Below, piece by piece: positions 1 through 64,000 of a DNA stretch of 64,000 nt. Origin of the DNA: Granulicella sp. 5B5 (GTDB lineage: Bacteria > Acidobacteriota > Terriglobia > Terriglobales > Acidobacteriaceae); assembly GCF_014083945.1 (NCBI RefSeq), contig NZ_CP046444.1, positions 2,046,001 to 2,110,000 of the forward strand, read 5' to 3'. Numbering within the stretch: position 1 is the first letter of the stretch; the number at the start of each line of letters is the position of its first letter. Below the pieces are notes generated by a model that was not told the origin of the DNA, did no database searches, and saw only the letters and a list, made by a program, of their open reading frames with translations. The position numbers and the translations under genes are program-made.

Positions 1-308
1 CGCTGGTCGAGGAGCGCGAGCCAGCTGATGGCCCAGGTCATGCGGCCTTTGGGACAGCCGCGGGCGAAGGCATCGCGGCGGGCCTGGATGTGCGCGGGGC
101 TGTTGAGGGGCGACTCGTCGAGGCCGATGTTGCGCGTGGGCGTGACCTCGATCTGGTTCACGCGGACGACGGAGATATGCGTGAGGAAGCGGCCGCGCAG
201 TGGCGATGGTGGTTGCGCGAGGAGCGTGCTGTTGCCGAGGGCGAAGGCTGCTGCTGAACCTGCTGATGTATTGAGGAAGTCTCGCCTGGTCCAGTTGCCG
301 CTGCTCAT
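1..308 (-). CDS. Tat-exported protein, N-terminal part only
   Basis: The gene runs off the left edge, so only about 102 N-terminal residues are seen. The protein begins MSSGNWTRRDFLNTSAG, a twin-arginine signal (RRDFL), followed by a hydrophobic Ala-rich segment and an ALA/AQ-like cleavage region near residue 32. The visible mature part contains VNQIEVTP and a Cys near residue 88, but I do not recognise the family. Tat export usually marks a cofactor-containing or pre-folded periplasmic enzyme, so an oxidoreductase, hydrolase or sugar-active enzyme is possible. The start is supported by GGAGG ten bases upstream of the ATG. A 151-base gap with no visible gene separates it from the aldo/keto reductase. 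Confidence 0.75.
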   Translation of the reverse strand, partial: MSSGNWTRRDFLNTSAGSAAAFALGNSTLLAQPPSPLRGRFLTHISVVRVNQIEVTPTRNIGLDESPLNSPAHIQARRDAFARGCPKGRMTWAISWLALLDQ

Positions 309-459
309 GTAGTCCGCGTCCTCCAGTGCGTTGTGGGTGTGGTGAGATGCCACGGCAACGACACGGACATGCTAGCAGCGGGGAATGAAGGCTGGCAGAA
401 AGCACCACGCCCCCACTCATCGCAAACAGCGCGATGAATGGGGACCCGGCAACCGATTA

Positions 460-1473
<1,014 letters not shown>

Positions 1474-1569
1474 TTACTGCTGATGTTCCGCGAAGGCTTT
1501 GCGGGCGACCGCGATGGCGTGCGGAGCGGTTGGCTCCAACGGGCTTTGAGTTGGCGCGGTGAGCGTGAA

Positions 1570-2580
1570 CTAGTTGATGGTGGTTTCGCGGTTGGCTTCG
1601 CGCCAGTGGCCGGGAGGCACACCTTCCCAGGCGCGGAAGGCGCGGGCGAAGGAGCTGGCGTCCTCGTAGCCGAGCAGGTAGGCGGCTTCGTTGAGCTCAA
1701 GGACGGAGTTCTTGAGGTAGTAGCGTGCCATTTGGCGGCGCGCTTCATCGAGTACGCGCTGGAAGCTGGAGCCGGACTCCTGCAGGCGGCGCTGCAGCGT
1801 GCGGGAGCTCATGTGCAGTTCGCGGGCCACGTCCTCCGTTGTGGGACGATGGCCGGTGAGCCGCTGCTGAATCGCACCGCGGACGAGTTCTAGAAAGCTG
1901 TCATCGCCGTTCGTGTGCTGTTTGAGGTCGAGCTCGAACTGCGGGGCGAGCATCTCCAGCAATTCGGCGTTGCGGGTGACGAAGGGAATGGCTGCGTCAG
2001 CCGTGCGAAAGACGATGGCGTTTTGCGCGCTGCCGCAGACGATGGGGCAGCCGAAGTGCCGTTCGAGTGCCTTGGTGTGCGTGCGCGGCTGCACAAGCTC
2101 CAACCGCAGGGGAGTGATGCGCATGCCGGTGCCGTGGCGCACGATGGTGAGCATCCACGCAAAGCAGTGGTCGACGAGCACGGGCGGTTCGGCTTCGACG
2201 GCGAGCGTCCAGCGAAACTGGATGCTCCACTCGTCGCCCTGGCGGTCGTGCACGAGCTCCTCCGGCACGGAGAGACGCTTGTAGCGCGCGAGGTGATCGA
2301 TGGCCGCACCGAAGTTTTCGGTGGAGAGCGCCGCGATGCCGCTGGGGTGGAAACGTTCAATGCGATTTTCAGTGCCGAGCTTGAGGCCGATGGCGGGGTC
2401 GCTGCTGACCTCAGCGATGGCCCGCCACAGGGCGAAGAGCTCTTCGGTGTTGACGAGTATGCGGGTCTGCTGGAAGAGGTCCTGCGGGAGCCCTGCGCGG
2501 CGGAGAACCGCGGAGACAGAGACTCCCGACTCCTCCAACCGCGTGCTTAGGGTGCCGGCAACTCGAAAGTGTTTGAGCAT
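1570..2580 (-). CDS. AraC-family transcriptional regulator
   Basis: A 336-residue regulator. Residues about 20-205 form an arabinose-binding-like N-terminal domain of the type seen in OruR/ArgR-like AraC proteins. The C-terminal roughly 90 residues hold two helix-turn-helix units: TTEDVARELHMSSRTLQRRL, then AAYLLGYEDASSFARAF followed by the family-typical W-GVPPGHWR ending. It starts 26 bases after the alcohol dehydrogenase stop and precedes the aldo/keto reductase on the same strand, so it probably controls these two redox genes and itself. The effector is unknown. Confidence 0.93.
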   Translation of the reverse strand: MLKHFRVAGTLSTRLEESGVSVSAVLRRAGLPQDLFQQTRILVNTEELFALWRAIAEVSSDPAIGLKLGTENRIERFHPSGIAALSTENFGAAIDHLARYKRLSVPEELVHDRQGDEWSIQFRWTLAVEAEPPVLVDHCFAWMLTIVRHGTGMRITPLRLELVQPRTHTKALERHFGCPIVCGSAQNAIVFRTADAAIPFVTRNAELLEMLAPQFELDLKQHTNGDDSFLELVRGAIQQRLTGHRPTTEDVARELHMSSRTLQRRLQESGSSFQRVLDEARRQMARYYLKNSVLELNEAAYLLGYEDASSFARAFRAWEGVPPGHWREANRETTIN

Positions 2581-2606
2581 AAGAATCTTTCAGCAGAGTT
2601 TTATCT

Positions 2607-3662
2607 TTAGGACTTCAAAGACGCCATGTCGATGGAGAAGCGATACTTCACGTCTGCTTTGAGCAGGCGCTCGTAGGCCTCGTTCACCTGTTGGATGGCG
2701 ATGACCTCGACATCGGATGTGATGTTATGCTCGCCGCAGAAATCGAGCATCTCCTGAGTTTCCTTGAGGCCACCGATGGGCGAGCCGGAGACACTCTTTC
2801 TGCCGAAGATGAGGCCGAAGGAGCTGAGGCTGAGCGGCTTTTCGGGCGCACCAACGAGGGTCATGTTGCCATCGCGGCCAAGCAGCTGGATGTAGGCGTT
2901 GATGTCGTGGTCGGCGGAGACGCAGTCGAGGATGAAGTCGAAGCTGTTGGCGTGCTTCTGCATCTGCGCAGCGTCCCTGGAGATAACGACCTCGTCCGCG
3001 CCGAGGCGGATGGCGTCTTCAACCTTGCTGGGCGAGGTGGTGAAGACGACGGTGTGCGCTCCCATGGCATGCGCGAACTTGACGCCCATGTGGCCGAGGC
3101 CGCCGAGACCGACGATGCCGACCTTCTTGCCCGCGCCGACTCCCCAGTGGTGCATGGGTGAGTAGGTGGTGATGCCCGCGCAGAGCAGCGGTGCGGCGGC
3201 GGCGAGGTCAAGGTTCGCAGGGATGTGCAGGGCGAAGCGCTGGTCGACCACGATGCTGTCCGAGTAGCCGCCGTAGGTGACGCCGCCGGTGTGCTTGTCG
3301 GGCGAGTTGTAGGTGAGCGTCATGCCGGGGCAGAACTGCTCGAGGCCTTCCTTGCAGGCGGGGCAGGTGCCGTCGGAGTCGACCAGGCAGCCGACACCGG
3401 CGAGGTCGCCGGGCTTGAAACCGGTGACGGCGGAGCCGACCTTGGTGACGCGGCCCACGATCTCATGCCCCGGCACGCAGGGATAGACGGTGGGCATGAC
3501 TGCGGCCCACTCGTTGCGCACTGTATGGAGGTCCGAGTGGCAGATGCCGCAGAAGAGGATCTCAATCTGAACGTCATTCTCGGTGGGATCGCGCCGCGCG
3601 ATCGTGGTGGAGGCTAGCGGCGAGGTGGAGCTGGTTGCGGAGTAGGCTCTCGCGTTGAACAT
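2607..3662 (-). CDS. Zinc-dependent NAD(P) alcohol dehydrogenase (YahK/cinnamyl-type)
   Basis: A 351-residue medium-chain dehydrogenase that should interconvert aldehydes and primary alcohols with NADP(H). Catalytic-zinc residues are visible in GICHSDLHT and GHEIVGRV, and the later Cys lies in LLCAGITTYSP. The Rossmann nucleotide motif is GLGGLGHMGVKFA. One oddity: in the structural-zinc lobe the sequence reads VDSDGTCPACKEGLEQFC, with Asp where YahK has the first of four Cys ligands. The gene is first in the same-strand series adh, araC, akr, and the regulator begins 26 bases downstream. The start matches the usual family N-terminus (MFNARAYSA). Confidence 0.93.
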   Translation of the reverse strand: MFNARAYSATSSTSPLASTTIARRDPTENDVQIEILFCGICHSDLHTVRNEWAAVMPTVYPCVPGHEIVGRVTKVGSAVTGFKPGDLAGVGCLVDSDGTCPACKEGLEQFCPGMTLTYNSPDKHTGGVTYGGYSDSIVVDQRFALHIPANLDLAAAAPLLCAGITTYSPMHHWGVGAGKKVGIVGLGGLGHMGVKFAHAMGAHTVVFTTSPSKVEDAIRLGADEVVISRDAAQMQKHANSFDFILDCVSADHDINAYIQLLGRDGNMTLVGAPEKPLSLSSFGLIFGRKSVSGSPIGGLKETQEMLDFCGEHNITSDVEVIAIQQVNEAYERLLKADVKYRFSIDMASLKS

Positions 3663-3748
3663 GAGACTACGTTAGTCCCTGGCGGCGGCTGTCGCCATGC
3701 AGAGCGCGCCATTGTGCCTGCAAGATGCGCCAGAGTTTTGTGGCGCGG

Positions 3749-4165
3749 CTATTCGCCAATCAGATGCAGAACGATCTCGCGCCGGTGAGGGTGGGTGCGA
3801 TGTTCGAAGAGATAGACACCCTGCCAGGTGCCGAAAACGAGGCTGCCATTCACAACAGGGATGGATAACTGTACCTGTGTGAGAGCGGTCTTCAGATGCG
3901 CGGGCATGTCGTCCGCGCCTTCGTAGTTGTGTTCGTAGGGCCCGTTTTCTGGTGCGATGCGGCTGAAGTACGCCTTGATGTCGCGACGCACGGTGGGGTC
4001 GGCGTTTTCCTGGATCAGCAGCGATGCGGATGTATGGCGACAGAAAACGGTAAGCAGGCCTGTCTGCATCTGCTGGTGCTGGAGCCATTCGCAGAGAGTC
4101 AAGGTGAACTCATATAGGCCCTGGCCGCGGGTGGAGAGGGTGAGGGCGTGGGTGGCTTGCTTCAC
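3749..4165 (-). CDS. YjbQ/UPF0047 family protein
   Basis: A 138-residue YjbQ-family protein (UPF0047), a trimeric fold with weak thiamine-phosphate synthase activity reported for family members; its main role is unsettled. Family hallmarks are GLYEFTLTL near the start, VFCRHTSASLLIQENADPTV, NYEGADDMPAHLK, VFGTWQGVYLFEHR and the ending REIVLHLIGE. I choose a GTG start because a strong GGAGGA sits five bases upstream and the family begins with this strand. A longer reading frame would run back into glyA. The start lies 11 bases after the glyA stop, so the two are probably co-transcribed and translationally linked. Confidence 0.9.
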   Translation of the reverse strand: MKQATHALTLSTRGQGLYEFTLTLCEWLQHQQMQTGLLTVFCRHTSASLLIQENADPTVRRDIKAYFSRIAPENGPYEHNYEGADDMPAHLKTALTQVQLSIPVVNGSLVFGTWQGVYLFEHRTHPHRREIVLHLIGE

Positions 4166-4176
4166 GGCTTCCTCCG

Positions 4177-5439
4177 CTACCCGCGCAGGAAGCCGTAGAG
4201 CGGGAACTGCTCGGCGAGTTCGCCCACTTGGCTGCGGATCTGCGCTAGCTTGTCGGCGTTGTTGCGGTGCTCCAGGGCTTCGGCGATCCACTTGGCAATG
4301 GTGCGCATCTCCGCTTCCTTCATGCCGCGCGTGGTGAGCGCCGGGGTGCCGATGCGGATGCCCGAGGGCTTCATCGGGGGGTTGGTGTCATACGGGATAG
4401 CGTTCTTGTTGACCGTGATGCCGGCGGCACCGAGCGCGGCTTCGGCCTCTGAACCGTAGATGCCTTTGGCGAAGACATCCACGAGGATAAGGTGGGTGTC
4501 CGTGCCGCCGGAGATGATGCGGTAGCCTTCGGCCTGCATGGCTTCGCCGAGCACCTTGGCGTTGGCGACGGTCTGTGCGGCGTAGGTCTTGAACTCGGGC
4601 TGAAGGGCCTCATTGAACGCGACCGCCTTGGCCGCGATGATGTGCATGAGCGGGCCGCCCTGCTGGCCGGGGAAGACGCTGCGGTCGATGCCGGCGGCGT
4701 ACTCCTGCTTGCAGAGGATGAGACCGGCGCGTGGGCCACGCAGGGTTTTGTGCGTGGTGGTGGTGACGACGTCCGCGAACGGCACAGGCGAGGGGTGTGC
4801 GCCACCGGCGACGAGACCGGCGAAGTGTGCCATGTCGATGAAAAGTTTCGCACCGACCTTGTCGGCGATCTGGCGCATGCGGGCGAAGTCGAACTGGCGT
4901 GGGTAGGCGGAGCCGCCGCCGATGATCATCTTGGGCTGCTCGGCGATGGCCTGCGCTTCGAGCGCGTCGTAGTCGATGACCTCGGTGTCCTGGCGGACCT
5001 TGTAGCCGACGATCTTGTAGAGCTTGCCAGAGAAGTTGAGCTTATGGCCGTGGGTGAGGTGGCCGCCGTTGGCGAGGTCGAGGCCGAGGACGGTGTCGCC
5101 GGGGTTGACGAGCGTCATGTAGGCGGCGGCATTGGCCTGCGAGCCGGCATGCGGCTGCACGTTGGCGTGATCGGCGCCGAACAACTCCTTGGCGCGATCA
5201 CGGGCGGCGTTTTCGACGATGTCGGCGTACTCGCAGCCGCCATAGTAACGCTTGCCGGGATAGCCTTCAGCGTACTTGTTGGTGAAGACGGTGCCGGCGG
5301 CCTCCAGCACGGCGCGCGAGACGAAGTTCTCGCTGGCGATCATCTCCAGGCCCTCGTGCTGGCGATGGATCTCGTTCTGGATCTGCTGGTAGATGAGTGG
5401 GTCGGAGGCAGCGAGAGGGGCGTTCAGGTCAATCGGCAT
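4177..5439 (-). CDS. glyA: Serine hydroxymethyltransferase
   Basis: Pyridoxal-phosphate enzyme that converts serine and tetrahydrofolate to glycine and methylene-tetrahydrofolate, the main entry to one-carbon metabolism. The 420 residues match the family length. Visible signatures are [37 protein letters not shown] and the PLP-lysine motif [14 protein letters not shown] (Lys near residue 230). I start at MPIDLNAPL, since SHMTs begin roughly here. An in-frame ATG 66 bases further up would add 22 atypical residues, and neither start has a strong ribosome site. yjbQ follows within 11 bases. Confidence 0.96.
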
Positions 5440-5556
5440 AGAGGTTAATTTTACGCTGTGCGTTTGCGGGAGAGGCGACTGCCAGCCGGTTTGCGTAACC
5501 TTCATCGAGAAAATGCGTATTCCTACGCAACACCTATCTGGCTTTCTGTTCCCGAG

Positions 5557-6783
5557 CTAATGGCTTTCGATTCCCTGCGCAGAACCGTGCGCAGACGCGG
5601 ACGACTCCGCCGCCAGCCGCTTGAATGAGTTGTAGATGAAGGAGCCCATCCACCAGCCGTCCATGTATTTGTAGGGAAACTCGCCGGTGGTGTAGTGGCC
5701 GCAGGGGAGCACTTTGCTGACGTAGTTGATGTGGTGGGTGTCGAAGTTCCTGAGGACTTCAAGCGAGAACTCGCGGATGAAGGTGAGGTCGTAGGTGGCG
5801 TGGATGACGAGCGTGCGGCGCTGCGCGGCGGCGAACGGCTGCATGTAGTTGATGGGGCTGATGCAGTCAAAGAGGCCGCGCACCTGCTGCTGCGAGAGGC
5901 CGGCGTGCTCGAAAGCGGACTTGACGTGGCGCGTGCTCTGGCCGGTCCAGACGACGTCGCCGAACTGGGTGGAGGCGTGATTGAAGGCACAGACGCGGAT
6001 GCGTGGGTCCATCGCCGCGGCGAGAAATGCGTAGCAGCTACCGAGCGAGGTGCCGAGCACGCCGAACTGCTCATAGCCTTGTGATTCGAGCCAGTCGATG
6101 CAGCTGCGGACGTCCGCGACGGCCTGACGGCAGGCGGCGAGGGTGCGGCCGATGTTGGAGCTGACGGCGTAGTCGGAGCGCTCAAGCTCTTTGGGGCGGC
6201 GGACGTCGTGATAGGGCTTGGAGAGGCGCAGGCAGGAGATGCCGAAGCGGTTGAATATCTCGCAGAGCGCATTGTGGCTGAAGGCATCGGCGTTCCACTG
6301 CGGCATGATGACCATGGCCTGACGCGGCTTCGATTTGTCTTTGTGCTCTGCGGGGTACCAGCGTGCGTTGACCTCGTCGTTCTCCGGGTACGGCGTGCGG
6401 ACGGCGGAGGTGAAGCGCAGGAACGGTTCGCGGCGCAGCTCGCCGACCTCGGCGCGGCGCTTCCACTCGCGGTCCTGCTCGAGGGTTTCGGGGCGGACAT
6501 TGGTGGGGTAGAGCTCGGGGTGGCGCTGCTCGATGCGGAAGTTGGTGGGCGTGGTGTAGGCGAAGGTGGCGTGCGTGTCGGCCAGCATCTGCTGGTTCAG
6601 CCCGGTCATGGCGTCGAGGGCGGAGAGCTCGCCGCGGTCGACGCGGGCTTGCCATTCGAGCCCGCCGAGGTCGGCGAGGTGGTCGAACCCCCACTCCAGC
6701 GGGCGCTCGATGCGGTTCGAGTCGCGGGTGGTGAGGGCGTACTCCCACGCGTACATCCACTTTGCGTACAGCTTTGAAACCAT
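5557..6783 (-). CDS. Alpha/beta hydrolase, ABHD18 (DUF2048)-like
   Basis: A 408-residue cytoplasmic alpha/beta-hydrolase. The nucleophile elbow is GTSLGS, the acid lies in HATYDLTFIREF and the His in LPCGHYTTGEFP near the C-terminus, giving a complete Ser-Asp-His triad in the right order. The long N-terminal cap (about 150 residues) and the sequence around the triad resemble the ABHD18/DUF2048 group, which is known in eukaryotes and some bacteria with unassigned substrates. There is no signal peptide. It lies between alr and glyA on the same strand with short gaps (64 and 117 bases), so it may be co-transcribed, but the link is not obvious functionally. Confidence 0.8.
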   Translation of the reverse strand: MVSKLYAKWMYAWEYALTTRDSNRIERPLEWGFDHLADLGGLEWQARVDRGELSALDAMTGLNQQMLADTHATFAYTTPTNFRIEQRHPELYPTNVRPETLEQDREWKRRAEVGELRREPFLRFTSAVRTPYPENDEVNARWYPAEHKDKSKPRQAMVIMPQWNADAFSHNALCEIFNRFGISCLRLSKPYHDVRRPKELERSDYAVSSNIGRTLAACRQAVADVRSCIDWLESQGYEQFGVLGTSLGSCYAFLAAAMDPRIRVCAFNHASTQFGDVVWTGQSTRHVKSAFEHAGLSQQQVRGLFDCISPINYMQPFAAAQRRTLVIHATYDLTFIREFSLEVLRNFDTHHINYVSKVLPCGHYTTGEFPYKYMDGWWMGSFIYNSFKRLAAESSASAHGSAQGIESH

Positions 6784-6847
6784 CTGACTAGTTTACCGCT
6801 CCGGTCTACTATTTTGGCAGTGTAGCGGGGCGGCAAGACGGGCACGT

Positions 6848-8011
6848 TTATGCCAGATGAACATGTCCGCGGAGGCCGCAGAGTATCTCGTAGGGGATGG
6901 TGTGGCACCAGCGGGCGTGGTCGTCCGCGGTGACGCCTTCGCCGAGCAGGACGACCTCGTCGCCCATGGCGATGTTTTTGCGGCCGGTGATGTCCACGAC
7001 GGTGAGGTTCATGGAGACGCGGCCGATGACCTTCGCCTGCCTGCCCGCAAGCATGACCCAGCCGTTGCCGACGCCCGAAGAAGCCTCGCGGCGAAAGCCA
7101 TCCGCGTAGCCGACGGGCAGCAGCGCGAGGCGCATGGGCTTCTGCGCGGTGAAGGTGGCGCCGTAGCCGACCGTAGCACCTGCAGGGATGTCGCGGAGGC
7201 CGATGATGCGGGTCTTCCAGGTGAGCACGGGCGAGAGCCGTGGATGCAGCGCTGCGGTGGCCTCACCTTCGAGGGACAGCGTGTCTCCGTAAAGACCGAG
7301 GCCGGTGCGCACCATGGCGCGGGCGCCGAGCTTCTTTGCAGCGTCGCGAATCCACTTCATCGTGGAGCCCTCATCGACCGCGGAGGTGTTGCCCATGTGG
7401 ATGAGCTCGGGCTTGATGCCGGCGGCCGTGACCTGTTCGAGCGCAGCGGCAAAGCGTTTGCGTTGCGCGGCGGTGACAGCGGAGCCGGGTGTACCAGGAG
7501 CGGACTCGGCGCAGGCGAGGTGCGTCATGACGCCTTCGCAGGAGACCCAGCGCGAGGCCGCGAGGCGCTCGAGCACCTTGTCCAGCTCCGTGCCGATGGC
7601 GATGCCCTGGCGCGACATGCCGGTGTCGATCTCGAGATGCACAGAGGCGCGATGGCCGACGCCCCGCGCGGCACGCTCCATGGCGCCGATGTGCTCGGGT
7701 GTCCAGACGATAGGGGTGAGGCCGTGCGCGACGATCTGCGGTGCGTCGCTCAAGTCCATGCCGCACATGACGAGGATGCGTGTGCCCCCGTGGCCAAGGA
7801 TCTGGCGAACGCGCGCGCCTTCCTCGACATCCGTGACGCCGAGCCAGCGGGCGCCGCCGGACTCCAGCACCGGGGCGATGACGGTTGCATCGTGTCCATA
7901 GCCGTTGGCTTTGACGACGGCCAGCGTCTCCACGGAGGTACCGGCTACAGACTGCACCGCGCGCAGGTTCTCTACCAGCTTTGTACTCGAGATCTCAATC
8001 CAGCTTTTCAC
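6848..8011 (-). CDS. alr: Alanine racemase
   Basis: PLP enzyme supplying D-alanine for peptidoglycan. It has 387 residues, the usual size. The PLP lysine is Lys34 in AVVKANGYGHD. The second catalytic tyrosine lies in VGYGATFTAQKP around residue 270. Other family blocks are HLEIDTGMSRQGI, HMGNTSAVDE and GRVSMNLTVVDITG. The start codon is GTG (MKSWIEIS); a nearby ATG is out of frame. The preceding gene on the strand is a DUF882 murein-peptidase-like protein, separated by a terminator, so both relate to cell-wall metabolism but are probably separate transcripts. Confidence 0.96.
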   Translation of the reverse strand: MKSWIEISSTKLVENLRAVQSVAGTSVETLAVVKANGYGHDATVIAPVLESGGARWLGVTDVEEGARVRQILGHGGTRILVMCGMDLSDAPQIVAHGLTPIVWTPEHIGAMERAARGVGHRASVHLEIDTGMSRQGIAIGTELDKVLERLAASRWVSCEGVMTHLACAESAPGTPGSAVTAAQRKRFAAALEQVTAAGIKPELIHMGNTSAVDEGSTMKWIRDAAKKLGARAMVRTGLGLYGDTLSLEGEATAALHPRLSPVLTWKTRIIGLRDIPAGATVGYGATFTAQKPMRLALLPVGYADGFRREASSGVGNGWVMLAGRQAKVIGRVSMNLTVVDITGRKNIAMGDEVVLLGEGVTADDHARWCHTIPYEILCGLRGHVHLA

Positions 8012-8033
8012 TGTCGTCCATTATCAATGCGGC

Positions 8034-8120
8034 AAGGAATAGAGAGTAATGAGTAAGGAGTAGAGAAAAGCAAAAAGGCGGCCAAAGTGGCCGCCCTCTA
8101 CCCATTATTCATACTCCTTG
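8034..8120. repeat. Inverted heptanucleotide tracts flanking a terminator
   Basis: Positions 8034-8068 read as 7-base units AAGGAAT, AGAGAGT, AATGAGT, AAGGAGT, AGAGAAA. Positions 8096-8120 read CTCTACC, CATTATT, CATACTC, roughly the reverse complement. The two arms flank the terminator stem at 8077-8095, so the whole block could fold as one long imperfect hairpin. On the minus strand the 8034-8068 arm directly follows the terminator T-run. Similar tracts occur at 13251, 14417, 29108, 33008, 34217 and inside mnmE. Confidence 0.7.
8072..8095 (-). terminator. Rho-independent terminator of the DUF882 gene
   Basis: On the minus strand a perfect 7-bp stem GGCGGCC/GGCCGCC with loop ACTTT is followed by five T. 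It lies 28 bases past the stop of the DUF882 gene and separates it from alr. Confidence 0.85.
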
Positions 8121-8123
8121 CCG

Positions 8124-8873
8124 CTAAGTGGTGTGGCGGCGCGAGACACGATGGCGGCGCCGACCCATGTGGTTGCGTCCACCGGCAAAGGTCCACTGGC
8201 GGACGGGGCCTACGTCCACATGCACGAACTGGCTCTTGGGGTAGTAGCCGACACCACCGGCGTCGAGACTGAGCGCTGCGTTGCGGAGGCGCGCGGTGGG
8301 CACGCCAGGCACGCGGATGTCGATGGCATGGCCCAGAATGTGCTGCGAGTGCTCAGCGACGCCTGTGTACGCAGCCTGCTCGCGGAGCAGCTCGTTGGTC
8401 TCGGCGGTGCGGTAGCCGCAGACAATATCGACGATACCGTTGGGCTTGCCGAGCCGAGCCATCAGGTTGTGCAGGAGGTCGAACTCCTTGGGGTCGTACT
8501 GCGTGACCTCGTTGGTGCGGTGGTCGCGGAGGAAGGTGTTGAGCTTGTCGAGCGCCTCGGGGATGTAGGTGTCGCCGATGCGGTAGACGATGTCGATGGA
8601 CTCGCCGGTGTGCATGGCGGCCAGGCGCAGGGAGTATTCCTTGCCGTCGGTCGGCAGCTCGGTGTCAGCATCAGGCAGAACGCCGGGAGGCAGCAGCGGC
8701 AGCATAAGGATGCTGGCCATGGCGTGGCTGCTGTGCGCGTGCACCCGTGGGTGGCGGGCAGAGGCTGTTGCGGAGAGGCAGCAGAGAACGACGGCACTAA
8801 GTGCGACCGTTGCCGTCCTGCGCGAGAGGAACCTGGACAAAGAAAGGGTGCGAGCAGAACGAAGATGGATCAA
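8124..8873 (-). CDS. DUF882 / M15A-like murein peptidase, secreted
   Basis: About 249 residues. A basic N-region (RSARTLSLSRFLSRR) is followed by a hydrophobic stretch ending ATASA, a signal peptide, so the protein acts in the periplasm. The C-terminal domain is the DUF882 (peptidase M15A-like, YcbK/MepK-related) fold with VCGYRTAETN, the metal-ligand segment HSQHILGHAIDIRV and FVHVDVGPVRQW. Relatives cut peptide cross-links in murein. I choose a TTG start (MIHLRSAR) with GGAG eight bases upstream, because it gives a normal signal peptide. A longer frame reaching 8987 would add 38 residues in front. A terminator follows its stop. Confidence 0.85.
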   Translation of the reverse strand: MIHLRSARTLSLSRFLSRRTATVALSAVVLCCLSATASARHPRVHAHSSHAMASILMLPLLPPGVLPDADTELPTDGKEYSLRLAAMHTGESIDIVYRIGDTYIPEALDKLNTFLRDHRTNEVTQYDPKEFDLLHNLMARLGKPNGIVDIVCGYRTAETNELLREQAAYTGVAEHSQHILGHAIDIRVPGVPTARLRNAALSLDAGGVGYYPKSQFVHVDVGPVRQWTFAGGRNHMGRRRHRVSRRHTT

Positions 8874-9069
8874 CGGAGGTTCTCCAAGAAGAAAAGGTGC
8901 GACACAGAAGACAATTAGGGCAGGTGAGACGTTCGCTGCGTGGGTCGTGCAAATGGCGGGGGACATATCGAAAACGCCATTCGTCATTTCGTTTCACGAT
9001 TCTACCCTGAAAAGCGCCTTCGCCCAATCATCGGAGTCCGTTTGCGGTGCCTGGATGGTAACTGCGGGC

Positions 9070-10968
9070 TTAAGCCTTTGATTTTCGTAGTTTAGGGGAT
9101 GGATCGTCGGGGTTTATGGAAGGTTCTTCAGAACGGGAGGCGGACTCAAGCTCTGTACTATCTTTGTCAGGCTGCGACTCGTAGATGGCTTCGACCCGTT
9201 CGAGGGTGTCAATCTCTTCGACCGGCTTGTCGTCCCGGATGCGGAGGATGCGCGGAAAACGCAGGGCAAAGCCGCTGGAGTGGCGGTCAGACCGCATGAT
9301 GTTGTTGAAGGCTACCTCGAGCACGCGGAGGGGTTCGACGGTGCGGAAGTGGCCGCGGTCGACCAGCGTGTGCGCCTTGAGCCAGGCGGTAAGCTCGGCG
9401 ATCTCGGCGTCGGTGACGCCGGAGTAGGCCTTGCCGACGTTAAGCAGCTCAGGCTCGCCAGTGGCAGAGATGCCGCGCACGGCGAAGGTGTAGTCCGAGA
9501 GCAGGCCGGCGCGGCGGCCGTGGCCGTACTCGGCGCCGGTGATGACGACGTCGAGCGTGGCGAGCTCGCGCTTGAGCTTGACCCAGGCGAGGCCGCGGCG
9601 GCCGGGCTGGTAGGCGGACTTGGCGGCCTTGAGCATGACGCCTTCGTTGGCGCGGGCGCGGGCTTCGGCGTAGGCGCGGTCGATCTGCTCGGCACTCTCG
9701 ACGCGCTGCGTGGGCGAGAGGCGCAGGCGCTGCAGCGGCGCGGCGGGGTTTGCAGATACAAAGAGGCTGCCCTGTGCGGTGTCGTGGTCGGCGTCGAGCG
9801 GTGCGACGGCCTTGGGACCTAGCTGCGCGATGACCTGTTCGAGGCGCGCGCGCCGCTCGTGCAGCGGGAGGGCGAGCAGCAGATCTTCGCCTTGAAAGAG
9901 TATGTCGAAGGCCATGAAGACGACGGGGACCTGGCGGCGCATAGCGCTGTCTATGCGCTTGCGGCCGATGCGCTGGCCGAGCCGCGCAAAGGGCAACGCC
10001 TTCTCGGCGGCGAAGTCCCATGCGAGGATCTCGCCGTCGAGTATCAGTGGCTGTTTTCGCCCGCGCAGAGCTTGCTGCAGGGCTTCGACCAGCTCCGGGA
10101 AGCTTTCTGTGATCTCCTCGCGAGTGCGGGAGTAGAGCGCGACGCGGCCCGGCTGCGTGGGGTCGCCGCAGTGCAGCTGCGCACGCATGCCGTCGAACTT
10201 GTCTTCGAGGAAAGCATGGATGCGCGGCGCATCGCTGGCTTCAGCGTCTGGTAGCGGCTTGCCGGTGAAGCGCTCGACGGCCTCCTCGGGTATTTCCACC
10301 GGTGAGGCGAGCATGAAGCCGAGCGGGTGGAAGAGGCGCATGTGGGCCTGCGCGAGCGTGCTGGCGAAGGCCATACGGACGACGCGGGCGAGGTCAGCCT
10401 CAAGCATCACGGCGTGGCGGATGGCGGTGAGCTCCGCCTCCGCGGCGACAGCGATGGCCTCTTCAATGAGGCTCTGCTTTACACCGATGCGCATGTCGCC
10501 GAGCATGAGCTTGAGCAGGTACTTGGCCTCCAGCGCGGTGGCGCGGCGGAGCAGGCCTTCGACGAGAGCGGCGCGCGAGGCAGTCGTGCGCGCGATGGCC
10601 ATAGCCGCGAAGGCCTCTTCGACTTCGGCCAAGGTAAGCGTTTCGGCGATGCCGTCGGGCCAGACATCAGAGGCGGCAGCGCCCATGTCGCCGTGGCGGC
10701 GATAGGCGGCGGTGAGTTCTGTGTCTGTTGCGCTGGAGACAGCCTTGACCGCGCGCGATAACAGAGCTCCGCCAGCACTGAGCTTGCGTGGATCGGCCTC
10801 CGCAAAAGGCTGCCCGGCGAGGTAGAGGCAGAGCAGGCCAGCGTCGTCGCTGCCGCTGGCGGCCTGCGTCGCGCGCACAGCTTCGGCGATGGCCGCGCGC
10901 TTCTTCAGGCGGCCGGGTTCGGCCGCGAGCGTCTCCGCCAGGGTCGCGAGCTGTGCGAACAGTGCCAT
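9070..10968 (-). CDS. ATP-dependent DNA ligase
   Basis: A 632-residue ATP-dependent ligase, additional to the NAD-dependent LigA expected in a bacterium, and probably used in DNA repair. It has three domains: an N-terminal DNA-binding domain (about 1-210), the nucleotidyltransferase core with motif I LEDKFDGMRAQ (adenylated Lys near 231) and LILDGEILAWD, and a C-terminal OB-fold domain containing RGLAWVKLKREL (motif V) and ALRFPRILRIRDDK. The length and the presence of an N-terminal domain resemble LigB/archaeal-type enzymes rather than LigD. No exonuclease or helicase partner of ligase-associated repair clusters is next to it. Confidence 0.92.
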   Translation of the reverse strand: MALFAQLATLAETLAAEPGRLKKRAAIAEAVRATQAASGSDDAGLLCLYLAGQPFAEADPRKLSAGGALLSRAVKAVSSATDTELTAAYRRHGDMGAAASDVWPDGIAETLTLAEVEEAFAAMAIARTTASRAALVEGLLRRATALEAKYLLKLMLGDMRIGVKQSLIEEAIAVAAEAELTAIRHAVMLEADLARVVRMAFASTLAQAHMRLFHPLGFMLASPVEIPEEAVERFTGKPLPDAEASDAPRIHAFLEDKFDGMRAQLHCGDPTQPGRVALYSRTREEITESFPELVEALQQALRGRKQPLILDGEILAWDFAAEKALPFARLGQRIGRKRIDSAMRRQVPVVFMAFDILFQGEDLLLALPLHERRARLEQVIAQLGPKAVAPLDADHDTAQGSLFVSANPAAPLQRLRLSPTQRVESAEQIDRAYAEARARANEGVMLKAAKSAYQPGRRGLAWVKLKRELATLDVVITGAEYGHGRRAGLLSDYTFAVRGISATGEPELLNVGKAYSGVTDAEIAELTAWLKAHTLVDRGHFRTVEPLRVLEVAFNNIMRSDRHSSGFALRFPRILRIRDDKPVEEIDTLERVEAIYESQPDKDSTELESASRSEEPSINPDDPSPKLRKSKA

Positions 10969-11052
10969 GCCACTAGCATCGCCTATGCAGCTTCATCCGC
11001 TCAAAGTAGGGGATGCTCCTACAATCGAAGCTGAACTGGAGACCCTGCCACC

Positions 11053-11826
11053 CTGCCTCGCCGAACGCTCATCTCGCTGGCTGTCGCTGTGCTTGCCGCA
11101 TGGCTGCACGCGCAGCAGCCCGCGTCTGGCGATAGGCTGGCGGACGTGCTCGTGCATCTGGGCGCGCAGGCGACGGCGCTTGACCGCTCCCTGCCGAGTT
11201 TTACCTGCCTGCAGAAGGCCAACAGCGATGAGCTGCGCGAGGGCAGGCACGACCAACCCGCGAAGGTGCTGCGGCATGTGGAGTTCACCGCGAACCTGCG
11301 CGTACGGCGGCTTGCCGATGGCAAGCTGGCTGAGTCCGCGGAGTTCCTGACCGTAAACGGCAAGCCTTTCGACGCCAATGGATTTACGATGCCCGCCTAC
11401 GCGCAGGGCGGGTTTCTGCAGGCGGTGAGCTACTTTCTGCCCGATCAGCAGAGATGCTACGTCTACACGCTGGCGGGCAACCGCGTGGACTTTACCGCTG
11501 CGCCGAACGCTGCCGCGGACAGCCACTGCCGCAGCGCGGGCACAACGGGCTTTGCGCTGCTGGATGACGACGGCAACCTGAAGCACATCGAGCGCAATGT
11601 CTCCGCCTATGGCGCGGCTGTCTATCACCTGATTCCGCACGCCGAAGTGGACATGGTGCCGGTGACGCTGAATGGCGTGACGTATCCGCTGTCGAGCCAT
11701 CTGGTCTCGGAGCGGCCCAACGGGCGGTTTCTCGACCGCTTTGAGTCCCGTTATACAGGCTGCAAGCTGTTTACAGCGACGGTGATTATTGGGCCGGTCA
11801 CCAGTATGCCTGAGGTGCCAAAGTGA
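11053..11826 (+). CDS. Secreted protein of unknown function, non-ATG start
   Basis: About 257 residues. The frame upstream of the first GTG (11089) encodes PRRTLISLAVAVLAAWLHAQQP, a complete signal peptide, yet the stretch has no ATG, GTG or TTG between the stop at 11032 and 11089. A CTG at 11053 with TGGAGA ten bases upstream is the likeliest start. Starting at GTG 11089 would cut the signal peptide in half. The mature part has four Cys and no family I recognise. It is followed, after a 167-base gap, by another secreted acidobacterial-type protein on the same strand. Confidence 0.7.
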   Translation: MPRRTLISLAVAVLAAWLHAQQPASGDRLADVLVHLGAQATALDRSLPSFTCLQKANSDELREGRHDQPAKVLRHVEFTANLRVRRLADGKLAESAEFLTVNGKPFDANGFTMPAYAQGGFLQAVSYFLPDQQRCYVYTLAGNRVDFTAAPNAAADSHCRSAGTTGFALLDDDGNLKHIERNVSAYGAAVYHLIPHAEVDMVPVTLNGVTYPLSSHLVSERPNGRFLDRFESRYTGCKLFTATVIIGPVTSMPEVPK

Positions 11827-11993
11827 TGGCACTTACAGGGTCTTGGCTCACCATCGGTATCCAATGAGAGTCGTAACGCTGACAACACACGCAAGATGAC
11901 GGCGATGTCATGCAAATCGCCGCAGGTTGAAGGAGAATCCATGGAGCAGGCTCCGGTTGCGCGCCTCATATATTCGCTAGGGTGATAGTAGAC

Positions 11994-13133
11994 ATGCAAT
12001 GCACGCGCACAACTGTTGATCAGCATCGCCTCCGCTCTTTTTCGAACTCTTCTGCGATTCAGCTCTCGTTGCTGCTTGCGTTCGCAGCGTGCGCATCGGC
12101 GCAGACGCTCGTCTCCAGCTCTGCTCTGCCTGACGATCCTGGCTACGCGCTGCAGCAGATGGCCGCGTCCCCACAGGACAGCTCCGGCCTGATTGAAGGC
12201 ACGGTTACAGACGCCCAGGGAGACCTGGTTCCCGGCGCGATCGTGACGCTGGAGCAGAAGGGTCACACCCATCTGCGTGCGGAGACGAGCGACTCGGCCG
12301 GACATTTTCTGTTCGCGGGCGTCACGGGTGGCACGTATACCGTGCTGGTCTCCGCACACAATTTAAAGACCTATCTTTCGCAGCCGATTGTGGAGCTGCC
12401 GGGCCAGCACAACGACCTGCCGCCGATTGCTCTGGCAGTGGCCGCTTCGACCAGCGTGAATGTCTCGGCGAATTCCGAGCAGGTGGCCGAGCAGGAGCTG
12501 GACCTGGAGACCAAGCAACGCGTGATCGGCATCATCCCGAACTTCTTCACCAGCTTTGTGTATGACGCCGCGCCGCTGGACACTCGGCAGAAGTTCAAGC
12601 TGACCATGCGCAGCCTGATCGACCCGACCGCGTTCCTCTCCGTGGCGATTACCGCAGGCGCGGAGCAGTATGAGGACACCTTCCCGAGCTGGGGCAACAG
12701 CGATGCAGCCAGCTACGGCAAGCGCTACGCCGCAGGGTACGGCGACGAGTTGCTGACACGCGGCTTCAGTTACGCGATCTACCCTTCGATCTTCCACCAG
12801 GACCCGCGCTACTTCTACCTTGGGCCGACGAGCTCGACGCGCAAGCGCGTGCTGCACGCAATCGAGTCGGGGATTATTACGCGAGGCGACAACGGGAAGA
12901 ACGAGTTCAACTACTCCTACCTGCTGGGCGCCGCGTCGGGTGGCGCGCTCTCCAGCTTGTACCACCCGGCGTCGGACGGGCCGGGCAAGCTGGCTGGGCT
13001 GAATGTGGGTGTCGGCATCGGCGGCAAGGCCATCCAGGGGCTCATTCGCGAGTTCATCTGGCCGCGGTTCACCACCCATGTGCCCGCCTACGCCACGGGC
13101 AAGACAGCTCCGACGGCCCCCGCGAAACCTTAG
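11994..13133 (+). CDS. Secreted carboxypeptidase-regulatory-like domain protein
   Basis: About 379 residues. A signal peptide (SLLLAFAACASAQ) precedes a carboxypeptidase-regulatory-like beta-sandwich (about residues 60-130: IEGTVTDAQGDLVPGAIVTL, then SDSAGHFLFAGVTGGTYTVLV). The C-terminal 240 residues are a conserved acidobacterial region with FTSFVYDAAPLDTRQKFKL and HQDPRYFYLGPTSS, of unknown role and possibly envelope-associated. This is not a TonB receptor: it is too short and has no plug. The start is ATG 11994, with an in-frame GTG 12 bases earlier. Downstream is a 117-base gap with hairpins before the heptad tract that leads into prfA. Confidence 0.82.
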   Translation: MQCTRTTVDQHRLRSFSNSSAIQLSLLLAFAACASAQTLVSSSALPDDPGYALQQMAASPQDSSGLIEGTVTDAQGDLVPGAIVTLEQKGHTHLRAETSDSAGHFLFAGVTGGTYTVLVSAHNLKTYLSQPIVELPGQHNDLPPIALAVAASTSVNVSANSEQVAEQELDLETKQRVIGIIPNFFTSFVYDAAPLDTRQKFKLTMRSLIDPTAFLSVAITAGAEQYEDTFPSWGNSDAASYGKRYAAGYGDELLTRGFSYAIYPSIFHQDPRYFYLGPTSSTRKRVLHAIESGIITRGDNGKNEFNYSYLLGAASGGALSSLYHPASDGPGKLAGLNVGVGIGGKAIQGLIREFIWPRFTTHVPAYATGKTAPTAPAKP

Positions 13134-13197
13134 CGATGGCTGTATCATCTAAAAAGACGATGATTTGTGCCAGCGCAAATTCGGTGTGTGCTCCCCG

Positions 13198-13214
13198 CGT
13201 GACTCTCCGTCACG
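13198..13214 (+). other. Small hairpin between a secreted-protein gene and prfA
   Basis: CGTGAC, loop TCTCC, GTCACG: a perfect 6-bp stem without a T-run directly behind it. It may be part of a weak terminator or of the prfA leader. Confidence 0.35.
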
Positions 13215-13250
13215 ACTTTGCCTAGCTGCGCCTAATCCGTCGCGCCTTTC

Positions 13251-13271
13251 TATTCCCTATTCCTTATTTCC
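13251..13271 (+). repeat. Heptanucleotide tract in the prfA leader
   Basis: Three 7-base units TATTCCC, TATTCCT, TATTTCC followed by CTGC, the same pattern and ending as the tracts at 14417 and, on the minus strand, 8034. It lies 26 bases before the prfA start. The GGAGGAG ribosome site of prfA follows it. Confidence 0.65.
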
Positions 13272-13297
13272 CTGCGACTCCGCAGGAGGAGCCAGCA

Positions 13298-14365
13298 ATG
13301 TTCGACCGTCTCGATCAACTCGAAGCCCGCTATGAAGAGCTGGGCGCCCAGCTGGGCGATCCCAACATCGTGAAAGACCAGGAGAACTACCGCAAGGTCT
13401 CCAAGCAGCACCGCGACCTGGAGCCGACGGTGGAGAAGTTTCGCGAGTACCGCAAGCTGCGCGACGCGATCGCCGATGCGAAGTCCATGCTGGGCGATGC
13501 GGACATGCGCGAGATGGCAGAGATGGAGCTCGCCGAGCTGGAACCTAAGCTGCCCGTGGTGGAAGAAGAGCTGAAGGTGTTGCTGCTGCCCAAGGACCCG
13601 AATGACGACAAGAACATCGTCATCGAGTTGCGCGCGGGCACCGGCGGCGATGAGGCCTCGCTGTTTGTCGCCGAGGTCTTCCGCATGTACCTGCGCTTTG
13701 CCGAACAGCATCGCTGGAAGGTCGAGGTGCTCTCACAGACCGACTCCGATGTAGGCGGCCTGAAGGACATCACGGCGATCTTCGAAGGCGACAAGGTCTA
13801 CTCGCAGATGAAGTATGAGAGCGGCGTGCACCGCGTGCAGCGCGTGCCGGCGACCGAGACGCAAGGCCGCGTGCATACCTCGGCCATCACTGTAGCCGTG
13901 CTGCCCGAAGCCGAAGAGGTCGACATCAAGATCGAGCAGAAAGACCTGCGCATCGATACCTTCTGCTCATCGGGCCCCGGCGGACAGAGCGTGAACACGA
14001 CCTACTCGGCGATCCGGATTACGCACCTGCCGACGAACACCGTGGTCAGCTGCCAGGACGAGAAGTCGCAGATCAAGAACCGCGAGAAGGCGATGCGCGT
14101 GCTGCGTTCGCGGCTGTACGAGGTAGAGGCCGAGCGCGTGCATCAGCTGCAGGCTGCCGACCGCAAGGCGCAGATCGGCACCGGCGATCGCAGCGAGAAG
14201 ATCCGCACGTACAACTTCCCGCAGAACCGGCTGACGGACCATCGCATCGGGCTGACCAACCACCAGCTTGCGATGGTGATGGAAGGCCTGCTGCAGCCCA
14301 CGATCGACGCGCTGATCGCACACGATACCGCCGAGCGACTGAAGGCGCAGAGAGAAGCGGCTTGA
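13298..14365 (+). CDS. prfA: Peptide chain release factor 1
   Basis: Releases finished proteins at UAA and UAG codons. It has 355 residues, standard length. The RF1 class is set by the tripeptide PAT in [14 protein letters not shown], where RF2 has SPF. The peptidyl-tRNA hydrolysis motif GGQ is in [20 protein letters not shown]. The start is ATG with GGAGGAG nine bases upstream. The methylase gene prmC, which often follows prfA, is not adjacent; a terminator and then an S9 peptidase follow. Confidence 0.97.
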
Positions 14366-14437
14366 AGTAGTGGGTAGTAAGTAGCGGGCCTCGCATGTCG
14401 AGACCCTTTGCTTTTTCTACTCCCTACTCCCTATTTC
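14364..14437. repeat. Inverted heptanucleotide tracts around the prfA terminator
   Basis: Left arm 14364-14390: GAAGTAG, TGGGTAG, TAAGTAG, CGGG. Right arm 14417-14437: CTACTCC, CTACTCC, CTATTTC, then CTGCC. The terminator stem lies between them, the same architecture as at 8034-8120. The right arm starts immediately after the T-run. Confidence 0.7.
14386..14416 (+). terminator. Rho-independent terminator of prfA
   Basis: GGG-C-CTCG, loop CATGT, CGAG-A-CCC (one 1x1 mismatch), then TTTGCTTTTT. It lies 20 bases after the prfA stop and is flanked by heptad tracts. Confidence 0.75.
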
Positions 14438-14461
14438 CTGCCTCTCAGTTATCCTCTCGGG

Positions 14462-16627
14462 ATGAGACCTCTTTGCTCTGTCCTCTTCGCCGTGGTTGCC
14501 GCAGCTCCGCTTGTCGCACAGGATGCAAAGCCCTTTACGCTGCAGCAAGTAATGAGCGCACCGTATGCTAACCAGCTCACCGCCGCGCCTACGGGGCCGC
14601 TGTTTGCGTGGGTGGAGGATACCGAAGGACGACACAATCTCTACGTCGGCAGCAAGGACATCCCGGCACGCTCGCTGACGCACAACACTGAGGACGATGG
14701 GCAGGACATACGTCAGCTCACGTGGTCGCCGGATACCAAGTTCATCGCGTACACCTACGGTGCAGAGAGCGGCGCCGACGGCAAGCCAGCGAACCCGGCG
14801 CATCTGCAACGGACTACGCCGCTGACCGTGATCGTGCAGCCGACGGACGCAACTGCGAAGCCTATAGTGATCGGCGAAGGCCGCCTCCCGCTTTTTTCAC
14901 GCGATGGCCGCAGACTGTTCTACGTGCGCGACGGCCAGATCTGGATCGCCGGTCTTGGCGCGGGTGCGGAGACCCCGCATCAGCTTGTCTACGACCGCGG
15001 CAGCGTCGGCTCACTCACGCTCTCACCCGATGGCAAGACGCTCGCTTTCATCAGCCGTCGCCATGAAGCCAACGAGCCTTCGCACACACTTCTCGCTCTG
15101 TACTCACTGACGACGCATACGCTCAGCTTCCCTGCACCGAGCACCGGCGACGACTCCGCGCCAGCGTTCTCGCCCGATGGCAAGTACCTGGCATGGCTGC
15201 GTGTACCCTTTACCGCTGCTGATACCGCCGAGTTCGCGCTCAACCGCGTGAGCGCCAACCCGTGGTCGATTCAGCTGCTGGATATTGCGGCGGGCACGAC
15301 GCGCACTGCGTACTCACCGGAGCCAAACAAGCCGGGGAGCGTGTTGCCGATTCCGGATGATGAGGTGCCGTATCTGCTTTGGGATGCGAAGGACGAGATT
15401 GTGTTCTATAGCGAGGCCGATGGGTGGGACCATCTCTACCTTCTCGATCCGTCTTCTGGCTTAGCCACTTTATTGACACCCGGGAACGTTGAGGTCGAAG
15501 GCGCGGCCCTGAATGCACACGACAATGTCCTGGTCTGGAGCTCAAACGATCCGCTTCCGGAGGCTACGGACGCTGACCGGCGGCATATCTGGCAATTGAA
15601 TCTCGCCCACACTGGGGAGGCGCCAAAGGAGCACGAGACCCATAGCTCTGATACGCATCCCATTTTGAGTGCAGACGGAAACACGCTTGCAGTACTGGCC
15701 TCCGACACACACACACCGGCCCACGTCGAGATATTGGTGACCAATAGCGGCGCGGAGCGAACCAGCCTGAATCGACTCCCAAGCAGCTACCCGGCAGCAT
15801 CACTTGTCGCTCCGCAGCAAGTTCTCTTTCCTTCCACCGATAACCTCCAGATCCACGGCCAACTCTTCCTGCCTGCGCACCTCGACCCCACTAAGAAACA
15901 TGCAACTCTCATCTTCATGCACGGTGGTCCGCGACGGCAGATGCTGCTTGGCTATCCAGCGATGGAGTACTACTCGAACGCCTATGCGATGAACCAGTAT
16001 CTCGCCTCGCGCGGATTCATTGTGCTGAGTGTGAACTATCGCTGCGGCATCGGGTACGGGCTGGACTTCCGGCAGTGCGGCCATGAAGGTGCAACCGGCG
16101 CGGCGGAGTACAACGACATCCTCGCGGCGGCAAAGTATCTGCAGTCGCGGCCTGATGTCGATCCGAAGCGCATCGGGCTGTGGGGTGGCAGCTATGGCGG
16201 GTATCTGACGGCGCTGGGGCTTGCGCGCAACTCCGATATCTTCGCAGCGGGTGTCGACTTCCACGGCGTGCATGACTGGAACCTCGAAGACAATGCTGGC
16301 GACTGGAAGCGCGGTGACAACGCGGAGCAGGACGCCATCGCCAAAGAGGCGCTCGCCAGCAGCCCGCTGGGCGACATCAGCCACTGGCATTCGCCGATCC
16401 TACTGATTCACGGCGACAACGATCCCTCCGTCGCCTACGCGCAGACGCCGCGACTGGCCGATGCTCTGCGCGCACGCAACGCCACCCTGCCTAAAGGCCA
16501 GCAGGTCGATGTGGAAGAACTCATCTTCCCGGACGAGGTCCACGAATTTCTGCTGCACAAGGACTGGCTCGCCGCGTATACGGCCACGGCGGCGTTCTTT
16601 GAGCGCACATTACAGCCGAACCGGTAA
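14462..16627 (+). CDS. S9-family prolyl oligopeptidase / DPP-like peptidase
   Basis: A 721-residue secreted serine peptidase. The signal peptide is MRPLCSVLFAVVAAAPLVAQ. Residues about 30-430 form the beta-propeller with repeated WSPDTKF, LSPDGKTLAF and FSPDGKYLAW blades. The alpha/beta-hydrolase domain follows with nucleophile GGSYGGY, acid in HGDNDPSVAY and His in DEVHEFLLHKDW, a complete triad. It likely trims peptides in the periplasm or outside the cell. An in-frame start 54 bases upstream would add a stretch encoded by the heptad tract and bury the signal peptide, so I reject it. Confidence 0.92.
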   Translation: MRPLCSVLFAVVAAAPLVAQDAKPFTLQQVMSAPYANQLTAAPTGPLFAWVEDTEGRHNLYVGSKDIPARSLTHNTEDDGQDIRQLTWSPDTKFIAYTYGAESGADGKPANPAHLQRTTPLTVIVQPTDATAKPIVIGEGRLPLFSRDGRRLFYVRDGQIWIAGLGAGAETPHQLVYDRGSVGSLTLSPDGKTLAFISRRHEANEPSHTLLALYSLTTHTLSFPAPSTGDDSAPAFSPDGKYLAWLRVPFTAADTAEFALNRVSANPWSIQLLDIAAGTTRTAYSPEPNKPGSVLPIPDDEVPYLLWDAKDEIVFYSEADGWDHLYLLDPSSGLATLLTPGNVEVEGAALNAHDNVLVWSSNDPLPEATDADRRHIWQLNLAHTGEAPKEHETHSSDTHPILSADGNTLAVLASDTHTPAHVEILVTNSGAERTSLNRLPSSYPAASLVAPQQVLFPSTDNLQIHGQLFLPAHLDPTKKHATLIFMHGGPRRQMLLGYPAMEYYSNAYAMNQYLASRGFIVLSVNYRCGIGYGLDFRQCGHEGATGAAEYNDILAAAKYLQSRPDVDPKRIGLWGGSYGGYLTALGLARNSDIFAAGVDFHGVHDWNLEDNAGDWKRGDNAEQDAIAKEALASSPLGDISHWHSPILLIHGDNDPSVAYAQTPRLADALRARNATLPKGQQVDVEELIFPDEVHEFLLHKDWLAAYTATAAFFERTLQPNR

Positions 16628-16682
16628 ATTTACGGTCGAGCCGGTAAAATAGAACTCGAAACCTGAACCCGAGGAACGCCCC

Positions 16683-17621
16683 ATGAGCACCATCGCCGCA
16701 CCCGCACCCGCGCTCGAAGCCGCCGCCAAGTCCGCCGGCCTGACCCTCACCGCCGTCGAGCCCGGCACCGACTTTACCGGAACGCCCACCACCCGCGCCG
16801 TCATCGCCCTGGTCTCCAATCCTGCGAAGTCGCAGGTGCTTGAGCTGAGTGCCGCCTTCAACGCAGCGGACCCTGAGTTCGTCTCGCACTTCAAGACCTT
16901 CTTCGATGAGGCAGCGCATCGTCTGCGCAATCCGCACCCCGACCAATACCTCACTCTCTCCGGCCTGCCGCTGAGTTTTGGTGGGTACGCGTGGCCGTTC
17001 CACGGCTCCACGTCCGGCGCGGACACGTATATCGTGCACGGCAACATCAATCTCGAAGACGGCACCGAGGTCTCGCGCACGCAGCCGCTGCATGCCAAGA
17101 TCTCCGCCTCGCTGACGCAGACGTTTGCGGAGACGCTGGTCTCGCGCGAGCAGCCGTTTGCCGAAGGCTTTATCTACAACGCCGTGCGCAAGACGCTCGA
17201 CCAGGGCCAGTTGGAGCTGGTAAAGAGCGGCAACCGTCAGCCTGTTCCCGTGACCACGCGCTACTTCTCCGTATGGAAGAAGCGCTTCAGCTTCAACGAC
17301 ACTACGGAGAAGCAGCGCCACGACTACCTGGCAGCGAAGGTCTTCTGGCTCTCGCACATTCTGGGTGGCGGCGAGCCGGTGTGGATCGCGGACCCGCGCG
17401 ATGCGCAGTACCTGAATACCACCGCCGAGGAGCTGAAGCAGAACGCGGCAACGCTAGTGAAGGAAGGCTTGCTGCTGCTTGACGAGAGCGGCGAGTGGGC
17501 CACCGCGACCGACACGCTGCGCACACAGGAAGACACCTACCGCGCGCACGTTGCGGATGCGCTGCTCTTCATCAAGCCGAGCTTCAACGAAGAGATGCGC
17601 GGCGGCCACACCAATATGTAA
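16683..17621 (+). CDS. Conserved protein of unknown function
   Basis: A 312-residue cytoplasmic-looking protein with no signal peptide or membrane segment. It begins MSTIAAPAPALEAAAK. Two features stand out: FGGYAWPFHGSTSGADTYIVHGN around residue 100-120 and a basic segment VWKKRFSFNDTTEKQRHDYLAAKVFWLSHI near 200-235. The C-terminal third has alternating helices (TTAEELKQNAATLVKEGLLLL). I cannot assign a family. It converges on the ASCH-domain gene, whose stop is five bases away. Confidence 0.75.
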   Translation: MSTIAAPAPALEAAAKSAGLTLTAVEPGTDFTGTPTTRAVIALVSNPAKSQVLELSAAFNAADPEFVSHFKTFFDEAAHRLRNPHPDQYLTLSGLPLSFGGYAWPFHGSTSGADTYIVHGNINLEDGTEVSRTQPLHAKISASLTQTFAETLVSREQPFAEGFIYNAVRKTLDQGQLELVKSGNRQPVPVTTRYFSVWKKRFSFNDTTEKQRHDYLAAKVFWLSHILGGGEPVWIADPRDAQYLNTTAEELKQNAATLVKEGLLLLDESGEWATATDTLRTQEDTYRAHVADALLFIKPSFNEEMRGGHTNM

Positions 17622-17626
17622 TCTAT

Positions 17627-17938
17627 TCAGCCTTCCGCACGTTGGGTACGCAGGCGCGCGGAAGGCGGGATGTAGTGGAACCGGACCAGATAAATCCTGT
17701 CACCCTTGCCGTGCTTTGCGACCTTCAACAGGTCCAGCACTCCCAGGAACCCGGAGGCGCGCGCCAACTCCGGCGTAATGTCCGGCAGCCCAATCGGCTC
17801 AATCGAGTCTACCTCGATCTCGCCTTCCTCCATCTGATAACGCTTGCCGACTGTGACGCGGGGGCTCATCCAGATGCGCACACTGCAGGTGATCTCTCCA
17901 CTGCGTACGCCGTCCCGAAGCCGCTTGGTGAAGGTCAC
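17627..17938 (-). CDS. ASCH/PUA-like domain protein
   Basis: About 103 residues. The pattern fits small ASCH-domain proteins: TFTKRLRDGVRSGEITCSVRIW, then VGKRYQMEEGEIEVDSIEPI, DITPELARASGF, and the final GDRIYLVRFHYIPP. ASCH domains are PUA-related and are thought to bind RNA or modified nucleotides. The start is GTG, overlapping the last bases of the upstream dehydrogenase gene as GTGA, so the two are translationally coupled. The function of the pairing is unknown. Confidence 0.72.
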   Translation of the reverse strand: MTFTKRLRDGVRSGEITCSVRIWMSPRVTVGKRYQMEEGEIEVDSIEPIGLPDITPELARASGFLGVLDLLKVAKHGKGDRIYLVRFHYIPPSARLRTQRAEG

Positions 17939-18969
17939 TTCAGCATCTCCTCTTCGAGCGTCAACAGACCTTCCCACGCAGCTTCTTCTACCGCGACACC
18001 GAGCTTCAGGCTCTCCTCGCGGATGCGCAGCGCCCCCTCACCGGGATAGCGTGCGGGCTTGCCTGCTTCTACCGGAGTCGCTGCGTGTACTGCGGCGATA
18101 GCGCCGTCGACGACCGTTCGCATCTGCTCCACCGCGCTCACCGCTGCGGGTGCTATCGCGAGAAAGACCTGCGACTGCCCAACCTCCTCCAACGCATTAG
18201 GCGAAAACTGATACGTTGCCTTGCCGCCGCTCAGCATCGCGCCCAGCACATCCAGCACAAAGCTCAGGCCGGAGCCCTTCCAGAAGCCAATCGGCAGCGC
18301 GCGCTGCGTGCGTTCAATCGCCGCAGCATCGGTCGTCAGCACACCGTGTTCGTCAAAGCCACCAGGCACCGGGAGTGCCACGCCATGCGCTGCATAGCTA
18401 CTCAGCGAGCCATACGAAAACTGGCTCATCGCGATGTCGAGCATGATGGGCTCATGTGCGTCCGTGCCGAAGCGCGGCACCGCAACCACCAGCGGATTGT
18501 TGCCCAGCGCGGGCGTGCTTGCGCCCCACGGCGGCAGGTTTGGCAGCGTGTTCGACCAGCACATCGCGGCGTAGCCCGCCTCCGCGGCCATCCAGCCGTA
18601 ACTGCCGGCGCGCATCCAGTGCGACGTGTCGCCAAGGGCCACGCAGCCGATGCCGTGGTCCTGCGCCAGCTGCATCGCGCGCTGCATCGCCGCATGGGCT
18701 GCGAGGTTTCCGGGCCCACGATGGCCGGCCCAGCGCTCGATCGCGCCGAAGCTCGCCACGCACTCCGGCACCGCGGCGGGCGCGATAAACCCCGCGCGCA
18801 CCTGCGCCGCGAACCGCGGCAGCCGCGCAATGCCGTGCGTCTTCACGCCATCACGGTCCGTCTCTGCTGTCAGCCGCGCACCCAGCGCAGCCCGCTCCGG
18901 CGGCAGACCCAACCCCAGCAGTACCGTTTCGATCCGTCCCCGCAGCTCGTCAAACGCAATCCGTCTCAT
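17935..18969 (-). CDS. Ldh2-type malate/lactate/ureidoglycolate dehydrogenase
   Basis: About 344 residues, an NAD(P)-dependent 2-hydroxyacid dehydrogenase of the MDH2/LDH2 family, distinct from classical Rossmann enzymes. Supporting motifs are RLTAETDRDGVKTHGIARLP, DHGIGCVALGDTSHW, CWSNTLPNLPPWG and NPLVVAVPR, then FWKGSGLSFVLDVLGAMLSGG. The His in THGIARL and the SHW segment match the family active site. Substrate choice among malate, lactate, ureidoglycolate and sugar acids cannot be read from the sequence. The start is ATG (MRRIAFDEL). The ASCH gene overlaps its stop by four bases. Confidence 0.85.
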   Translation of the reverse strand: MRRIAFDELRGRIETVLLGLGLPPERAALGARLTAETDRDGVKTHGIARLPRFAAQVRAGFIAPAAVPECVASFGAIERWAGHRGPGNLAAHAAMQRAMQLAQDHGIGCVALGDTSHWMRAGSYGWMAAEAGYAAMCWSNTLPNLPPWGASTPALGNNPLVVAVPRFGTDAHEPIMLDIAMSQFSYGSLSSYAAHGVALPVPGGFDEHGVLTTDAAAIERTQRALPIGFWKGSGLSFVLDVLGAMLSGGKATYQFSPNALEEVGQSQVFLAIAPAAVSAVEQMRTVVDGAIAAVHAATPVEAGKPARYPGEGALRIREESLKLGVAVEEAAWEGLLTLEEEMLK

Positions 18970-19050
18970 GCCCACTATTAGACCGCACGCGGATTCACAC
19001 ACGCCAGCTACACTAGTGTTCCGCTGCTAGTTCAACACTCGAGGTCTCCG

Positions 19051-20517
19051 ATGCGCCGTCTTCTTATCTGCCTGCTCGCCGTCACAGCAGCCCTGTCTGC
19101 CGCGCAGTCGCCTGCTGCCCATAAATCTTCTTCGCAGACCGAGAACATCCTGATGCTCTCGGACATTCACTTCGATCCGTTTCACGATCCGACGCTGGTG
19201 CCGCAGCTGGTGAAGGCAAAGGTGAAGGACTGGCCGAAGATCCTTGCGACACCGATGACACCCGCGGCGCAGCAGGCCTTCGACAACCTGCAGAAGACAT
19301 GCGGAGCCAAGGGCATCGACACGGACTACACGCTGCTAACCTCGGCGCTCACCGCCCAGCACGCACAGCTCGCCAAGCCGCTCTTCGTTACCATCTCCGG
19401 CGACCTGATGGCCCACCAGTTCGACTGCCGGTATAAAACTTTGGTGCCGAACGGCAGCAAGGACGACTACAGCGCATTTGCTGCGAACACCGTCACGTTC
19501 GTCACGCAGCAACTACACGGTACCTTCCCGAAGGCGCCGCTGTACTTCGCGCTCGGCAACAACGACTCCGGCTGCAAAGACTACCGCGAGACCGAGGAAA
19601 GCGACTACCTGAAAGCCGACGGCAAGAGCTTCAGCCAAGTCGTGCTCGACAAGAGCAATGCGAAGGAGGTGTTGAAGGACTTCTCCGCATTGGGCGACTA
19701 CCGGGTGGACCTGCCCAAGCCCTTCAAACACACACGCCTGCTGGTGATGCAAGACCTCTTCGAATCGAAGAAGTATGAGACCTGTGGCGGCAAGGACTCC
19801 GACAAAGAAGCGAAGGAGCAGATCGACTGGCTGAACAAGGAGCTCGCCGACGCCCGTAGCAAGGGCGACCGCGTGTGGGTGATGGCACACATTCCGCCAG
19901 GTATCGATGCCTACTCCACGTTCACCAAGGCCAACAAGGGCGACAACACCAGTTGCAAGTACTCGAAGCCGACTGAGTTCCTCGGCTCCAACCTGTTTGC
20001 GGACACACTGCGCGACAACGCGGACGCGATCTCGCTGGTGCTGCTGGGCCACACGCACATGGACGAGATGCGGTTGTTCGCAGGCAAGACCAGCGACGGA
20101 GGCATTCCCGGCAAGCTTGTGCCGTCCATCTCGCCCGTGGACGGCAACAATCCGTCGTTCACCGTTGGCGTGGTCGATCCTGCGAAGTCGATGCTGATGG
20201 ACTATAGCGTCTACGCAGCGAGCAACCAGACCGGCGTCGGCACGACCTGGTCGCTTGAGTACACGTACTCGACCACCTACAACGAGCCGGACTACTCCGC
20301 CGCCTCGCTCACCGCGCTGACGAACGGCTTTCTCACCGACCCGCAGAGCAAGACCGCCGCGAGCCAGGCCTATGAGAGTCACTACTTCGTCGGTGGGCCA
20401 AGTGCGGGCCTGAACCTGAAGGCCGCGGCGATGAGCGTCGTGTGGCCCATCTACACCTGCTCGCTGGTGCATGACCACGCCAAGACCTTTACGGCCTGCG
20501 CCTGCCCGGCACAGTAG
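19051..20517 (+). CDS. Secreted acid-sphingomyelinase-like metallophosphoesterase
   Basis: A 488-residue calcineurin-like phosphoesterase with a signal peptide (MRRLLICLLAVTAALSAAQ). The two-metal centre is complete: LSDIHFDPF, TISGDLMAHQFDC, GNNDSGC, VMAHIPPGIDAY and LLGHTHMDEM, in the acid-sphingomyelinase order. Several Cys in the mature chain suggest disulfides. Relatives hydrolyse phosphodiesters such as sphingomyelin or nucleotides outside the cytoplasm, and the substrate here is unknown. It converges on the arabinofuranosidase gene. Confidence 0.88.
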   Translation: MRRLLICLLAVTAALSAAQSPAAHKSSSQTENILMLSDIHFDPFHDPTLVPQLVKAKVKDWPKILATPMTPAAQQAFDNLQKTCGAKGIDTDYTLLTSALTAQHAQLAKPLFVTISGDLMAHQFDCRYKTLVPNGSKDDYSAFAANTVTFVTQQLHGTFPKAPLYFALGNNDSGCKDYRETEESDYLKADGKSFSQVVLDKSNAKEVLKDFSALGDYRVDLPKPFKHTRLLVMQDLFESKKYETCGGKDSDKEAKEQIDWLNKELADARSKGDRVWVMAHIPPGIDAYSTFTKANKGDNTSCKYSKPTEFLGSNLFADTLRDNADAISLVLLGHTHMDEMRLFAGKTSDGGIPGKLVPSISPVDGNNPSFTVGVVDPAKSMLMDYSVYAASNQTGVGTTWSLEYTYSTTYNEPDYSAASLTALTNGFLTDPQSKTAASQAYESHYFVGGPSAGLNLKAAAMSVVWPIYTCSLVHDHAKTFTACACPAQ

Positions 20518-20524
20518 CGGAACT

Positions 20525-20550
20525 TCGCTCCATTACTGATTACTGGAGCG
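20525..20550. terminator. Weak hairpin between convergent genes
   Basis: CGCTCCA and TGGAGCG form a 7-bp stem (20526-20532 and 20544-20550) with an 11-base loop. It overlaps the last codons of the arabinofuranosidase gene and has no T-run, so any terminator activity is uncertain. Confidence 0.35.
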
Positions 20551-22468
20551 GAATCTCCATCACCTCAATCGTGTAGGGTGCCAGCGTGCGCTCCAGCTTC
20601 GCGCCGGTAAACCGCGCCTCTCCGTTCATCGGATGAATGCGCTCCGGATCAGTAATGGAGTTGGTCGCCTCGAAGCTCGCCGCGTGCATCGTCGTGGTCT
20701 TCGCAACGTGCGCTCCCGTACCGAGTCCCTTCAAATCGAGCGCCAGCGCTTCAGGAGCGCTCGAAGCGTTCACCAGTTTCACGTAGAGGTTCTTGTCGTC
20801 CTTCGTCACTGAGTAGTAGAAACGCTCATGCGCTCCCTCAATCTTGCTGGGTGGCTGGCTCGTGCCGATGTGCGAACCGAACATCACCTGCGCGTAGTAG
20901 CTCGGCGAGCCATAGCTCTTCAGCGCGTCGTAGCCGATCAGGTCCGTCGGCCACTGCATTGCGCCGGGGTTCACATTCACCAGCAGCGGCGCGTAGCTCG
21001 CCATCACGATCAGGTCGCTGTTGTGCTCCATGCTGGTCATCCACGCGGCGTCGCCCAACGCATCACCAAAGTTCGGCGTCGGCGAGCCGGACCGCGTGGC
21101 CCATTCACCCACAAACACCTTGGGGCCAGTGCGCGGAGCGTTGTCATAGTGGCCCACCAGGTTGAACATGTCCGACGGACTCTTGTAGTAGTGGTCGTCG
21201 ATCACATCCGGCTCGGCGCCTTCATTTTCCTTTACTGGCGCCGTCGCAATTAGCTTGTACTGCGGATACTTCTTGCGCAACGCCAGTGCAAACTGCGCAA
21301 ATCGTGCATCGTAGCTACCGGTTGTGTCGAACCAGTCCTCGTTGCCGATCTCGATGTAGTGCAGCGGAAACGGCGCTGGGTGGCCGTCCTTTGCACGCTG
21401 GGCGCCCCACTTCGTGCTCACATCGCCGGTCGTATACTCCACTTCATCGAGCGCGGCCTGCACATACGGCTCAAGGTCCTTGCCGGGCTTCGCAATCTGG
21501 TGCCGCAATGCATAGCCCGCATACACCGCGAGCACCGGTTCCACGTGTAGGTCTTCGGTCCACTCCAGAAACTCCAGCAGGCCAAGTCCGTCGGTCGACC
21601 AGTAAGTCCAAGGTGCCTGATGCCCGGGACGGTCCACTAGCGGGCCGATCGTCTCCTTGAAGTTGTACCAATCCTTCATGGTGTCGCCTTCAAGATAGTT
21701 GCCGCCAGGCAGGCGTACAAAGTGCGGGTGCATCGCCGTCATCTTCTCCATCAGGTCGATGCGCAGACCGTTCGGTCGATTGTTGTACGTCGGCGGAAAG
21801 AGCGTCGCCAGCTGCAGCCACAGCGAGCCGGGCTTCGCAACGGTCAGCTGAAGGTGGTTCTTCGCCGACTCCGTCGCCGCGCCCACCTTCAGTGCATACT
21901 TGTACTCCTTCCACGCATTGCCTTCGACGGGCACCGTGGTCTCCGCCAGCACCGCGCCGGTGTCGTCGCTGATAAGCTTCGCCGTCACCGGGCCTACGCC
22001 GTCACTCTTTGCATAAAAGCTGCCGCGATACGTTGTGCGCCGCCGCACTGGGATGCCCCAGTAGCCCGCGTTGCTCACGCCAGCCTCGCTGCCCTTCGAT
22101 GCCGCCTCGACCGTGAGCTTCAAACTGGTGGGCAGCGCCGCACTCGGACCAGTCTCCTTATCCAGCTTCACCGATGCGGCAGCGTCGCCGTTACGGATAA
22201 GGTCCCAGCTCTCCACGCCGTCCCAGTTGTTGCGGAAGGTGTGGTTGCTCAGCAGCTGCGCGTAGAGGCCGCCATCGTACGAGTGGTTGATCTCCTCTGT
22301 CATCAGGCCGTAGAGCATTGGGCTGACGGGCTTGCCTGAACCCTGGGTGTCGATCGTCAGCGTCGCCGGCGCGGTCTGCGCGACACAGGGGAGAACAAAC
22401 GCGGCAGCTGCGCACGCGCAGGCGGCAACTCGGACCATCGCAGTAAGTCGGGGCATCATGGAGTTCAT
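20540..22468 (-). CDS. GH51 alpha-L-arabinofuranosidase, secreted
   Basis: About 642 residues. A signal peptide (MVRVAACACAAAAFVLPCVAQ) is followed by the start of the GH51 region, an inserted carbohydrate-binding-like beta-sandwich (about residues 85-230), the (beta/alpha)8 barrel and a C-terminal beta-sandwich ending APYTIEVMEIPLQ. The acid/base is in IEIGNEDWFD and the nucleophile in VFVGEWATR. It should release arabinose from plant arabinoxylan or arabinan outside the cytoplasm. I start at the ATG giving MNSMMPRL; two further ATGs follow within 12 bases. No sugar transporter or SusCD pair is adjacent. Confidence 0.92.
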   Translation of the reverse strand: MNSMMPRLTAMVRVAACACAAAAFVLPCVAQTAPATLTIDTQGSGKPVSPMLYGLMTEEINHSYDGGLYAQLLSNHTFRNNWDGVESWDLIRNGDAAASVKLDKETGPSAALPTSLKLTVEAASKGSEAGVSNAGYWGIPVRRRTTYRGSFYAKSDGVGPVTAKLISDDTGAVLAETTVPVEGNAWKEYKYALKVGAATESAKNHLQLTVAKPGSLWLQLATLFPPTYNNRPNGLRIDLMEKMTAMHPHFVRLPGGNYLEGDTMKDWYNFKETIGPLVDRPGHQAPWTYWSTDGLGLLEFLEWTEDLHVEPVLAVYAGYALRHQIAKPGKDLEPYVQAALDEVEYTTGDVSTKWGAQRAKDGHPAPFPLHYIEIGNEDWFDTTGSYDARFAQFALALRKKYPQYKLIATAPVKENEGAEPDVIDDHYYKSPSDMFNLVGHYDNAPRTGPKVFVGEWATRSGSPTPNFGDALGDAAWMTSMEHNSDLIVMASYAPLLVNVNPGAMQWPTDLIGYDALKSYGSPSYYAQVMFGSHIGTSQPPSKIEGAHERFYYSVTKDDKNLYVKLVNASSAPEALALDLKGLGTGAHVAKTTTMHAASFEATNSITDPERIHPMNGEARFTGAKLERTLAPYTIEVMEIPLQ

Positions 22469-22577
22469 CTCGCAAAAAGGATTGGTGACGGCACGCGGAA
22501 ATTGTACCCGAGAAAGCGTTTTCTTGGCTCGCTGCCGTTCACTCTTCCACTCCCGCCCCCACGATATCCTCATCTAT

Positions 22578-23030
22578 GTGACCACACCCGACTACGCTGC
22601 CATGCTCCGTACCGCCTACGAAGAAGCCCAGACCGGCCTTACTGAAGGCGGTCTCCCCATCGGTGCCGCTATCTTCCATCGCGACGGCACGCTCGTCAGC
22701 CGCGGCCACAACCGGCGCGTGCAGCTCGGCGACCCCAGCATCCACGGCGAAACCGACGCCTTCCGCAACGCCGGCCGTCAAACCAGTTATCGCGACCTCA
22801 TCATGGTCACCACGCTCGCGCCCTGCTGGTACTGCTCTGGACTGGTGAAGCAGTTCGGCTTTCAGACTGTCGTCATCGGCGAGAGCGTGAATTTTTCCGG
22901 TGGCGAATACTGGCTGCGCGAGCAGGGCATCGAGATCATCGACCTCGCCGACCCCGCGTGCATCGAGATGATGCGCACGTTCATCGCCGAACACCCCGCG
23001 CTCTGGAACGAGGACATCGGCGTCGGCTAA
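22578..23030 (+). CDS. Cytosine-deaminase-like nucleoside/base deaminase
   Basis: About 150 residues, zinc-dependent CDA-fold deaminase resembling yeast Fcy1-type cytosine deaminase. The zinc and proton-shuttle residues are HGETDAF (His, Glu) and APCWYCSG (PCxxC). The C-terminal helices follow the Fcy1 pattern with GGEYWLREQGIEII. It likely converts cytosine or a related base in the pyrimidine salvage pathway. I take the GTG start before TTPDYAAML; the open frame extends upstream into the arabinofuranosidase leader, but the deaminase fold begins here. No clear ribosome site is seen. Confidence 0.85.
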   Translation: MTTPDYAAMLRTAYEEAQTGLTEGGLPIGAAIFHRDGTLVSRGHNRRVQLGDPSIHGETDAFRNAGRQTSYRDLIMVTTLAPCWYCSGLVKQFGFQTVVIGESVNFSGGEYWLREQGIEIIDLADPACIEMMRTFIAEHPALWNEDIGVG

Positions 23031-23085
23031 CGGCATTGACATTCCAATACGCCCGTCGCAACCTACTCACAGTGAGGTGTTCATT

Positions 23086-23346
23086 ATGGCCCAGCTTGAA
23101 GTGCCCGAAAAGTACGCCGCAGAACTTCAGGAGCTCGCCCTGCGCGACGATCGTGCCATTCAGGACATTCTTGCCGAAGCGATGGACGCCTATCTCTCCT
23201 TCCGATTTACCGAACCACAACTCACAGCCGTGCAATCCCAGCGTCTGCAACACAGCCTGGCTCAGGCCGAGCGGAGAGAGCTGGTCTCTGAACCGGAGGT
23301 CGAAGCTTTCTTCGACGACTGGGAGAAGGAAGCTCGCCTGCAATAG
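23086..23346 (+). CDS. Small antitoxin-like helical protein
   Basis: An 86-residue protein starting MAQLEVPEKYAAELQELALRD, with GAGG upstream at good spacing. The first 45 residues (a beta-strand, then a helix with IQDILAEAMDAYLSFRF) resemble a ribbon-helix-helix antitoxin, and the C-terminal part is acidic (SEPEVEAFFDDWEKEA). No toxin gene follows: the next gene is on the other strand. The antitoxin label is an inference. It could also be a stand-alone regulator. Confidence 0.6.
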   Translation: MAQLEVPEKYAAELQELALRDDRAIQDILAEAMDAYLSFRFTEPQLTAVQSQRLQHSLAQAERRELVSEPEVEAFFDDWEKEARLQ

Positions 23347-23355
23347 CTTTGCGGA

Positions 23356-23850
23356 TCAGCGATTCGTCAAGGCACGAACCCGCTCGGCCTCACCCGGCCA
23401 CTTCGCGATCAACTCCTCGGCGCTGGCGTCCTGATAGTCCACAAACTCAAAGCCGGGGCTCACCGTGCAGCCCAGCAGCGCCCATCCTGCGGGTTTCAGT
23501 AATCGCGACCCCTGCCATACTCCGCGCTGCACCACGTGCTGCAGCTTCTGCCCTGCTGCAATGTCCTTGCCGATCACCGTCACCTGCGTTGAGCCATTCG
23601 CAAACAGCTGCAGCATCTCCACCGCATCGCCCAGATAGTGGTGGAATATCTCGTCGCTCTGCAGCGTGTGCATCTCGCTGAAGGTCGCCGGCTCCAGCAG
23701 GTAGTAGATCGCTGTCGACGTGCGCCGCGGCCCGTCGTAACGCTCATCCACCGCCACCCACTCCGGCGCCTTCCACGTGCGCACGTACCAGCCTCCTTCG
23801 CGTGGATGAGGCTGCAAACTCAGTAGCTTCTTCACCTCGTCTGCTGTCAT
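23356..23850 (-). CDS. DUF985-family cupin
   Basis: A 164-residue cupin of the DUF985 (cupin_5) family, a cytoplasmic single-domain beta-barrel. Typical blocks are LQPHPREGGWYVRTW, TSTAIYYLLEP, SEMHTLQSDEIFHHYLGDAVEML and LLGCTVSPGFEFVDYQ. Family members are linked to sugar or uronic-acid binding, without an agreed reaction. It starts at ATG (MTADEVKKLL) and is followed at its 3' end by the convergent small antitoxin-like gene only 9 bases away. Confidence 0.88.
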   Translation of the reverse strand: MTADEVKKLLSLQPHPREGGWYVRTWKAPEWVAVDERYDGPRRTSTAIYYLLEPATFSEMHTLQSDEIFHHYLGDAVEMLQLFANGSTQVTVIGKDIAAGQKLQHVVQRGVWQGSRLLKPAGWALLGCTVSPGFEFVDYQDASAEELIAKWPGEAERVRALTNR

Positions 23851-23889
23851 GCCTTCATCCTAACGCCTTGGCATCGACCGGGCCGGTGC

Positions 23890-24003
23890 TCATTCGGTAG
23901 CGCGCACATAGCCGTGGGCGTTCACCGCCACCCCGCCGACCACTGCGTATTCAACTTTGGCGTCGGCGAACGCGGCTAGGAGTGAAATCTGCTTTTCGTT
24001 CAT
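23890..24003 (-). pseudogene. Truncated nucleotidyltransferase (MNT-like) remnant
   Basis: A 37-codon frame reads MNEKQISLLAAFADAKVEYA, then VVGGVAVNAHGYVRATE, then stop. This is the conserved start of small nucleotidyltransferases, where VVGG-AV--HG--RAT is followed by DLDI with the catalytic Asp residues. The frame stops right before that block, so the catalytic half is lost. Its ATG overlaps the end of the accompanying gene, the normal coupling for these pairs. This is a decayed toxin or antitoxin-type module. Confidence 0.65.
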
Positions 24004-24181
24004 CGATGTCGAGTCCCCGCATCCGGTACATGCGTCTGGTCAGTTCCGTCGCGGCGGCAAGCCGTTCCGGAACGCTCTTCCGGCTCCAGTAGATACGTTG
24101 CTCCGTCCGTGCTCCGCCATGACTGAGTTTTCGCGGGGCGAAGAGCCATGCGCCTTCGGTCGTCGTCTCTATGCAACTGAT
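23951..24181 (-). pseudogene. Remnant of the nucleotidyltransferase partner gene
   Basis: The C-terminal part reads YWSRKSVPERLAAATELTRR, then MYRMRGLDIDERKADF. This matches the small proteins (SVEERLAAVWELT type) encoded just upstream of MNT-like nucleotidyltransferases. No ATG, GTG or TTG is found in frame in a sensible place, since the frame runs back into the permease leader. The 5' part seems shifted or lost. The end overlaps the truncated nucleotidyltransferase start. Upper limit given is approximate. Confidence 0.55.
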
Positions 24182-24272
24182 GATAGGACAAGTTGAGTTG
24201 CAGAGTTTCCACTCAGGTATCCTGTTCTCGCCACCCAAAATCCCCGCACCTCGAAGGGCCCTTCCGCCGCGC

Positions 24273-25580
24273 ATGAGAGCTAGCCTCGAACGCTACTTCA
24301 AGTTCACCGAACACCAGGCCACTTGGCGCATGGAGATGCTCGCCGGCCTCACCACCTTTATCACGATGGCCTACATCATCTTCGTGAACCCTGCGATCCT
24401 CTCGCAGACCGGGATGCCGCTCGCCGCCGTGACCACCAGTACCTGCCTCTGCGCGGCCTTCGGCAGCATCCTCATGGGCGCACTCGCCAACTACCCACTC
24501 GCGCTCGCGCCGGGCATGGGCCTCAACGCCTACTTCACCTACACGGTCGTCAAGGGCATGGGCGTCAGCTGGCAGACCGCGCTCGGCGCCGTCTTTCTCT
24601 CCGGCATCATCTTTCTGCTGCTTACCTTCGGAGGCATCCGCCAGCGCCTCGTCGCTGCCATTCCGCACCAACTGCACGCGGCCGTCGCCGGAGGCATCGG
24701 CCTCTTCATCGCCTTCATCGGCCTCGTCAACAGCGGCATCATCGTGCGCAGCGCCGCCACCACGGTCACACTCGGCGATCTGCACCAGCACGCCCCACAG
24801 CTCGCCGTCTTCGGCATCCTGCTCATCGCCATCCTGCAGGCCTATAAGGTCAAGGCGTCGATGCTCATCGGCGTCCTCGGTACACTCGCCGTGGGCATCC
24901 TCTTCCATCAGGTCAAATACCAGCCCAGCACTTTCAACCCGCTCGCCATCCGCGCCACCTTCATGCACCTCGACATCCGCGGCGCGCTGAAGATGAACGC
25001 GCTCGAGATCATCTTCGTCTTCCTCTTCGTCGACCTCTTCGACAACATCGGCACGCTCGTCGCCGTCACCGAACGCGCCGGCCTCATCAGCGAAGACCAC
25101 ACCATCCCGCGCCTCGACAAGATCTTCTTCGCCGACGCCACAGCAACCGTCGTAGGCTCACTCGCCGGCACCAGCACCGTTACCAGCTACATCGAGTCCT
25201 CAGCTGGCGTCGCAGCCGGTGGCCGCACCGGCGTCACCGCCATCACCACTGGCATCCTGTTTCTGCTCGCCATCTTCATCGCGCCCGTCGTCGGAGCCAT
25301 CCCCGACTTCGCCACCGCTCCCGCACTCATCCTTGTCGGCGCGCTCATGGTCGCCGGCGCTGCGCGCATCGACTGGGACGATCCCTGCATCGCCATACCC
25401 AGCTTCCTCACGCTCATCACCATTCCGCTAACATACTCGATCGCGACCGGCCTCAGCTTCGGCCTCATCAGCTTCGCAGTGCTCGAGCTCGCCACCGGTC
25501 GCGGCCGCCGCCAGCACTGGATGCTCTACCTCCTCGCTCTGATCTTTCTCTCCCGCTTCATCTACCTGCACGCCAGTTAG
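24273..25580 (+). CDS. NCS2/AzgA-type purine permease
   Basis: A 435-residue inner-membrane permease, about 12 membrane segments, of the AzgA-like guanine/hypoxanthine group of the NCS2 family. Visible hallmarks are ERYFKFTEHQATWRMEMLAG, TTFITMAYIIFVNP, ANYPLALAPGMGLNAYFTYT, VDLFDNIGTLVAVTERAGL and TVTSYIESSAGVAAGGRTG, the last two being the substrate-binding repeats. It probably imports hypoxanthine, guanine or adenine by proton symport. A cytosine-deaminase-like gene lies 1.2 kb upstream on the same strand, so purine and pyrimidine salvage genes are near each other. I start at the ATG giving MRASLERYF. Confidence 0.93.
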   Translation: MRASLERYFKFTEHQATWRMEMLAGLTTFITMAYIIFVNPAILSQTGMPLAAVTTSTCLCAAFGSILMGALANYPLALAPGMGLNAYFTYTVVKGMGVSWQTALGAVFLSGIIFLLLTFGGIRQRLVAAIPHQLHAAVAGGIGLFIAFIGLVNSGIIVRSAATTVTLGDLHQHAPQLAVFGILLIAILQAYKVKASMLIGVLGTLAVGILFHQVKYQPSTFNPLAIRATFMHLDIRGALKMNALEIIFVFLFVDLFDNIGTLVAVTERAGLISEDHTIPRLDKIFFADATATVVGSLAGTSTVTSYIESSAGVAAGGRTGVTAITTGILFLLAIFIAPVVGAIPDFATAPALILVGALMVAGAARIDWDDPCIAIPSFLTLITIPLTYSIATGLSFGLISFAVLELATGRGRRQHWMLYLLALIFLSRFIYLHAS

Positions 25581-25709
25581 AGCTAGAATCCTTGTGTCGC
25601 CACTGGTATCGTGGCGCAACTCAGCGCCAACTTTGCGCACTCTGCGTGAGCGCCTTTTGCACGCACCCTGCACTACCCATTTCGCATCTGAACCATCAAG
25701 GAGATTCAC

Positions 25710-26138
25710 ATGGACCGCAAAGCATCAGCCCTCTGGAACGGCGACCTCAAGTCCGGCCACGGCGCTATCACCACCCAAAGCAACACGCTCAAGGACACGC
25801 AGTACAGCTTCAAGAGCCGCTTTGAAGAAGGCACCGGCACCAACCCCGAAGAGTTGATCGCCGCCGCTCATGCCGGCTGCTACTCCATGGCCTTCGCCAA
25901 CATGCTCGCCACCGAAGGCTTCGTCGCCACCTCGGTCGACACCACCGCAGTCGTCACACTCGACCCCAGCACACCCGGCGGCCCCACCGTCACCAAGATC
26001 CACCTCATCAACAAGTCCTCCGTCCCCAATATCGACCAAGCCAAGTTTGAAGAGCTCGCAGCGAAGGCCAAGGCCGGTTGCCCCATCTCGCGCCTGCTCG
26101 CCGCCGCCACCATCACCCTGGACGCAACGCTCGCATAA
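25710..26138 (+). CDS. osmC: OsmC-family organic hydroperoxide reductase
   Basis: A 142-residue peroxiredoxin of the OsmC group that detoxifies organic hydroperoxides using two reactive cysteines. These are in HAGCYSMAFA (about residue 56) and KAGCPISRLL (about residue 128). The N-terminal start MDRKASALWNGDLKSG, then TNPEELIAAAHAGC is typical of OsmC rather than Ohr. A good AAGGAG precedes the ATG. A strong terminator ends the unit at 26161-26187. Confidence 0.93.
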   Translation: MDRKASALWNGDLKSGHGAITTQSNTLKDTQYSFKSRFEEGTGTNPEELIAAAHAGCYSMAFANMLATEGFVATSVDTTAVVTLDPSTPGGPTVTKIHLINKSSVPNIDQAKFEELAAKAKAGCPISRLLAAATITLDATLA

Positions 26139-26160
26139 GCGCACCTCATCTTCAGATTGA

Positions 26161-26187
26161 AAACCCGCCTTCCCGGCGGGTTTTTTT
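26161..26187 (+). terminator. Rho-independent terminator of osmC
   Basis: CCCGCC, loop TTCCC, GGCGGG, then seven T. It insulates osmC from the ECF sigma operon that begins 49 bases later. Confidence 0.92.
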
Positions 26188-26235
26188 GTGCCTGCTACCT
26201 AACCGTTACTCGAACCCCGCTGTCTAACCCGGCGA

Positions 26236-26850
26236 ATGGAGAATACAGAGCAAGAGGCGATACGGCGAATTCTCGCCGGTGATCGGGATGCGTTTCGCGT
26301 TCTGATGGACCGCCATCTGCCAGCGGTTCTCCGCATGACATACCGCATCACCGGTAATTCGGTCGATGCCGAGGAAGCTGCGCAGGAGGCTTTCCTGCTG
26401 GCTTATCAGAAACTGCCCGGCTTTCGTGAACAGGCAGCCTTCGGAACGTGGGTCTATCGCATCGCTATGAACTGTTCGTTCGATCTCGTCAAGCGCCGTA
26501 CCCGTGATCTCGGCTGGAACGCCGTGCCGCTCGATCCGGGTCCCACTGCTGACAACCTCGCCGTCTCGCGTGGCGCCTCTCCCGAAGCCGAGCTCCTCGC
26601 TGGCGAAGCGCTCCAGCGGCGCGAGCGCGCCATGCTTACGCTTACCCCCATGGAACGCACCGCCTTTGTCCTTCGCCATCTGGAAGAGCAGCCTGTACGC
26701 GACATCGCTGAAGCTCTGGGTGTACCCGTCAACTCCGCCAAGCAGGCCATCTTTCGGGCCGTCGCCAAGCTGCGTCGCGAACTCACGCCCCACTCCTCCA
26801 CGACCTCTGCAGATATCCGCCCACCCGTCTTCGTCAAGGAGTCCCGATGA
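26236..26850 (+). CDS. ECF-type RNA polymerase sigma factor
   Basis: A 204-residue group-4 sigma factor. Sigma region 2 covers about residues 22-90 (RHLPAVLRMTYRITGNSVDA, EEAAQEAFLLAYQKL, FGTWVYRIAMNCSFDLVKRR). Region 4 is about 130-185 (LTPMERTAFVLRHLEEQPVR then DIAEALGVPVNSAKQAIFRA), with the helix-turn-helix intact. It directs transcription of a small regulon. Its stop overlaps the start of the next gene as ATGA, the usual arrangement for a sigma/anti-sigma pair, and the partner here is unusual (see next entry). The ribosome site is weak. Confidence 0.95.
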   Translation: MENTEQEAIRRILAGDRDAFRVLMDRHLPAVLRMTYRITGNSVDAEEAAQEAFLLAYQKLPGFREQAAFGTWVYRIAMNCSFDLVKRRTRDLGWNAVPLDPGPTADNLAVSRGASPEAELLAGEALQRRERAMLTLTPMERTAFVLRHLEEQPVRDIAEALGVPVNSAKQAIFRAVAKLRRELTPHSSTTSADIRPPVFVKESR

Positions 26851-28184
26851 GCCCTCTCGACTGGTTCACCTCCGACCATTTCACCCAGGACGACCTCATC
26901 GCGTATCACCTGCACGATCTCTCCCCGCGCCGTGCGCGCAGGCTCCGCCGCGCTCTTGCCTCCAACACCGCGCTCGCTGCCGAATCCGCTGCGATTCTCG
27001 CAACACTCGAGGCCTTTCCGCGCGACGAGCCAACGCCCGCGCTCGACACGGCCGGGCTCGACCGCTATTGGGCAGCGCTGCGACCGCACCTCGCTGTACA
27101 GGTCGCACCTCCGGCGACAACTTTGCCACAACTGCACGCAGGCTGGATCAGACCGCTCCTCCTCGCCACCGGCGTCACGGCGTTCACTTCAGTTGGAATT
27201 GTGCTGGCGTCGTTGCATTGGAAGCACCAGCAACAGGACACGATGGCCGAAGCTCCACCCAGGCCGGCGCTTATCATCGCACCTCGCACACGGCCTGCGT
27301 TCCCAGACTCAGGGCACACGGTCGCTCACATCCTTCCATCGCTGACGAACGAACGACCTACAGCACCGCTGCCTGTTCTGCACGCGCAGCTTGAACCCTT
27401 ACTTGGCGGCAGCTGGATTGGCCCGCAATCCCCAATGACCGCCGCCTCGTTACCGCCAGCGGAATCGCTACCTATCGCAGTGAGCCCGCCAGTGCCATCA
27501 AGCACCACGTCGAACACTTTCCCTGTTTCACCTGCAGCATCAACAACTCTCAGTACAGCGCAGAACGTCAAGCACCACAACCATCGCGAAGATCTGACAC
27601 TAGGCATCTTCGGCAACCTCATCGCCGGCCGCTCTTGGAACACTGCAAGCACCGTGACTACGGGCAATGACTTCCACGCGCAAGGCGCTACACCGGCTGT
27701 CGGCGCACTGGCATCCTTCCATCAGCAGTTTTCACCCCTCTTCGGCTACAGAATTACCGGCGCCTACTCGCGGCCTACGCTCAGCTATAGCTATCAGGCA
27801 GCAGCCTCGACCGCCGCGCAACCCGGCTCCAGCACCATCACCACGCAGATCCTGGAGTTTTCAGGAACCTACACCGTGCTGGGCCCGCATACGCACCGCT
27901 TGCATACATCTGCCGAGGCTGGTGGCGGCCTGCTCATCTTTCATCCAGCGGAGCCGGGCACATCCATCAACTCCGTCGCGCGGCCGGTTGCCATTGCCGG
28001 TGTCGGCGCGGAGCTTGCAATCACCCAGCACCTGGGTCTGCGCGCTCAATACCGCGCCCTTGTCTTCGAGACCCCCGACTTTCACGATCCGAGCTTTCCT
28101 GTGCCCATCACCACAAGCGTCGTCCTCAGCAGCCAACCCAGCATCGGCATCACCTATCACCTCGGGAAATCACACTCCGATTAG
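26847..28184 (+). CDS. Anti-sigma factor fused to an outer-membrane-like beta-barrel
   Basis: A 445-residue protein translated with the sigma factor (ATGA overlap, AAGGAG upstream). Residues 1-95 resemble the helical anti-sigma domain (DDLIAYHLHDLSPRRARRLRR) but lack the Cys of the zinc form. Residues 102-124 are one transmembrane helix (RPLLLATGVTAFTSVGIVLA). Residues 125-248 are a Pro/Ser/Thr-rich linker ending KHHNHRE. Residues 249-445 are a beta-rich domain with alternating aromatic/hydrophobic strands, ending ITYHLGKSHSD. It shares motif after motif with the stand-alone barrel encoded next: SFHQQFSPLFGY against TFRQSFKPWLGY, and LGLRAQYR against LGMRAEYR. I infer a protein anchored in the inner membrane that carries a barrel destined for the outer membrane. 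Confidence 0.85.
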   Translation: MSPLDWFTSDHFTQDDLIAYHLHDLSPRRARRLRRALASNTALAAESAAILATLEAFPRDEPTPALDTAGLDRYWAALRPHLAVQVAPPATTLPQLHAGWIRPLLLATGVTAFTSVGIVLASLHWKHQQQDTMAEAPPRPALIIAPRTRPAFPDSGHTVAHILPSLTNERPTAPLPVLHAQLEPLLGGSWIGPQSPMTAASLPPAESLPIAVSPPVPSSTTSNTFPVSPAASTTLSTAQNVKHHNHREDLTLGIFGNLIAGRSWNTASTVTTGNDFHAQGATPAVGALASFHQQFSPLFGYRITGAYSRPTLSYSYQAAASTAAQPGSSTITTQILEFSGTYTVLGPHTHRLHTSAEAGGGLLIFHPAEPGTSINSVARPVAIAGVGAELAITQHLGLRAQYRALVFETPDFHDPSFPVPITTSVVLSSQPSIGITYHLGKSHSD

Positions 28185-28269
28185 CTCTCACCTCCGTACG
28201 ACCGAGGCATCCTGCGCAGAGCTTCCGCTGCTGCACCCTTCTCTCGCAAACACAACCCTGGAGCATCCC

Positions 28270-29064
28270 GTGAATCGCCCTGCACCCATCGTCCTTGTTG
28301 GTCGTTCAATCCTCGCCGCGCTTGTCCTCATCTGCTTTTCAGCACAGGGCTGGTCGCAGACGTCCCCCTTCCTCGCGGCCTTCAGCTCATCCAACTCATC
28401 GTTGCCCAGCTCTGAAGCCCCAGCCCCGTCTCTGCCTCCGGCATCTGCGCTCATCGCAGGGCCGCACGTAGAGACCTCCTTGTCGCTCGGCGTGTTCCCT
28501 CAACTCACCGCCACACGCATCACCGCGCCCTCAAACGGTGTCTCCACCGAAAGCCTTACGCCCTCCGCGGGCGTGCTCGGCACCTTCCGCCAGAGCTTCA
28601 AACCCTGGCTCGGCTACGCGGTCAACATGGGCTACACGCGTGCCTCCGAACACTACACCGACAACGCCGGCACCGGTTCCGCCGGCACTGCCAGCAACGT
28701 ATCCATTCCAGCGAACGTATACGAGTTCAGCGCAAGCTACGTTACAGAAAAACACATCACGCCACGGCTTACCGCCTTCGCAGATGTGGGCGGAGGCATG
28801 ATCGTCTTCCTGCCCGTGCATCGTGGAGCCGACGCGATCAACTTCGTCCCGAGCCGCGCCTATGTCCCCTTCACCAACTACCGCCCCGCAGGCGTGGCAG
28901 GCGTCGGCTTCGACTACCGTCTGAACCGGCACCTCGGCATGCGCGCCGAGTACCGTGGCCAGCTCTACAAGTACGCCGACTACGGCAACGCCCTTCCGCG
29001 CAACTACACTGTCACCAGCGAGCCCACCCTCAGCCTCACGTACAACTTCGGTCCCAGCAAGTAG
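28270..29064 (+). CDS. Outer-membrane beta-barrel protein, paralogue of the anti-sigma barrel
   Basis: A 264-residue exported barrel. The start is GTG with TGGAG upstream and gives a signal peptide (IVLVGRSILAALVLICFSAQGWSQ). A Ser/Pro-rich spacer to about residue 60 is followed by a roughly 195-residue barrel with LSLGVFPQLTATRI, GTFRQSFKPWLGYAVNMGYT, FADVGGGMIVF, YRLNRHLGMRAEYRGQLY and the final PTLSLTYNFGPSK. It is clearly homologous to the C-terminal domain of the preceding anti-sigma fusion, so the two arose by duplication. It is probably in the same operon, ending at the terminator at 29076. Confidence 0.88.
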   Translation: MNRPAPIVLVGRSILAALVLICFSAQGWSQTSPFLAAFSSSNSSLPSSEAPAPSLPPASALIAGPHVETSLSLGVFPQLTATRITAPSNGVSTESLTPSAGVLGTFRQSFKPWLGYAVNMGYTRASEHYTDNAGTGSAGTASNVSIPANVYEFSASYVTEKHITPRLTAFADVGGGMIVFLPVHRGADAINFVPSRAYVPFTNYRPAGVAGVGFDYRLNRHLGMRAEYRGQLYKYADYGNALPRNYTVTSEPTLSLTYNFGPSK

Positions 29065-29075
29065 CAGAGACAGCC

Positions 29076-29106
29076 AAGCCCACCGAGGTGGCGGGCTTCC
29101 GTCTTT
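29076..29106 (+). terminator. Terminator of the sigma/barrel operon
   Basis: AAGCCC (29076-29081) pairs with GGGCTT (29093-29098), with an inner ACC/GGT extension. A pyrimidine stretch CCGTCTTTCTCT follows and leads into a heptad tract. Confidence 0.7.
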
Positions 29107-29107
29107 C

Positions 29108-29135
29108 TCTATCCTCCACACTCTATCTCCCGCCT
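29108..29135 (+). repeat. Heptanucleotide-like tract after the operon terminator
   Basis: Units TCTATCC, TCCACAC, TCTATCT, then CCCGCC, in the same position relative to the terminator as the tracts at 14417 and 33008. It is degenerate. The CDF gene stop on the other strand overlaps its end. Confidence 0.5.
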
Positions 29136-30100
29136 TAGTGTGCGTGGCTATGGCTGTGGCTATGCCCATGATGATGGTGCGAGTGCCCATCGATCACATC
29201 CGGCTTCGGCGGCGAGCTGCAACCATCCACCGTCGGGCAGTCGGTGATCTCCACCTGGATCGTCGAGTGTTGAATCCCGTAGTGGTCGCGCAGTTCGTGG
29301 TTCATCCGTTGCAGCAGCTCTTCGCACTCGGCCAGCTGCATCTCGATCACCTGCACATGGCAGGCCAGCGCATGGCTCTGCGACGTCAAGCTCCACACAT
29401 GCAGGTCATGCACATTTACCACACCATCCACACTCTGCATGGCCGCGCGAATCTCCGCCAGGTCGATGCCCCGCGGCGTGCCCTCCAGCAGGATGTGCAG
29501 CGTTTCCTTCACAATGCTCCACGAACTCAGCAGGATCATCACCGCAATAATCACCGACAGCAGCGGATCGATCCACTGCATATGCGTCAGCGCAATCAGC
29601 ACACCGCCAACAATCACCGCCGCGGTCGAAAGCGTATCGCCGAGCATGTGCAGAAACACACTGCGAATATTCACATCCCCGGAAAACTTCCAGAGCAGTC
29701 CAGCGATCACACCATTCATCAAAACACCAGCGGCAGCCACCATCATCATCAGGTGCGGTTCCACCATCACCGGATGAAAGAACCGCTGCGCCGCTGTCAC
29801 CAGAATCCACACCGCCAGCACCATCAGGCTCAGCGCATTCACAAACCCTGCCAGCACCCCGGCTCGCTGATACCCAAAGGTTCGCTGATCGGTCGCCGGC
29901 CGGGTCTGCAACCACACCGCAACGAAGCTCAGCCCCAACGCCGCAAAGTCTGACACGTTATGCCCAGCCTCGGAGAGCAGCGCTAGCGAGTGCGCCCGCA
30001 ACCCGAAGAACAACGTCGCCGCGATATACAGCGCCGTCAACGCCAGCGAAAACTTCAAAATCCGCTGCATCCCACCGCTCGGCTTCGCCTGCATGTGCAT
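29135..30100 (-). CDS. Cation diffusion facilitator (CDF) metal exporter
   Basis: A 321-residue inner-membrane antiporter that exports Zn2+ or a similar metal. It has six membrane segments. The metal site is read from SEAGHNVSDFAALGLSFV (HxxxD) and FLHMLGDTLSTAAVIVGG. A cytoplasmic C-terminal domain follows (VNVHDLHVWSLTSQSHALAC). The extreme C-terminus is His-rich (DGHSHHHHGHSHSHSHAH), probably for metal sensing. ZitB/CzcD-type zinc specificity is the best guess. It converges on the sigma/barrel operon. The start is ATG with a second ATG two codons later. Confidence 0.93.
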   Translation of the reverse strand: MHMQAKPSGGMQRILKFSLALTALYIAATLFFGLRAHSLALLSEAGHNVSDFAALGLSFVAVWLQTRPATDQRTFGYQRAGVLAGFVNALSLMVLAVWILVTAAQRFFHPVMVEPHLMMMVAAAGVLMNGVIAGLLWKFSGDVNIRSVFLHMLGDTLSTAAVIVGGVLIALTHMQWIDPLLSVIIAVMILLSSWSIVKETLHILLEGTPRGIDLAEIRAAMQSVDGVVNVHDLHVWSLTSQSHALACHVQVIEMQLAECEELLQRMNHELRDHYGIQHSTIQVEITDCPTVDGCSSPPKPDVIDGHSHHHHGHSHSHSHAH

Positions 30101-30143
30101 ACCTATAGTGTAGAACGGGGCGCGTCGAACCCAGCGAAAATCC

Positions 30144-32012
30144 CTACTCCAGGCTCTCAGCCATCGGCTTCACGATCATGTTCTCCATAAACTCCTCACG
30201 CGATAGGAACGGAAACAGATCCTCCAGCGGCTTGGAAACAAACGACCCATCCGCGCGCTGATAGCTCTGCAGCCGCGGCGCGCGCACCTCATCCGGAATC
30301 ACGCGCACATCCACCACCACAGGCCCGGGCATTGCCAGCACCTCGCGTACCTGCTCACGCAGCCGCGTCTGGTCGTGGATCACATACGCCGCAATGCCAT
30401 ACGACTCAGCCACCTTCGACAGGTCCGGCACCGTGATCCCCGTCGCCGCGTCCGCGCCAATCAGCGCCGAGCCGAAGTACGCCTTCTGCGATGCGCGGAT
30501 CGATGCATAGCCATCGTTGTTCAGCACAAACATCTTGATCGGTAGCCCCAGCCGCCGCACCGTCTCCAGTTCCTGAATGTTGAACTGAAACCCGCCATCG
30601 CCATCGACGAGAATGGTCTGCTCCGCGCCCGCCTGCGGGCTGCCTTTCGGCATCTGGCCAGCGCCAATCGAAACCGCAATCGACATCGGCAACCCATAAC
30701 CCATCGACCCGAGCCCCGCCGTATGAAAGATGCGCTGCCCCACGCGCGTCGGGCACGCCAGCAGAAAAATCTCAATCCCCGACCCTGAGCTGCCCGAAAC
30801 CAGCTTGTCCGTTTGCTTGCTCTCCGTACCAATCACCTCGGCCAGGTTGTAAATCGACACCAGCCCGCTCGGCTGCCGGTGCTCATCGGTCACCACGTCA
30901 TAGCGCGTCTTCCAAACCGCCGCACGTTTGTTCCACGCAGCCCATCGCGCATGGTCGAGCGTCACCAGCTTCAACTGCGCCAGCAACTCATCCAGAAATG
31001 CACCGCAGTCCGCCACCACCGGCTGCTGCAGATGCGGCGCCAGCTTCTTCAACTCTGCTGGGTCGATATCGACAGCCACCTTATGCGCCTCGCGCGCCAC
31101 GTTCTGCGGAGCGTACCCCGTGATCGCCATATCCAGCCGCGCTCCCAGCACTAGCAGCAGATCGCAGTTCTGCAGCGCGAAGTTTGCACCACGCGCAGCC
31201 ACATTGCCCGGCCTGCCGACAAATGTAGGCACATCGCTCGGCACCAGGTCTGCCGCACACCACGTCGCGACTGTTGGAATATCCAACAGCAGCCGCAGCT
31301 CCGTAAACTGCTGCTCCGCGCGCGCCAACCGCGTGCCATTGCCGACAAACAGCAGCGGCCGCTCCGCCTGTCGCAGCTTCTCGACCACGCGCGCGACCTC
31401 GTCCTTCAAATTCTCATTCGCACCCTGCGCTGCATACTCGCTCGCATCGAAGCCGAGCAGCGTCTCCGGCTCAGGAATCGGTGTCGCCTGCACATCCAGA
31501 GGAATGTCGATCCACACCGGCCCTGGCCTGCCGTTCATCGCCAGCCAATACGCCTTCTCCAGCTCATAGCGAATCGAAAGCGGATCCAGCACCGTCACCG
31601 CATACTTCGTAATCGGCCTCACGATCGACACAATGTCGATCTCTTGCACACCCAGCTGCCGCATGCCCAGCGGCTCGCCCGTCACCGCATCGAACATGCG
31701 GTCCGGCCGCTTCACCTGGCCAGAGAGGAACATCGTCGGCGTCGAATCCAGCCACGCGCCCGCAACACCAGTCACCGCATTCGTGCTGCCCGGCCCGGTC
31801 GTCACCAGCGCCACACCCAGCCCGTTCACCGTCTTCGCATAGCTCTCAGCGCCCATCGCCGACGCCTGCTCGTGCGAGTTACACACCGGCGTAATCCTCT
31901 TCTCCTGCGCCAGCGACGCGTTCAAATGCATCGCGCCCCCGCCCGTCACCAAGAACACATGCTTCACGCCGAGATCGGCCACAAACTGGAACACGTAATC
32001 AGAGAGCTTCAT
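30144..32012 (-). CDS. Thiamine-diphosphate-dependent enzyme, acetolactate-synthase-like
   Basis: A 622-residue three-domain ThDP enzyme. The activating Glu is in NSHEQASAMGAESYAK. The central domain carries LLFVGNGTRLARAE. The ThDP motif is VDGDGGFQFNIQELETVRRL with NNDGYASIRASQ. It resembles catabolic acetolactate synthase and relatives found in cell-surface sugar pathways, and there is no small regulatory subunit gene beside it, so a role in branched-chain amino-acid synthesis is not secure. The start is MKLSDYVFQF. The divergent neighbour is a GT2 glycosyltransferase, which fits a surface-polysaccharide context. Confidence 0.88.
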   Translation of the reverse strand: MKLSDYVFQFVADLGVKHVFLVTGGGAMHLNASLAQEKRITPVCNSHEQASAMGAESYAKTVNGLGVALVTTGPGSTNAVTGVAGAWLDSTPTMFLSGQVKRPDRMFDAVTGEPLGMRQLGVQEIDIVSIVRPITKYAVTVLDPLSIRYELEKAYWLAMNGRPGPVWIDIPLDVQATPIPEPETLLGFDASEYAAQGANENLKDEVARVVEKLRQAERPLLFVGNGTRLARAEQQFTELRLLLDIPTVATWCAADLVPSDVPTFVGRPGNVAARGANFALQNCDLLLVLGARLDMAITGYAPQNVAREAHKVAVDIDPAELKKLAPHLQQPVVADCGAFLDELLAQLKLVTLDHARWAAWNKRAAVWKTRYDVVTDEHRQPSGLVSIYNLAEVIGTESKQTDKLVSGSSGSGIEIFLLACPTRVGQRIFHTAGLGSMGYGLPMSIAVSIGAGQMPKGSPQAGAEQTILVDGDGGFQFNIQELETVRRLGLPIKMFVLNNDGYASIRASQKAYFGSALIGADAATGITVPDLSKVAESYGIAAYVIHDQTRLREQVREVLAMPGPVVVDVRVIPDEVRAPRLQSYQRADGSFVSKPLEDLFPFLSREEFMENMIVKPMAESLE

Positions 32013-32175
32013 ATCGCTCTATCGTAAACACTTATCGTGCCTGCGAGACACCTTCCTCACCACAAGTCCTGCCCATCCCGCATCACCGGTTCACCCGGAA
32101 CCAAGCGGGTTACCCGTTGTCAATTCCCGGCGAAATTCGCCCGATTGAAACACTCCGCCAGTAGCATCAGTCCTT

Positions 32176-32964
32176 ATGAGACTTAGCTTCGTAGTCCCTG
32201 CGTACAACGAAGAAGCCTACCTCCCGGCCTGCCTCGACTCGATCCTCGAACAAACCCGCGATCTACCCCCCGGCACCACCGAGATTATCGTCGTCAACAA
32301 CGCCTCCACCGACCGCACCCGCGAGGTCGCGCTCAGCTATCCCGGCGTCATCCTCGTCGACGAGAACCGCAAGGGCCTGCCCTACGCCCGCCAGGCCGGC
32401 TTTGCCGCAAGCTCCGGCTCGCTGGTCGCCCACGTCGACTCCGACTCCCGCCTCACCCCCGGCTGGGTCAAGCAGGTGCTCACCACCTTCGACGAGCACG
32501 AAGCAAAGCTCGAACAGTCAACCAGCAAGCGGCCACTCGTCGCGCTCTCCGGCCCCGTCGTCTACTACGACCTCACGCCCCGCCAACGCCTCTACGTGCA
32601 TGTCTTCTACATGATCGGCTGGGGCACCTATGCCATCAATCGCTACATCCTGCGCGTCGGCTCCATGGTGCAGGGCGGCAACTTCATCACCAGCCGCGAG
32701 GCGCTCGCCGAGATCGGTGGCTTCAACACCGCCATCACCTTCTACGGCGAGGACACCGACATCGCACGCCGTCTCCACGACGTCGGCGAGGTCCGCTTCA
32801 CCTTCGACCTTAAGATGTTCTCCTCCGCACGCCGCCTGAAGAACGAAGGCATGTTGACCATGGCCGCCCGTTACTCTATCAACTACCTCTGGACGACCTT
32901 CTTCAAGCGACCCTTCACGAACACGCACATCGACATCCGCGAAGAGATCCAGCCCGAAGCGTAA
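32176..32964 (+). CDS. Family 2 glycosyltransferase
   Basis: A 262-residue GT-A-fold transferase of cytoplasmic location, possibly membrane-associated. N-terminal nucleotide-sugar site: RLSFVVPAYNEEAYLPACL, then EIIVVNNASTDRTREVA. The metal-binding DSD motif is in HVDSDSRLTPGW. Downstream YGEDTDIARRLHDVG is the GEDxD acceptor-side motif. It probably adds a sugar to an exopolysaccharide or lipid-linked intermediate. The ThDP enzyme is divergent at 164 bases. A strong terminator follows at 32984. Confidence 0.92.
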   Translation: MRLSFVVPAYNEEAYLPACLDSILEQTRDLPPGTTEIIVVNNASTDRTREVALSYPGVILVDENRKGLPYARQAGFAASSGSLVAHVDSDSRLTPGWVKQVLTTFDEHEAKLEQSTSKRPLVALSGPVVYYDLTPRQRLYVHVFYMIGWGTYAINRYILRVGSMVQGGNFITSREALAEIGGFNTAITFYGEDTDIARRLHDVGEVRFTFDLKMFSSARRLKNEGMLTMAARYSINYLWTTFFKRPFTNTHIDIREEIQPEA

Positions 32965-32983
32965 ACCACACACCCGCAACACT

Positions 32984-33007
32984 AAAGGGCGCCATCAGGC
33001 GCCCTTT
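32984..33007 (+). terminator. Rho-independent terminator of the GT2 gene
   Basis: Perfect 10-bp stem AAAGGGCGCC, loop ATCA, GGCGCCCTTT, followed by a pyrimidine-rich stretch rather than a pure T-run. Confidence 0.88.
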
Positions 33008-33035
33008 CCACTTCCTATCTCTCTTATCCCTACTT
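33008..33035 (+). repeat. Heptanucleotide-like tract after the GT2 terminator
   Basis: CACTTCC, TATCTCT, CTTATCC, CTACTTG: degenerate 7-base units directly behind the terminator stem, as at 14417 and 29108. Confidence 0.5.
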
Positions 33036-33119
33036 GCTAAGAAGTAGGCAGCTTTATTTGGTTGCTGAATTGAGCACACAACCACCGGCTCTTTTCATCT
33101 CTACCGTTGGAGCAGGGGA

Positions 33120-33839
33120 TTAGTTGGTCGCGGGCGGTGGAGGCTGCTGGTTCTTGGGCGCTCTTTCGGGTCGCGAAGCCGGCAGAATCCACTGCCGCCC
33201 CTTGAGCTTGTGGCTACCGATACCGAACCGATACGCCACACCAACGGTCACCACCAGCGGCGTCAGGCCGCTCTGAAGCTGCCGCCCGGAGAACCAGTTC
33301 TGGTACTCGAAGTCGCCGCGCACGTTCAGCCACGGCTTCACACTGTAGTCCACGCCGCCACCGCCCACAATCATGTTGTATGCGATGTTGAAGTAGCCGT
33401 TCGGAAAGTTCAGAACGCCGCGGCCATACAGGCCCTTGATGTAAGGCTTCAGCGCTCCGCGCGGCTTCAGCAGGTAGCGCCCGCCCACCTCATAGGTGCG
33501 CTCGTAGAGATCGCTCTGCGCATCGTTCAGCTGATGGAAGTCCAGTTCCAACCCGACGTGTTTCATAAAGTCGAAGTCCGCGTAGAACGCGCCACCCTTG
33601 ATCTTGGTGTTTGCGGTCTTGTAGTTCGAGTAGTCTGAGGCCGCGAACGAGAAGCCGCCGCCGACCTGAATATCGCTCGCGTTCGACGCCGTCACCAGCG
33701 CCTGGCCGTGCGCAGCAGCGCCGCCCCACGTGAGAAGGCAGGTCAAAAAGCAGGTTGCGAGGTTTCTCCGGATCGTTCTGCAAGGCAGAAAACCAAGCAG
33801 CATGCGGTTCAAAACGTGCAAGGGTGACTCCAGTGTCAT
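33120..33839 (-). CDS. Outer-membrane beta-barrel protein
   Basis: A 239-residue exported protein. The signal region is ATCFLTCLLTWGGAAAHGQ. The mature part is an 8-stranded-barrel type with FSFAASDYSNYKTANTKIKG, ELDFHQLNDAQSDLYERTYE, GGRYLLKPRGALKPYIKGLYG and GGGVDYSVKPWLNVRGDFEYQ, typical of OmpA/opacity-like small barrels. The C-terminal tail is Pro-rich (APKNQQPPPPATN), which is unusual for a barrel end and may be a periplasmic extension. Its role is unknown. It faces a 400-base stretch with no clear gene. Confidence 0.85.
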   Translation of the reverse strand: MTLESPLHVLNRMLLGFLPCRTIRRNLATCFLTCLLTWGGAAAHGQALVTASNASDIQVGGGFSFAASDYSNYKTANTKIKGGAFYADFDFMKHVGLELDFHQLNDAQSDLYERTYEVGGRYLLKPRGALKPYIKGLYGRGVLNFPNGYFNIAYNMIVGGGGVDYSVKPWLNVRGDFEYQNWFSGRQLQSGLTPLVVTVGVAYRFGIGSHKLKGRQWILPASRPERAPKNQQPPPPATN

Positions 33840-34179
33840 ATAGACATGAACTTCATAAGATTAGAGGAAAAGTTCAACAGGGATGCTGATTGGTGGCCGT
33901 CAGCCGATTTTAGCAACGTTCTCTATCATTCTCTGCAAAAAATCGGTGTGCTCACACTCATTGGATAAGACATCCGGCAGTGCAGTCTACGAAGTCTCTA
34001 TTGTCGCATGATGACTTGCTCTGTATTCTGCAAGATGCATCCCAGCCCGTCAAGAAAATCTGCCGCTCCGGCATGCCCCTTTGCAGTGATTGCGCTCCTG
34101 ATCTGCACTTCGAGCGATGGCAGCGTCGGCGTGTCACCAACCAGCAGCCTATGCAGTCCCACGCGACACCTTCAAACAC
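33840..34179. other. Gene-poor stretch, possible orphan transcript
   Basis: About 340 bases with no convincing gene. The part nearest 33840 is A+T-richer and probably holds the promoter of the barrel gene. Short frames in both directions have no signal, ribosome site or family likeness. A strong plus-strand terminator directly follows at 34180, which implies a plus-strand transcript from here, possibly a small RNA. Confidence 0.4.
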
Positions 34180-34216
34180 CGCGGCCTGCACCGTTGCGAT
34201 GCATGCCGCGCTTTTT
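34180..34216 (+). terminator. Orphan plus-strand rho-independent terminator
   Basis: CGCGGC (34180-34185) pairs with GCCGCG (34205-34210). The inner stem TGCA-CG/CG-TGCA has two mismatches, and five T plus CTAC follow. The T-run lies on the plus strand only, although the nearest gene stop (34246) is on the minus strand. Confidence 0.7.
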
Positions 34217-34237
34217 CTACTCACTACTCCCCCACTC
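34217..34237 (+). repeat. Heptanucleotide tract after the orphan terminator
   Basis: CTACTCA, CTACTCC, CCCACTC directly after the T-run, the same arrangement as behind the prfA terminator. Confidence 0.6.
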
Positions 34238-34245
34238 ACAACCGC

Positions 34246-35475
34246 CTAGACCAGCTCCGCCTCGGCCTCATCCAGCTCACTCGCATAGTCATTTACCTTC
34301 GGGAACGCCAACCGCAGCGGCGCGCCCAGGCCGCGTACACCGAACGTACGGATCAGGTTGATGCAACCGGTCAGCAGCTTCGGCGCCCGGCCATCCGGCC
34401 ACAGCTCCGCGAACGACTTCATCTGGCCATCACGGTCCGGATGGAACGCACGCTCATCCCAACGCTGCCATCCCGGCATAAAGTCCGGAAAGTCCGTGAT
34501 CGCATTCAGCGTCGAAGCCAGGATGCGCTGCTCCCAGCGCTCCTGGTACTGGTCCATAAAGTGCACGTGGCTGCGCTTCTCCACGCGGACCTCGTACACA
34601 AACTCCGTAAAGCTCGCCGCCTTGGTCAGGTTGATGTTCGCGTTCGGCTCCAGCCCGTGGCGGTCGCCACCGGAGATCGCCAGATGCCCGGCCTCTCTCG
34701 CCAACCGCACCACTTCGCGGTTCTCACGAGCATGCCGCAGGCCGTTCAGCTCGACAGCATGGATCGTCTCGCCCGCCTCCCGCATGAACCGCTTCACCTC
34801 GGCCACATGCGCCGCGCCCGCCTTATGCAGATCCCACAGCGGGTGGTTGAACACGATCAGCACCTGCGGCTCGTCATGCAGCTCGCGCAACATCTGCAGC
34901 AGCTTCGCATCGCTCTCAGCCGAGCAGGGCTTGTGCCCCTCGCCGATCGCCAGCTTCGGCCGAGCCTGCGCCGTGAACTCCTCGAACCGCTTCATCCACG
35001 CCATGCCGTCGGCGCTCTTCAGGTTGTGGATGCCCAGGTGGAACGTCGTCCCGCCATACGGAGCAGACCACTCCACGCTCACCGGAATGTGCCGCGAGCT
35101 CGGCACCGTGCGCAGCAGCATCGCCGCCTCAACCGTGTCGTGGTCCGTAATCGAGACCAGCGAGTTCAGGTTCAGCCGCTGGATCTGGCGCGACTCCAGG
35201 TCATACGCCATGCGCGGCTGCAGCGGCGGACGCCAGTTTGCGCGCTCGAAGTCCAGCTTGATCCCATGCTTGTCCGACCGCTTCTGATAGTGGTCGAAGA
35301 CGGACTTCATCGCCGGGAACACCACGAACATAGCGTGAATGAACCCCAGCGTCTCCTCAGAAATGCTTGTATGGCTGTGCAGGCTGACGCCGGTCACGTA
35401 CGGCTCGACCGCCGTCGGGTCCTGCCAGTTCATCGTGATCTGTGTCTTCAGCGTCTTCTTGGTCCCGGTCTGCAT
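34246..35475 (-). CDS. PHP-superfamily metal-dependent phosphoesterase-like protein
   Basis: About 409 residues. PHP-type metal ligands are spread in order: GVSLHSHTSISEETLGF (HxH), SLVSITDHDTVEA, then FNHPLWDLH and AISGGDRHGLEPN. This fits the polymerase-and-histidinol-phosphatase fold. There is no polymerase domain and the length is larger than YciV. A large C-terminal region (FVYEVRVEKRSHVHFMDQYQ and beyond) is unassigned. The start is ATG (MQTGTKKTLK) with GGAGG six bases upstream; the open frame extends 45 codons further without support. The substrate is unknown. Confidence 0.78.
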   Translation of the reverse strand: MQTGTKKTLKTQITMNWQDPTAVEPYVTGVSLHSHTSISEETLGFIHAMFVVFPAMKSVFDHYQKRSDKHGIKLDFERANWRPPLQPRMAYDLESRQIQRLNLNSLVSITDHDTVEAAMLLRTVPSSRHIPVSVEWSAPYGGTTFHLGIHNLKSADGMAWMKRFEEFTAQARPKLAIGEGHKPCSAESDAKLLQMLRELHDEPQVLIVFNHPLWDLHKAGAAHVAEVKRFMREAGETIHAVELNGLRHARENREVVRLAREAGHLAISGGDRHGLEPNANINLTKAASFTEFVYEVRVEKRSHVHFMDQYQERWEQRILASTLNAITDFPDFMPGWQRWDERAFHPDRDGQMKSFAELWPDGRAPKLLTGCINLIRTFGVRGLGAPLRLAFPKVNDYASELDEAEAELV

Positions 35476-35631
35476 TGCGCCCTCCGCAGGTCTGCCTTCC
35501 TGCTTATGAGTGTCGTCAATGAACGCGAACAGCCTGTGACCGCCAGAAGAATAGAAGCTTAATTTTCGCCAGTTCCTCGCCAGATACCCCCCGTATCCAA
35601 TGCCGGACAAACTATTTAGGGGCGGACAGCC

Positions 35632-36112
35632 CTACCGTCTTAAAGTTTTGATACGCTGCTGTGCCTCAGCAAGTTCGGCAGGACTTAGACCAGCGGCCAG
35701 AAGATTTGCGCGCGCAGACGCGGACTTGTCTCCCTGCGCCGCTGCAAGCATGGCCCAATAGTAAGCACGAGACTTGTCGACGCTAAATCCAATGCCCAGG
35801 TCATACATGGCGGCCAGCGCATTTTCGGCGGGAGCAAAGTCGATAGCCGCTGCCCGCAAATAATAATGCTCTGCGAGTTCTAAATCTTTGGTGACACAGG
35901 TCCCCTGTTCGTACATAGACCCAAGTTTATACAGCGTCGCCATTCCATATTTCCTGTGGGCTTCCCGTACAGCCTGGGTCACAGGTGACACTTTCAGTGA
36001 TTCCAGAAGCGCTCACGCACGGACCGGCCGGCGCAGCTCCTTGAGCCAATAGACCGTGGGCATAGGCCATCGCCAGCGGTAAAATCAGAAGGTTTCGCAT
36101 ACCAAAGCTCAT
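35632..36112 (-). pseudogene. Frameshifted secreted Sel1-repeat protein
   Basis: Two overlapping frames together look like one gene. The first (36112 down) gives a signal peptide, MRNLLILPLAMAYAHGLLAQ, with AAGGA eight bases upstream, but ends after 61 codons. The second gives two Sel1-like repeats, TLYKLGSMYEQGTCVTKDLE then LAEHYYLRAAAIDFAPAENA and a third part, and has no proper start. A one-base shift between about 35975 and 36000 would join them. The start is 12 bases after the stop of the upstream secreted-protein gene. It could instead be two overlapping small genes. Confidence 0.55.
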
Positions 36113-36124
36113 GGGGGCTGTCCT

Positions 36125-36805
36125 TCAATTGGCGGTTGAATGCGCGTTGAACTCGGCAGGCGTTATTTCCTTCCAGACCTGCGGTGGAGGAACTGGAGCA
36201 AAGTATGTGCCGCCAGTCCATTGGGTACCATCGGCGAAGTAAAAGCTACTGAATCGAAGTTCCGCTTTCGTAATTTCGTCGGCAGCGGAATAAACCTGCT
36301 GTTGTTCGTAGGAGGCTCTTTCGGGTTCGACTTGAAAGCTCATAGTTGAGCCAGGCAAAAAGCTTACTTCCACTTGCTTTTCTATCGCGCTAGGAATCGG
36401 GGCTAATGTGCCGTCTTTTCTTCTAAATGCAACCAGTGGTCGCCGGCCGAGGCTGATCGCAGAAGTCATGTACGGATGCTGCGAGGTACCATCGCCAGTT
36501 TCAGGGAACCATACAGTGAGCGTCCCGTAAACGAGTTCCTTGGGCGAGATGTTCTTCACATCGACTCTAATTTTGCCCAGCCAGTTTCCTGTAAGGCGCA
36601 CGGGTGTTCCAAATGAGACTTTCTTGCCTTCGATCGAGATACCTACTACTTGGATCGGGGCATTAGTCATGTCGTTTCTAAGTGTGAACACGATCTCCGA
36701 CTGCGAAGCGCTGTCAGCCGCATCTGGTTTGACACTCTGACCGCTGGCGCACGCTAAGGGCAGTGAAAGTTGCAAACTAACTAAGAAGACGATTGTTGGC
36801 CACAA
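36125..36805 (-). CDS. Secreted protein of unknown function
   Basis: A 226-residue exported protein. A TTG start has GGAG about nine bases upstream. The signal peptide is MWPTIVFLVSLQLSLPLACA, with a Cys that could make it a lipoprotein. The mature part is beta-rich: IVFTLRNDMTNAPIQVVGIS, GKIRVDVKNISPKELVYGTL. I do not recognise the family. The base composition is lower in G+C than most of the window. It is followed 12 bases later by the Sel1 gene, so the two form an operon. Confidence 0.72.
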   Translation of the reverse strand: MWPTIVFLVSLQLSLPLACASGQSVKPDAADSASQSEIVFTLRNDMTNAPIQVVGISIEGKKVSFGTPVRLTGNWLGKIRVDVKNISPKELVYGTLTVWFPETGDGTSQHPYMTSAISLGRRPLVAFRRKDGTLAPIPSAIEKQVEVSFLPGSTMSFQVEPERASYEQQQVYSAADEITKAELRFSSFYFADGTQWTGGTYFAPVPPPQVWKEITPAEFNAHSTAN

Positions 36806-37007
36806 AATGACAACTCCGTGATGAAGATTTCAGTTGGAAGGGCGGTGAAGTATAGAAGCCGGTCAGAGTGCAGTTTCTGGGTCAAACTCAACAGGAACAG
36901 AAAAAGACTACAGTTCCGCCTTTCTACCCCCCCCACCCGATGTCAAGGAATTTCTCCAGATTTCAGTTGGTAAGAGAACTAGGGAGTCTGAACTATTACA
37001 ATGGAGG
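36806..37007. promoter_or_regulatory. gyrA upstream region
   Basis: Two hundred bases, A+T-rich, between a divergent secreted-protein gene and gyrA. A 13-base direct repeat, AGATTTCAGTTGG, occurs at 36825-36837 and 36958-36970. A run of eight to nine C lies at about 36927-36936. Promoters for both directions are probably here but I see no clear consensus. Confidence 0.4.
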
Positions 37008-37011
37008 TTGA

Positions 37012-37154
37012 ATGGCAGACGATCAGAACAACCTCCCGCTTGGCGCCGACGACAACATAAACCCCTCTCCGCAGGACGCAAACTCCAACAACCCGCCCCC
37101 GGCGGAGCTGGCGGCGACGGCCCCACCGCGCCCACCGGCCCCGGCGCCCTCGTC
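37012..37154 (+). other. Out-of-frame N-terminal segment of gyrA
   Basis: ATG at 37012, with GGAGG four bases before it, starts [20 protein letters not shown], an acidic segment that looks like a genuine gyrase N-terminal extension. It ends up in the wrong frame for the enzyme. The gyrase frame over the following bases reads [20 protein letters not shown] and leads into [11 protein letters not shown] one-base change at the C-run near 37100 would join the two halves. Confidence 0.6.
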
Positions 37155-39950
37155 ATGTTGTCCATCAACATCGAGGAGGAGATGCGTCGCTCCTACCTCG
37201 ACTATTCCATGTCGGTCATCATCGGCCGCGCCCTGCCCGACGTCCGCGACGGCCTCAAGCCCGTTCATCGCCGCATCCTCTACGGCATGCAGGAGATGGG
37301 TCTCCAGTTCAACAAAAAGTACACCAAGTCGGCCAAGGTCACCGGCCACGTCATGGGTAACTACCACCCCCACGGCGACTCGGCCATCTACGACACCATG
37401 GTCCGCCTCGCGCAGCCCTTTTCGCTGCGCTACCCGCTCATTGATGGCCAGGGCAACTTCGGCTCCGTCGACGGCGACCCCCCCGCCGCCATGCGTTACA
37501 CCGAGTCCCGCATGACGCGCCTCTCCTCCGAGATGCTCGCCGACATCGACTCCGACACCGTCGACTTCACCCCGAACTACGACGAGTCCACCACCGAGCC
37601 GACCGTCCTCCCCGCGCGCTTCCCCAACCTCATCGTCAACGGCGGCACCGGCATCGCCGTCGGCATGGCAACCAACATCCCGCCACACAACCTCACCGAG
37701 GTCCTCAACGCGACCATCGCTCTGCTCACGCGCGATAAAGCCGAGACCCGCACCGACCTTGAGCTTGTACTCGAGCACGTAAAAGGCCCAGACTTCCCCA
37801 CCGGCGGCTTCATCTACGGCAAGACCGGCATCCCCAACGCCTACCGCACCGGCCGCGGTCGTTTTATGATGCGCGCCAAATGCGGCAAGGAGAACATCTC
37901 CGGCGGACGCGAAGCCATCATCGTCACCGAGATCCCCTACCAGGTCAACAAGTCTGTCCTCATCAAGCGCATCGCCGAGCTCGTCACCGAAAAGATCATC
38001 GACGACATCTCCGACGTCCGCGACGAGTCCGACCGCGACGGCATGCGCATCGTCATCGAGCTCAAGCGCGGCGCCCAGATGGAGATCGTGCTCAACCAGC
38101 TCTACAAGCACACCTCCATGCAGGAGAGCTTCAGCATGATCTTCCTGGCCGTCCACAACGGCCAACCCAAGGAGCTCCCACTCGACAAGGCCATCCACGC
38201 CTTCATCGACCACCGCATCGACGTCGTCCGCCGCCGCACCGCCTTCCTGCTCAACAAGGCCCGTGACCGCGAGCACGTCCTGCTCGGCTACCAGATCGCG
38301 CTCGACCATCTCGACAACGTCATCAAGATCATCCGCCAGTCGAGCAGCCGTGCCAACGCCCGCGAAAACCTCTTCAGCTACTTCAGCAACAAGCGCATCA
38401 CGCTCAACGGCGCCGAGCTCGCGGGCATCACGCTCGACCCCGCCAAGTACAACATCGACCTCCTCGGCGGCAGCGTCTCCGCGCAGCTCGCCAACGCCTC
38501 TGCCGGCACGCTGATCCTCAGCTACAAGCAGATCGACGCCATCCTGGAACTGCAGCTCTACCGCCTCACACAGCTCTCCATCGACGAGCTCCTCAACGAG
38601 CTCCGCCAGGTCCGCGACAACATCGCCGAGTACGAGTCCATCCTCGCCTCCGAGCGCAAGCTCCGCACCGTCATCCGCAAGGAGCTCGAAGACGTCCGCG
38701 ACAAGTACGGCGACGCACGCCGCACCACGATCCTCGACGAGTCAACAGAGCTCACCCTCGAAGACCTCATTCAAGATGAGCAGGTCGCCGTCACCGTTAG
38801 CAACACCGGCTACCTCAAGCGCACGCCCATCACCACTTACCGCCAGCAGAAGCGCGGCGGCACCGGCCGCATTGGCATGAAGACCCGCGAAGAGGACTTC
38901 ATCTCGCAGCTCATCATCGACAGCACGCACGCCTACCTGCTCTGCTTCACGAACACCGGCCGCGTCTACTGGCTCAAGGTCTACGAGATCCCCGACGTCG
39001 GCGCCGCCGGCAAGGGCAAAGCCATGGCCTCGCTCGTCGACCTCCAGCCCGGCGAAAAGGTCGTCACCATCCTCCCCGTCCGCGACCTCGTCGAAGAGAA
39101 CAAGTACGTCCTCTTCGCCACCCGCAACGGCACCGTCAAAAAAACCGCGCTCAAGGACTTCTCCAACGTCATGGCCCGCGGCATCATCGCCATCGGCATC
39201 GACAAGGACGACGAGCTCGTCACCGCCCGCATGACCGACGGCGAGCAGATCATCTTCCTTGCCACCCACGAAGGCATGGCCATCCGCTTCGACGAGAAGG
39301 ACCTCCGCTCCATGGGCCGCCCCGCCTTCGGCAACAAGGGCATCACGCTCAAAAAGGGAGACTACGTCATCGGCGCCGCCGTCACGCCATCGAACGAGGC
39401 CCGCAACAAGGCCCGCCTCGAACGCGCCAAAGCCGCCGGCCTCACCTCGCAGGTTGAAAAGGTGCTCGACGAAGCCAACGACTCCGCCGCAGCCCAGCCG
39501 CTCGCCCTCGCCGAGGCGGACGACACACCCGCAGCCCCCGTCGTCTCCGACGAGGTCGCCGCAAAGCTCGCCAAGCTCGACGAAAAGCTCGGCCTCACCC
39601 CCTGCCTCATCCTCTCGGTCTCCGAGAACGGCTACGGCAAGCGCACCGACGTCGACGCCTACCGCCTCCAGACCCGCGGCGGCAAGGGCGTCATCAACAT
39701 GAAGACCACCTCCAAGATCGGCAAGGTCACCGCGATCAACCTCGTCGACGACACCACCGAGATGATGGTCATCAGCCAATTCGGCAAAATCATCCGCATC
39801 GACACCAAATCCGTCCGCTCCGCCGGCCGCTCCACCTCAGGCGTCAAGCTCCTCGACCTCGACACCGACGACAAGGTAGCCAGCGCCACCGTCATCCCAC
39901 CAGACGACGCCAAAACCAACGGCAGCGACGGCGGCACGCTCCTGCAATAA
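37155..39950 (+). CDS. gyrA: DNA gyrase subunit A
   Basis: Type II topoisomerase subunit that cuts and rejoins DNA. I start at the first in-frame ATG ([19 protein letters not shown]), giving about 931 residues; the same frame is open back to a TTG at 37008. The breakage-reunion domain is complete: [11 protein letters not shown] with the Ser and Asp of the quinolone-sensitive type, and the catalytic Tyr in MRYTESRMT. The C-terminal pinwheel has the GyrA-box-like KRGGTGR. Compared with E. coli there is an insertion of roughly 70-80 residues (about 39390-39590, [16 protein letters not shown] to [10 protein letters not shown]) between blades. A perfect terminator follows. Confidence 0.95.
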
Positions 39951-39962
39951 CGGTGCGCAAAG

Positions 39963-40000
39963 AGAACAGGCAAGGCTTAGAGCCTTGCCTGTTCTTTTTT
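39963..40000 (+). terminator. Rho-independent terminator of gyrA
   Basis: A 14-bp perfect stem, GAACAGGCAAGGCT / AGCCTTGCCTGTTC, with loop TAG, followed by six T. It lies 13 bases after the gyrA stop. Confidence 0.95.
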
Positions 40001-40085
40001 GCTTGTCATCCCGTAGGGATCTGCTTCACCGGGACCACCTCAATTCCTCAATGGAGCGCACACTCCCGAAAGGCACGGTTGGTAG

Positions 40086-40105
40086 CCCCACGCTTTAGCG
40101 TGGGG
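40086..40105. repeat. REP-like palindrome CCCCACGC-TTTA-GCGTGGGG
   Basis: A perfect 8-bp stem with a 4-base loop and no T-run, in the gap between gyrA and the HEPN-type gene. It resembles dispersed palindromes I associate with acidobacterial genomes, but only one copy is present here. Confidence 0.55.
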
Positions 40106-40211
40106 TCTCATGGGCCAACACAAACCACACAAGAAATCCCAACTGCGCGGACTGAAGTCGCGCCGTTGTGTTTAAGCCTATGCTGGTAACAACTTCGGAG
40201 GATGGCCGCTG

Positions 40212-41615
40212 ATGCGCCCCGGTTCAGTCAAAAGCTACGAGCTTTTAGATGTTTTCAGACAGGAATTTGAATCGGGGCTACTCTACGCCCGAGATTACTT
40301 ACAGGCAAATCGCTATGTCGGCAATTTTTCAAACTGCGTGGAATTGACGTGGCACGAAAATGGTATGCCACGAACTTGGAATCGTCCCTATAACTGCCCT
40401 AAAGACTACGCGAGCATTTTCCAACCTAGTTGGTCTGACCTTCTCAACGATGAACAAGCTTCGCCACCTAAATTTGAGAAACTTATACATTTTTTCACGA
40501 AACATCAACGACTCTCCTCTTTCTTTCCCGTAAACCTAATCGATTCAAGCGCAAGAATAGTGATGCACTGCGCCTTGGGAAGGTATATCGCGCTAAATGG
40601 AACTGATTTCGAGGAAAATAGCTTCCTTGATATCTACAGGCCTTTGGAGACTTGGCTCATCGAACCCCTGCTACCAGGTTCAGTTTGGATACCCATCCTC
40701 TGGCAGAAGCTCAGTGTAGATCAACTTTCATTAGGAAACGGAACAAGTATCGAACGGATTGATGACGCACTTCAGCTAGCGAGGGGCTGGTCGTGGGATG
40801 GTTCTAACGATAGCTCCCTTGTTGAGTCGGGCGCAACCCACGCGTTCGTCTTTGAGAATCTGCAATTCGCAAATGATCACTACTTTGGAAATACGAACCT
40901 AGACTCTAAGGAACACCAGCCACTAATTGCTGAGATCGATCTCCTTTTCGCGTGCCTTAGGATTTGCTCGCACGCTCATACTGGATACTCACAGCTCATC
41001 ATCGTCCCAAGAGGCTGGACGGACATCGGAAGACACACAGAGATGCCAATAAGGACCACCCACAGAAAAAGATACCCAACTTGGTTTGACACTGGCGTTT
41101 GGTCGTTAGCTGATGTTCCTTTGCTCGATGCAGACCAACTAACGGTAGCTAATGAGGTTTTTAGACGTCTTCGGGGGCTGATGCAGAGCAACCCGAGATT
41201 GGGCCTCGCCATCCGTAGACTCAATCAAGCATTCTTACGCGAAGACGAGCACGATTCCATATTGGACATCACTATTGGTATGGAAGCACTACTGTCAGAC
41301 AGTAGTGAAGAAATCACTCATAAGCTTGCGCTACGTTTGGCAGCTGTAGTTAGCAAGTCCGAGGTCAGTGATCTGTCGGCCCGAACTATCTTCAAAGAAG
41401 TTAAATTGGTGTATCGGTTTCGTTCAGCTGTGATCCATGGCGACGTGGCTACAGTAACAAAAAGGTCTAGCATCGATAGGGAAGATGGAGGTACCTTTCC
41501 GACAGTTTATATTGCACTTGAACATTTTCGAAATCTTCTTAGAGCACTGGCCTTATTCCCAGAGTTTCTAGATGTTAGTCGTGTCGATTCAGAATTGCTC
41601 CTTGGGGGAATTTGA
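40212..41615 (+). CDS. HEPN-type (Apea-like) protein, low G+C
   Basis: A 467-residue protein of no secreted or membrane type. The C-terminal about 150 residues look like a HEPN domain of the Apea-like group: RRLNQAFLREDEHDSILDIT, then IGMEALLSDSSEEITHKLA, a helix, and YRFRSAVIHG, which holds the Rx4H motif of HEPN ribonucleases. The N-terminal 300 residues are unassigned. Codon use is A+T-richer than all neighbours, a sign of transfer. It stands alone, between palindromic repeats at 40086 and 41731. HEPN proteins are often anti-phage or toxin components, so a defence role is possible but not shown. GGAGG lies ten bases before the ATG. Confidence 0.7.
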   Translation: MRPGSVKSYELLDVFRQEFESGLLYARDYLQANRYVGNFSNCVELTWHENGMPRTWNRPYNCPKDYASIFQPSWSDLLNDEQASPPKFEKLIHFFTKHQRLSSFFPVNLIDSSARIVMHCALGRYIALNGTDFEENSFLDIYRPLETWLIEPLLPGSVWIPILWQKLSVDQLSLGNGTSIERIDDALQLARGWSWDGSNDSSLVESGATHAFVFENLQFANDHYFGNTNLDSKEHQPLIAEIDLLFACLRICSHAHTGYSQLIIVPRGWTDIGRHTEMPIRTTHRKRYPTWFDTGVWSLADVPLLDADQLTVANEVFRRLRGLMQSNPRLGLAIRRLNQAFLREDEHDSILDITIGMEALLSDSSEEITHKLALRLAAVVSKSEVSDLSARTIFKEVKLVYRFRSAVIHGDVATVTKRSSIDREDGGTFPTVYIALEHFRNLLRALALFPEFLDVSRVDSELLLGGI

Positions 41616-41843
41616 ATGAGCGTCGATGAATAAAACTAACGATCTAAAATTAATTTTTCAGGACTAAGGCGACGGCATATACCTTTGGGACGCTATTCTT
41701 GGCGGGTAGCTCGCCCATCCTCATCGGGTGCCCCATTCATGACGTGCCGTTTGCGGCGTGAGTGGGGTTCCTTGCTGCCGCAGGCTGGAGTGAAGCGCAG
41801 CGCAACGACTGAATTGCCTTCCTCTCTCAGCCACAAATCTTCA
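41616..41843. other. Non-coding stretch after the HEPN gene
   Basis: About 230 bases with no gene. It holds the imperfect palindrome at 41731-41767, and the composition changes from A+T-rich to G+C-rich around 41680, which probably marks the island edge. Confidence 0.5.
41731..41767. repeat. REP-like imperfect palindrome
   Basis: CCCCATTCATGACG (41731-41744) and CGGCGTGAGTGGGG (41754-41767) pair at 13 of 14 positions as RNA if G-U pairs are counted, with a 9-base loop. No T-run follows. Confidence 0.55.
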
Positions 41844-42452
41844 TTAGCCGACTGGCGGCAGCGCGATATCGTCTGCCACGTACGCATGCAGCAACTGGCC
41901 CTTTTTGATCTCCACATTCTTGCCGTGTTTAATCAGCCCGATCGGCCCAAACAGCACCGTCAGCACCACCGCGCCGGTCGTGCCGCTCTCGCCCTCTTTG
42001 CCCTTGGTGCCGCGTAGCTGCACCTTCGTCTCGCCCACCTTCAGGTAGTTCAGCCGCAGGTTCAACTCGCCCGCCTTGCCCATCATTCCCGACTTCTCCG
42101 CCTTGGTCACCTCGCCAAACGCATGAGCACCCGCCTTCACCACAACTACACCGCCCACCTTCAGGTCGTCCGTCAGGATCAGCGCCACCGGGTCACCCTC
42201 TGACGCCGTCTTCGAGCTCAGGTCGTCGGCAAACTGCAGGTTCACATCCTCCCCCTCGCGCAACATATATCGTCCGCTAGCATCCGGCCCATTCGAGGGA
42301 GCCGCAGCGGGAACCGGCGCCGCAGCCGTTACCGGCGCCACTGCTGGTGCAGGAGCAGTGCTACTCTGCGACGGGGCAGCAGCTGTCTGCTGGGAGAATG
42401 CGTAGGGAGTAAGAACCAGGGCGGGAGCAAGCAACACAGCAACAGCTTTCAC
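41844..42452 (-). CDS. Secreted protein of unknown function
   Basis: A 202-residue exported protein. The signal peptide is MKAVAVLLAPALVLTPYAFS. A low-complexity Ala/Pro/Val linker follows (APAVAPVTAAAPVPAAAP, residues about 33-52), then a beta-rich region with YMLREGEDVNLQFADDLSSK and VVVVKAGAHAFGEVTKAEKS. Near the C-terminus TTGAVVLTVLFGPIGLIKHG is a hydrophobic stretch that could cross the membrane. The fold resembles secreted acidobacterial proteins that I cannot name. Function unknown. Confidence 0.75.
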   Translation of the reverse strand: MKAVAVLLAPALVLTPYAFSQQTAAAPSQSSTAPAPAVAPVTAAAPVPAAAPSNGPDASGRYMLREGEDVNLQFADDLSSKTASEGDPVALILTDDLKVGGVVVVKAGAHAFGEVTKAEKSGMMGKAGELNLRLNYLKVGETKVQLRGTKGKEGESGTTGAVVLTVLFGPIGLIKHGKNVEIKKGQLLHAYVADDIALPPVG

Positions 42453-42598
42453 GGATACCTCTCAGCACGTTCAGGGAATGGAATTGAGATTCAAGGCAGC
42501 TTAGTCTCCGCACGAGACTTCAGCAAGCAGAATCTTCAGCTTCTGAAGATTGGGCGTATCCTTTCGGGATCTGCATCTAAACTCACAGAGCGCCCACT

Positions 42599-43093
42599 AT
42601 GACCCTACGCACGTCTCTCGCCACCCTTGCCGCCGCAGCCCTGCTCACCACTCCTGCGCTGTCCGCGGCTCCCAGACCGGCGCAGCCCCACGCGATCTCC
42701 CCCTGCGCGCTGCTGACCCCCGACCAGATCAAGGTCGTCCTAGGGACACCCGTCCTCAACGGCAAGCCGGGCACCAGCGGCGCCAGCCCCGGCTCAGCCG
42801 ACTGCACCTGGGCCGACGCCCACGGCGAGACCCGCATCTACCTCCAGGTCAAGGACGCCACGCCCGACTACCACGACTTCCGCAACTCCATGCAGGCCAC
42901 CGGACGCCTCGTCCCCGTCACCGGCCTCGCCGAGGACGCCTTCTACATCTCCGCCACCGGCTCCTCCGCAGCCCTCTACTTCCTCAAGGCCCACCACGTC
43001 ATGCTCCTCACCGTCGATGGCGTCGGCTTCTCCAAGGCCCAGAACGAAGCCGCCGAACGGGGACTGGCCACCCAGGTCCTCCCGAAGCTCTAG
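42599..43093 (+). CDS. Secreted small protein, DUF3558-like
   Basis: A 164-residue exported protein. The signal peptide is MTLRTSLATLAAAALLTTPALSA. A possible disulfide pair is Cys in SPCALLTPDQIKVVLG and SADCTWADAHG, the spacing seen in DUF3558-like proteins. The rest is alpha/beta with YLQVKDATPDYHDF and GLAEDAFYI. The label is by resemblance only. The gene converges on the first TonB receptor, and a G-rich stretch and terminator lie between. Confidence 0.65.
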   Translation: MTLRTSLATLAAAALLTTPALSAAPRPAQPHAISPCALLTPDQIKVVLGTPVLNGKPGTSGASPGSADCTWADAHGETRIYLQVKDATPDYHDFRNSMQATGRLVPVTGLAEDAFYISATGSSAALYFLKAHHVMLLTVDGVGFSKAQNEAAERGLATQVLPKL

Positions 43094-43202
43094 TCCCGCA
43101 GTCCACCCCCAAACCACCTGCACCAAAACAAGTGCATTTGATCAGACCTTCACAAGTCCACCCCTAAACCCCACCAGCTCAGGACTTTAGATCAAAAAGT
43201 AC

Positions 43203-43221
43203 GGGAGGGGAGGGGTGGGGG
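43203..43221 (+). other. G-quadruplex-forming motif
   Basis: GGG-A-GGGG-A-GGGG-T-GGGGG: four G-runs with one-base loops on the plus strand. It sits between the convergent 42599 gene and the TonB receptor gene, just before the receptor's terminator. One-base loops favour a very stable parallel quadruplex. Confidence 0.7.
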
Positions 43222-43241
43222 TAACACAGCGCAGAAACAGC

Positions 43242-43273
43242 AAAGGGGACGCGATCTTCATCGCGCCCCCTTT
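43242..43273 (-). terminator. Terminator of the first TonB receptor gene
   Basis: AAAGGGG-A-CGCGAT, loop CTTC, ATCGCG-C-CCCCTTT. A 13-bp stem with one mismatch. On the minus strand it is followed by GCTGTTTCTG, a weak T-run, 38 bases after the receptor stop. Confidence 0.75.
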
Positions 43274-43310
43274 GGCTGTGAGGCTCATTGCATTAGCAGC
43301 GAAGCCCTGT

Positions 43311-46300
43311 TTAGAAGCTGAGTTTCACCGCCCCCTGGAAGATACGCGAGTTGCCCACAGGCGTGGCACTTGTCCCGCTGATCTGGCCGAAGGTCGATGA
43401 GCTCAGCGAGGCGGTCGGGGTGGTGAAGTTTGGATGGTTCAATACGTTGAATGCATCCAAGCGTAACTTCAGGATGATGTTGTGCTTCGTAATTGGGAAG
43501 TTACGCGTCAGGTTGGCGTCGAACTGATACTGCGGCAGTCCGCGGAAGGCGTTGCGGCTGATATTGCCGTATGTGCCATAGGCTGCGCAGGTCAGCGGCG
43601 TTGCTCCTGTGGGGCAGACCTGCGCGAAGGCCGCCGGGTTCAGATACTGCCGGTTCGCGACGCCCGAGGACTTGTACAGTTGGTGGCGGATGTAGACCGG
43701 CACTCCCGGAACCCGGTTCGGACGGTCGTTGCCGATATCCGTAAGAGAGTTGTCGACACCGGCCGTCACATTGACCGGCGCGCCGCTCGTGATGTGGGTC
43801 AACGGCGAGAACTCCCATCCATTGGCCAGGTAGCGCACCACATCGTTGCTGATGTGGAAGTGGCTTTCGGTAACCAACACGATGTTCTCGATGTGCCGGT
43901 AGTCCGAACCGCACGGGCCGTAGTCCATGCCCGGGTTATAGGGGTTTTCCACCGACGTGCCCGCATAATCACCCGACGCATCCACAATGTTCAGGCACTT
44001 GGACCACGTCCAGTTGGCCAGTAGGCTGAAGTCTGAAGATAGGCGGTGCTGCACAGTGGCGACCATTCCGTTGTAGTTCGACATTGCCGTAGAGGTGACG
44101 GCGTTGGAACCGCCGCCGCCGCCTTGGTAGCCGTCTCCCTGCGCCGGGTTCTGCTCCGTGAGGTAGAAGCGCTGGCGCTGGTTCCCGGTAGTGGAGCAAG
44201 CGGTACCGGGCTTGCCTGCACCCGCCGCACCCGCTGGGCCTGTAAGAACGACCGGGCCGCAACCTGTGCCGCCTGCGCCCCATACACCCGGGGTGTAGAT
44301 CGCGGGACTGAGAGGTAGGCCTTCAGGTGCGTGTGTCGTCTTGTTGCCAATGTAATCCAGTTGCATCTCCCAACCATGCGGGAACTGGTGCTGTACGCTC
44401 GCGGTCCACTGCATGGTATACGGCGCCTTGAACTGCGGCGAGATTACAACGAACTGCGACTGCGAGAAGAAGATTGCCTGGCTGCCCGTTGGCAGGAACG
44501 GCAGTGGGAACGGATTGCTTGTGACTGCACCGACAGACCACGGGGCTGAGAAGGGAATCGGGCCTGAAGTCGCAGTCTGTGTCTGTGTGATGGCAGTGGC
44601 GAACGGCGGGTTTTGCTGCGTGCGCTGACCGGTGAAGAAGTTGACTTCGTCATAGATCAGCTCGGCACCGCCGCGAACGACGGTCCTCCCGTCGCCCTTC
44701 AGGTCATAGCTGAAACCCACATTCGGCGAGAACTGCCACGGCGTGTTATGCGCCAGCGACTTCGCCACGCCAGTGTCGCCATAGTAGAAGGAGCCCGCTG
44801 GCGCTGTGGGATATACAGTGCTGAACTGGTTGGCGACGAAGGCATTCATGTTGAACTCCGAGCCGCGGCCGAAGTAATCCACGGGGAAGTACTCCGGAGC
44901 CCAGCGGATGCCGGCTACCGCCGTGAGCCTCTTTGTGGCATGCCACGTATCCTGCGCATACAGGCTTGGAATGGGCGCACGGAGAGCGTTCTGCTGCTGC
45001 TTGCTCTGCTGGAAGGGCGGGGTCTGTCCACTGGCCGTCATCTGGCCCATCAGGAAGTCCAGATCGGCATCGCCGACCGTGGACGTAGTCCCCGGAGCCG
45101 CGCTGCTGCTGGCGGTGCCCCCAAACTCGAAGACGCCGTTCGACTCATACTGGTTGCCGATATTCAACTGATTGCGTACGAACTCGCCACCGAGGACGAT
45201 TTGATGATTGCCGCGCACAAGGTTGACATCATCGGAGAACGAGAGCGAGTTGTCGTTGAAGTGTGAGACCGAGTTGGTGCCGCCGCCGATGGTGAACTTA
45301 CTTGCCGCCACCAGATACAGACCGTAGGATTCGCCCTGGAAGACATTCACGCCGAGCGTCGCCGCGTTGATATCGCTGGGCGAGTAGCCGCGCACATTGA
45401 CGCGTCGGGTAAGCGTGGTGTGTGCCGAGTTCACCGTGCGCGAACTGATGGTGAAGTCTTCGCCCATCGTGTAGCTCTGCGTCCGCTGGATGTTGCCAGA
45501 CTGCGTGGTGACAAGAATGTTGCTTGCCTGGTAAGGCGCGGGCACCTGATAACCGTCGATGAAATAGCGTGCGTAGAAATGATTGCGGCCGTTGATCGTG
45601 TAGTCGACGCGCGTGTCGAACTCGTTGTCCGTGGTGACGGTTGGGATGTAGTAGCTCACAGCGCCGCAGTTGTTGGGATCGGTTGCCGCATTGGGCACGG
45701 GTAGATACTTGTACAGTGCCAGTGCTTGCGGATTGTATGTCGGCGTAGTTGCATACTTGTTGCCGGGTATGAGCGCACCCGACACCGGATCATACAGCTG
45801 TACAGTCTTTGTGGTGCAGGCATCTCCCGCCGTAACTGGGTCGGTGACAGAGTAGTCGCCCAAGAGGTTCGCCGCTGTGGGCACGAAGCCAGTAGCGTTG
45901 CTGCTTACCGTAGTGCGCTGATGCTGGTAGCCCGCAAAAGCGAAGAGCTTGTCCTTCAGAATCGGGCCACCAAAGGTACCGCCGTATTGGTTCTGGTGCA
46001 AGCCATCCTTTTGGCCGTTGGTCACATAAAACGGGATGGCGTTGATGTAATCGTTGCGCAGGAACTCGAAGGCGCTCCCGTGGTATTTATTGGTGCCCTG
46101 GTTTGTGACCACATTCACGAGGCCACCGGAGTGCATGCCGCTCTGCGCGCCGAGCACAGTGGATTCGACGCTAAACTCGGCAACCGCGTCGGGAAAGGGG
46201 AAGGGCAGATTGCCGTTGGACATATAGTCATTGTTGTCGCCGCCGTCCAGCCGCCACATGGTCGTGTTGCCCGCACCACCGGCGATCGAGACCGAGATCG

Positions 46301-46874
46301 TTGCGTAGGAGTACTTGCTGCCGGTAAAGTCGCCGGCCGGTGCTGGCGCCGCACCGCCAGCCAGCGTGATGAGGTCCGTCATATGCCGGCCGTTGAGCGG
46401 CATCTCCGTCACAGTCTGCCTGTCGATCGTCTGTTTGAACGTTGGGTCTTCTGTCTGCAGGGCAAGGGATGTTGTGGTGACTTCAATCTTCTGGTCTGTA
46501 GCGCCAATCTGCATGCTGGCGTTGACCGCGATGCTGCTGCCGACCTCCAACACGACGTTGTTCCGCTGGAAGGTCTTGAACCCCTGCATCATCACTGACA
46601 ACGTATAGGTGCCGATTGGAATATTCGGGAACGCATAGACACCACCGCTGTCGCTGACGATGTTGCGCTTAATCTGTGTGGCGTTGTCGGTGAGTGTTAC
46701 CTGGGCTCCGGGGATCACCGCACCTGTGGGGTCCGAAATCGTGCCCTGAATATTGCCGGTTCCGGCAACCTGTCCATACATGGCGCAAGCGCACAGTACC
46801 CAAACTCCAAGAAACGCCACCAGCAATCCCCTGCTCGCTGCAAGGGTCCTGGAAACAGAAGACTTCACACTCAT
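43311..46874 (-). CDS. Oar-type TonB-dependent receptor 1
   Basis: About 1187 residues, an outer-membrane TonB-dependent receptor. The signal peptide is GLLVAFLGVWVLCACAMYGQ. Next comes a carboxypeptidase-regulatory-like domain (about 40-130: GNIQGTISDPTGAVIPGAQV), then a plug with IDRQTVTEMPLNGRHMTDLI and a large barrel with the terminal strand IFQGAVKLSF. The pattern matches the Myxococcus Oar family that is expanded in Acidobacteria; the ligand is unknown (oligosaccharide or protein-linked peptide are common guesses). I start at the ATG after the GTG, with GAGGT upstream. A TTGACA-N5-TGTCAA palindrome lies 112 bases before the start. Confidence 0.92.
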   Translation of the reverse strand: MSVKSSVSRTLAASRGLLVAFLGVWVLCACAMYGQVAGTGNIQGTISDPTGAVIPGAQVTLTDNATQIKRNIVSDSGGVYAFPNIPIGTYTLSVMMQGFKTFQRNNVVLEVGSSIAVNASMQIGATDQKIEVTTTSLALQTEDPTFKQTIDRQTVTEMPLNGRHMTDLITLAGGAAPAPAGDFTGSKYSYATISVSIAGGAGNTTMWRLDGGDNNDYMSNGNLPFPFPDAVAEFSVESTVLGAQSGMHSGGLVNVVTNQGTNKYHGSAFEFLRNDYINAIPFYVTNGQKDGLHQNQYGGTFGGPILKDKLFAFAGYQHQRTTVSSNATGFVPTAANLLGDYSVTDPVTAGDACTTKTVQLYDPVSGALIPGNKYATTPTYNPQALALYKYLPVPNAATDPNNCGAVSYYIPTVTTDNEFDTRVDYTINGRNHFYARYFIDGYQVPAPYQASNILVTTQSGNIQRTQSYTMGEDFTISSRTVNSAHTTLTRRVNVRGYSPSDINAATLGVNVFQGESYGLYLVAASKFTIGGGTNSVSHFNDNSLSFSDDVNLVRGNHQIVLGGEFVRNQLNIGNQYESNGVFEFGGTASSSAAPGTTSTVGDADLDFLMGQMTASGQTPPFQQSKQQQNALRAPIPSLYAQDTWHATKRLTAVAGIRWAPEYFPVDYFGRGSEFNMNAFVANQFSTVYPTAPAGSFYYGDTGVAKSLAHNTPWQFSPNVGFSYDLKGDGRTVVRGGAELIYDEVNFFTGQRTQQNPPFATAITQTQTATSGPIPFSAPWSVGAVTSNPFPLPFLPTGSQAIFFSQSQFVVISPQFKAPYTMQWTASVQHQFPHGWEMQLDYIGNKTTHAPEGLPLSPAIYTPGVWGAGGTGCGPVVLTGPAGAAGAGKPGTACSTTGNQRQRFYLTEQNPAQGDGYQGGGGGSNAVTSTAMSNYNGMVATVQHRLSSDFSLLANWTWSKCLNIVDASGDYAGTSVENPYNPGMDYGPCGSDYRHIENIVLVTESHFHISNDVVRYLANGWEFSPLTHITSGAPVNVTAGVDNSLTDIGNDRPNRVPGVPVYIRHQLYKSSGVANRQYLNPAAFAQVCPTGATPLTCAAYGTYGNISRNAFRGLPQYQFDANLTRNFPITKHNIILKLRLDAFNVLNHPNFTTPTASLSSSTFGQISGTSATPVGNSRIFQGAVKLSF

Positions 46875-46985
46875 CACTCGACCTCGAATAGTTCGATTTC
46901 AATTGCGCAATCGACGCATCTGATGGTGCCCGCGTTCAGTGCCGATTTTGTATTGCAACAATTTCGGGGAGAACTCTGAACCTGT

Positions 46986-47002
46986 TTGACACCTTTTGTC
47001 AA
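46986..47002. promoter_or_regulatory. Palindrome TTGACA-CCTTT-TGTCAA upstream of receptor 1
   Basis: A perfect 6-bp inverted repeat with a 5-base spacer, 112 bases before the receptor start and 197 before the divergent secreted-protein gene. It is a candidate operator. A related TGTCA-N5-TGACA lies before receptor 2. Confidence 0.45.
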
Positions 47003-47198
47003 GCTCTGATCGTGCTTCGAACTTTCGTAGGCAATGATTCTTGTTGAACCATGTCCTTTCCAGGGTCATCCGTGCCGCACATCGGTCGCGATCCGGTGGG
47101 TCGCCTGTCGCGCCCCGTCTTCCATGCTGGATAGCCAGAAAGCGCGTCAACGTAAACTTTCGCGCTGGTGGCGCATCTAATGAAGCAGAGGTATTACG

Positions 47199-48116
47199 AT
47201 GCCAAGGCTCACCAAACTTCTCCCTCTTGCCCTGGCCACTCTTTCCGTCGCAGCGCTGCAGGCGCAGGCGGATCCAGCCGGTCAGACGACTTCTCCCCAG
47301 ACCCCGCCCGCGCCCATAGTGCGGACCGCTCCAGAGCCCGAATATCCGGCGCAAGCACCACGTCATGCCTACAGGCCATATCGGGGAAACTACAGCGCCA
47401 CTCTGTCCGCCGGACAGGTCCTCCACGCTGCCGACGGCACCGCTAATGCCCAGCCTGTCCCCGGCGTCTACGTCCGCGTCGCGATGGGCGGCGCTCTCCG
47501 CGAGGTCGCTGCGGACGAGCAGCATGCCGAGTTTCGGGTAGAGCGCGGCGTCGTCAACATCAGCGTCCATCACCCCGAGGAAGGCAAGCTGCTGCTCGTC
47601 GATCTCCCGGGCGGCCAGGTGCAGATGCTGAAGAACGGGCTCTACACCTTCAACGCGGCCACAGACACAGCCCGCGTGCTGAAAGGCGAGGCCAATGCCT
47701 TTGCCGCCAGCGCACCACCCGCTACAAAGCCTATTAAGGTGAAGGAAGACAAGGCAGTCACGTTCCCGCCGGCGGGTTCCGCCGTAGCAAAGCTGCGGGC
47801 GCACGACTTCTATCCCTTCCAGATAGGTTCGGACCTCATTCCGCAGCCCTACAATGAAGCCCAGTTGAATGATGGCCCGGGTTACGGGTACGGCTATCCA
47901 CCTTACTACGGCTTCTACGGCGGCCCGTGGGGTTACCCGTACTACGCGTGGAGCCCTTACTGGGATGGTGGCTTCTATGGATATCCGTGGGGATTCGGCC
48001 TCGGCTACGGTGGCTTCTACGGCGGGGGTTTCTACGGCCGCGGCTTCTACGGCGGAGGGCATTTCGGCGGAGGACACGATGGTGGCGGACACGGCGGTGG
48101 CGGGCATGGCCGCTAA
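47199..48116 (+). CDS. Secreted Gly/Tyr-rich protein
   Basis: A 305-residue exported protein. The signal peptide is LLPLALATLSVAALQAQA. A FecR-like beta-rich region (residues about 65-165) with YVRVAMGGALREVAADEQHA and LLLVDLPGGQVQMLKNGLYT is followed, after about residue 230, by a low-complexity tail of Gly, Tyr, Phe and His (YGGFYGGGFYGRGFYGGGHF type). Such tails are often surface-sticky. GAGG precedes the ATG. The opposite-strand open frame of similar length has no ribosome site or signal and is its mirror. A terminator follows at 48145. Confidence 0.8.
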   Translation: MPRLTKLLPLALATLSVAALQAQADPAGQTTSPQTPPAPIVRTAPEPEYPAQAPRHAYRPYRGNYSATLSAGQVLHAADGTANAQPVPGVYVRVAMGGALREVAADEQHAEFRVERGVVNISVHHPEEGKLLLVDLPGGQVQMLKNGLYTFNAATDTARVLKGEANAFAASAPPATKPIKVKEDKAVTFPPAGSAVAKLRAHDFYPFQIGSDLIPQPYNEAQLNDGPGYGYGYPPYYGFYGGPWGYPYYAWSPYWDGGFYGYPWGFGLGYGGFYGGGFYGRGFYGGGHFGGGHDGGGHGGGGHGR

Positions 48117-48144
48117 CTTTTAGCGCGCTTAGTCGGCAAATCCA

Positions 48145-48197
48145 CGAGAGCCTGTTCTCTTTCCCTATGGGAAGTAGGACAGGCTCTCGGTTTGTTT
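48145..48197 (+). terminator. Terminator of the Gly/Tyr-rich protein gene
   Basis: An 11-bp outer stem, CGAGAGCCTGT / ACAGGCTCTCG (48145-48155 and 48179-48189), with an inner TTCCC/GGGAA hairpin, followed by GTTTGTTT. Confidence 0.8.
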
Positions 48198-48279
48198 CTG
48201 GTTAGCCTTACCGCGAAGGGACTCTCGATGTCCCCATCGATCGTCGGTCATACGGCCGCCTCTCTGGCTACAATCAGGC

Positions 48280-48915
48280 ATGCGTCTCGGCTACTTTGGC
48301 GGCTCGTTCGACCCACCGCACCTGGGGCATCTTGCCGTCGCCCGCGCAGCCGCCGACAGCTTCGCCCTGGACCACGTTTTACTTGTGCCCACAGCCAGCC
48401 AGCCGCTAAAGCCGGACGGCGCCGTTGCCAGCTACCGCGACCGTCTGGCGATGGTTTCGCTCCTCTGTCGCTACGATCCCCGCCTTGAAGCCTCCAATCT
48501 CGAAGCACCCGTCACACCGCCGGCGCCAAACTACACCATCGACACCCTGACCCGCCTCCACGCGATGCAACCTGACGCGCAACTCTTCGTCATCGTAGGC
48601 GTCGACGCGTTCCATGAGCTGCCTCGCTGGCGTGCGCCGGACCAATTACTCTCCATCGCCGACTGGATCGTCGTCACACGGCCACACTTGCTCAACGACG
48701 GCCACTATCCCCTGAAGTCGGCCTCTACGCCTCGCCTGCCGCCGCTCACCGCCCTTCAACGAGCGCACGTACATCAGCTCACCGCCATCGACCATCCTGC
48801 CTCCGCAACGGCGGTCCGCAGGGACCTCGCACTGGGTAGGCCATGTGACGGCCTGCTCGCCTCCGAGGTATTCAGCTACATTCGCGACCATCACCTCTAC
48901 CTCACACCTGGCTGA
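48280..48915 (+). CDS. nadD: Nicotinate-nucleotide adenylyltransferase
   Basis: A 211-residue NAD-synthesis enzyme that turns nicotinate mononucleotide into the adenine dinucleotide. The nucleotidyltransferase signature is GYFGGSFDPPHLGHLAVA. LLVPTASQPLK, LEAPVTPPAPNYTIDTL and the C-terminal ISxxR-type region DHPASATAVRRDLALG are typical of NadD. It begins the nadD-rsfS cluster, and the next gene starts 65 bases later on the same strand. The ribosome site is weak. Confidence 0.94.
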   Translation: MRLGYFGGSFDPPHLGHLAVARAAADSFALDHVLLVPTASQPLKPDGAVASYRDRLAMVSLLCRYDPRLEASNLEAPVTPPAPNYTIDTLTRLHAMQPDAQLFVIVGVDAFHELPRWRAPDQLLSIADWIVVTRPHLLNDGHYPLKSASTPRLPPLTALQRAHVHQLTAIDHPASATAVRRDLALGRPCDGLLASEVFSYIRDHHLYLTPG

Positions 48916-48980
48916 TGGAACGGTCATTCGGTTTTTGCATCTCAATACGCTAGGATGGAAGCTGTTTTCCAAGGAGTTTC

Positions 48981-49538
48981 ATGGCCAGCAAATCCGTAGC
49001 CGACAAGCGCACCATCACCCAACAGATGCTCGCAGCCGCAGCTGCTGCCTGCGAAGACAAAAAGGGCGATGACATCCGCATCCTCGCGCTCGACCCCTCT
49101 GAGAGCGGCCTTACCGACTACTTCCTCATCTGCAGCGGCTCCAGCGACCGCCAGAACGTCGCCATCACGGACGAGATCGAACTGCGCCTCAAGCGCGAGT
49201 TCGCTACCTATCCCAACTCCGTCGAAGGCCGGCGTCAGGGCGAGTGGGTCCTGATGGACTACGTGGACTTCATCGTCCACGTCTTCTCTGCAGAAAAGCG
49301 CGCCTTCTACGGCCTCGAACGCCTCCGCAAGTCGGCTACCTCGCTCACCATTGCAGAGCTCAATGACGAGATCAAGTCCGCCATCGCCAGCACGCGCGCG
49401 AAGAAGCAGGCGATCCCCTCCGCAAAGAAAGCTGCCGCGAAGAAGGTGCCGGCAAAAAAGGTCGTTGCGAAAAAAGCAGCCAGCACGAAGAAGCCAGCGA
49501 AAAAAGCTACAAAAGCCACTACGAAGAAGTCGAAATAG
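48981..49538 (+). CDS. rsfS: Ribosomal silencing factor RsfS with Lys-rich tail
   Basis: A 185-residue protein. Residues about 10-125 are the RsfS (Iojap) domain that binds ribosomal protein uL14 and blocks subunit joining: DIRILALDPSESGLTDYFLI, CSGSSDRQNVAI and EGRRQGEWVLMDYVDFIVHV. The C-terminal about 50 residues are unusual: Lys/Ala-rich PAKKVVAKKAASTKKPAKKA, similar to histone-H1 tails or AlgP. The ribosome site AAGGAG is close to the ATG. It follows nadD, and rlmH, its normal companion, is displaced by 4.2 kb. It ends in a perfect terminator. Confidence 0.93.
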   Translation: MASKSVADKRTITQQMLAAAAAACEDKKGDDIRILALDPSESGLTDYFLICSGSSDRQNVAITDEIELRLKREFATYPNSVEGRRQGEWVLMDYVDFIVHVFSAEKRAFYGLERLRKSATSLTIAELNDEIKSAIASTRAKKQAIPSAKKAAAKKVPAKKVVAKKAASTKKPAKKATKATTKKSK

Positions 49539-49578
49539 TTCTTCACGAACGGCTGTCACTTTTGTAGAGCTTTCTACG

Positions 49579-49623
49579 CAAAGCGAAGGGCGGAGAGATA
49601 AGATCTCTCCGCCCTTCGCTTTG
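49579..49623. terminator. Bidirectional terminator between rsfS and receptor 2
   Basis: A perfect 21-bp stem (49579-49599 and 49103-style mirror 49603-49623) with loop AAG. The right end runs into TTGTTT, and the left end, on the minus strand, reads out as GCGTAGAAAG. It ends rsfS and the convergent receptor gene. Confidence 0.92.
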
Positions 49624-49637
49624 TTTACAGGTTCGAT

Positions 49638-52600
49638 TTAGAACTCCAGCCGTAGCGCAAGTTGCAACACGCGAGCACCGTTGTTCAGATTGCCCGCAGG
49701 CGATACCGTGTTGGTGATGTTGCCGAAGGTGCTACTGGTAACGTCCTGCTGATCGTAGCCGTTGAAGGCATTCGACTGTGGCAGGCCGAAGTTCGGATGG
49801 TTAAGGGCGTTGAAAGCATCAGCGCGGAACTTGAGGTTGAGCCTCTCCCCATAGATCGGGAAGTTCTTCGCCAGACCCAGGTCCTGGTTGAAGTAGTGGG
49901 GACCACGCAGTCCGTTACGAGCACCAATCTGGAACCCGATGGGACCGACGTACGCGGCTTGGGCTGCTGCCTGATTGGCGAAGATGTTCACGCCGCCACC
50001 TTGCAACTTCTGGAGATGAGTGAATACCGTCGACCGGTTCCCGACAAGGATACCGGGCGCATCGTTGGAGTAGCTGGCATCGAAGGCATTGGAGTTGGTT
50101 CCCCAGGCAAGACCTGAGTGCCAATCGGTGACACCGCTGATATCCCATCCACCGATAGCTTCTTCAATCCACAGAGGTCCCTGGTTCAGGAAGGCACGGT
50201 GCCGGCCGAACGGCAGCTGGTATGTAACGTCTGCCGTGACGTAGTTGTTGATGTCGAAATCGGAGTTGGCACGGCACTCGCGAGGACGGAGGTCGTCGCA
50301 GATTAGGCCAATGCCACCGATGCCCGTATCGCCCGAGCTGTTCGCGAAGAATGAGACGTTATCGATGGAGTGCGCAAAGGTGTAGTTCACATCGAACTGC
50401 AGGCCATGCGAGAGGTTCTTCTGCAACGACGCCAGGAGCGCGTTGTAGCTCGAGAAACCCTTGCTGGTGTAGAAGCTGTTCTCAGAGAACTGAGCCGCCG
50501 AGCCTACGTTAAGGGGAGCACCGTTGACGGAAAGCGCTTGGACGAAGTCTCCAAAGTCGCCATTGTGCGCCAAGCCAGTGTAGCTGTAGGCGAGGTATTG
50601 CGTGTTGCTGGTGAAACTCTGAATGATATTGCCATTGGAGTCCGTAACCGGGTGCGCAGCTCCGTATCCGGCCGGCAAAACGTTTTCAAACCATGGCTGC
50701 GTGGTCACGTTCAGCGGATTCACGCCGGCTCTGATCTGGGTGGTAAGCGCCGCAAAAGCATTGGAAAGAAGTTGACCCGAGGTAGCATCGGGGAAGTCAA
50801 TGATCTGGTTTGCGTCCGCCTGCGCCAGCAGGCGACGGCCAAGCCGGCCCACATAGCTCAGCTTCATCACCATGTCGCCGGCAAAAGAATGCTGCATGCC
50901 GAAGTTGTAGGTGATGGAGTAGGGAGTCTTCAGCGCCGGATCGATCGTGGCATTGAAGGCAAGACCATTCTGCAGACCGCAGGGATACGTTGAGTAACCA
51001 AGTGCAGTGCAGATGGACGCTGTCGCGAACGGTGCATACGGCGGCTTCGGCGTTGCGGGTGGCGTCAGTGAAACCGTGGAGGGAAGCGAGTTGCCGTTCG
51101 TTAGACGCGGGTCGTTCAAGAGCGAGGCATTCGGATTGCCCGGAGTTCCGTACGGGGTAGACGAAGTCTGCTGAAAGAGATACGAATCGGCATCCTGAAT
51201 CTGCTGGACTGCGTTGATGATCGTGCGATCGTAAACGATGCCGGCGCCACCGTTGAATACCGTCTTCCGGTCGAAGCTGGGGTTGTAGGCAAAGGCCACA
51301 CGTGGCGCGAAGTTCTTATGCTGTGGTTGGTAGATTGGTGGACCATTGTTGGCCTTGCCACCCAGCACGTAGTTGATGATAGGTACAGCCGCAGGTCCAG
51401 TCTGTCCCGCCGCACTCTGCGCAACGCGGTCCTTGACGTAGTCGTTGAACGTCGTCGTCTCGGTGCTTTCCAGTCCACGCGTCTCATAAGGCACAGAGAA
51501 CAATTGATAGTTCACACCGTAAGAAAGGGTAAGTTCTGGATTCACCTTCCACGTATCGTCGAAGTACAGCATCGTCTCGTAGTTCTGATAGATACGCACA
51601 TCGCCGGTAAGCTGCGGAAGCGCATTACCGGTCGCATCGTAGTTGTAGTCGCTCTGAACGTTGGCGACGCGACCCAGCACGAAGGCAAACGCCTGATCGT
51701 AAGTCTGGATGGCCGTGTTCGCCAGGGTCGTTTGCGCAGCCGAGGCATTCGCCGGTGCCTGATAGATATCGGCAGGACGCAGACTGGCGTTCAGACCCAG
51801 GGTCTGACCACCAAGACCAATCTCGACCGTGTTGTAGTCAGCTTTCGTTGAGTTGACGGGCCTGATATCTTCAAATGTTCCGCCGATTTGAAGAGTATGG
51901 CTCCCCTTGGTCCAGGCGAAGTTGTCGCCAATCTGCATCACCGGAATGCGACGGCTCGAGGCAGAGGGGTTGAGGTACAGTGACGACGCAAGAGCGGCCT
52001 GCGTACCATCGCCGAACGTGAAGAATGTCGAGCCGTCAGGATTGAACGCGTTGGGGAAAGAATAGTTTTCTACAGTCTCACCCAGGAACAACTGGTTCGT
52101 CTTGTTCGATCCAATTACCCAGTTGTGGCCAAGCACAAAAGCATACGTGCGATCGATGAACGGATTAGACTGGGGATCTCCAGCAAACTCATTCGGGTTC
52201 TCAGTCGCGTTTTCGTGAGAAACCGTGAACCGCGCGTAAATCTTCTGGGTGTCGGTCAGGTTGTAATCAACTCTACCAATGTAGTTCGTCGCGAAGTCAT
52301 TATCCGGAGCGTTGAAGTTATAGCCACCAGAGTTGACCCCATCACCGCCGGCCGCGTTGGATACAGGAAAACGAGCGGCGTAGGCTGCGATCCAGGCTGC
52401 ATCGGCGCCCACTCCCTGCGGGTCGAGGGCCGCCTCCTGCGCTGCTGTCAGAGTGGAGATGTTGCCGGTCGAGTTGATGTAGCTGACGAGCCCGCTGCGC
52501 AAGGGGGCAAGCGGCACAGTTCGCTGGGTAAGCTCGGAGCTGATGATGCGCGAGTTATTGTAATCGAAGAAGAAGAACAGCTTGTCCTTCAGAATCGGCC

Positions 52601-53492
52601 CACCGATGTTACCGCCGAACTGGTTCTGGATCAGGTGATTGCGAGGGACAATCGGCGATGCGTTATTGCTGAACCAGCTATTGGCTACCAGGGACGGATC
52701 GCGATGGTACTCATTGATATTGCCGTGGAATTGGTTGGTGCCGCTCTTGGTAACGAGGGCGAACTGGCCGCCACTGCCCAGGCCGCTGGATGGCGGGAAA
52801 CCACCCACGGTGCCGTGGAATTCGTCGATGGAGTCAATCGGGGCATGCCCTACGATCGAGCCGCCAAATCCGGAACTTACACCCGAGTTGGTCTGCGATG
52901 CGTTACCAGTCGCGAAGTCATTCACGTCCAGGCCGTCGAGTGTAATGTAGTTCTGGTCGACACGAGCACCTGTTGTCGAACCCTGGTCCGTTACGCCTGG
53001 CTGCAACGTGAAGAGCGCCGTGGGGTCATCGCGCTGCTGCACGGGGAGCGAGTTGAGAAGCTTCACATCGAAGGTGTTACCAATCGCAGCATCCGTCGTG
53101 TCGATTGTGACCTCGGAGTTGGAGGCCGTTACTTCGACTTCAGTGTTCGTGCCGGCAAGTAACTTTGCGTCCTGGGTACGGGTCGTCGCGACCGTCAGGT
53201 AAATGTTCTTGACGTCCAGAGGAGAGAAGCCGGATGCGGTAAAAACGGCCTCATATCCTTGACCGGGCGGGATATCCGTGAACCGGTACGAACCGCTGGC
53301 ATTCGTCGTCTGGGTAAACTTCACACCCGTGGTCTTGTTCGTTAGAGTAACTGTGGCTCCAGGCAGGGCGGCCCCAGTTGTATCGGTCACCGCTCCCGTC
53401 ATGCCAGAAACATTCTGTCCCACGGCAAAGGTTGTACCCACTGTGAGGACGAGCGACAAAAGGAACAAGAGGTGCAGAATCTTCTTCGTCAA
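49638..53492 (-). CDS. Oar-type TonB-dependent receptor 2
   Basis: A 1284-residue outer-membrane receptor. A TTG start (AGGAG ten bases upstream) gives the signal peptide ILHLLFLLSLVLTVGTTFAV. A carboxypeptidase-regulatory-like domain follows (MTGAVTDTTGAALPGATVTL), then a plug with FDVKLLNSLPVQQRDDPTAL and a barrel ending RVLQLALRLEF. Six or so Cys are clustered in the loop PFATASICTALGYSTYPCGL region. It is inserted between rsfS and rlmH in opposite orientation. Ligand unknown. Its 5' side is the A+T-rich 53493-53738. Confidence 0.92.
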   Translation of the reverse strand: MTKKILHLLFLLSLVLTVGTTFAVGQNVSGMTGAVTDTTGAALPGATVTLTNKTTGVKFTQTTNASGSYRFTDIPPGQGYEAVFTASGFSPLDVKNIYLTVATTRTQDAKLLAGTNTEVEVTASNSEVTIDTTDAAIGNTFDVKLLNSLPVQQRDDPTALFTLQPGVTDQGSTTGARVDQNYITLDGLDVNDFATGNASQTNSGVSSGFGGSIVGHAPIDSIDEFHGTVGGFPPSSGLGSGGQFALVTKSGTNQFHGNINEYHRDPSLVANSWFSNNASPIVPRNHLIQNQFGGNIGGPILKDKLFFFFDYNNSRIISSELTQRTVPLAPLRSGLVSYINSTGNISTLTAAQEAALDPQGVGADAAWIAAYAARFPVSNAAGGDGVNSGGYNFNAPDNDFATNYIGRVDYNLTDTQKIYARFTVSHENATENPNEFAGDPQSNPFIDRTYAFVLGHNWVIGSNKTNQLFLGETVENYSFPNAFNPDGSTFFTFGDGTQAALASSLYLNPSASSRRIPVMQIGDNFAWTKGSHTLQIGGTFEDIRPVNSTKADYNTVEIGLGGQTLGLNASLRPADIYQAPANASAAQTTLANTAIQTYDQAFAFVLGRVANVQSDYNYDATGNALPQLTGDVRIYQNYETMLYFDDTWKVNPELTLSYGVNYQLFSVPYETRGLESTETTTFNDYVKDRVAQSAAGQTGPAAVPIINYVLGGKANNGPPIYQPQHKNFAPRVAFAYNPSFDRKTVFNGGAGIVYDRTIINAVQQIQDADSYLFQQTSSTPYGTPGNPNASLLNDPRLTNGNSLPSTVSLTPPATPKPPYAPFATASICTALGYSTYPCGLQNGLAFNATIDPALKTPYSITYNFGMQHSFAGDMVMKLSYVGRLGRRLLAQADANQIIDFPDATSGQLLSNAFAALTTQIRAGVNPLNVTTQPWFENVLPAGYGAAHPVTDSNGNIIQSFTSNTQYLAYSYTGLAHNGDFGDFVQALSVNGAPLNVGSAAQFSENSFYTSKGFSSYNALLASLQKNLSHGLQFDVNYTFAHSIDNVSFFANSSGDTGIGGIGLICDDLRPRECRANSDFDINNYVTADVTYQLPFGRHRAFLNQGPLWIEEAIGGWDISGVTDWHSGLAWGTNSNAFDASYSNDAPGILVGNRSTVFTHLQKLQGGGVNIFANQAAAQAAYVGPIGFQIGARNGLRGPHYFNQDLGLAKNFPIYGERLNLKFRADAFNALNHPNFGLPQSNAFNGYDQQDVTSSTFGNITNTVSPAGNLNNGARVLQLALRLEF

Positions 53493-53738
53493 GAGTAAAA
53501 GCTCCTACTTCAGGCTATTCGGATGGCGCAATACCTGGAAAGAGCTACAACTCTGTCAAAGCATGACACCTTGCTGGTGTTCTTGCAAGCAAGATGCCAA
53601 TGTACTTAAAATGAATGTTATGTGAATGTTAGAACATTAAAGCGGGATGCGATACATCAAAACCCGGCGAATAATACGGAATAGCATAGAATTAAATATA
53701 TAATTCAGTATAAATACTAGCTGGCTTCAGATATTTAT
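53493..53738. promoter_or_regulatory. A+T-rich region between receptor 2 and rlmH
   Basis: A 246-base non-coding stretch with probable divergent promoters. It contains TGTCA-N5-TGACA at 53554-53568, an ACACC/GGTGT hairpin at 53566-53580 and a strongly A+T-rich run at 53690-53735 just before rlmH. Confidence 0.5.
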
Positions 53739-54191
53739 ATGCAGATTCTACTTGCCTCCGTCCTCCCAAAACGCTCTGCGATAACAGGTCCCGCACAGGC
53801 CTCCCTTACTCTCTACATCGACCGCTGTACCCGTTACACGCCCACTGCGTACCGCACCTTTACGAGTGAGAGTGCTCTTTTGGAATTTCTTGACGGCGCG
53901 ACCGCCCGCACCCGTCCCTACCTGTTGCTTACTGACAGCACAGGGCAGCAGCTCTCCTCGACCGAACTGGCGGCTGTCGTCTCTCAACTCTTCGATACAG
54001 GTATCCAGACCCTGGTCTTCGCCATCGGGCCGGCGGACGGCTGGTCACCTGCGGCCCGCAAACGCGCAGATAAAACCATCGCCTTTGGCCGCATCACTCT
54101 GCCCCATGAGCTGGCCGCAGTCATCGCTGCCGAGCAGCTCTACCGATCCCTCACCATTCGGGCGGGACATCCGTATCACACCGGCCACTAG
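53739..54191 (+). CDS. rlmH: 23S rRNA (pseudouridine1915-N3)-methyltransferase RlmH
   Basis: A 150-residue SPOUT methyltransferase that modifies the 23S rRNA helix 69 on assembled ribosomes. The knot region is readable: YLLLTDSTGQQLSSTELAAV, LVFAIGPADGW and the C-terminal signature HELAAVIAAEQLYRSLTIRA then GHPYHTGH, the family's usual ending. In most bacteria it follows rsfS directly; here a 3.9-kb receptor gene separates them. It has no visible ribosome site. Confidence 0.93.
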   Translation: MQILLASVLPKRSAITGPAQASLTLYIDRCTRYTPTAYRTFTSESALLEFLDGATARTRPYLLLTDSTGQQLSSTELAAVVSQLFDTGIQTLVFAIGPADGWSPAARKRADKTIAFGRITLPHELAAVIAAEQLYRSLTIRAGHPYHTGH

Positions 54192-54229
54192 CCCACCATC
54201 TGCCACCGAAGCCCTCCCCCTATTTTCAA

Positions 54230-54330
54230 GGTAAGATCCGGAGCGGATTGGACTTAGGCTCGTAACCCCTTGAGTGCACTTTGGTAGTGCATGTCCGACG
54301 GTCAAGATTCGGCATGAGGCCAGTCTTACC
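54230..54330 (+). ncRNA. Candidate structured RNA after rlmH
   Basis: A 101-base element closed by GGTAAGA (54230-54236) and TCTTACC (54324-54330). Inside, TTGGAC (54248-54253) pairs with GTCCGA (54293-54298), and GTGCACT (54274-54280), loop TTGGT, AGTGCAT (54286-54292) stacks directly on that helix. No known riboswitch motif is recognised. The fold reads equally on either strand and the strand is an inference from the upstream TATTTT. It is the only structured block in a gap of about 270 bases. Confidence 0.4.
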
Positions 54331-54405
54331 CTGCCTTCTATTGTAGTTGGCGTGTCAAGTCGCCGGCCCGCGCGGCGAACGTACCCTGCGCCGAGAGCAT
54401 ATAGC

Positions 54406-54438
54406 AAAAAGCGGGGCGGCCATTGCTGACCGCCCCGC
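54406..54438 (-). terminator. Terminator of receptor 3
   Basis: A perfect 9-bp stem GCGGGGCGG / CCGCCCCGC with a 10-base loop. On the minus strand it is followed by five T. It lies 22 bases past the receptor stop. Confidence 0.9.
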
Positions 54439-54460
54439 CTGGTTTTTGGATCGTAGTGGG

Positions 54461-57400
54461 TTAGAACGTGAATCCAGCGTGGAGCTGAATCAGTCGAGGT
54501 GAAGCATCCGCGCCACCCACCGAACCCAGGATGCTCGTCGGAGCGCCGACCGTGCTCTGGATGGAACCAAGAGCATTGCTCGACGTGAGAACATGTGTCG
54601 GGTTCTGGAAGTTCGGGTGGTTGAACAGGTTGAAGAACTGCGCGCCAAGCTTCAGCTTCATGAAATCCGCGTGGGGAACGTGGAACGTCTTGAAGGCACC
54701 AAAGTCCACGTTCGTGTACGAAGGTCCAACGAGACTGTTGCGTCCCTGCTGGCCGTAGTCCGTCGGCGAAGTAAAGGCACTCTTGAAGTCACACGGGCTA
54801 GGCACGCTGCCGTCCGGCAGGAGGGCATGCGAGCCACCACCGCAGTGGTGATCGAAGCTGTTGGAGATTTCATTCGCGAAGAGCAGGGCCGTTCCGTTCG
54901 CAAAAGCGCCAGCGGCTACACCGTTGACCGACTTCGGGAAGCTGCTCGTGTTCTGCGTGACCGTGTATGGCAGACCAGATTGGTGGAAGATCGCGCCGCT
55001 GAACTCAAAACCGCCGGTCAGATCGCGGAAGCGCTCCGAGAACGAAGGCACCTCGTAGACGAAGCTGGCCGTGGTGTTGTGTTTCACGTTGTAGTCTGCC
55101 GGACCGTACTGTTGACGGAGTGCAGCCGAGTTCTGTACGGCTGCGGAGTCGCCGGCATCCGGAGCGAATGCCTCGAAACCGCCGTTAGAGATTTCGTCCA
55201 GTGCCTTCGAGAACTCATAGTTGATGTTGACCGTGAGTCCGTGCGAACGGCGGGTGCCCGTGACAACAACGCCGTTGAAGTTGCTATCGGCACCGCTGTA
55301 CACATTGCTGATCGTCGCGAACGGGGTGACCGGCTTCGCCGTGGGAACCGTCGGGAAGAACGAAGCACTCGCAGCTGTGTTGCTCAGGTTCCTTGTCCCG
55401 TCGTTCACCGGCTCGTGATAGCCGTGGTTGCCGACGTAGCTGATCGTCACCGAGCTCTTATTATCGATGCGATGCTCCACAGCCAGACTCCACTCCTCAT
55501 AGGTCGGGTAGCTGATGCTGCCCGCGATTGTCGTGAAGTTCGGAGCCGAGTAATGGCCGCCTGCATTGGCGACAGCTGCAGCGGTGGTTGTATACGTGCC
55601 GCCGGTCGAGAACTGCGACTCAAACGCGGTATCCGAGTTCACAGCCGTCTGGTGCGCACTGCCGGTCGTTGAGGGTGTGATATAGCCGCTGGTAGCTGCT
55701 CCTTCAACCGTGCCCAGGACAGCGGCGTGGAAGTTGGTGGGAGGATTGCTGAGCAGGTCGTCCGCAACCACACCGGGGAAGCTGTCGGTGAACATACCGA
55801 AGCCCGCACGGACGACGGTCTTGCTGTCAGCCTGCCAGTTCGCGCTGAAGCGCGGCATGATACCGGCTTTCTGGAAGCTTTTGAGCGCGCGATAGCGATC
55901 GGCGGAGATGAGACCATTGGGATACGCTGCGTTGTACGGAACTCCTGCGCTGGTTGCTCCGGTCGGCAGAGCCGAGGTGGACAACGCAAGCACCTGGAAA
56001 CAGTTTGCATGGCAGGTTGGATTGGAGTTGCGCTCTACACGAAGACCAGCGGTCACGGTCAACTTCGGAGTCAGCTTGTAGCTATCTTCGATGTATGCGC
56101 CCATGTCATACACCGAAACGGGCTGTTCTGCACGTAGAGGGAAGCGCTCGATGTGTTCGACGTCGATCACGCCCGAAGACAAGCCTTCTTCCGTGAGCTC
56201 GTCGGCCGGAGAGATTGTCTCTTCGCCCTGAAGGTCGGTGATGTTGTCGCGACGGATGTTGTAACCGAAGCGGAGAGTGTTGCGGCCCCTCGTGTAGTTG
56301 ACGTCGTCAATCACCTGGTAGCCGGAGACGCGACGGCCCTGCGGGAAGGCATAGTTCTCACCACCGTAGTTCGTGCCGTAGTTGGCCGCGTCACCGCTCT
56401 CGAAGAGCAGTGTGCTGGGAGCGATTCCCGAAAAGTTGTTGCTGTTCTGGAACGGCGCGCTATAGTAGTTGCCGGTAAGCACCAGTTGGTTGGTGAGGTT
56501 CGGGGTGAAGGTATGAACCTCGTTGATCTGGCCTTCCCATGCAGGCTGCGCGCTCTGTGTCGAGAAGCGCGGATCGATCAGGTCGGTGTAGGTCGGCTGC
56601 AGACCGTGGTCCTGCTTGTAGTGGATGTAGAAGGAGTCCTTGTCGCTGATCTTCCAGTCGACGCGCGCGGTAAGCAGCCACTCAGTCAGCAGCGACGCAT
56701 TCTTTGCGTAGTAGGTATCTTCCGCAACGTCATTCGCGTCTTGACTTATGGCGCTGGCGGCAGGGCGGAATGGGCTATTGTTATAGACGCCGTAAATCGT
56801 CTTCAACAAGGGTTGCTCGGAAACAGGCGCTGGCGCGAAAGAAATGCCGTCGGAGGCGGCGCAGTTGGGGTCGTTGCCGACGCCGGTGGTGTTCGGGTTG
56901 TTTTCGCAGTTCGCGCTCGCGTTCGCATTCAGCGTGGCGCAGGAGCCCGCATCACCCAATGAGCAGGCCTGGTAGAGCGCATTCGGCACGAACACCTGGC
57001 CGGTCGCCGGTGTCGTCGCACGGATACCTTCGGTGTTCACGAAGAAGAACAGCTTGTCCTTCCAGATCGGCCCGCCGATGGAGGCGCCCCACTGGTTCGC
57101 ATTCACGAACACCGGGATATTCTGCTCACCATAGAAGGCCTCGTTCTGCTTATTGAACCAGTCGTTCGAGTTCAGCGCGCGTCCGTCCCAATAGTAGCTG
57201 GCGTTGCCATGAAACCGGTTCGTGCCGGCCGCGGTGATCTCGTTCACCTGCGCGCCCCCGAGTCCACCGAATTGGGCGCTATAAGCCGGAGCTACGATCG
57301 TCACCGTGTCGACTTCATTGTTGCCGAGCGTAAGGTTCGAAGCACCGGTGTTGTTCAGGTTCAGGAACGGGTCGTTCTCATAACCGCCGTCCAGGGTGAA

Positions 57401-57952
57401 CATATTGGACAAGCCGGAGATGCCGAAGCTCGAGAAGTTGCCGTAGCCGCCGGCCGCGGTGCCGGTGTTCATCACCGTACCAGGGGCCGTCTGCGCCACG
57501 AAGGTCAGGTCGTTGCCGGGGTTCGGCATCGCCTGGATCTGCTCCGCTGTGAACGTCGTGACGATGTCGGCGTTGGTGGTGTTGACGATCTCAGGGTTGC
57601 TGGTCACTTCAATCGTGGTGCCCTGCTGGCCCACGGAGAGCTTGATGGCATCCTGGGTAACAACACCGGCTGCCACCGTCACGTTGCTCACAACCGTAGC
57701 AAAGCCGGCCGCGGCTCCTGTAACCTGATACGTTCCCGGCGTGAGCAGCGAAACGTGGTAGTTGCCGCTGGAATTGCTGGTGGCCGCCTTGGAGGCACCT
57801 GTGGCCAGGTTCTTGATGGTGACGGTGGCGCCCGGAATCACCGCGCCCGTCGCGTCTGTGACCGTGCCTTCGACGTCACCCGCTGTGACCGATTGTCCAT
57901 AGCTAAGGGTGGCTACAGCAAGAAGTGTAAGAACTGCCAATACCTTTTTCAT
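54461..57952 (-). CDS. Oar-type TonB-dependent receptor 3
   Basis: About 1163 residues. The signal peptide is MKKVLAVLTLLAVATLSYGQ. A carboxypeptidase-regulatory-like domain follows (DVEGTVTDATGAVIPGATVT), then a plug with TTFTAEQIQAMPNPGNDLTF and a barrel ending PRLIQLHAGFTF. Several Cys in loops near residues 365-400 (ASCATLNANASANCENN). I start at MKKVLAV, because the open frame continues upstream 50 codons without a signal. The divergent neighbour is mnmE, 403 bases away. Confidence 0.92.
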   Translation of the reverse strand: MKKVLAVLTLLAVATLSYGQSVTAGDVEGTVTDATGAVIPGATVTIKNLATGASKAATSNSSGNYHVSLLTPGTYQVTGAAAGFATVVSNVTVAAGVVTQDAIKLSVGQQGTTIEVTSNPEIVNTTNADIVTTFTAEQIQAMPNPGNDLTFVAQTAPGTVMNTGTAAGGYGNFSSFGISGLSNMFTLDGGYENDPFLNLNNTGASNLTLGNNEVDTVTIVAPAYSAQFGGLGGAQVNEITAAGTNRFHGNASYYWDGRALNSNDWFNKQNEAFYGEQNIPVFVNANQWGASIGGPIWKDKLFFFVNTEGIRATTPATGQVFVPNALYQACSLGDAGSCATLNANASANCENNPNTTGVGNDPNCAASDGISFAPAPVSEQPLLKTIYGVYNNSPFRPAASAISQDANDVAEDTYYAKNASLLTEWLLTARVDWKISDKDSFYIHYKQDHGLQPTYTDLIDPRFSTQSAQPAWEGQINEVHTFTPNLTNQLVLTGNYYSAPFQNSNNFSGIAPSTLLFESGDAANYGTNYGGENYAFPQGRRVSGYQVIDDVNYTRGRNTLRFGYNIRRDNITDLQGEETISPADELTEEGLSSGVIDVEHIERFPLRAEQPVSVYDMGAYIEDSYKLTPKLTVTAGLRVERNSNPTCHANCFQVLALSTSALPTGATSAGVPYNAAYPNGLISADRYRALKSFQKAGIMPRFSANWQADSKTVVRAGFGMFTDSFPGVVADDLLSNPPTNFHAAVLGTVEGAATSGYITPSTTGSAHQTAVNSDTAFESQFSTGGTYTTTAAAVANAGGHYSAPNFTTIAGSISYPTYEEWSLAVEHRIDNKSSVTISYVGNHGYHEPVNDGTRNLSNTAASASFFPTVPTAKPVTPFATISNVYSGADSNFNGVVVTGTRRSHGLTVNINYEFSKALDEISNGGFEAFAPDAGDSAAVQNSAALRQQYGPADYNVKHNTTASFVYEVPSFSERFRDLTGGFEFSGAIFHQSGLPYTVTQNTSSFPKSVNGVAAGAFANGTALLFANEISNSFDHHCGGGSHALLPDGSVPSPCDFKSAFTSPTDYGQQGRNSLVGPSYTNVDFGAFKTFHVPHADFMKLKLGAQFFNLFNHPNFQNPTHVLTSSNALGSIQSTVGAPTSILGSVGGADASPRLIQLHAGFTF

Positions 57953-58355
57953 ATCTCTGTTTTGTCTCTCCAGTTCTTCTCTAAGAAAGGCTGTAACCCT
58001 AAACAAAATCTGCGTTCCAACGCATGATGCAGTGATATTGCTGAAAGCAGAGGGTTGCCCTTCGGAAAGCATTGGAAAACTAAAAGGCAGTTTCACTGCC
58101 AAAGTTACTCTTTCGAGAATTTGACGCGTTTATTCCATTTTTTCCTCTTTTTCGCCCGATGCTGTCACCAGAGCCAGCAATTTCTTCCGAAAAACGTATT
58201 GTCTTTATGCGATGTATAGGGCTTTAGGTATTTCTACTGGTCTCGCATCCTCATATTTGTAGGTTTCTATCGGAATCCGTCATTCCTCATAGAGCAGGAG
58301 CCAGACCGGCTATCCTCGGAAGCAGCCCTTTCGGCAATGACTGCGACAGTCTTCT
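57953..58355. promoter_or_regulatory. Divergent region between receptor 3 and mnmE
   Basis: About 400 A+T-rich bases without a gene. A hairpin GGCAGT-TTC-ACTGCC (58086-58100) reads on the minus strand as a stem followed by four T, so it could be an attenuator in the receptor leader. T-rich runs at 58130-58155 may belong to promoters. Confidence 0.45.
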
Positions 58356-59795
58356 ATGAACGTAACCTCCTCCCAGACACCTTTCGCCGGTTCAATCGAT
58401 AGCGACACCATCGTCGCCATCTCCACGCCTCCCGGCCGTGGCGGTATCGGCATCGTCCGCCTCTCCGGGCCGGATGCCCTCTCGCTTGCCCCACACCTCC
58501 TCCAGCTCGCCCACTCGCTGGCCGTGCCCGAAGCCCACGCCCGCGCCTACTTCGCCCGCGTGCTCGACCCCGCCGCCCCAGCCCGCGCGCTCGACGACTG
58601 CCTCGTCACCGCGTTCCACGCCCCCCGCAGCTACACCGCCGAACCCCTCGTCGAGATCGCCACCCACGGCTCGCCTGTCATCCTCGATGCGCTGCTGCGC
58701 AATGCGCTCGCCACAGGGCAGCGCCTCGGCCTCAGCGTCCGCCTCGCCAACCCCGGCGAGTTCACGCAGCGCGCCTTCCTCGCCGGCCGCATCGACCTCA
58801 CCCAGGCCGAGGCCGTCCACGACCTCATCGCCGCCCACACGCTCGATCAGGCGCGCGTCGCCGCGCAGCAACTCGGCGGGGCCCTCAGCCGCCGCGTTGC
58901 TCCTATTAAAGGAGACCTCCTCCACATCATCGCCCTCCTTGAAGCCGGCATGGACTTCGCCTCCGGCGAGCTCGACGACGTCGATGTCGTTCCACCGACT
59001 CAAATCGCCGACTTCATCGGCCGCGTCCGTTCGCCGCTCGAGGTCCTCGCCGCCACCTACCAGCGCGGCCAACTGCTTCGCAACGGGGCCGCCATCGCAA
59101 TCGTCGGTCGGCCCAATGCCGGCAAGTCGTCGCTCTTCAACCGCCTGCTGGAGCGCGACCGCGCCATCGTCACGGCCATCCCCGGCACCACGCGCGACAC
59201 CCTCGAGGAGTCACTCTCTCTCGGCGGCATCCCCGTCCGGCTCATCGATACCGCCGGTCTCCGCACGACTGCCGCCGACGAGGCCGAGCAGCATGGCATC
59301 GCACGCACGAGAGAGACACTCGCCGACGCTGACCTCATCCTGCTTGTCCACGACGCCACGCAGCCCTTCGGCTCCAGCGAGCAGCAACTCCTCGCGTCCA
59401 TCGCCAGCCGTCCACATCTTCTTGTCAGCAACAAGATCGACCTGGCTACGGCGGGTTCTGTCCTCTATCCTCTATCCTCTATCCCCTCGCTTCGCACCAG
59501 CGCCCTCACCGGCGAAGGCCTCGACGCTCTGCGCACGGCCATCCTCACACAGCTCAACGCGCAAGGCTCGCTCGCAGAATCCGGCCTCATCAACAACCTC
59601 CGTCAGCAGCAGTCCATCGCGGACACCCTCACCGCACTCGCTGCTGCCGCCGAAGCGAACGGCTCTGCTCTCCCCCACGAGCTCATCCTCGTCGACCTGC
59701 ACAACGCACTCCGCGCACTCGACTCCCTCACCGGCACCACCACCACCGACGACATCCTCGCCCGCATCTTCTCCACCTTCTGCATCGGCAAGTAG
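58356..59795 (+). CDS. mnmE: tRNA uridine-5-carboxymethylaminomethyl modification GTPase
   Basis: A 479-residue GTPase that, with MnmG, modifies the wobble uridine of several tRNAs. The N-terminal folate-binding domain is AISTPPGRGGIGIVRLSGPD. The G domain has G1 GRPNAGKSSLFNRLL, G3 DTAGLR and G4 NKID. The C-terminal CIGK motif is present (IFSTFCIGK). Between G4 and G5 the segment SVLYPLSSIPS is encoded by a perfect heptanucleotide repeat, a likely non-conserved insertion. The start MNVTSSQTPFAGS fits the family. Confidence 0.95.
   Translation: MNVTSSQTPFAGSIDSDTIVAISTPPGRGGIGIVRLSGPDALSLAPHLLQLAHSLAVPEAHARAYFARVLDPAAPARALDDCLVTAFHAPRSYTAEPLVEIATHGSPVILDALLRNALATGQRLGLSVRLANPGEFTQRAFLAGRIDLTQAEAVHDLIAAHTLDQARVAAQQLGGALSRRVAPIKGDLLHIIALLEAGMDFASGELDDVDVVPPTQIADFIGRVRSPLEVLAATYQRGQLLRNGAAIAIVGRPNAGKSSLFNRLLERDRAIVTAIPGTTRDTLEESLSLGGIPVRLIDTAGLRTTAADEAEQHGIARTRETLADADLILLVHDATQPFGSSEQQLLASIASRPHLLVSNKIDLATAGSVLYPLSSIPSLRTSALTGEGLDALRTAILTQLNAQGSLAESGLINNLRQQQSIADTLTALAAAAEANGSALPHELILVDLHNALRALDSLTGTTTTDDILARIFSTFCIGK
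59461..59481 (+). repeat. Three perfect heptads TCCTCTA inside mnmE
   Basis: TCCTCTA three times without mismatch, then TCCCC. Twenty-one bases is seven codons, so the frame is kept only at multiples of three units. The unit is related to the tracts found after terminators. Confidence 0.9.
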
Positions 59796-59921
59796 CCCAA
59801 TCACTGCACCATTACACGCTGGACGAGCTCGAAACCGTATCGCGCGAGCCCGTTGAATATCTCTATCGGGATGGAAGAGCCAGATAGATTTACCCTCAAC
59901 CCAATCCATCAAGTCCCGAGA

Positions 59922-60113
59922 CTAAGCACCTGCAGTGGGAGGCGTAATTCTAGGTGGATGGATAATATCGTTGTCGAAAATAGACAGCACCTTCAAAGCC
60001 AACACAACCAGAACGACGATGATCGCGACTCGCAGGATGATTCGCCTATCGACGGACCGCGGCCAGCGGCGGAACAGGCGGCGCATTCGCGACTGTAGTT
60101 CATACCGATTCAC
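59922..60113 (-). CDS. Small single-pass membrane protein
   Basis: A 63-residue protein, GTG start, MNRYELQSRMRRLFRRWPRS then a membrane segment (RVAIIVVLVVLALKVLSIF) and a short polar tail (FDNDIIHPPRITPPTAGA). The positive-inside rule gives an N-in topology. No ribosome site is clear and the gene is short, so this is a guess based on the tidy basic region plus helix. No function known. Confidence 0.5.
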   Translation of the reverse strand: MNRYELQSRMRRLFRRWPRSVDRRIILRVAIIVVLVVLALKVLSIFDNDIIHPPRITPPTAGA

Positions 60114-60559
60114 GGTAGATACGTCCTTGTGGCTTGAAATTCGGAATTATCGTAAGGGCATTGCAACATCCCTATGCGTGACCGCTCCTGCTCACATTAA
60201 GGCCGTCAGCACACATACGGATGATACAGCGTGGCTCTGGCGACTTCCTTCCGCCATTGCATTCCATATCTTCAGATATGCCGCTTCGGGCCGTATGGCA
60301 CCAAGTCCGAGCGACGTCATATTATTCAGCCGCGATGGTTCCATCGTCCCCCTCCGCACCCAACAATGCCCGCCCGTGACACCTAATATTGCGACGCCAT
60401 ATTAGGTGTGTGGCATACCGCCGGCGCGGATATTCCCTTCGGCACCATGTAGTTCGCCAGCAGAAGCCGCCCGCCGGACACCACCTGCATCTCGCGAGCG
60501 CGCTTCCACTCTCTTCTCATTGCCTCACACGCTATAACCCCCGCGCGCTTGCCCACCGT
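60114..60559. other. Non-coding stretch with an 11-bp inverted repeat
   Basis: About 450 bases with no convincing gene. The most notable structure is ACACCTAATAT (60379-60389), nine bases, ATATTAGGTGT (60399-60409), a perfect A+T-rich inverted repeat without a T-run. The rest resembles intergenic DNA. Confidence 0.5.
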
Positions 60560-62623
60560 TTATCTCGCCTCCAGCGCATGAACTTTCTCCTGCGCCGCCG
60601 CAATGAAACTCGCCTGCAGGTCAGGCCGCACCCGCTCCGCGCTCTCCATCGCCGCGCGATACCGCGCCAGCGCCTCGTCGCGCCGTCCCAACGCCGCCAG
60701 CACATCACCCAGCTCTATCTCCACCGGAGCCGACTCCGGTGCGAGCCCCGCCGCCTGCTCCGCCAACGCCAGCGCACCGTCTTTGTCGCCCGCACTCAGC
60801 CGCTTGTCCGCATCGTGCGCCGTCACCAGCGCCGACGCCAACGGCACCGCAAAGCTTCCGTTATACACATCCACACCATAGTCGATCACCGCATCCGGTC
60901 TCCGCTCACGAAACACCTCATACGGATTCAGAGCGCCGTCGCCAAACTCAATCCCCTCCAGGTCGCCATCGCTCACAAATACCGTGCCGTCGATCACCGG
61001 CGGCACAGCCTCCGGCAGATCGAGCCACCACACCGTGCTCGTCGTCGGCAACCGTCCGCAGTGCATACCGTAGTCCTCCGGCTCAATCGCGCCATCGGGA
61101 AAGTACGCAAACCAGCACTTCGCCACATGGTGCTCGTCGATGTACCGCTTCACCGCGATTAACTGCTGCCCCCAGTCCACATTCGCATCGCTCAGATACC
61201 TGTGCACCTGCAACGGGCCGCCCCACGCCTCATTCCCATACGCCATATATGCCGGGGCCACGCGCTCACTCGTCACCACCTGCCAGCACAGCAGAACACC
61301 CAGCGCATACATCCATCGCGCATCCTTCTGCACCAGTACCGATGCCACACCACCCACCAACACATACAGCAGCGCATACACCGGCAGCAGGTGCCGCACG
61401 CCAATATCGAAGTCCGAGTGCATCGCCACCGCAAAGTACAACCCCGTCGGCACGAGCAGCCACAAAGCCGGGTGCCCCACATCTCGCTTCTGAGATGTGG
61501 GTAGAACCACCATAAGAACCAACCCTGCCACCAATAGCAGCAGAAACGGCAGCGTAGACTTCACCGCCAGCGCCACCGGAAAGTACCACCAGTTCCCATG
61601 CCGGTACACCTTGCCCCACAGGTAGCTCGTGTCCTCAAACTCCGTCTGCTTGGTGTTCTCGAGCCCCCACAGATACGCCTCCGGCAGCACGTGATACTTC
61701 GCCAGCATCGCCAGCCGCGGCGCATCGGCCCTGTCGTACATCCGCGCCAGGTACGCACTCAACGGAGGATCAATATCTCCACCATTCACCCCCGCCGAAT
61801 AACGAAACCCATAGAACCCCCACAGCACTACCCACGCCATCGCGAAGACCACCACCAGCGCCACCGCCCGTTCGCGCAGCGGCTTCCAACTTCGCACCAC
61901 TACCCACTCCGCCAACACGAGCAACACCAGCATCGGCGCAAGAAACACCCCGGTAAACTTCGCCGCCAGCAGCAACCCCGCCGCAAACCCGGCCAGCAGC
62001 AGCCTTCCCCACGTCGGCCGCCCGCTGTACCGATAGAACACATACAGCGCCGCCACAAACAGGCACGCGCTCCCCACGTCCGTCGTCACCAGCGCCCCAT
62101 GCGCCAAAAAGTTCGGATCGACCACATAGAGCGCCAGCGCAAACAGCCCCGCGCCATAGCCAAACATCTCCGCCGCCATGCAGTAGATCAGCAGCCCCAG
62201 CGCAAGCGTGAACCCCATACACGCCAGCCGCCCCAGTTCCAGCGTCCGCCCCACGCCGTTGCCGAACACAAAGTCCCGGCCATCGCGAAACGCCTCGCGC
62301 GGCACGCTCCATCCGTGGTCGGCAGGCACCGCGAGCCCGCGCCCCAGCAGTGGTAGCGCCGCCACCAGCTTCACCAGCGGAGGCACCTCGGGGTTAAGCG
62401 TATACGTGTGCCGCGTCAAAACCATATATCCATCAAACAGATGGTGCGGCTCATCCCAGGTTGCGGAACTCCGCCGAGACACCCAAACCAGTTGCGCCGC
62501 CATCACCAGCAGCAGCCCCGCCACCATCGCCGCCCGGCTCCATTTGCCTTGAATCAAACGTTTTAGCTGGCCCACGGCGATCTCCTGGAAATTTCCTCGC
62601 ACCCACTCTACCGCATCCCGCAT
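60560..62623 (-). CDS. Membrane-bound GT39/GT83-like glycosyltransferase with C-terminal TPR
   Basis: About 687 residues. The N-terminal part has roughly 10-12 membrane helices and the catalytic Asp-Glu segment TWDEPHHLFDGY in the first periplasmic loop, then NPEVPPLVKLVAALPLL, the layout of lipid-linked-sugar transferases (protein mannosyltransferase and ArnT relatives). A large soluble region follows (about 460-590), and the last about 80 residues are TPR-like (GDKDGALALAEQAAGLAPES, DVLAALGRRDEALARYRAAM). It may glycosylate a protein or lipid in the envelope. I start at the ATG (MRDAVEW); a TTG nine codons earlier is possible. Confidence 0.85.
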   Translation of the reverse strand: MRDAVEWVRGNFQEIAVGQLKRLIQGKWSRAAMVAGLLLVMAAQLVWVSRRSSATWDEPHHLFDGYMVLTRHTYTLNPEVPPLVKLVAALPLLGRGLAVPADHGWSVPREAFRDGRDFVFGNGVGRTLELGRLACMGFTLALGLLIYCMAAEMFGYGAGLFALALYVVDPNFLAHGALVTTDVGSACLFVAALYVFYRYSGRPTWGRLLLAGFAAGLLLAAKFTGVFLAPMLVLLVLAEWVVVRSWKPLRERAVALVVVFAMAWVVLWGFYGFRYSAGVNGGDIDPPLSAYLARMYDRADAPRLAMLAKYHVLPEAYLWGLENTKQTEFEDTSYLWGKVYRHGNWWYFPVALAVKSTLPFLLLLVAGLVLMVVLPTSQKRDVGHPALWLLVPTGLYFAVAMHSDFDIGVRHLLPVYALLYVLVGGVASVLVQKDARWMYALGVLLCWQVVTSERVAPAYMAYGNEAWGGPLQVHRYLSDANVDWGQQLIAVKRYIDEHHVAKCWFAYFPDGAIEPEDYGMHCGRLPTTSTVWWLDLPEAVPPVIDGTVFVSDGDLEGIEFGDGALNPYEVFRERRPDAVIDYGVDVYNGSFAVPLASALVTAHDADKRLSAGDKDGALALAEQAAGLAPESAPVEIELGDVLAALGRRDEALARYRAAMESAERVRPDLQASFIAAAQEKVHALEAR

Positions 62624-62765
62624 TAACCATCTCGACGCCCATCCGTCCAATAAGCGAACGTCACAGGCGAAAACCGTTTTCTATCGCAGCCTCTCGCGAT
62701 ACCCTTTAACCTGACCACTCGTACACCCTTCGTCCACGTATTGAAACCGTTCAATTGAGATAAAT

Positions 62766-64000
62766 ATGCCCTCGACGCTATCTCCCCGCGCCCTTCGACG
62801 CACTGTCTATTTCGCCGTCTGCCTTGCCGTGCTCGCCGTGCCCACGCTTGTCCTCGCGGAGAACTCCGCCGCGCCCGCGCCGCAGCCCGGCATCGCCCAG
62901 ACACCATCGCAGGCCATGGCGCGCTCCTCCGTCACCGGCACCGTGCAAGACCCCACCGCCGCCAGCGTCCCCGGAGCCACCGTCCAGCTCCTGCGCCCCG
63001 ACGGCACCCTCGTCGGCACCACCACCACCGACAGCACGGGCCACTTCCAGTTCCCGCAGCCCGCCGCTGGCACCTACACCCTCACCATCACCCTCTCCGG
63101 CTTCGCTTCCCTCACCAAGTCGCTGCACATCGGCGCCGCTGCGCCCGCGCCGCTGGCCCTCACCATGGACCTCGCCAGCGTTGCCACCAACGTCAGCGTC
63201 TCGGCTGACTCCGACGCCCCCACCACCGACCCCGCCACCAACCAGGACGCCGCCACCGTCACCGCCGACGACATGAAGAACCTCCCCATCTTCGACGCCG
63301 ACATCGTCTCAACGCTCTCCGCCTTCGTCTCCTCCGACGCCGCCGGGGAAGGCGGCACCGCCCTCATCGTCGACGGCGTCGAGACCCCCGCGCTCGACAT
63401 CAGCCCCTCCGCCATCGCCAGCATCAGCGTCAACCAGGACCCCTACTCCGCGCAGTACCGCCATCCCGGCCGCGGCCAGGTTGAGATCGTCACCAAGCGC
63501 GCCGCCCAGCAGTTCCACGGCTCCGCCAGCTTCACCTTCCGCGACGCCGCGCTCGAAGGCACCAACTACTTCGCCCAGTCCAAGGCCCCCTCACAGCGCC
63601 GCATCTATGAGGGTTACGTCACCGGCCCCACCGGCCTCCACGGCACCGAGTTCCTCTTCTCCCTCACCCGCCGCGAGCAGGACACCTTCAACACCGTCGA
63701 CGCCGTCACCCTGCCCACCGTGCAGGCCGCGCAGAACGTCGCCGCGCCCACCCGCTCCACCGCACTCACCATGAAGGTCCGCCGCCAGTTCAACGAGAAC
63801 CACTCCGGCTTCCTTCTCTACCGTCTCTACGACGCCTCCAACATCAATCAGAACGTCGGCGGCCAGACCCTCGCCTCCGCCGGTTACAACAGCTACAACT
63901 ACGACATGGACGTCGCCTACCACGACGACTACACCATCGGCGCCACCAAGCTGAACCAGTTCAATCTGCGCTTCGAGCGCAACCTCGACCGCACCGCCTC
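62766..64000 (+). CDS. Oar-type TonB-dependent receptor 4, N-terminal part
   Basis: A gene open past the right edge, with about 411 codons visible. The signal peptide is RRTVYFAVCLAVLAVPTLVLA. A carboxypeptidase-regulatory-like domain follows (residues about 53-125: SSVTGTVQDPTAASVPGATV, then TTTTDSTGHFQFPQPAAGTY), then the plug (TADDMKNLPIFDADIVSTLS, ALIVDGVETPALDISPSAIA) and barrel strands (FHGSASFTFRDAALEGTNYF, FLFSLTRREQDTFNTVDAVT). It is the fourth receptor in the right 21 kb. It is divergent from the membrane glycosyltransferase. Confidence 0.9.
   Translation, partial: MPSTLSPRALRRTVYFAVCLAVLAVPTLVLAENSAAPAPQPGIAQTPSQAMARSSVTGTVQDPTAASVPGATVQLLRPDGTLVGTTTTDSTGHFQFPQPAAGTYTLTITLSGFASLTKSLHIGAAAPAPLALTMDLASVATNVSVSADSDAPTTDPATNQDAATVTADDMKNLPIFDADIVSTLSAFVSSDAAGEGGTALIVDGVETPALDISPSAIASISVNQDPYSAQYRHPGRGQVEIVTKRAAQQFHGSASFTFRDAALEGTNYFAQSKAPSQRRIYEGYVTGPTGLHGTEFLFSLTRREQDTFNTVDAVTLPTVQAAQNVAAPTRSTALTMKVRRQFNENHSGFLLYRLYDASNINQNVGGQTLASAGYNSYNYDMDVAYHDDYTIGATKLNQFNLRFERNLDRTA

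Follow-up and report, generated by a model that had tools for sequence, protein, structure and literature searches.

The closest described systems are found in the Bacteroidota. The Dma family, as outlined in PMC13088901 (citing Pardue et al. 2024 PNAS), combines an anti-sigma domain, one membrane helix, a long disordered tether and a C-terminal beta-barrel. Dma genes adjoin ECF21 sigma genes, the proteins are described as spanning both membranes, and the family is said to occur solely in Bacteroidota (PMC13088901, 2026). In Bacteroides, deletion of dma2 acts through the cognate sigma gene das2 (PMC13088901). The anti-sigma factor M0N98_03760 of Phocaeicola vulgatus is also predicted to be periplasm-spanning, with a C-terminal outer-membrane barrel; disruption of its gene activates the regulon, and about 15 genes change (PMC9308784, 2022). 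The M0N98_03760/03761 system and EcfO-Reo of Bacteroides fragilis are alike in this respect (PMC9308784; PMC13114119). The first-pass annotation of the DNA reported here had stated that sensor and anti-sigma factor are separate proteins in known systems, which is contradicted by Dma (PMC13088901) and by M0N98_03760 (PMC9308784).

A protein of this known layout, predicted to extend in one piece from the cytoplasm across the inner membrane and on to an outer-membrane barrel, is encoded in the 3.93-Mb genome of Granulicella sp. 5B5 (Granulicella group, Acidobacteriaceae). The window, i.e. the whole stretch of 64,000 nucleotides analysed, carries at positions 26236–29064 a three-gene operon consisting of an ECF sigma factor gene, the gene for a 445-residue fused protein, and a gene for an exported homologue of the C-terminal domain of the fused protein. 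The gene order, domain order, barrel fold and conservation were computed here, as were the promoter and the local relatives of both parts. Features of the locus are as follows.

26163–26187, + strand: terminator-like hairpin and T run of the OsmC gene, aacccgccttcccggcgggttttttt, read directly in the sequence
26198–26227, + strand: ECF-type promoter, CCTAACCG-N15-TGTCTAA, the -10 box ending 8 nt before the sigma ATG (from conservation)
26236–26850, + strand: ECF sigma factor, 204 aa (Pfam, NCBIfam, tree)
26847–28184, + strand: fused anti-sigma/outer-membrane-barrel protein, 445 aa, with an ATGA overlap with the sigma gene
26886–27089, + strand: predicted cytoplasmic anti-sigma domain, residues 14–81, four helices, zinc-less (AlphaFold2, hhalign)
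27150–27218, + strand: inner-membrane helix, about residues 102–124, modelled as 102–132 (hydropathy, AlphaFold2)
27243–27584, + strand: disordered Pro/Ser/Thr-rich periplasmic linker, residues 133–246 (pLDDT, composition)
27585–28163, + strand: predicted eight-stranded outer-membrane barrel domain, residues 247–439 (AlphaFold2, OmpW/OmpA-like fold, OMP_b-brl relatives)
28140–28163, + strand: C-terminal strand SIGITYHL, resembling the BAM beta-signal, x-G-x-x-aromatic-x-hydrophobic (aligned relatives)
28270–29064, + strand: stand-alone exported barrel, 264 aa, GTG start, signal peptide followed by eight strands (residues 68–260)
29076–29109, + strand: possible weak terminator at the operon end, an imperfect GC hairpin with a weak T tract after it

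ORF calls place the three open reading frames, with the ATGA overlap, where the first-pass annotation had them. An OsmC-type gene lies upstream and a convergent cation-efflux gene downstream (names read from translations); the strong hairpin 3′ of the OsmC-type gene sets that gene apart from the operon.

The first gene had been read as an ECF sigma factor, and this is borne out by Pfam matches to regions 2 and 4 (Sigma70_r2, 1e-15; r4_2, 3e-13) and by the NCBIfam sigma70-ECF model, all above their cut-offs. The best curated matches of the Granulicella sigma factor are generic ECF families, in libraries that contain no model for ECF21, the group associated with Dma. The sigma factor and the fused protein, adjoining and with overlapping genes, are probably a cognate pair. 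A start-stop overlap with the sigma gene is also seen in fused homologues.

The N-terminal sequence of the fused protein shows a weak match to the NCBIfam anti-sigma factor model (2e-6, below cut-off). AlphaFold2 predicts a helical domain at residues 14–81, and hhalign aligns the N-terminus with acidobacterial zinc-type anti-sigma factors at a probability of 98.6 and an E-value of 1e-15, in agreement with the anti-sigma-like N-terminus proposed earlier. A modelled N-terminal helical domain of this kind is the feature that characterizes class I anti-sigma factors. The zinc motif H-x3-C-x2-C is invariant in six aligned, more distant anti-sigma proteins that partner sigma factors of the family. 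All seven complete fused proteins lack cysteine, however, and the ZAS motif H-x3-C-x2-C is thus absent from them. The profile match to zinc-type domains, combined with the lack of cysteine, suggests a zinc-less descendant of a zinc anti-sigma domain. A PDB profile search with the anti-sigma domain gave no credible match; matches to the barrel filled the structural search, which hardly probed the N-terminal region. The single membrane helix and the Pro/Ser/Thr linker noted previously hold up in the model, in hydropathy and in homologues: linker blocks have a pLDDT of 37–55, and the seven complete homologues display one membrane helix each and linkers of 125–163 residues.

The C-terminal domain is modelled with confidence by AlphaFold2, which was run on the fused protein with a 52-row alignment; pLDDT is mostly 93–98 in the barrel strands. 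Residues 244–441 align structurally with OmpW (Z 19.1, 171 residues, 2.7 Å), OmpA (Z 18.6), NspA (18.4) and the barrel of OprF (18.2). A confident eight-stranded model that aligns with OmpW and OmpA at a Z of about 19 disfavours the soluble beta-sandwich that was considered for this domain. The model and the structural alignments thus uphold the central proposal of the first-pass annotation, that the anti-sigma factor itself bears a barrel of the outer-membrane type. A PDB search with one barrel sequence as query gave no match, and a 50-row profile gave weak matches, the best being OprF (0.003), with avidin fragments at chance level. Both the fused and the solo barrel are below the cut-off of OMP_b-brl (PF13505), but the homologue L054, a member of the same HMM-defined family as the window's barrels, passes it (33.4 versus 28.7). 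Fused proteins keep a beta-signal-like pattern, e.g. SIGITYHL or VIGLTYRF, a few residues before the C-terminus. The wider barrel family occurs in over half of the Acidobacteriaceae genomes searched, and its members often end exactly in an aromatic residue, a habit of outer-membrane proteins. From the model, the full-length fused protein would be inserted into the outer membrane.

By AlphaFold2 and hydropathy, the Granulicella protein has the domain order by which Dma is defined; it also shares with Dma an adjoining ECF sigma gene and a further gene in the operon. As the likeness rests on the described layout rather than on sequence comparison, the protein is here called Dma-like in its working and not a member of the family. 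The Granulicella system differs from Dma in belonging to the Acidobacteriota, in having unfused local relatives of both halves, in the presence of a paralogous barrel in the operon, and in its single strong promoter.

The downstream gene had been described as a signal-bearing homologue of the fused barrel, and both the structure model and the barrel tree agree with this. The solo barrel is modelled with the same fold as the fused barrel, following an N-terminal helix that fits a signal peptide. A paralogous barrel is the next gene in six of the seven complete fused loci and is missing in G004, where a transposase-like gene is found at the expected site (L009, G004:C110). Solo barrels are also situated between OsmC and cation-efflux genes, with neither sigma nor anti-sigma gene, in L077 (G014, 3429–4277) and L074 (G302, 4369–5214). 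The L077 barrel is sister to the solo barrel of the window, which suggests loss of the sigma/anti-sigma pair from the L077 locus.

A search for other proteins of the same anti-sigma, membrane helix, linker and barrel order, proposed in the first-pass annotation, gave eight fused genes. They come from seven genomes (G000, G001, G004, G013, G021 twice, G301 and G329) belonging to three Acidobacteriaceae genera; seven of the genes are complete and one is split by contig ends. A single-sequence query of the named genomes found nothing, and an alignment query found eight loci. Outside the Acidobacteriaceae no fused protein was seen in a sample of 396 genomes of the phylum at E 1e-12, a threshold that more distant ones may escape. 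Comparison of close pairs gives a dN/dS of 0.23–0.25 over the fused barrel, and part of the linker has 0.41; the fused chain is thus under constraint. That the fusion is a product of assembly error or chance read-through joining an anti-sigma gene to a barrel gene is rejected: the same in-frame fusion recurs in the seven genomes and three genera, and every part tested has a dN/dS below 1.

At 23 further loci, a sigma factor of the same family is paired with an anti-sigma protein that has a different C-terminus, with a HEAT gene next in line. This Acidobacteriaceae operon (L102–L121, L014–L016), for which no characterization was found in the literature searched, shares the sigma family, the promoter, and a homologous cytoplasmic domain and membrane helix with the fused type. 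It differs in having a zinc-type anti-sigma factor with a conserved, probably helical periplasmic domain, then a HEAT/TPR protein, and no barrel. A phylogeny of 30 sigma factors places the eight of barrel type together, with support of 92/83 and in 94% of bootstraps; they lie next to Granulicella sigma factors of the helical/HEAT type and inside that type. Within Granulicella the sigma factor is present in 8 of 28 genomes, five with the barrel type and three with the helical type, none with both. The barrel tree unites the fused barrels in a single clade (100/100), within a subfamily (99/99) shared with the solo barrels encoded downstream and with a few orphan barrels.

The simplest history, read from these trees, would be one exchange in which the helical periplasmic end was lost and a barrel of the local subfamily was joined on. 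That there was a single event is somewhat doubtful, given the long branches (G329) and the modest support (92/83). Since both halves are related to unfused Acidobacteriaceae genes, an origin separate from that of Bacteroidota Dma is indicated, and the design appears to have arisen independently in the Acidobacteriaceae, as set against Dma by its description. The layout is of a known kind; what is new is the apparently independent origin. The same layout assembled in a distant phylum from local parts suggests that an anti-sigma/outer-membrane tether is a solution that can arise repeatedly, and other fusions of this sort may have escaped notice. The genus also offers a natural before-and-after comparison, with sigma factors 72–75% identical, one kind linked to a periplasmic sensor and the other to a barrel.

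The promoter points to a small circuit. The pattern CCTAACCG-N15/16-TGTCTAA is situated 8–9 nt before the start codon, and both boxes are invariant in 13 aligned loci of both types. It is present in 51 of 122 loci, many of which are overlapping copies; the divergent loci G021a and G301 keep TGTCTAA and have a changed -35 box. In the whole Granulicella genome the pattern occurs once at 0–1 mismatches, at the sigma operon. With two mismatches there are 8 genome matches versus 11 in a reversed control; this is chance level, and no further promoter targets can thus be claimed. As the sole close copy lies at the operon itself, the operon probably regulates mainly itself, and we infer autoregulation with a small regulon. 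This differs from the Bacteroidales systems of Phocaeicola and EcfO-Reo, with about 15 genes changed compared to one strong promoter copy here, although the sigma factor may have weaker promoters outside the pattern used. The short spacing from the -10 box to the sigma ATG, conserved in the family, suggests that the sigma mRNA is likely to be leaderless or nearly so. With its compact operon and one clear promoter, the system would lend itself to tests of the signal.

The locus is probably a self-regulated ECF sigma/anti-sigma module, Dma-like in its working, that arose within the Acidobacteriaceae when, in a common local sigma/anti-sigma pair, a barrel of local origin took the place of the helical periplasmic end. 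On the cytoplasmic side of the inner membrane, the N-terminal domain would bind and retain the sigma factor; the helix would anchor the chain in that membrane, and the disordered linker (~115–160 residues) would span the periplasm to reach the C-terminal barrel, assembled in the outer membrane. Barrel assembly or occlusion might, as the first-pass annotation proposed, pull directly on the anti-sigma domain. An outer-membrane event, e.g. failed barrel assembly, damage or a ligand, would expose the chain to periplasmic cleavage, and a site-2 protease would then free the sigma factor. The freed sigma factor would transcribe mainly its own operon, giving more sensor and more of the paralogous barrel. 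In this scheme sigma binding, cleavage, the nature of the signal and what the second barrel does are inferred. The genome encodes an RseP-like M50 protease and three HtrA-like proteases, but both kinds are near universal in controls and their presence says little.

Two familiar systems offer comparisons. In the FecR/FecA system the anti-sigma factor (FecR) is separate from the receptor (FecA), a large TonB-dependent barrel; information from an outer-membrane barrel reaches an inner-membrane anti-sigma factor there as proposed in Granulicella, where one protein with a small eight-stranded barrel is used instead. RseA lacks a barrel, and it is DegS that senses OMPs in trans. The RseA/DegS/RseP (sigma-E) pathway and the Granulicella system may have a common logic, in which the state of OMPs controls cleavage of the anti-sigma factor.

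A special form of the self-regulated module is possible, though on the unlikely side, in which the signal is nothing other than the BAM-mediated folding of the barrel. By analogy with DegS/RseA, but on one chain, a buried C-terminal strand would keep sigma bound and failed assembly would expose the C-terminus, leading to cleavage. The BAM-signal-like C-terminal strand of all complete homologues, the aromatic ends of their relatives, a second barrel of the same subfamily in the operon output and the HtrA-like proteases are consistent with this, but every barrel needs such a C-terminal signal, whether or not it serves as a sensor. Neither a cleavage site nor a PDZ partner was found, and the published Dma accounts, as far as consulted, do not establish the signal of those proteins. 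The complete proposal, a one-protein gauge of outer-membrane assembly that arose independently of the Bacteroidota by a sensor swap and controls little beyond itself and the second barrel, is unlikely. A role as surface receptor, in which the outer loops bind a ligand or cell-surface component and the resulting conformational change, perhaps via the second barrel, releases sigma, is likewise a minority reading; it would fit the paralogous barrel next in the operon at six of seven complete loci, and the faster evolution of the fused than of the solo barrel (dN/dS 0.25 versus 0.06 in one pair).

The barrel and the anti-sigma domain could also be split by proteolysis soon after synthesis, leaving no standing tether; the barrel would then be an ordinary small OMP and the anti-sigma part would work alone. 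In favour are the length, disorder and fast evolution of the linker, and the use of a signal peptide for export elsewhere in the barrel family. The fusion is nevertheless kept under purifying selection in eight of eight barrel-type genes despite a separate exported barrel next door, and PMC13088901 describes Dma proteins as reaching across both membranes, which makes such a split quite unlikely.

The Granulicella genome contains four more distant barrels of the wide family (G000:C1 407633, 530734, 1083472 and 2717472), none of which showed an anti-sigma domain match in the search. Some genes of the barrel subfamily are adjoined by sugar transferase-like genes of the exopolysaccharide type (L012, L011 and L010).

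Follow-up and report, generated by a model that had tools for sequence, protein, structure and literature searches.

We investigated how a gene for an anti-sigma-like protein came to end in a predicted outer membrane barrel, with a second, free barrel gene directly behind it. The locus lies in the window, which is the whole 64,000-nucleotide stretch of Granulicella sp. 5B5 analyzed here, taken from a genome of 3.93 Mb. Judged from the ORF coordinates, it is a tight row of three genes on the forward strand, comprising an ECF sigma factor gene, the fused gene (A), and the free barrel gene (B). The initial annotation had offered two origins for the row: capture of a barrel domain by the anti-sigma gene, or budding of the free copy from the fusion. 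The features are listed in Table 1. We take the two flanking genes to be an OsmC-like gene and a cation-diffusion-facilitator (CDF)-like transporter gene, and used them as anchors of the genomic junction.

Table 1. Coordinates of the sigma–fusion–barrel operon and its flanking genes in the window.
Feature	Position	Strand	Basis or remark
OsmC-like flanking gene (presumed), outside the module	25710..26138	+	Junction anchor
Candidate autoregulatory ECF promoter, TAACC-N16-TGTCTA	26200..26226	+	9 bases before the sigma ATG
ECF-type sigma factor, 204 aa	26236..26850	+	Pfam Sigma70_r2 (9.7e-16), Sigma70_r4_2 (3.4e-13)
A, fused anti-sigma-like/outer-membrane-barrel protein, 445 aa	26847..28184	+	ORF, predicted model
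A residues 1–90, anti-sigma-like helical domain, HxxxCxxC absent	26847..27116	+	NCBIfam NF052375, relatives
A residues 104–122, hydrophobic TM segment (predicted)	27156..27212	+	Mean hydropathy 1.89 over 19 residues
A residues 123–248, tether rich in Pro/Ser/Thr/Ala	27213..27590	+	126 residues, 48% P+S+T+A
A residues 249–439, putative captured barrel	27591..28163	+	Model, PDB matches
B, predicted free barrel, 264 aa, signal-like N-terminal helix	28270..29064	+	GTG start; AlphaFold2 model
CDF-like transporter, flanking gene (presumed)	29135..30100	-	Junction anchor

The sigma factor contains sigma-70 regions 2 and 4 in one short protein, as ECF sigma factors do, and scored 90.1 bits against the NCBIfam sigma70-ECF model (cut-off 42.9). 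The next best sigma factor of the window genome was 38% identical to it. Its gene overlaps that of A by 4 bases, and B starts 85 bases past the end of A. The N-terminal domain of A matched the N-termini of ordinary anti-sigma proteins and the NCBIfam model NF052375 (anti-sigma factor E) with an E value of 2.3e-6 (27.8 bits, cut-off 100); the same model matched one ordinary protein (P0004) with an E value of 3.4e-9. No NCBIfam anti-sigma model matched the fusion of genome G116, even at an E value of 1. Using Pfam, no anti-sigma domain was found in A, the G157 fusion, or P0004, and zf-HC2 was observed at a sub-threshold level (E 0.15–0.18) in two ordinary anti-sigma proteins.

In the structure model of A (mean pLDDT 55.9), a helix at residues 101–128 covers the TM segment, and the pLDDT is below 50 for residues 78–244, the TM segment included. 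Positive residues flank the segment on both sides in the sequence, and the topology was therefore assumed from the order of the parts. The modeled barrel of A has eight strands, one of them broken, with OmpA as the best PDB match. The model of B (mean pLDDT 65.2) has a leading helix at residues 7–29 and eight strands between residues 67 and 260. Pfam OmpA_membrane matched B just under its cut-off (E 7.5e-4, 19.7 bits, cut-off 21) and A weakly. Foldseek grouped both barrels with the OmpA transmembrane domain, Ail, OmpX, and NspA, so that eight antiparallel strands in an OmpA-type fold are predicted for both. These known proteins are eight-stranded barrels like the models of A and B; however, the identity in the Foldseek matches was 9–18%, and the barrel of A sits behind an anti-sigma-like part. 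On these models, for both the topology and the folds, a single protein of some soil Acidobacteria appears to span the distance between the cell surface and the transcription apparatus.

We compared the two barrels of the window genome with each other. The A barrel and B were 34% identical (79 bits, E 6.4e-22) and were mutual best paralogues, the next scores being 44 bits for B and 49 bits for A. Compared with 200 shuffled versions of B, A reached at most 22.7 bits. The sequence comparison thus confirmed that the barrels are homologous well beyond chance. The initial annotation had taken three short motif pairs, occurring in the same order in both barrels, as a sign of tandem duplication. All three pairs were found in the translations in that order. 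However, WLGY, R..YRG, and P..S..Y.F did not vary when B was aligned with 8 further free barrels, and for 4 of these (G171, G052, G162, and G165) the stretch examined contained neither a sigma nor an anti-sigma match; a strict motif expression matched 15 of 71 non-operon barrels. The motif order therefore reflects family membership, not tandem duplication, and we rejected it as proof of the latter. Beyond the window genome, in a ranking of 89 barrels with self counted, B was 18th for A and A was 17th for B. In BLAST comparisons, each of the 8 unlinked free barrels gave B a higher score than A did, and at least 7 of the 8 gave A a higher score than B did.

The relationship of the barrels was examined in three trees: a quick one of 78 barrels, a careful one of 32 rows, and an extended one of 36 rows. 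The first two contained 6 fused barrels (FUS), 6 free neighbors (FREE, G171 counted), and 3 unlinked free barrels (OTH). Each set formed one clade, with support of 100 (78 barrels) and 100/100 (32 rows) for FUS, 94 and 96/95 for FREE, and 98 and 99/96 for OTH, and the 15 barrels together were set apart from the remaining ones (98; 100/99). In the extended tree, the 9 fused barrels of eight genomes grouped in a single clade with a long stem (100/100), and 8 of the 9 free neighbors formed another (99/99). FREE_G277 fell outside the latter, and its placement inside was not rejected (AU p 0.394). The 8 unlinked barrels of this tree were not monophyletic in the best topology; their monophyly was likewise not rejected (p 0.359).

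None of the three possible groupings was rejected (AU p 0.26–0.45). FUS+FREE gave AU p values of 0.448 (32 rows) and 0.382 (36 rows) and was the best tree in none of the three sets, FUS+OTH gave 0.255 and 0.297, respectively, and FREE+OTH appeared in the best tree at 84 (78 barrels) and 71/6 (32 rows), with an AU p value of 0.299 in the 36 rows. Sisterhood of the two barrels, for which the initial annotation had proposed a phylogeny as the check, therefore neither passed nor failed. As to the claim of tandem duplicates as a whole, the homology stood; the motifs proved to be family-wide, and the FUS+FREE grouping was neither best nor rejected.

Rows of three related barrels were observed at three places (G012:C1 270–2184, G104:C84 51763–53875, and G044:C11 175171–177934), and local duplication of barrel genes thus occurs elsewhere in the family. 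Tandem duplication within the operon, in which a free barrel beside the sigma pair was copied and the nearer copy was fused so that A and B are true sisters, is consistent with such rows, with the two FUS+FREE p values, and with the adjacent free barrel present in 8 of the 9 fused operons. On the other hand, it would have to accommodate a FUS+FREE grouping that is never the best tree, the higher BLAST scores of both A and B toward unlinked barrels, and the lack of a barrel next to any of the 24 ordinary operons described below. We give this origin somewhat less than an even chance. Each barrel of the pair grouped with its counterpart in other genomes, which indicates that the pair is old. The A/B split is older than the operon's spread across three genus codes and is thus not recent. 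FREE_G000 preferred relatives other than those of its sigma factor (AU p 0.06); together with the position of FREE_G277, this suggests that the third slot may have been exchanged.

To determine the direction of change, we compared the fused operons with operons of orthologous sigma factors. Orthologues, taken at E values up to 1e-35, were present at 9 loci in 8 of 28 genus genomes and in 23 of 150 family genomes, two of which had been counted before. This gave 24 operons outside the fused set, hereafter called ordinary, and 33 together with the 9 fused ones. The stretch examined was approximately 1.5 kb on each side or less for 18 of the ordinary operons and 12–13 kb in all for the other 6. 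By eye, an anti-sigma-like ORF, truncated in a few cases, lay directly behind the sigma gene in 23 of the 24; in the remaining one (L131) another ORF was picked, but the locus matches the ordinary tail. No barrel was found in the stretch examined of any ordinary operon. A HEAT/TPR gene match was observed in 22 of the 24 and an ordinary tail match in 21, the HEAT and TPR assignments being made by Pfam on four examples, whereas none of the 9 fused operons gave a HEAT or ordinary tail match. Two HEAT-repeat genes, the first with TPR, were seen behind the anti-sigma gene of ordinary operons (L098 6548–8752; L084 6706–8735).

In the sigma tree, the 9 fused-operon genes and 3 ordinary genes of the same genus formed a clade (100/98) nested in the ordinary ones. 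The census and this nesting, together with the free state of the family's other barrels, indicate that an ordinary anti-sigma factor acquired a barrel. On these sequence comparisons the direction of change is clear: a free barrel was captured by an ordinary anti-sigma gene, in agreement with the domain capture envisaged by the initial annotation. The fused sigma genes were monophyletic in the best tree with weak support (54/62), so that two captures of related barrels are possible.

The opposite route, in which B budded from the fusion, would suit the position of B directly behind A. It was disfavored by the trees, since the FREE barrels fell outside the 100/100 fused clade with its own long stem (32 and 36 rows), by the family-wide occurrence of free barrels, with a match to B in 88 of 150 genomes, and by genomes G171 and G278, in which a free barrel lies between the OsmC-like and CDF-like genes without the sigma pair. 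We regard budding as very improbable. The initial annotation had suggested that genomes with a free barrel next to an ordinary anti-sigma gene would reveal the direction. No such neighborhood was found in the stretch examined of the 24 operons; instead, free barrels without the sigma pair (G171 and G278) and a fusion without a free barrel (G116) were observed.

The anti-sigma parts themselves were also compared. The ordinary proteins have their own tail of 133–170 residues past the TM segment (21 measured). The TM segment and a tether of 126–163 residues with 43–62% P+S+T+A were kept in all 8 complete fusions. The zinc motif HxxxCxxC, which is the feature of zinc anti-sigma (ZAS) proteins, was missing in all 8 and, by eye, in the partial N-terminus of the fusion on contig C97 of G159, and the fusions therefore lack the ZAS feature. 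It was present in 16 of the 21 ordinary proteins measured (among L119–L143). The five ordinary proteins that lack it are three of the window's genus and those of G031 and G095, so that loss of the motif probably preceded gain of the barrel.

We consider it highly probable that the operon was rebuilt by swapping the anti-sigma factor's own tail for a captured barrel, with the sigma factor and promoter kept. Its traces, demonstrated in the sequences, are the gene row, the homologies, the tail swap, the nesting, and the conservation of the promoter. Ordinary and fused operons are alike in their orthologous sigma factors, in the related N-terminus and TM segment of the anti-sigma protein, and in the promoter (8 ordinary operons aligned). 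They differ in that the ordinary anti-sigma protein retains its own tail and is followed by HEAT/TPR-type genes, whereas the fused operons have barrels. A sigma/anti-sigma operon of Acidobacteriota would thus have been rebuilt, most likely once: the anti-sigma factor would have retained its cytoplasmic sigma-binding domain and membrane segment and lost its periplasmic tail, the HEAT/TPR genes behind it would have been lost, and a free OmpA-like barrel of the family-wide kind would have been gained. The product would connect the outer membrane with the sigma factor in a single protein.

Full-length fusions were found in at least 8 of 398 family genomes when the best 4 candidates per genome were scored. 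They span three genus codes, g1 (G000, G116, G157, G159, and G160), g32 (G277), and g35 (G305 and G383), and the relatives that carry names are Granulicella, Terriglobus, and unclassified Acidobacteria MAGs. Among 299 class genomes (best 5 candidates per genome), no fusion was found beyond the family, and the 3 outside-family matches were each a barrel only. A search of plasmids gave no match. Twelve long barrel ORFs listed among L001–L104, some of them one gene in two or three loci, had been candidates for further fusions and were rejected by eye as stop-to-stop extensions. The sigma gene adjoins the fusion in all 9 fused operons, one of which is split over two contigs. Genome G159 has two sigma–fusion–barrel operons (L091; L092/L093), including the split one, whose fusion we infer from two contig ends (C97/C23). 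The other G159 operon grouped with that of G383, which belongs to another genus, in both barrels and in the sigma factor, which suggests transfer as a module.

Eight of the 9 fused operons have the adjacent free barrel as their third gene. In the exception, G116, no adjacent free barrel and no convincing remnant of B were found on the contig of the fusion. In G171, a relative of B (64–67%) lies between the same neighbor genes, and the sigma orthologue is absent; as this barrel nests with the B of the window, loss of the sigma pair is the simpler reading. A lone free barrel also occupies the window's junction, between OsmC-like and CDF-like genes, in G278 of another genus (L186 6869–7714). Of 45 CDF-like loci examined, including four with less than 500 bases of sequence next to the gene, 19 had an OsmC-like gene within approximately 1.5 kb and 4 had a barrel there (G000, G157, G171, and G278).

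We examined the candidate promoter to assess what the sigma factor may transcribe. TAAC[C/A]-N15/16-TGTCTA precedes the sigma gene in all 17 operons aligned (9 fused and 8 ordinary). The exact pattern was found in 20 of the 33 operons, the remaining 13 being ordinary ones. The window contains a single match, and shuffles gave a mean of 0.03. Because the promoter ends so close to the ATG, the sigma mRNA may have almost no leader. Scanning the operon for sigma-70 promoters gave no hit. Terminator-like sites numbered 3 against 1.8 expected and were informative only in that the interval separating A from B contained none.

In the window genome, TAACC-N15/16-TGTCTA gave 3 exact sites, the one before the sigma gene included, and the reversed-pattern control gave 1. 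One site (L239, 1501–1526) lies 28 bases before an ATG of msrP (1555–2514), whose product scored 424 bits against the MsrP equivalog model (cut-off 207). Another (L238, 1501–1526) lies 19 bases before an ATG of a DUF1223 gene (1546–2379); another in-frame ATG of this gene occurs earlier, 1 base past the promoter match. From the base composition we estimate that approximately 1–2 matches are expected in the genome by chance, so that it is the position before genes that supports msrP and the DUF1223 gene as targets; assuming approximately 3500 genes, a random match would fall at such a short distance ahead of a correctly oriented gene in approximately 2% of cases, also by our estimate. In the available parts of two reports on ECF16 systems, Caulobacter SigF and Brucella BcrS, YedY/MsrP is likewise sigma-controlled: the MsrP-type YedY of Caulobacter is under sigma control, being only partly SigF-dependent, and Brucella has a sigma-controlled MsrP-type reductase, MsrP being described as repairing oxidized envelope proteins (PMC3511200, PMC8315932). 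The same parts report GTAACC as the -35 element of Caulobacter SigF; the negative regulator described there, a DUF1109 protein, has six TM regions, and no barrel is mentioned (PMC3511200, PMC8315932). By analogy with these precedents, and given the promoter matches before msrP and the DUF1223 gene, envelope oxidative stress is the favored class of signal, as the matches suggest.

For sigma binding, the signal, proteolysis, and the role of B, we infer the following working, which we put forward tentatively. The tethered barrel would lie folded in the outer membrane, with the sigma factor retained at the inner membrane. Damage, probably oxidative, to the outer membrane or to the assembly of barrels would disturb or expose the barrel or the tether, upon which A may be cut by regulated proteolysis, by analogy with other anti-sigma systems, and the sigma factor released. 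The released factor would then transcribe its own operon, renewing the sensor and the free barrel, and probably also msrP and the DUF1223 gene. A different possibility is that A does not work as a dual-membrane protein, the barrel being cleaved off or both parts acting apart; the long tether and its low model confidence would suit cleavage, but fusion and tether have been kept in 8 of 8 complete fusions across three genus codes, and we consider this unlikely.

B may be more than an output of the regulon, namely a sensing partner that pairs with the barrel of A or competes with it for ligand or assembly. B stands behind A in 8 of the 9 fused operons and, by its first start codon, overlaps A or begins at most 86 bases past its end, and the window has no terminator-like site between the two. 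Against such a role, the G116 fusion has no adjacent B, the other two G116 matches to B being 29–30% identical, and G171 has B and no sigma orthologue; neither gene, therefore, always needs the other. A partnership is conceivable, and we would not call it probable.

The predicted layout of A resembles that of the Dma factors of Bacteroides thetaiotaomicron, which, in the available part of their description, are stated to occur solely in Bacteroidota and have an N-terminal anti-sigma domain, a TM helix, a long disordered tether, and a C-terminal beta-barrel (PMC13088901). Dma1 and Dma2 are described there as having cognate sigma factors, with das2 beside dma2 (PMC13088901), and A likewise lies beside its sigma gene in 9 of 9 fused operons. 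A thus combines the sigma-binding domain, TM segment, tether, and barrel in one protein by prediction. It differs from Dma in its host, since the fused operons occur in Granulicella, Terriglobus, and Acidobacteria MAGs; in the twin free barrel that usually follows it; and in its candidate targets, msrP and the DUF1223 gene. Dma factors are described as controlling vesiculation through their sigma factor. The partner sigma factors of Dma belong to group ECF21; the sigma factor here scored 60.9 against NCBIfam TIGR02985 (Sig70_bacteroi1), below the cut-off of 126.4. Both halves of A, moreover, are related to local proteins, one to an ordinary anti-sigma factor and the other to free barrels within this family, from which we conclude that its origin is probably independent of Dma. 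We describe A as Dma-like in its modeled anatomy, likened by description rather than by sequence, and, given its host, do not file it as a Dma member. In TonB-receptor signaling, the state of an outer membrane receptor is likewise passed to an inner membrane anti-sigma factor and an ECF sigma factor; however, receptor and anti-sigma factor are two proteins in the part of the source available, and A is one (PMC5411451). Among the papers listed by a search of the literature, which covered few subscription papers, none concerned an anti-sigma/barrel protein from Acidobacteriota, and the available part of PMC8999054 contained no barrel case.

The Dma-type layout has apparently been reinvented in Acidobacteriota. 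In our assessment, one-piece anti-sigma factors reaching from the outer membrane to RNA polymerase probably arose there a second time, by the swap of the tail and the HEAT/TPR genes for a barrel with promoter and sigma factor unchanged, and the module of the sensor and usually a twin barrel then spread between genera. Dma factors have been described as confined to Bacteroidota, and the literature searched, part of which was available only in excerpt, gave no account of their origin. Here, a single bacterial family contains ordinary anti-sigma factors, free barrels, and the fused protein, together with a conserved promoter. The occurrence of ordinary and fused forms in near relatives makes sensing by a tethered barrel testable by tail swaps. 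It also suggests that a sensor and the downstream genes of its operon can be replaced together while the sigma specificity is kept. If true, this history would show how a dual-membrane switch can be built, with the states before and after and that of the donor type preserved side by side.
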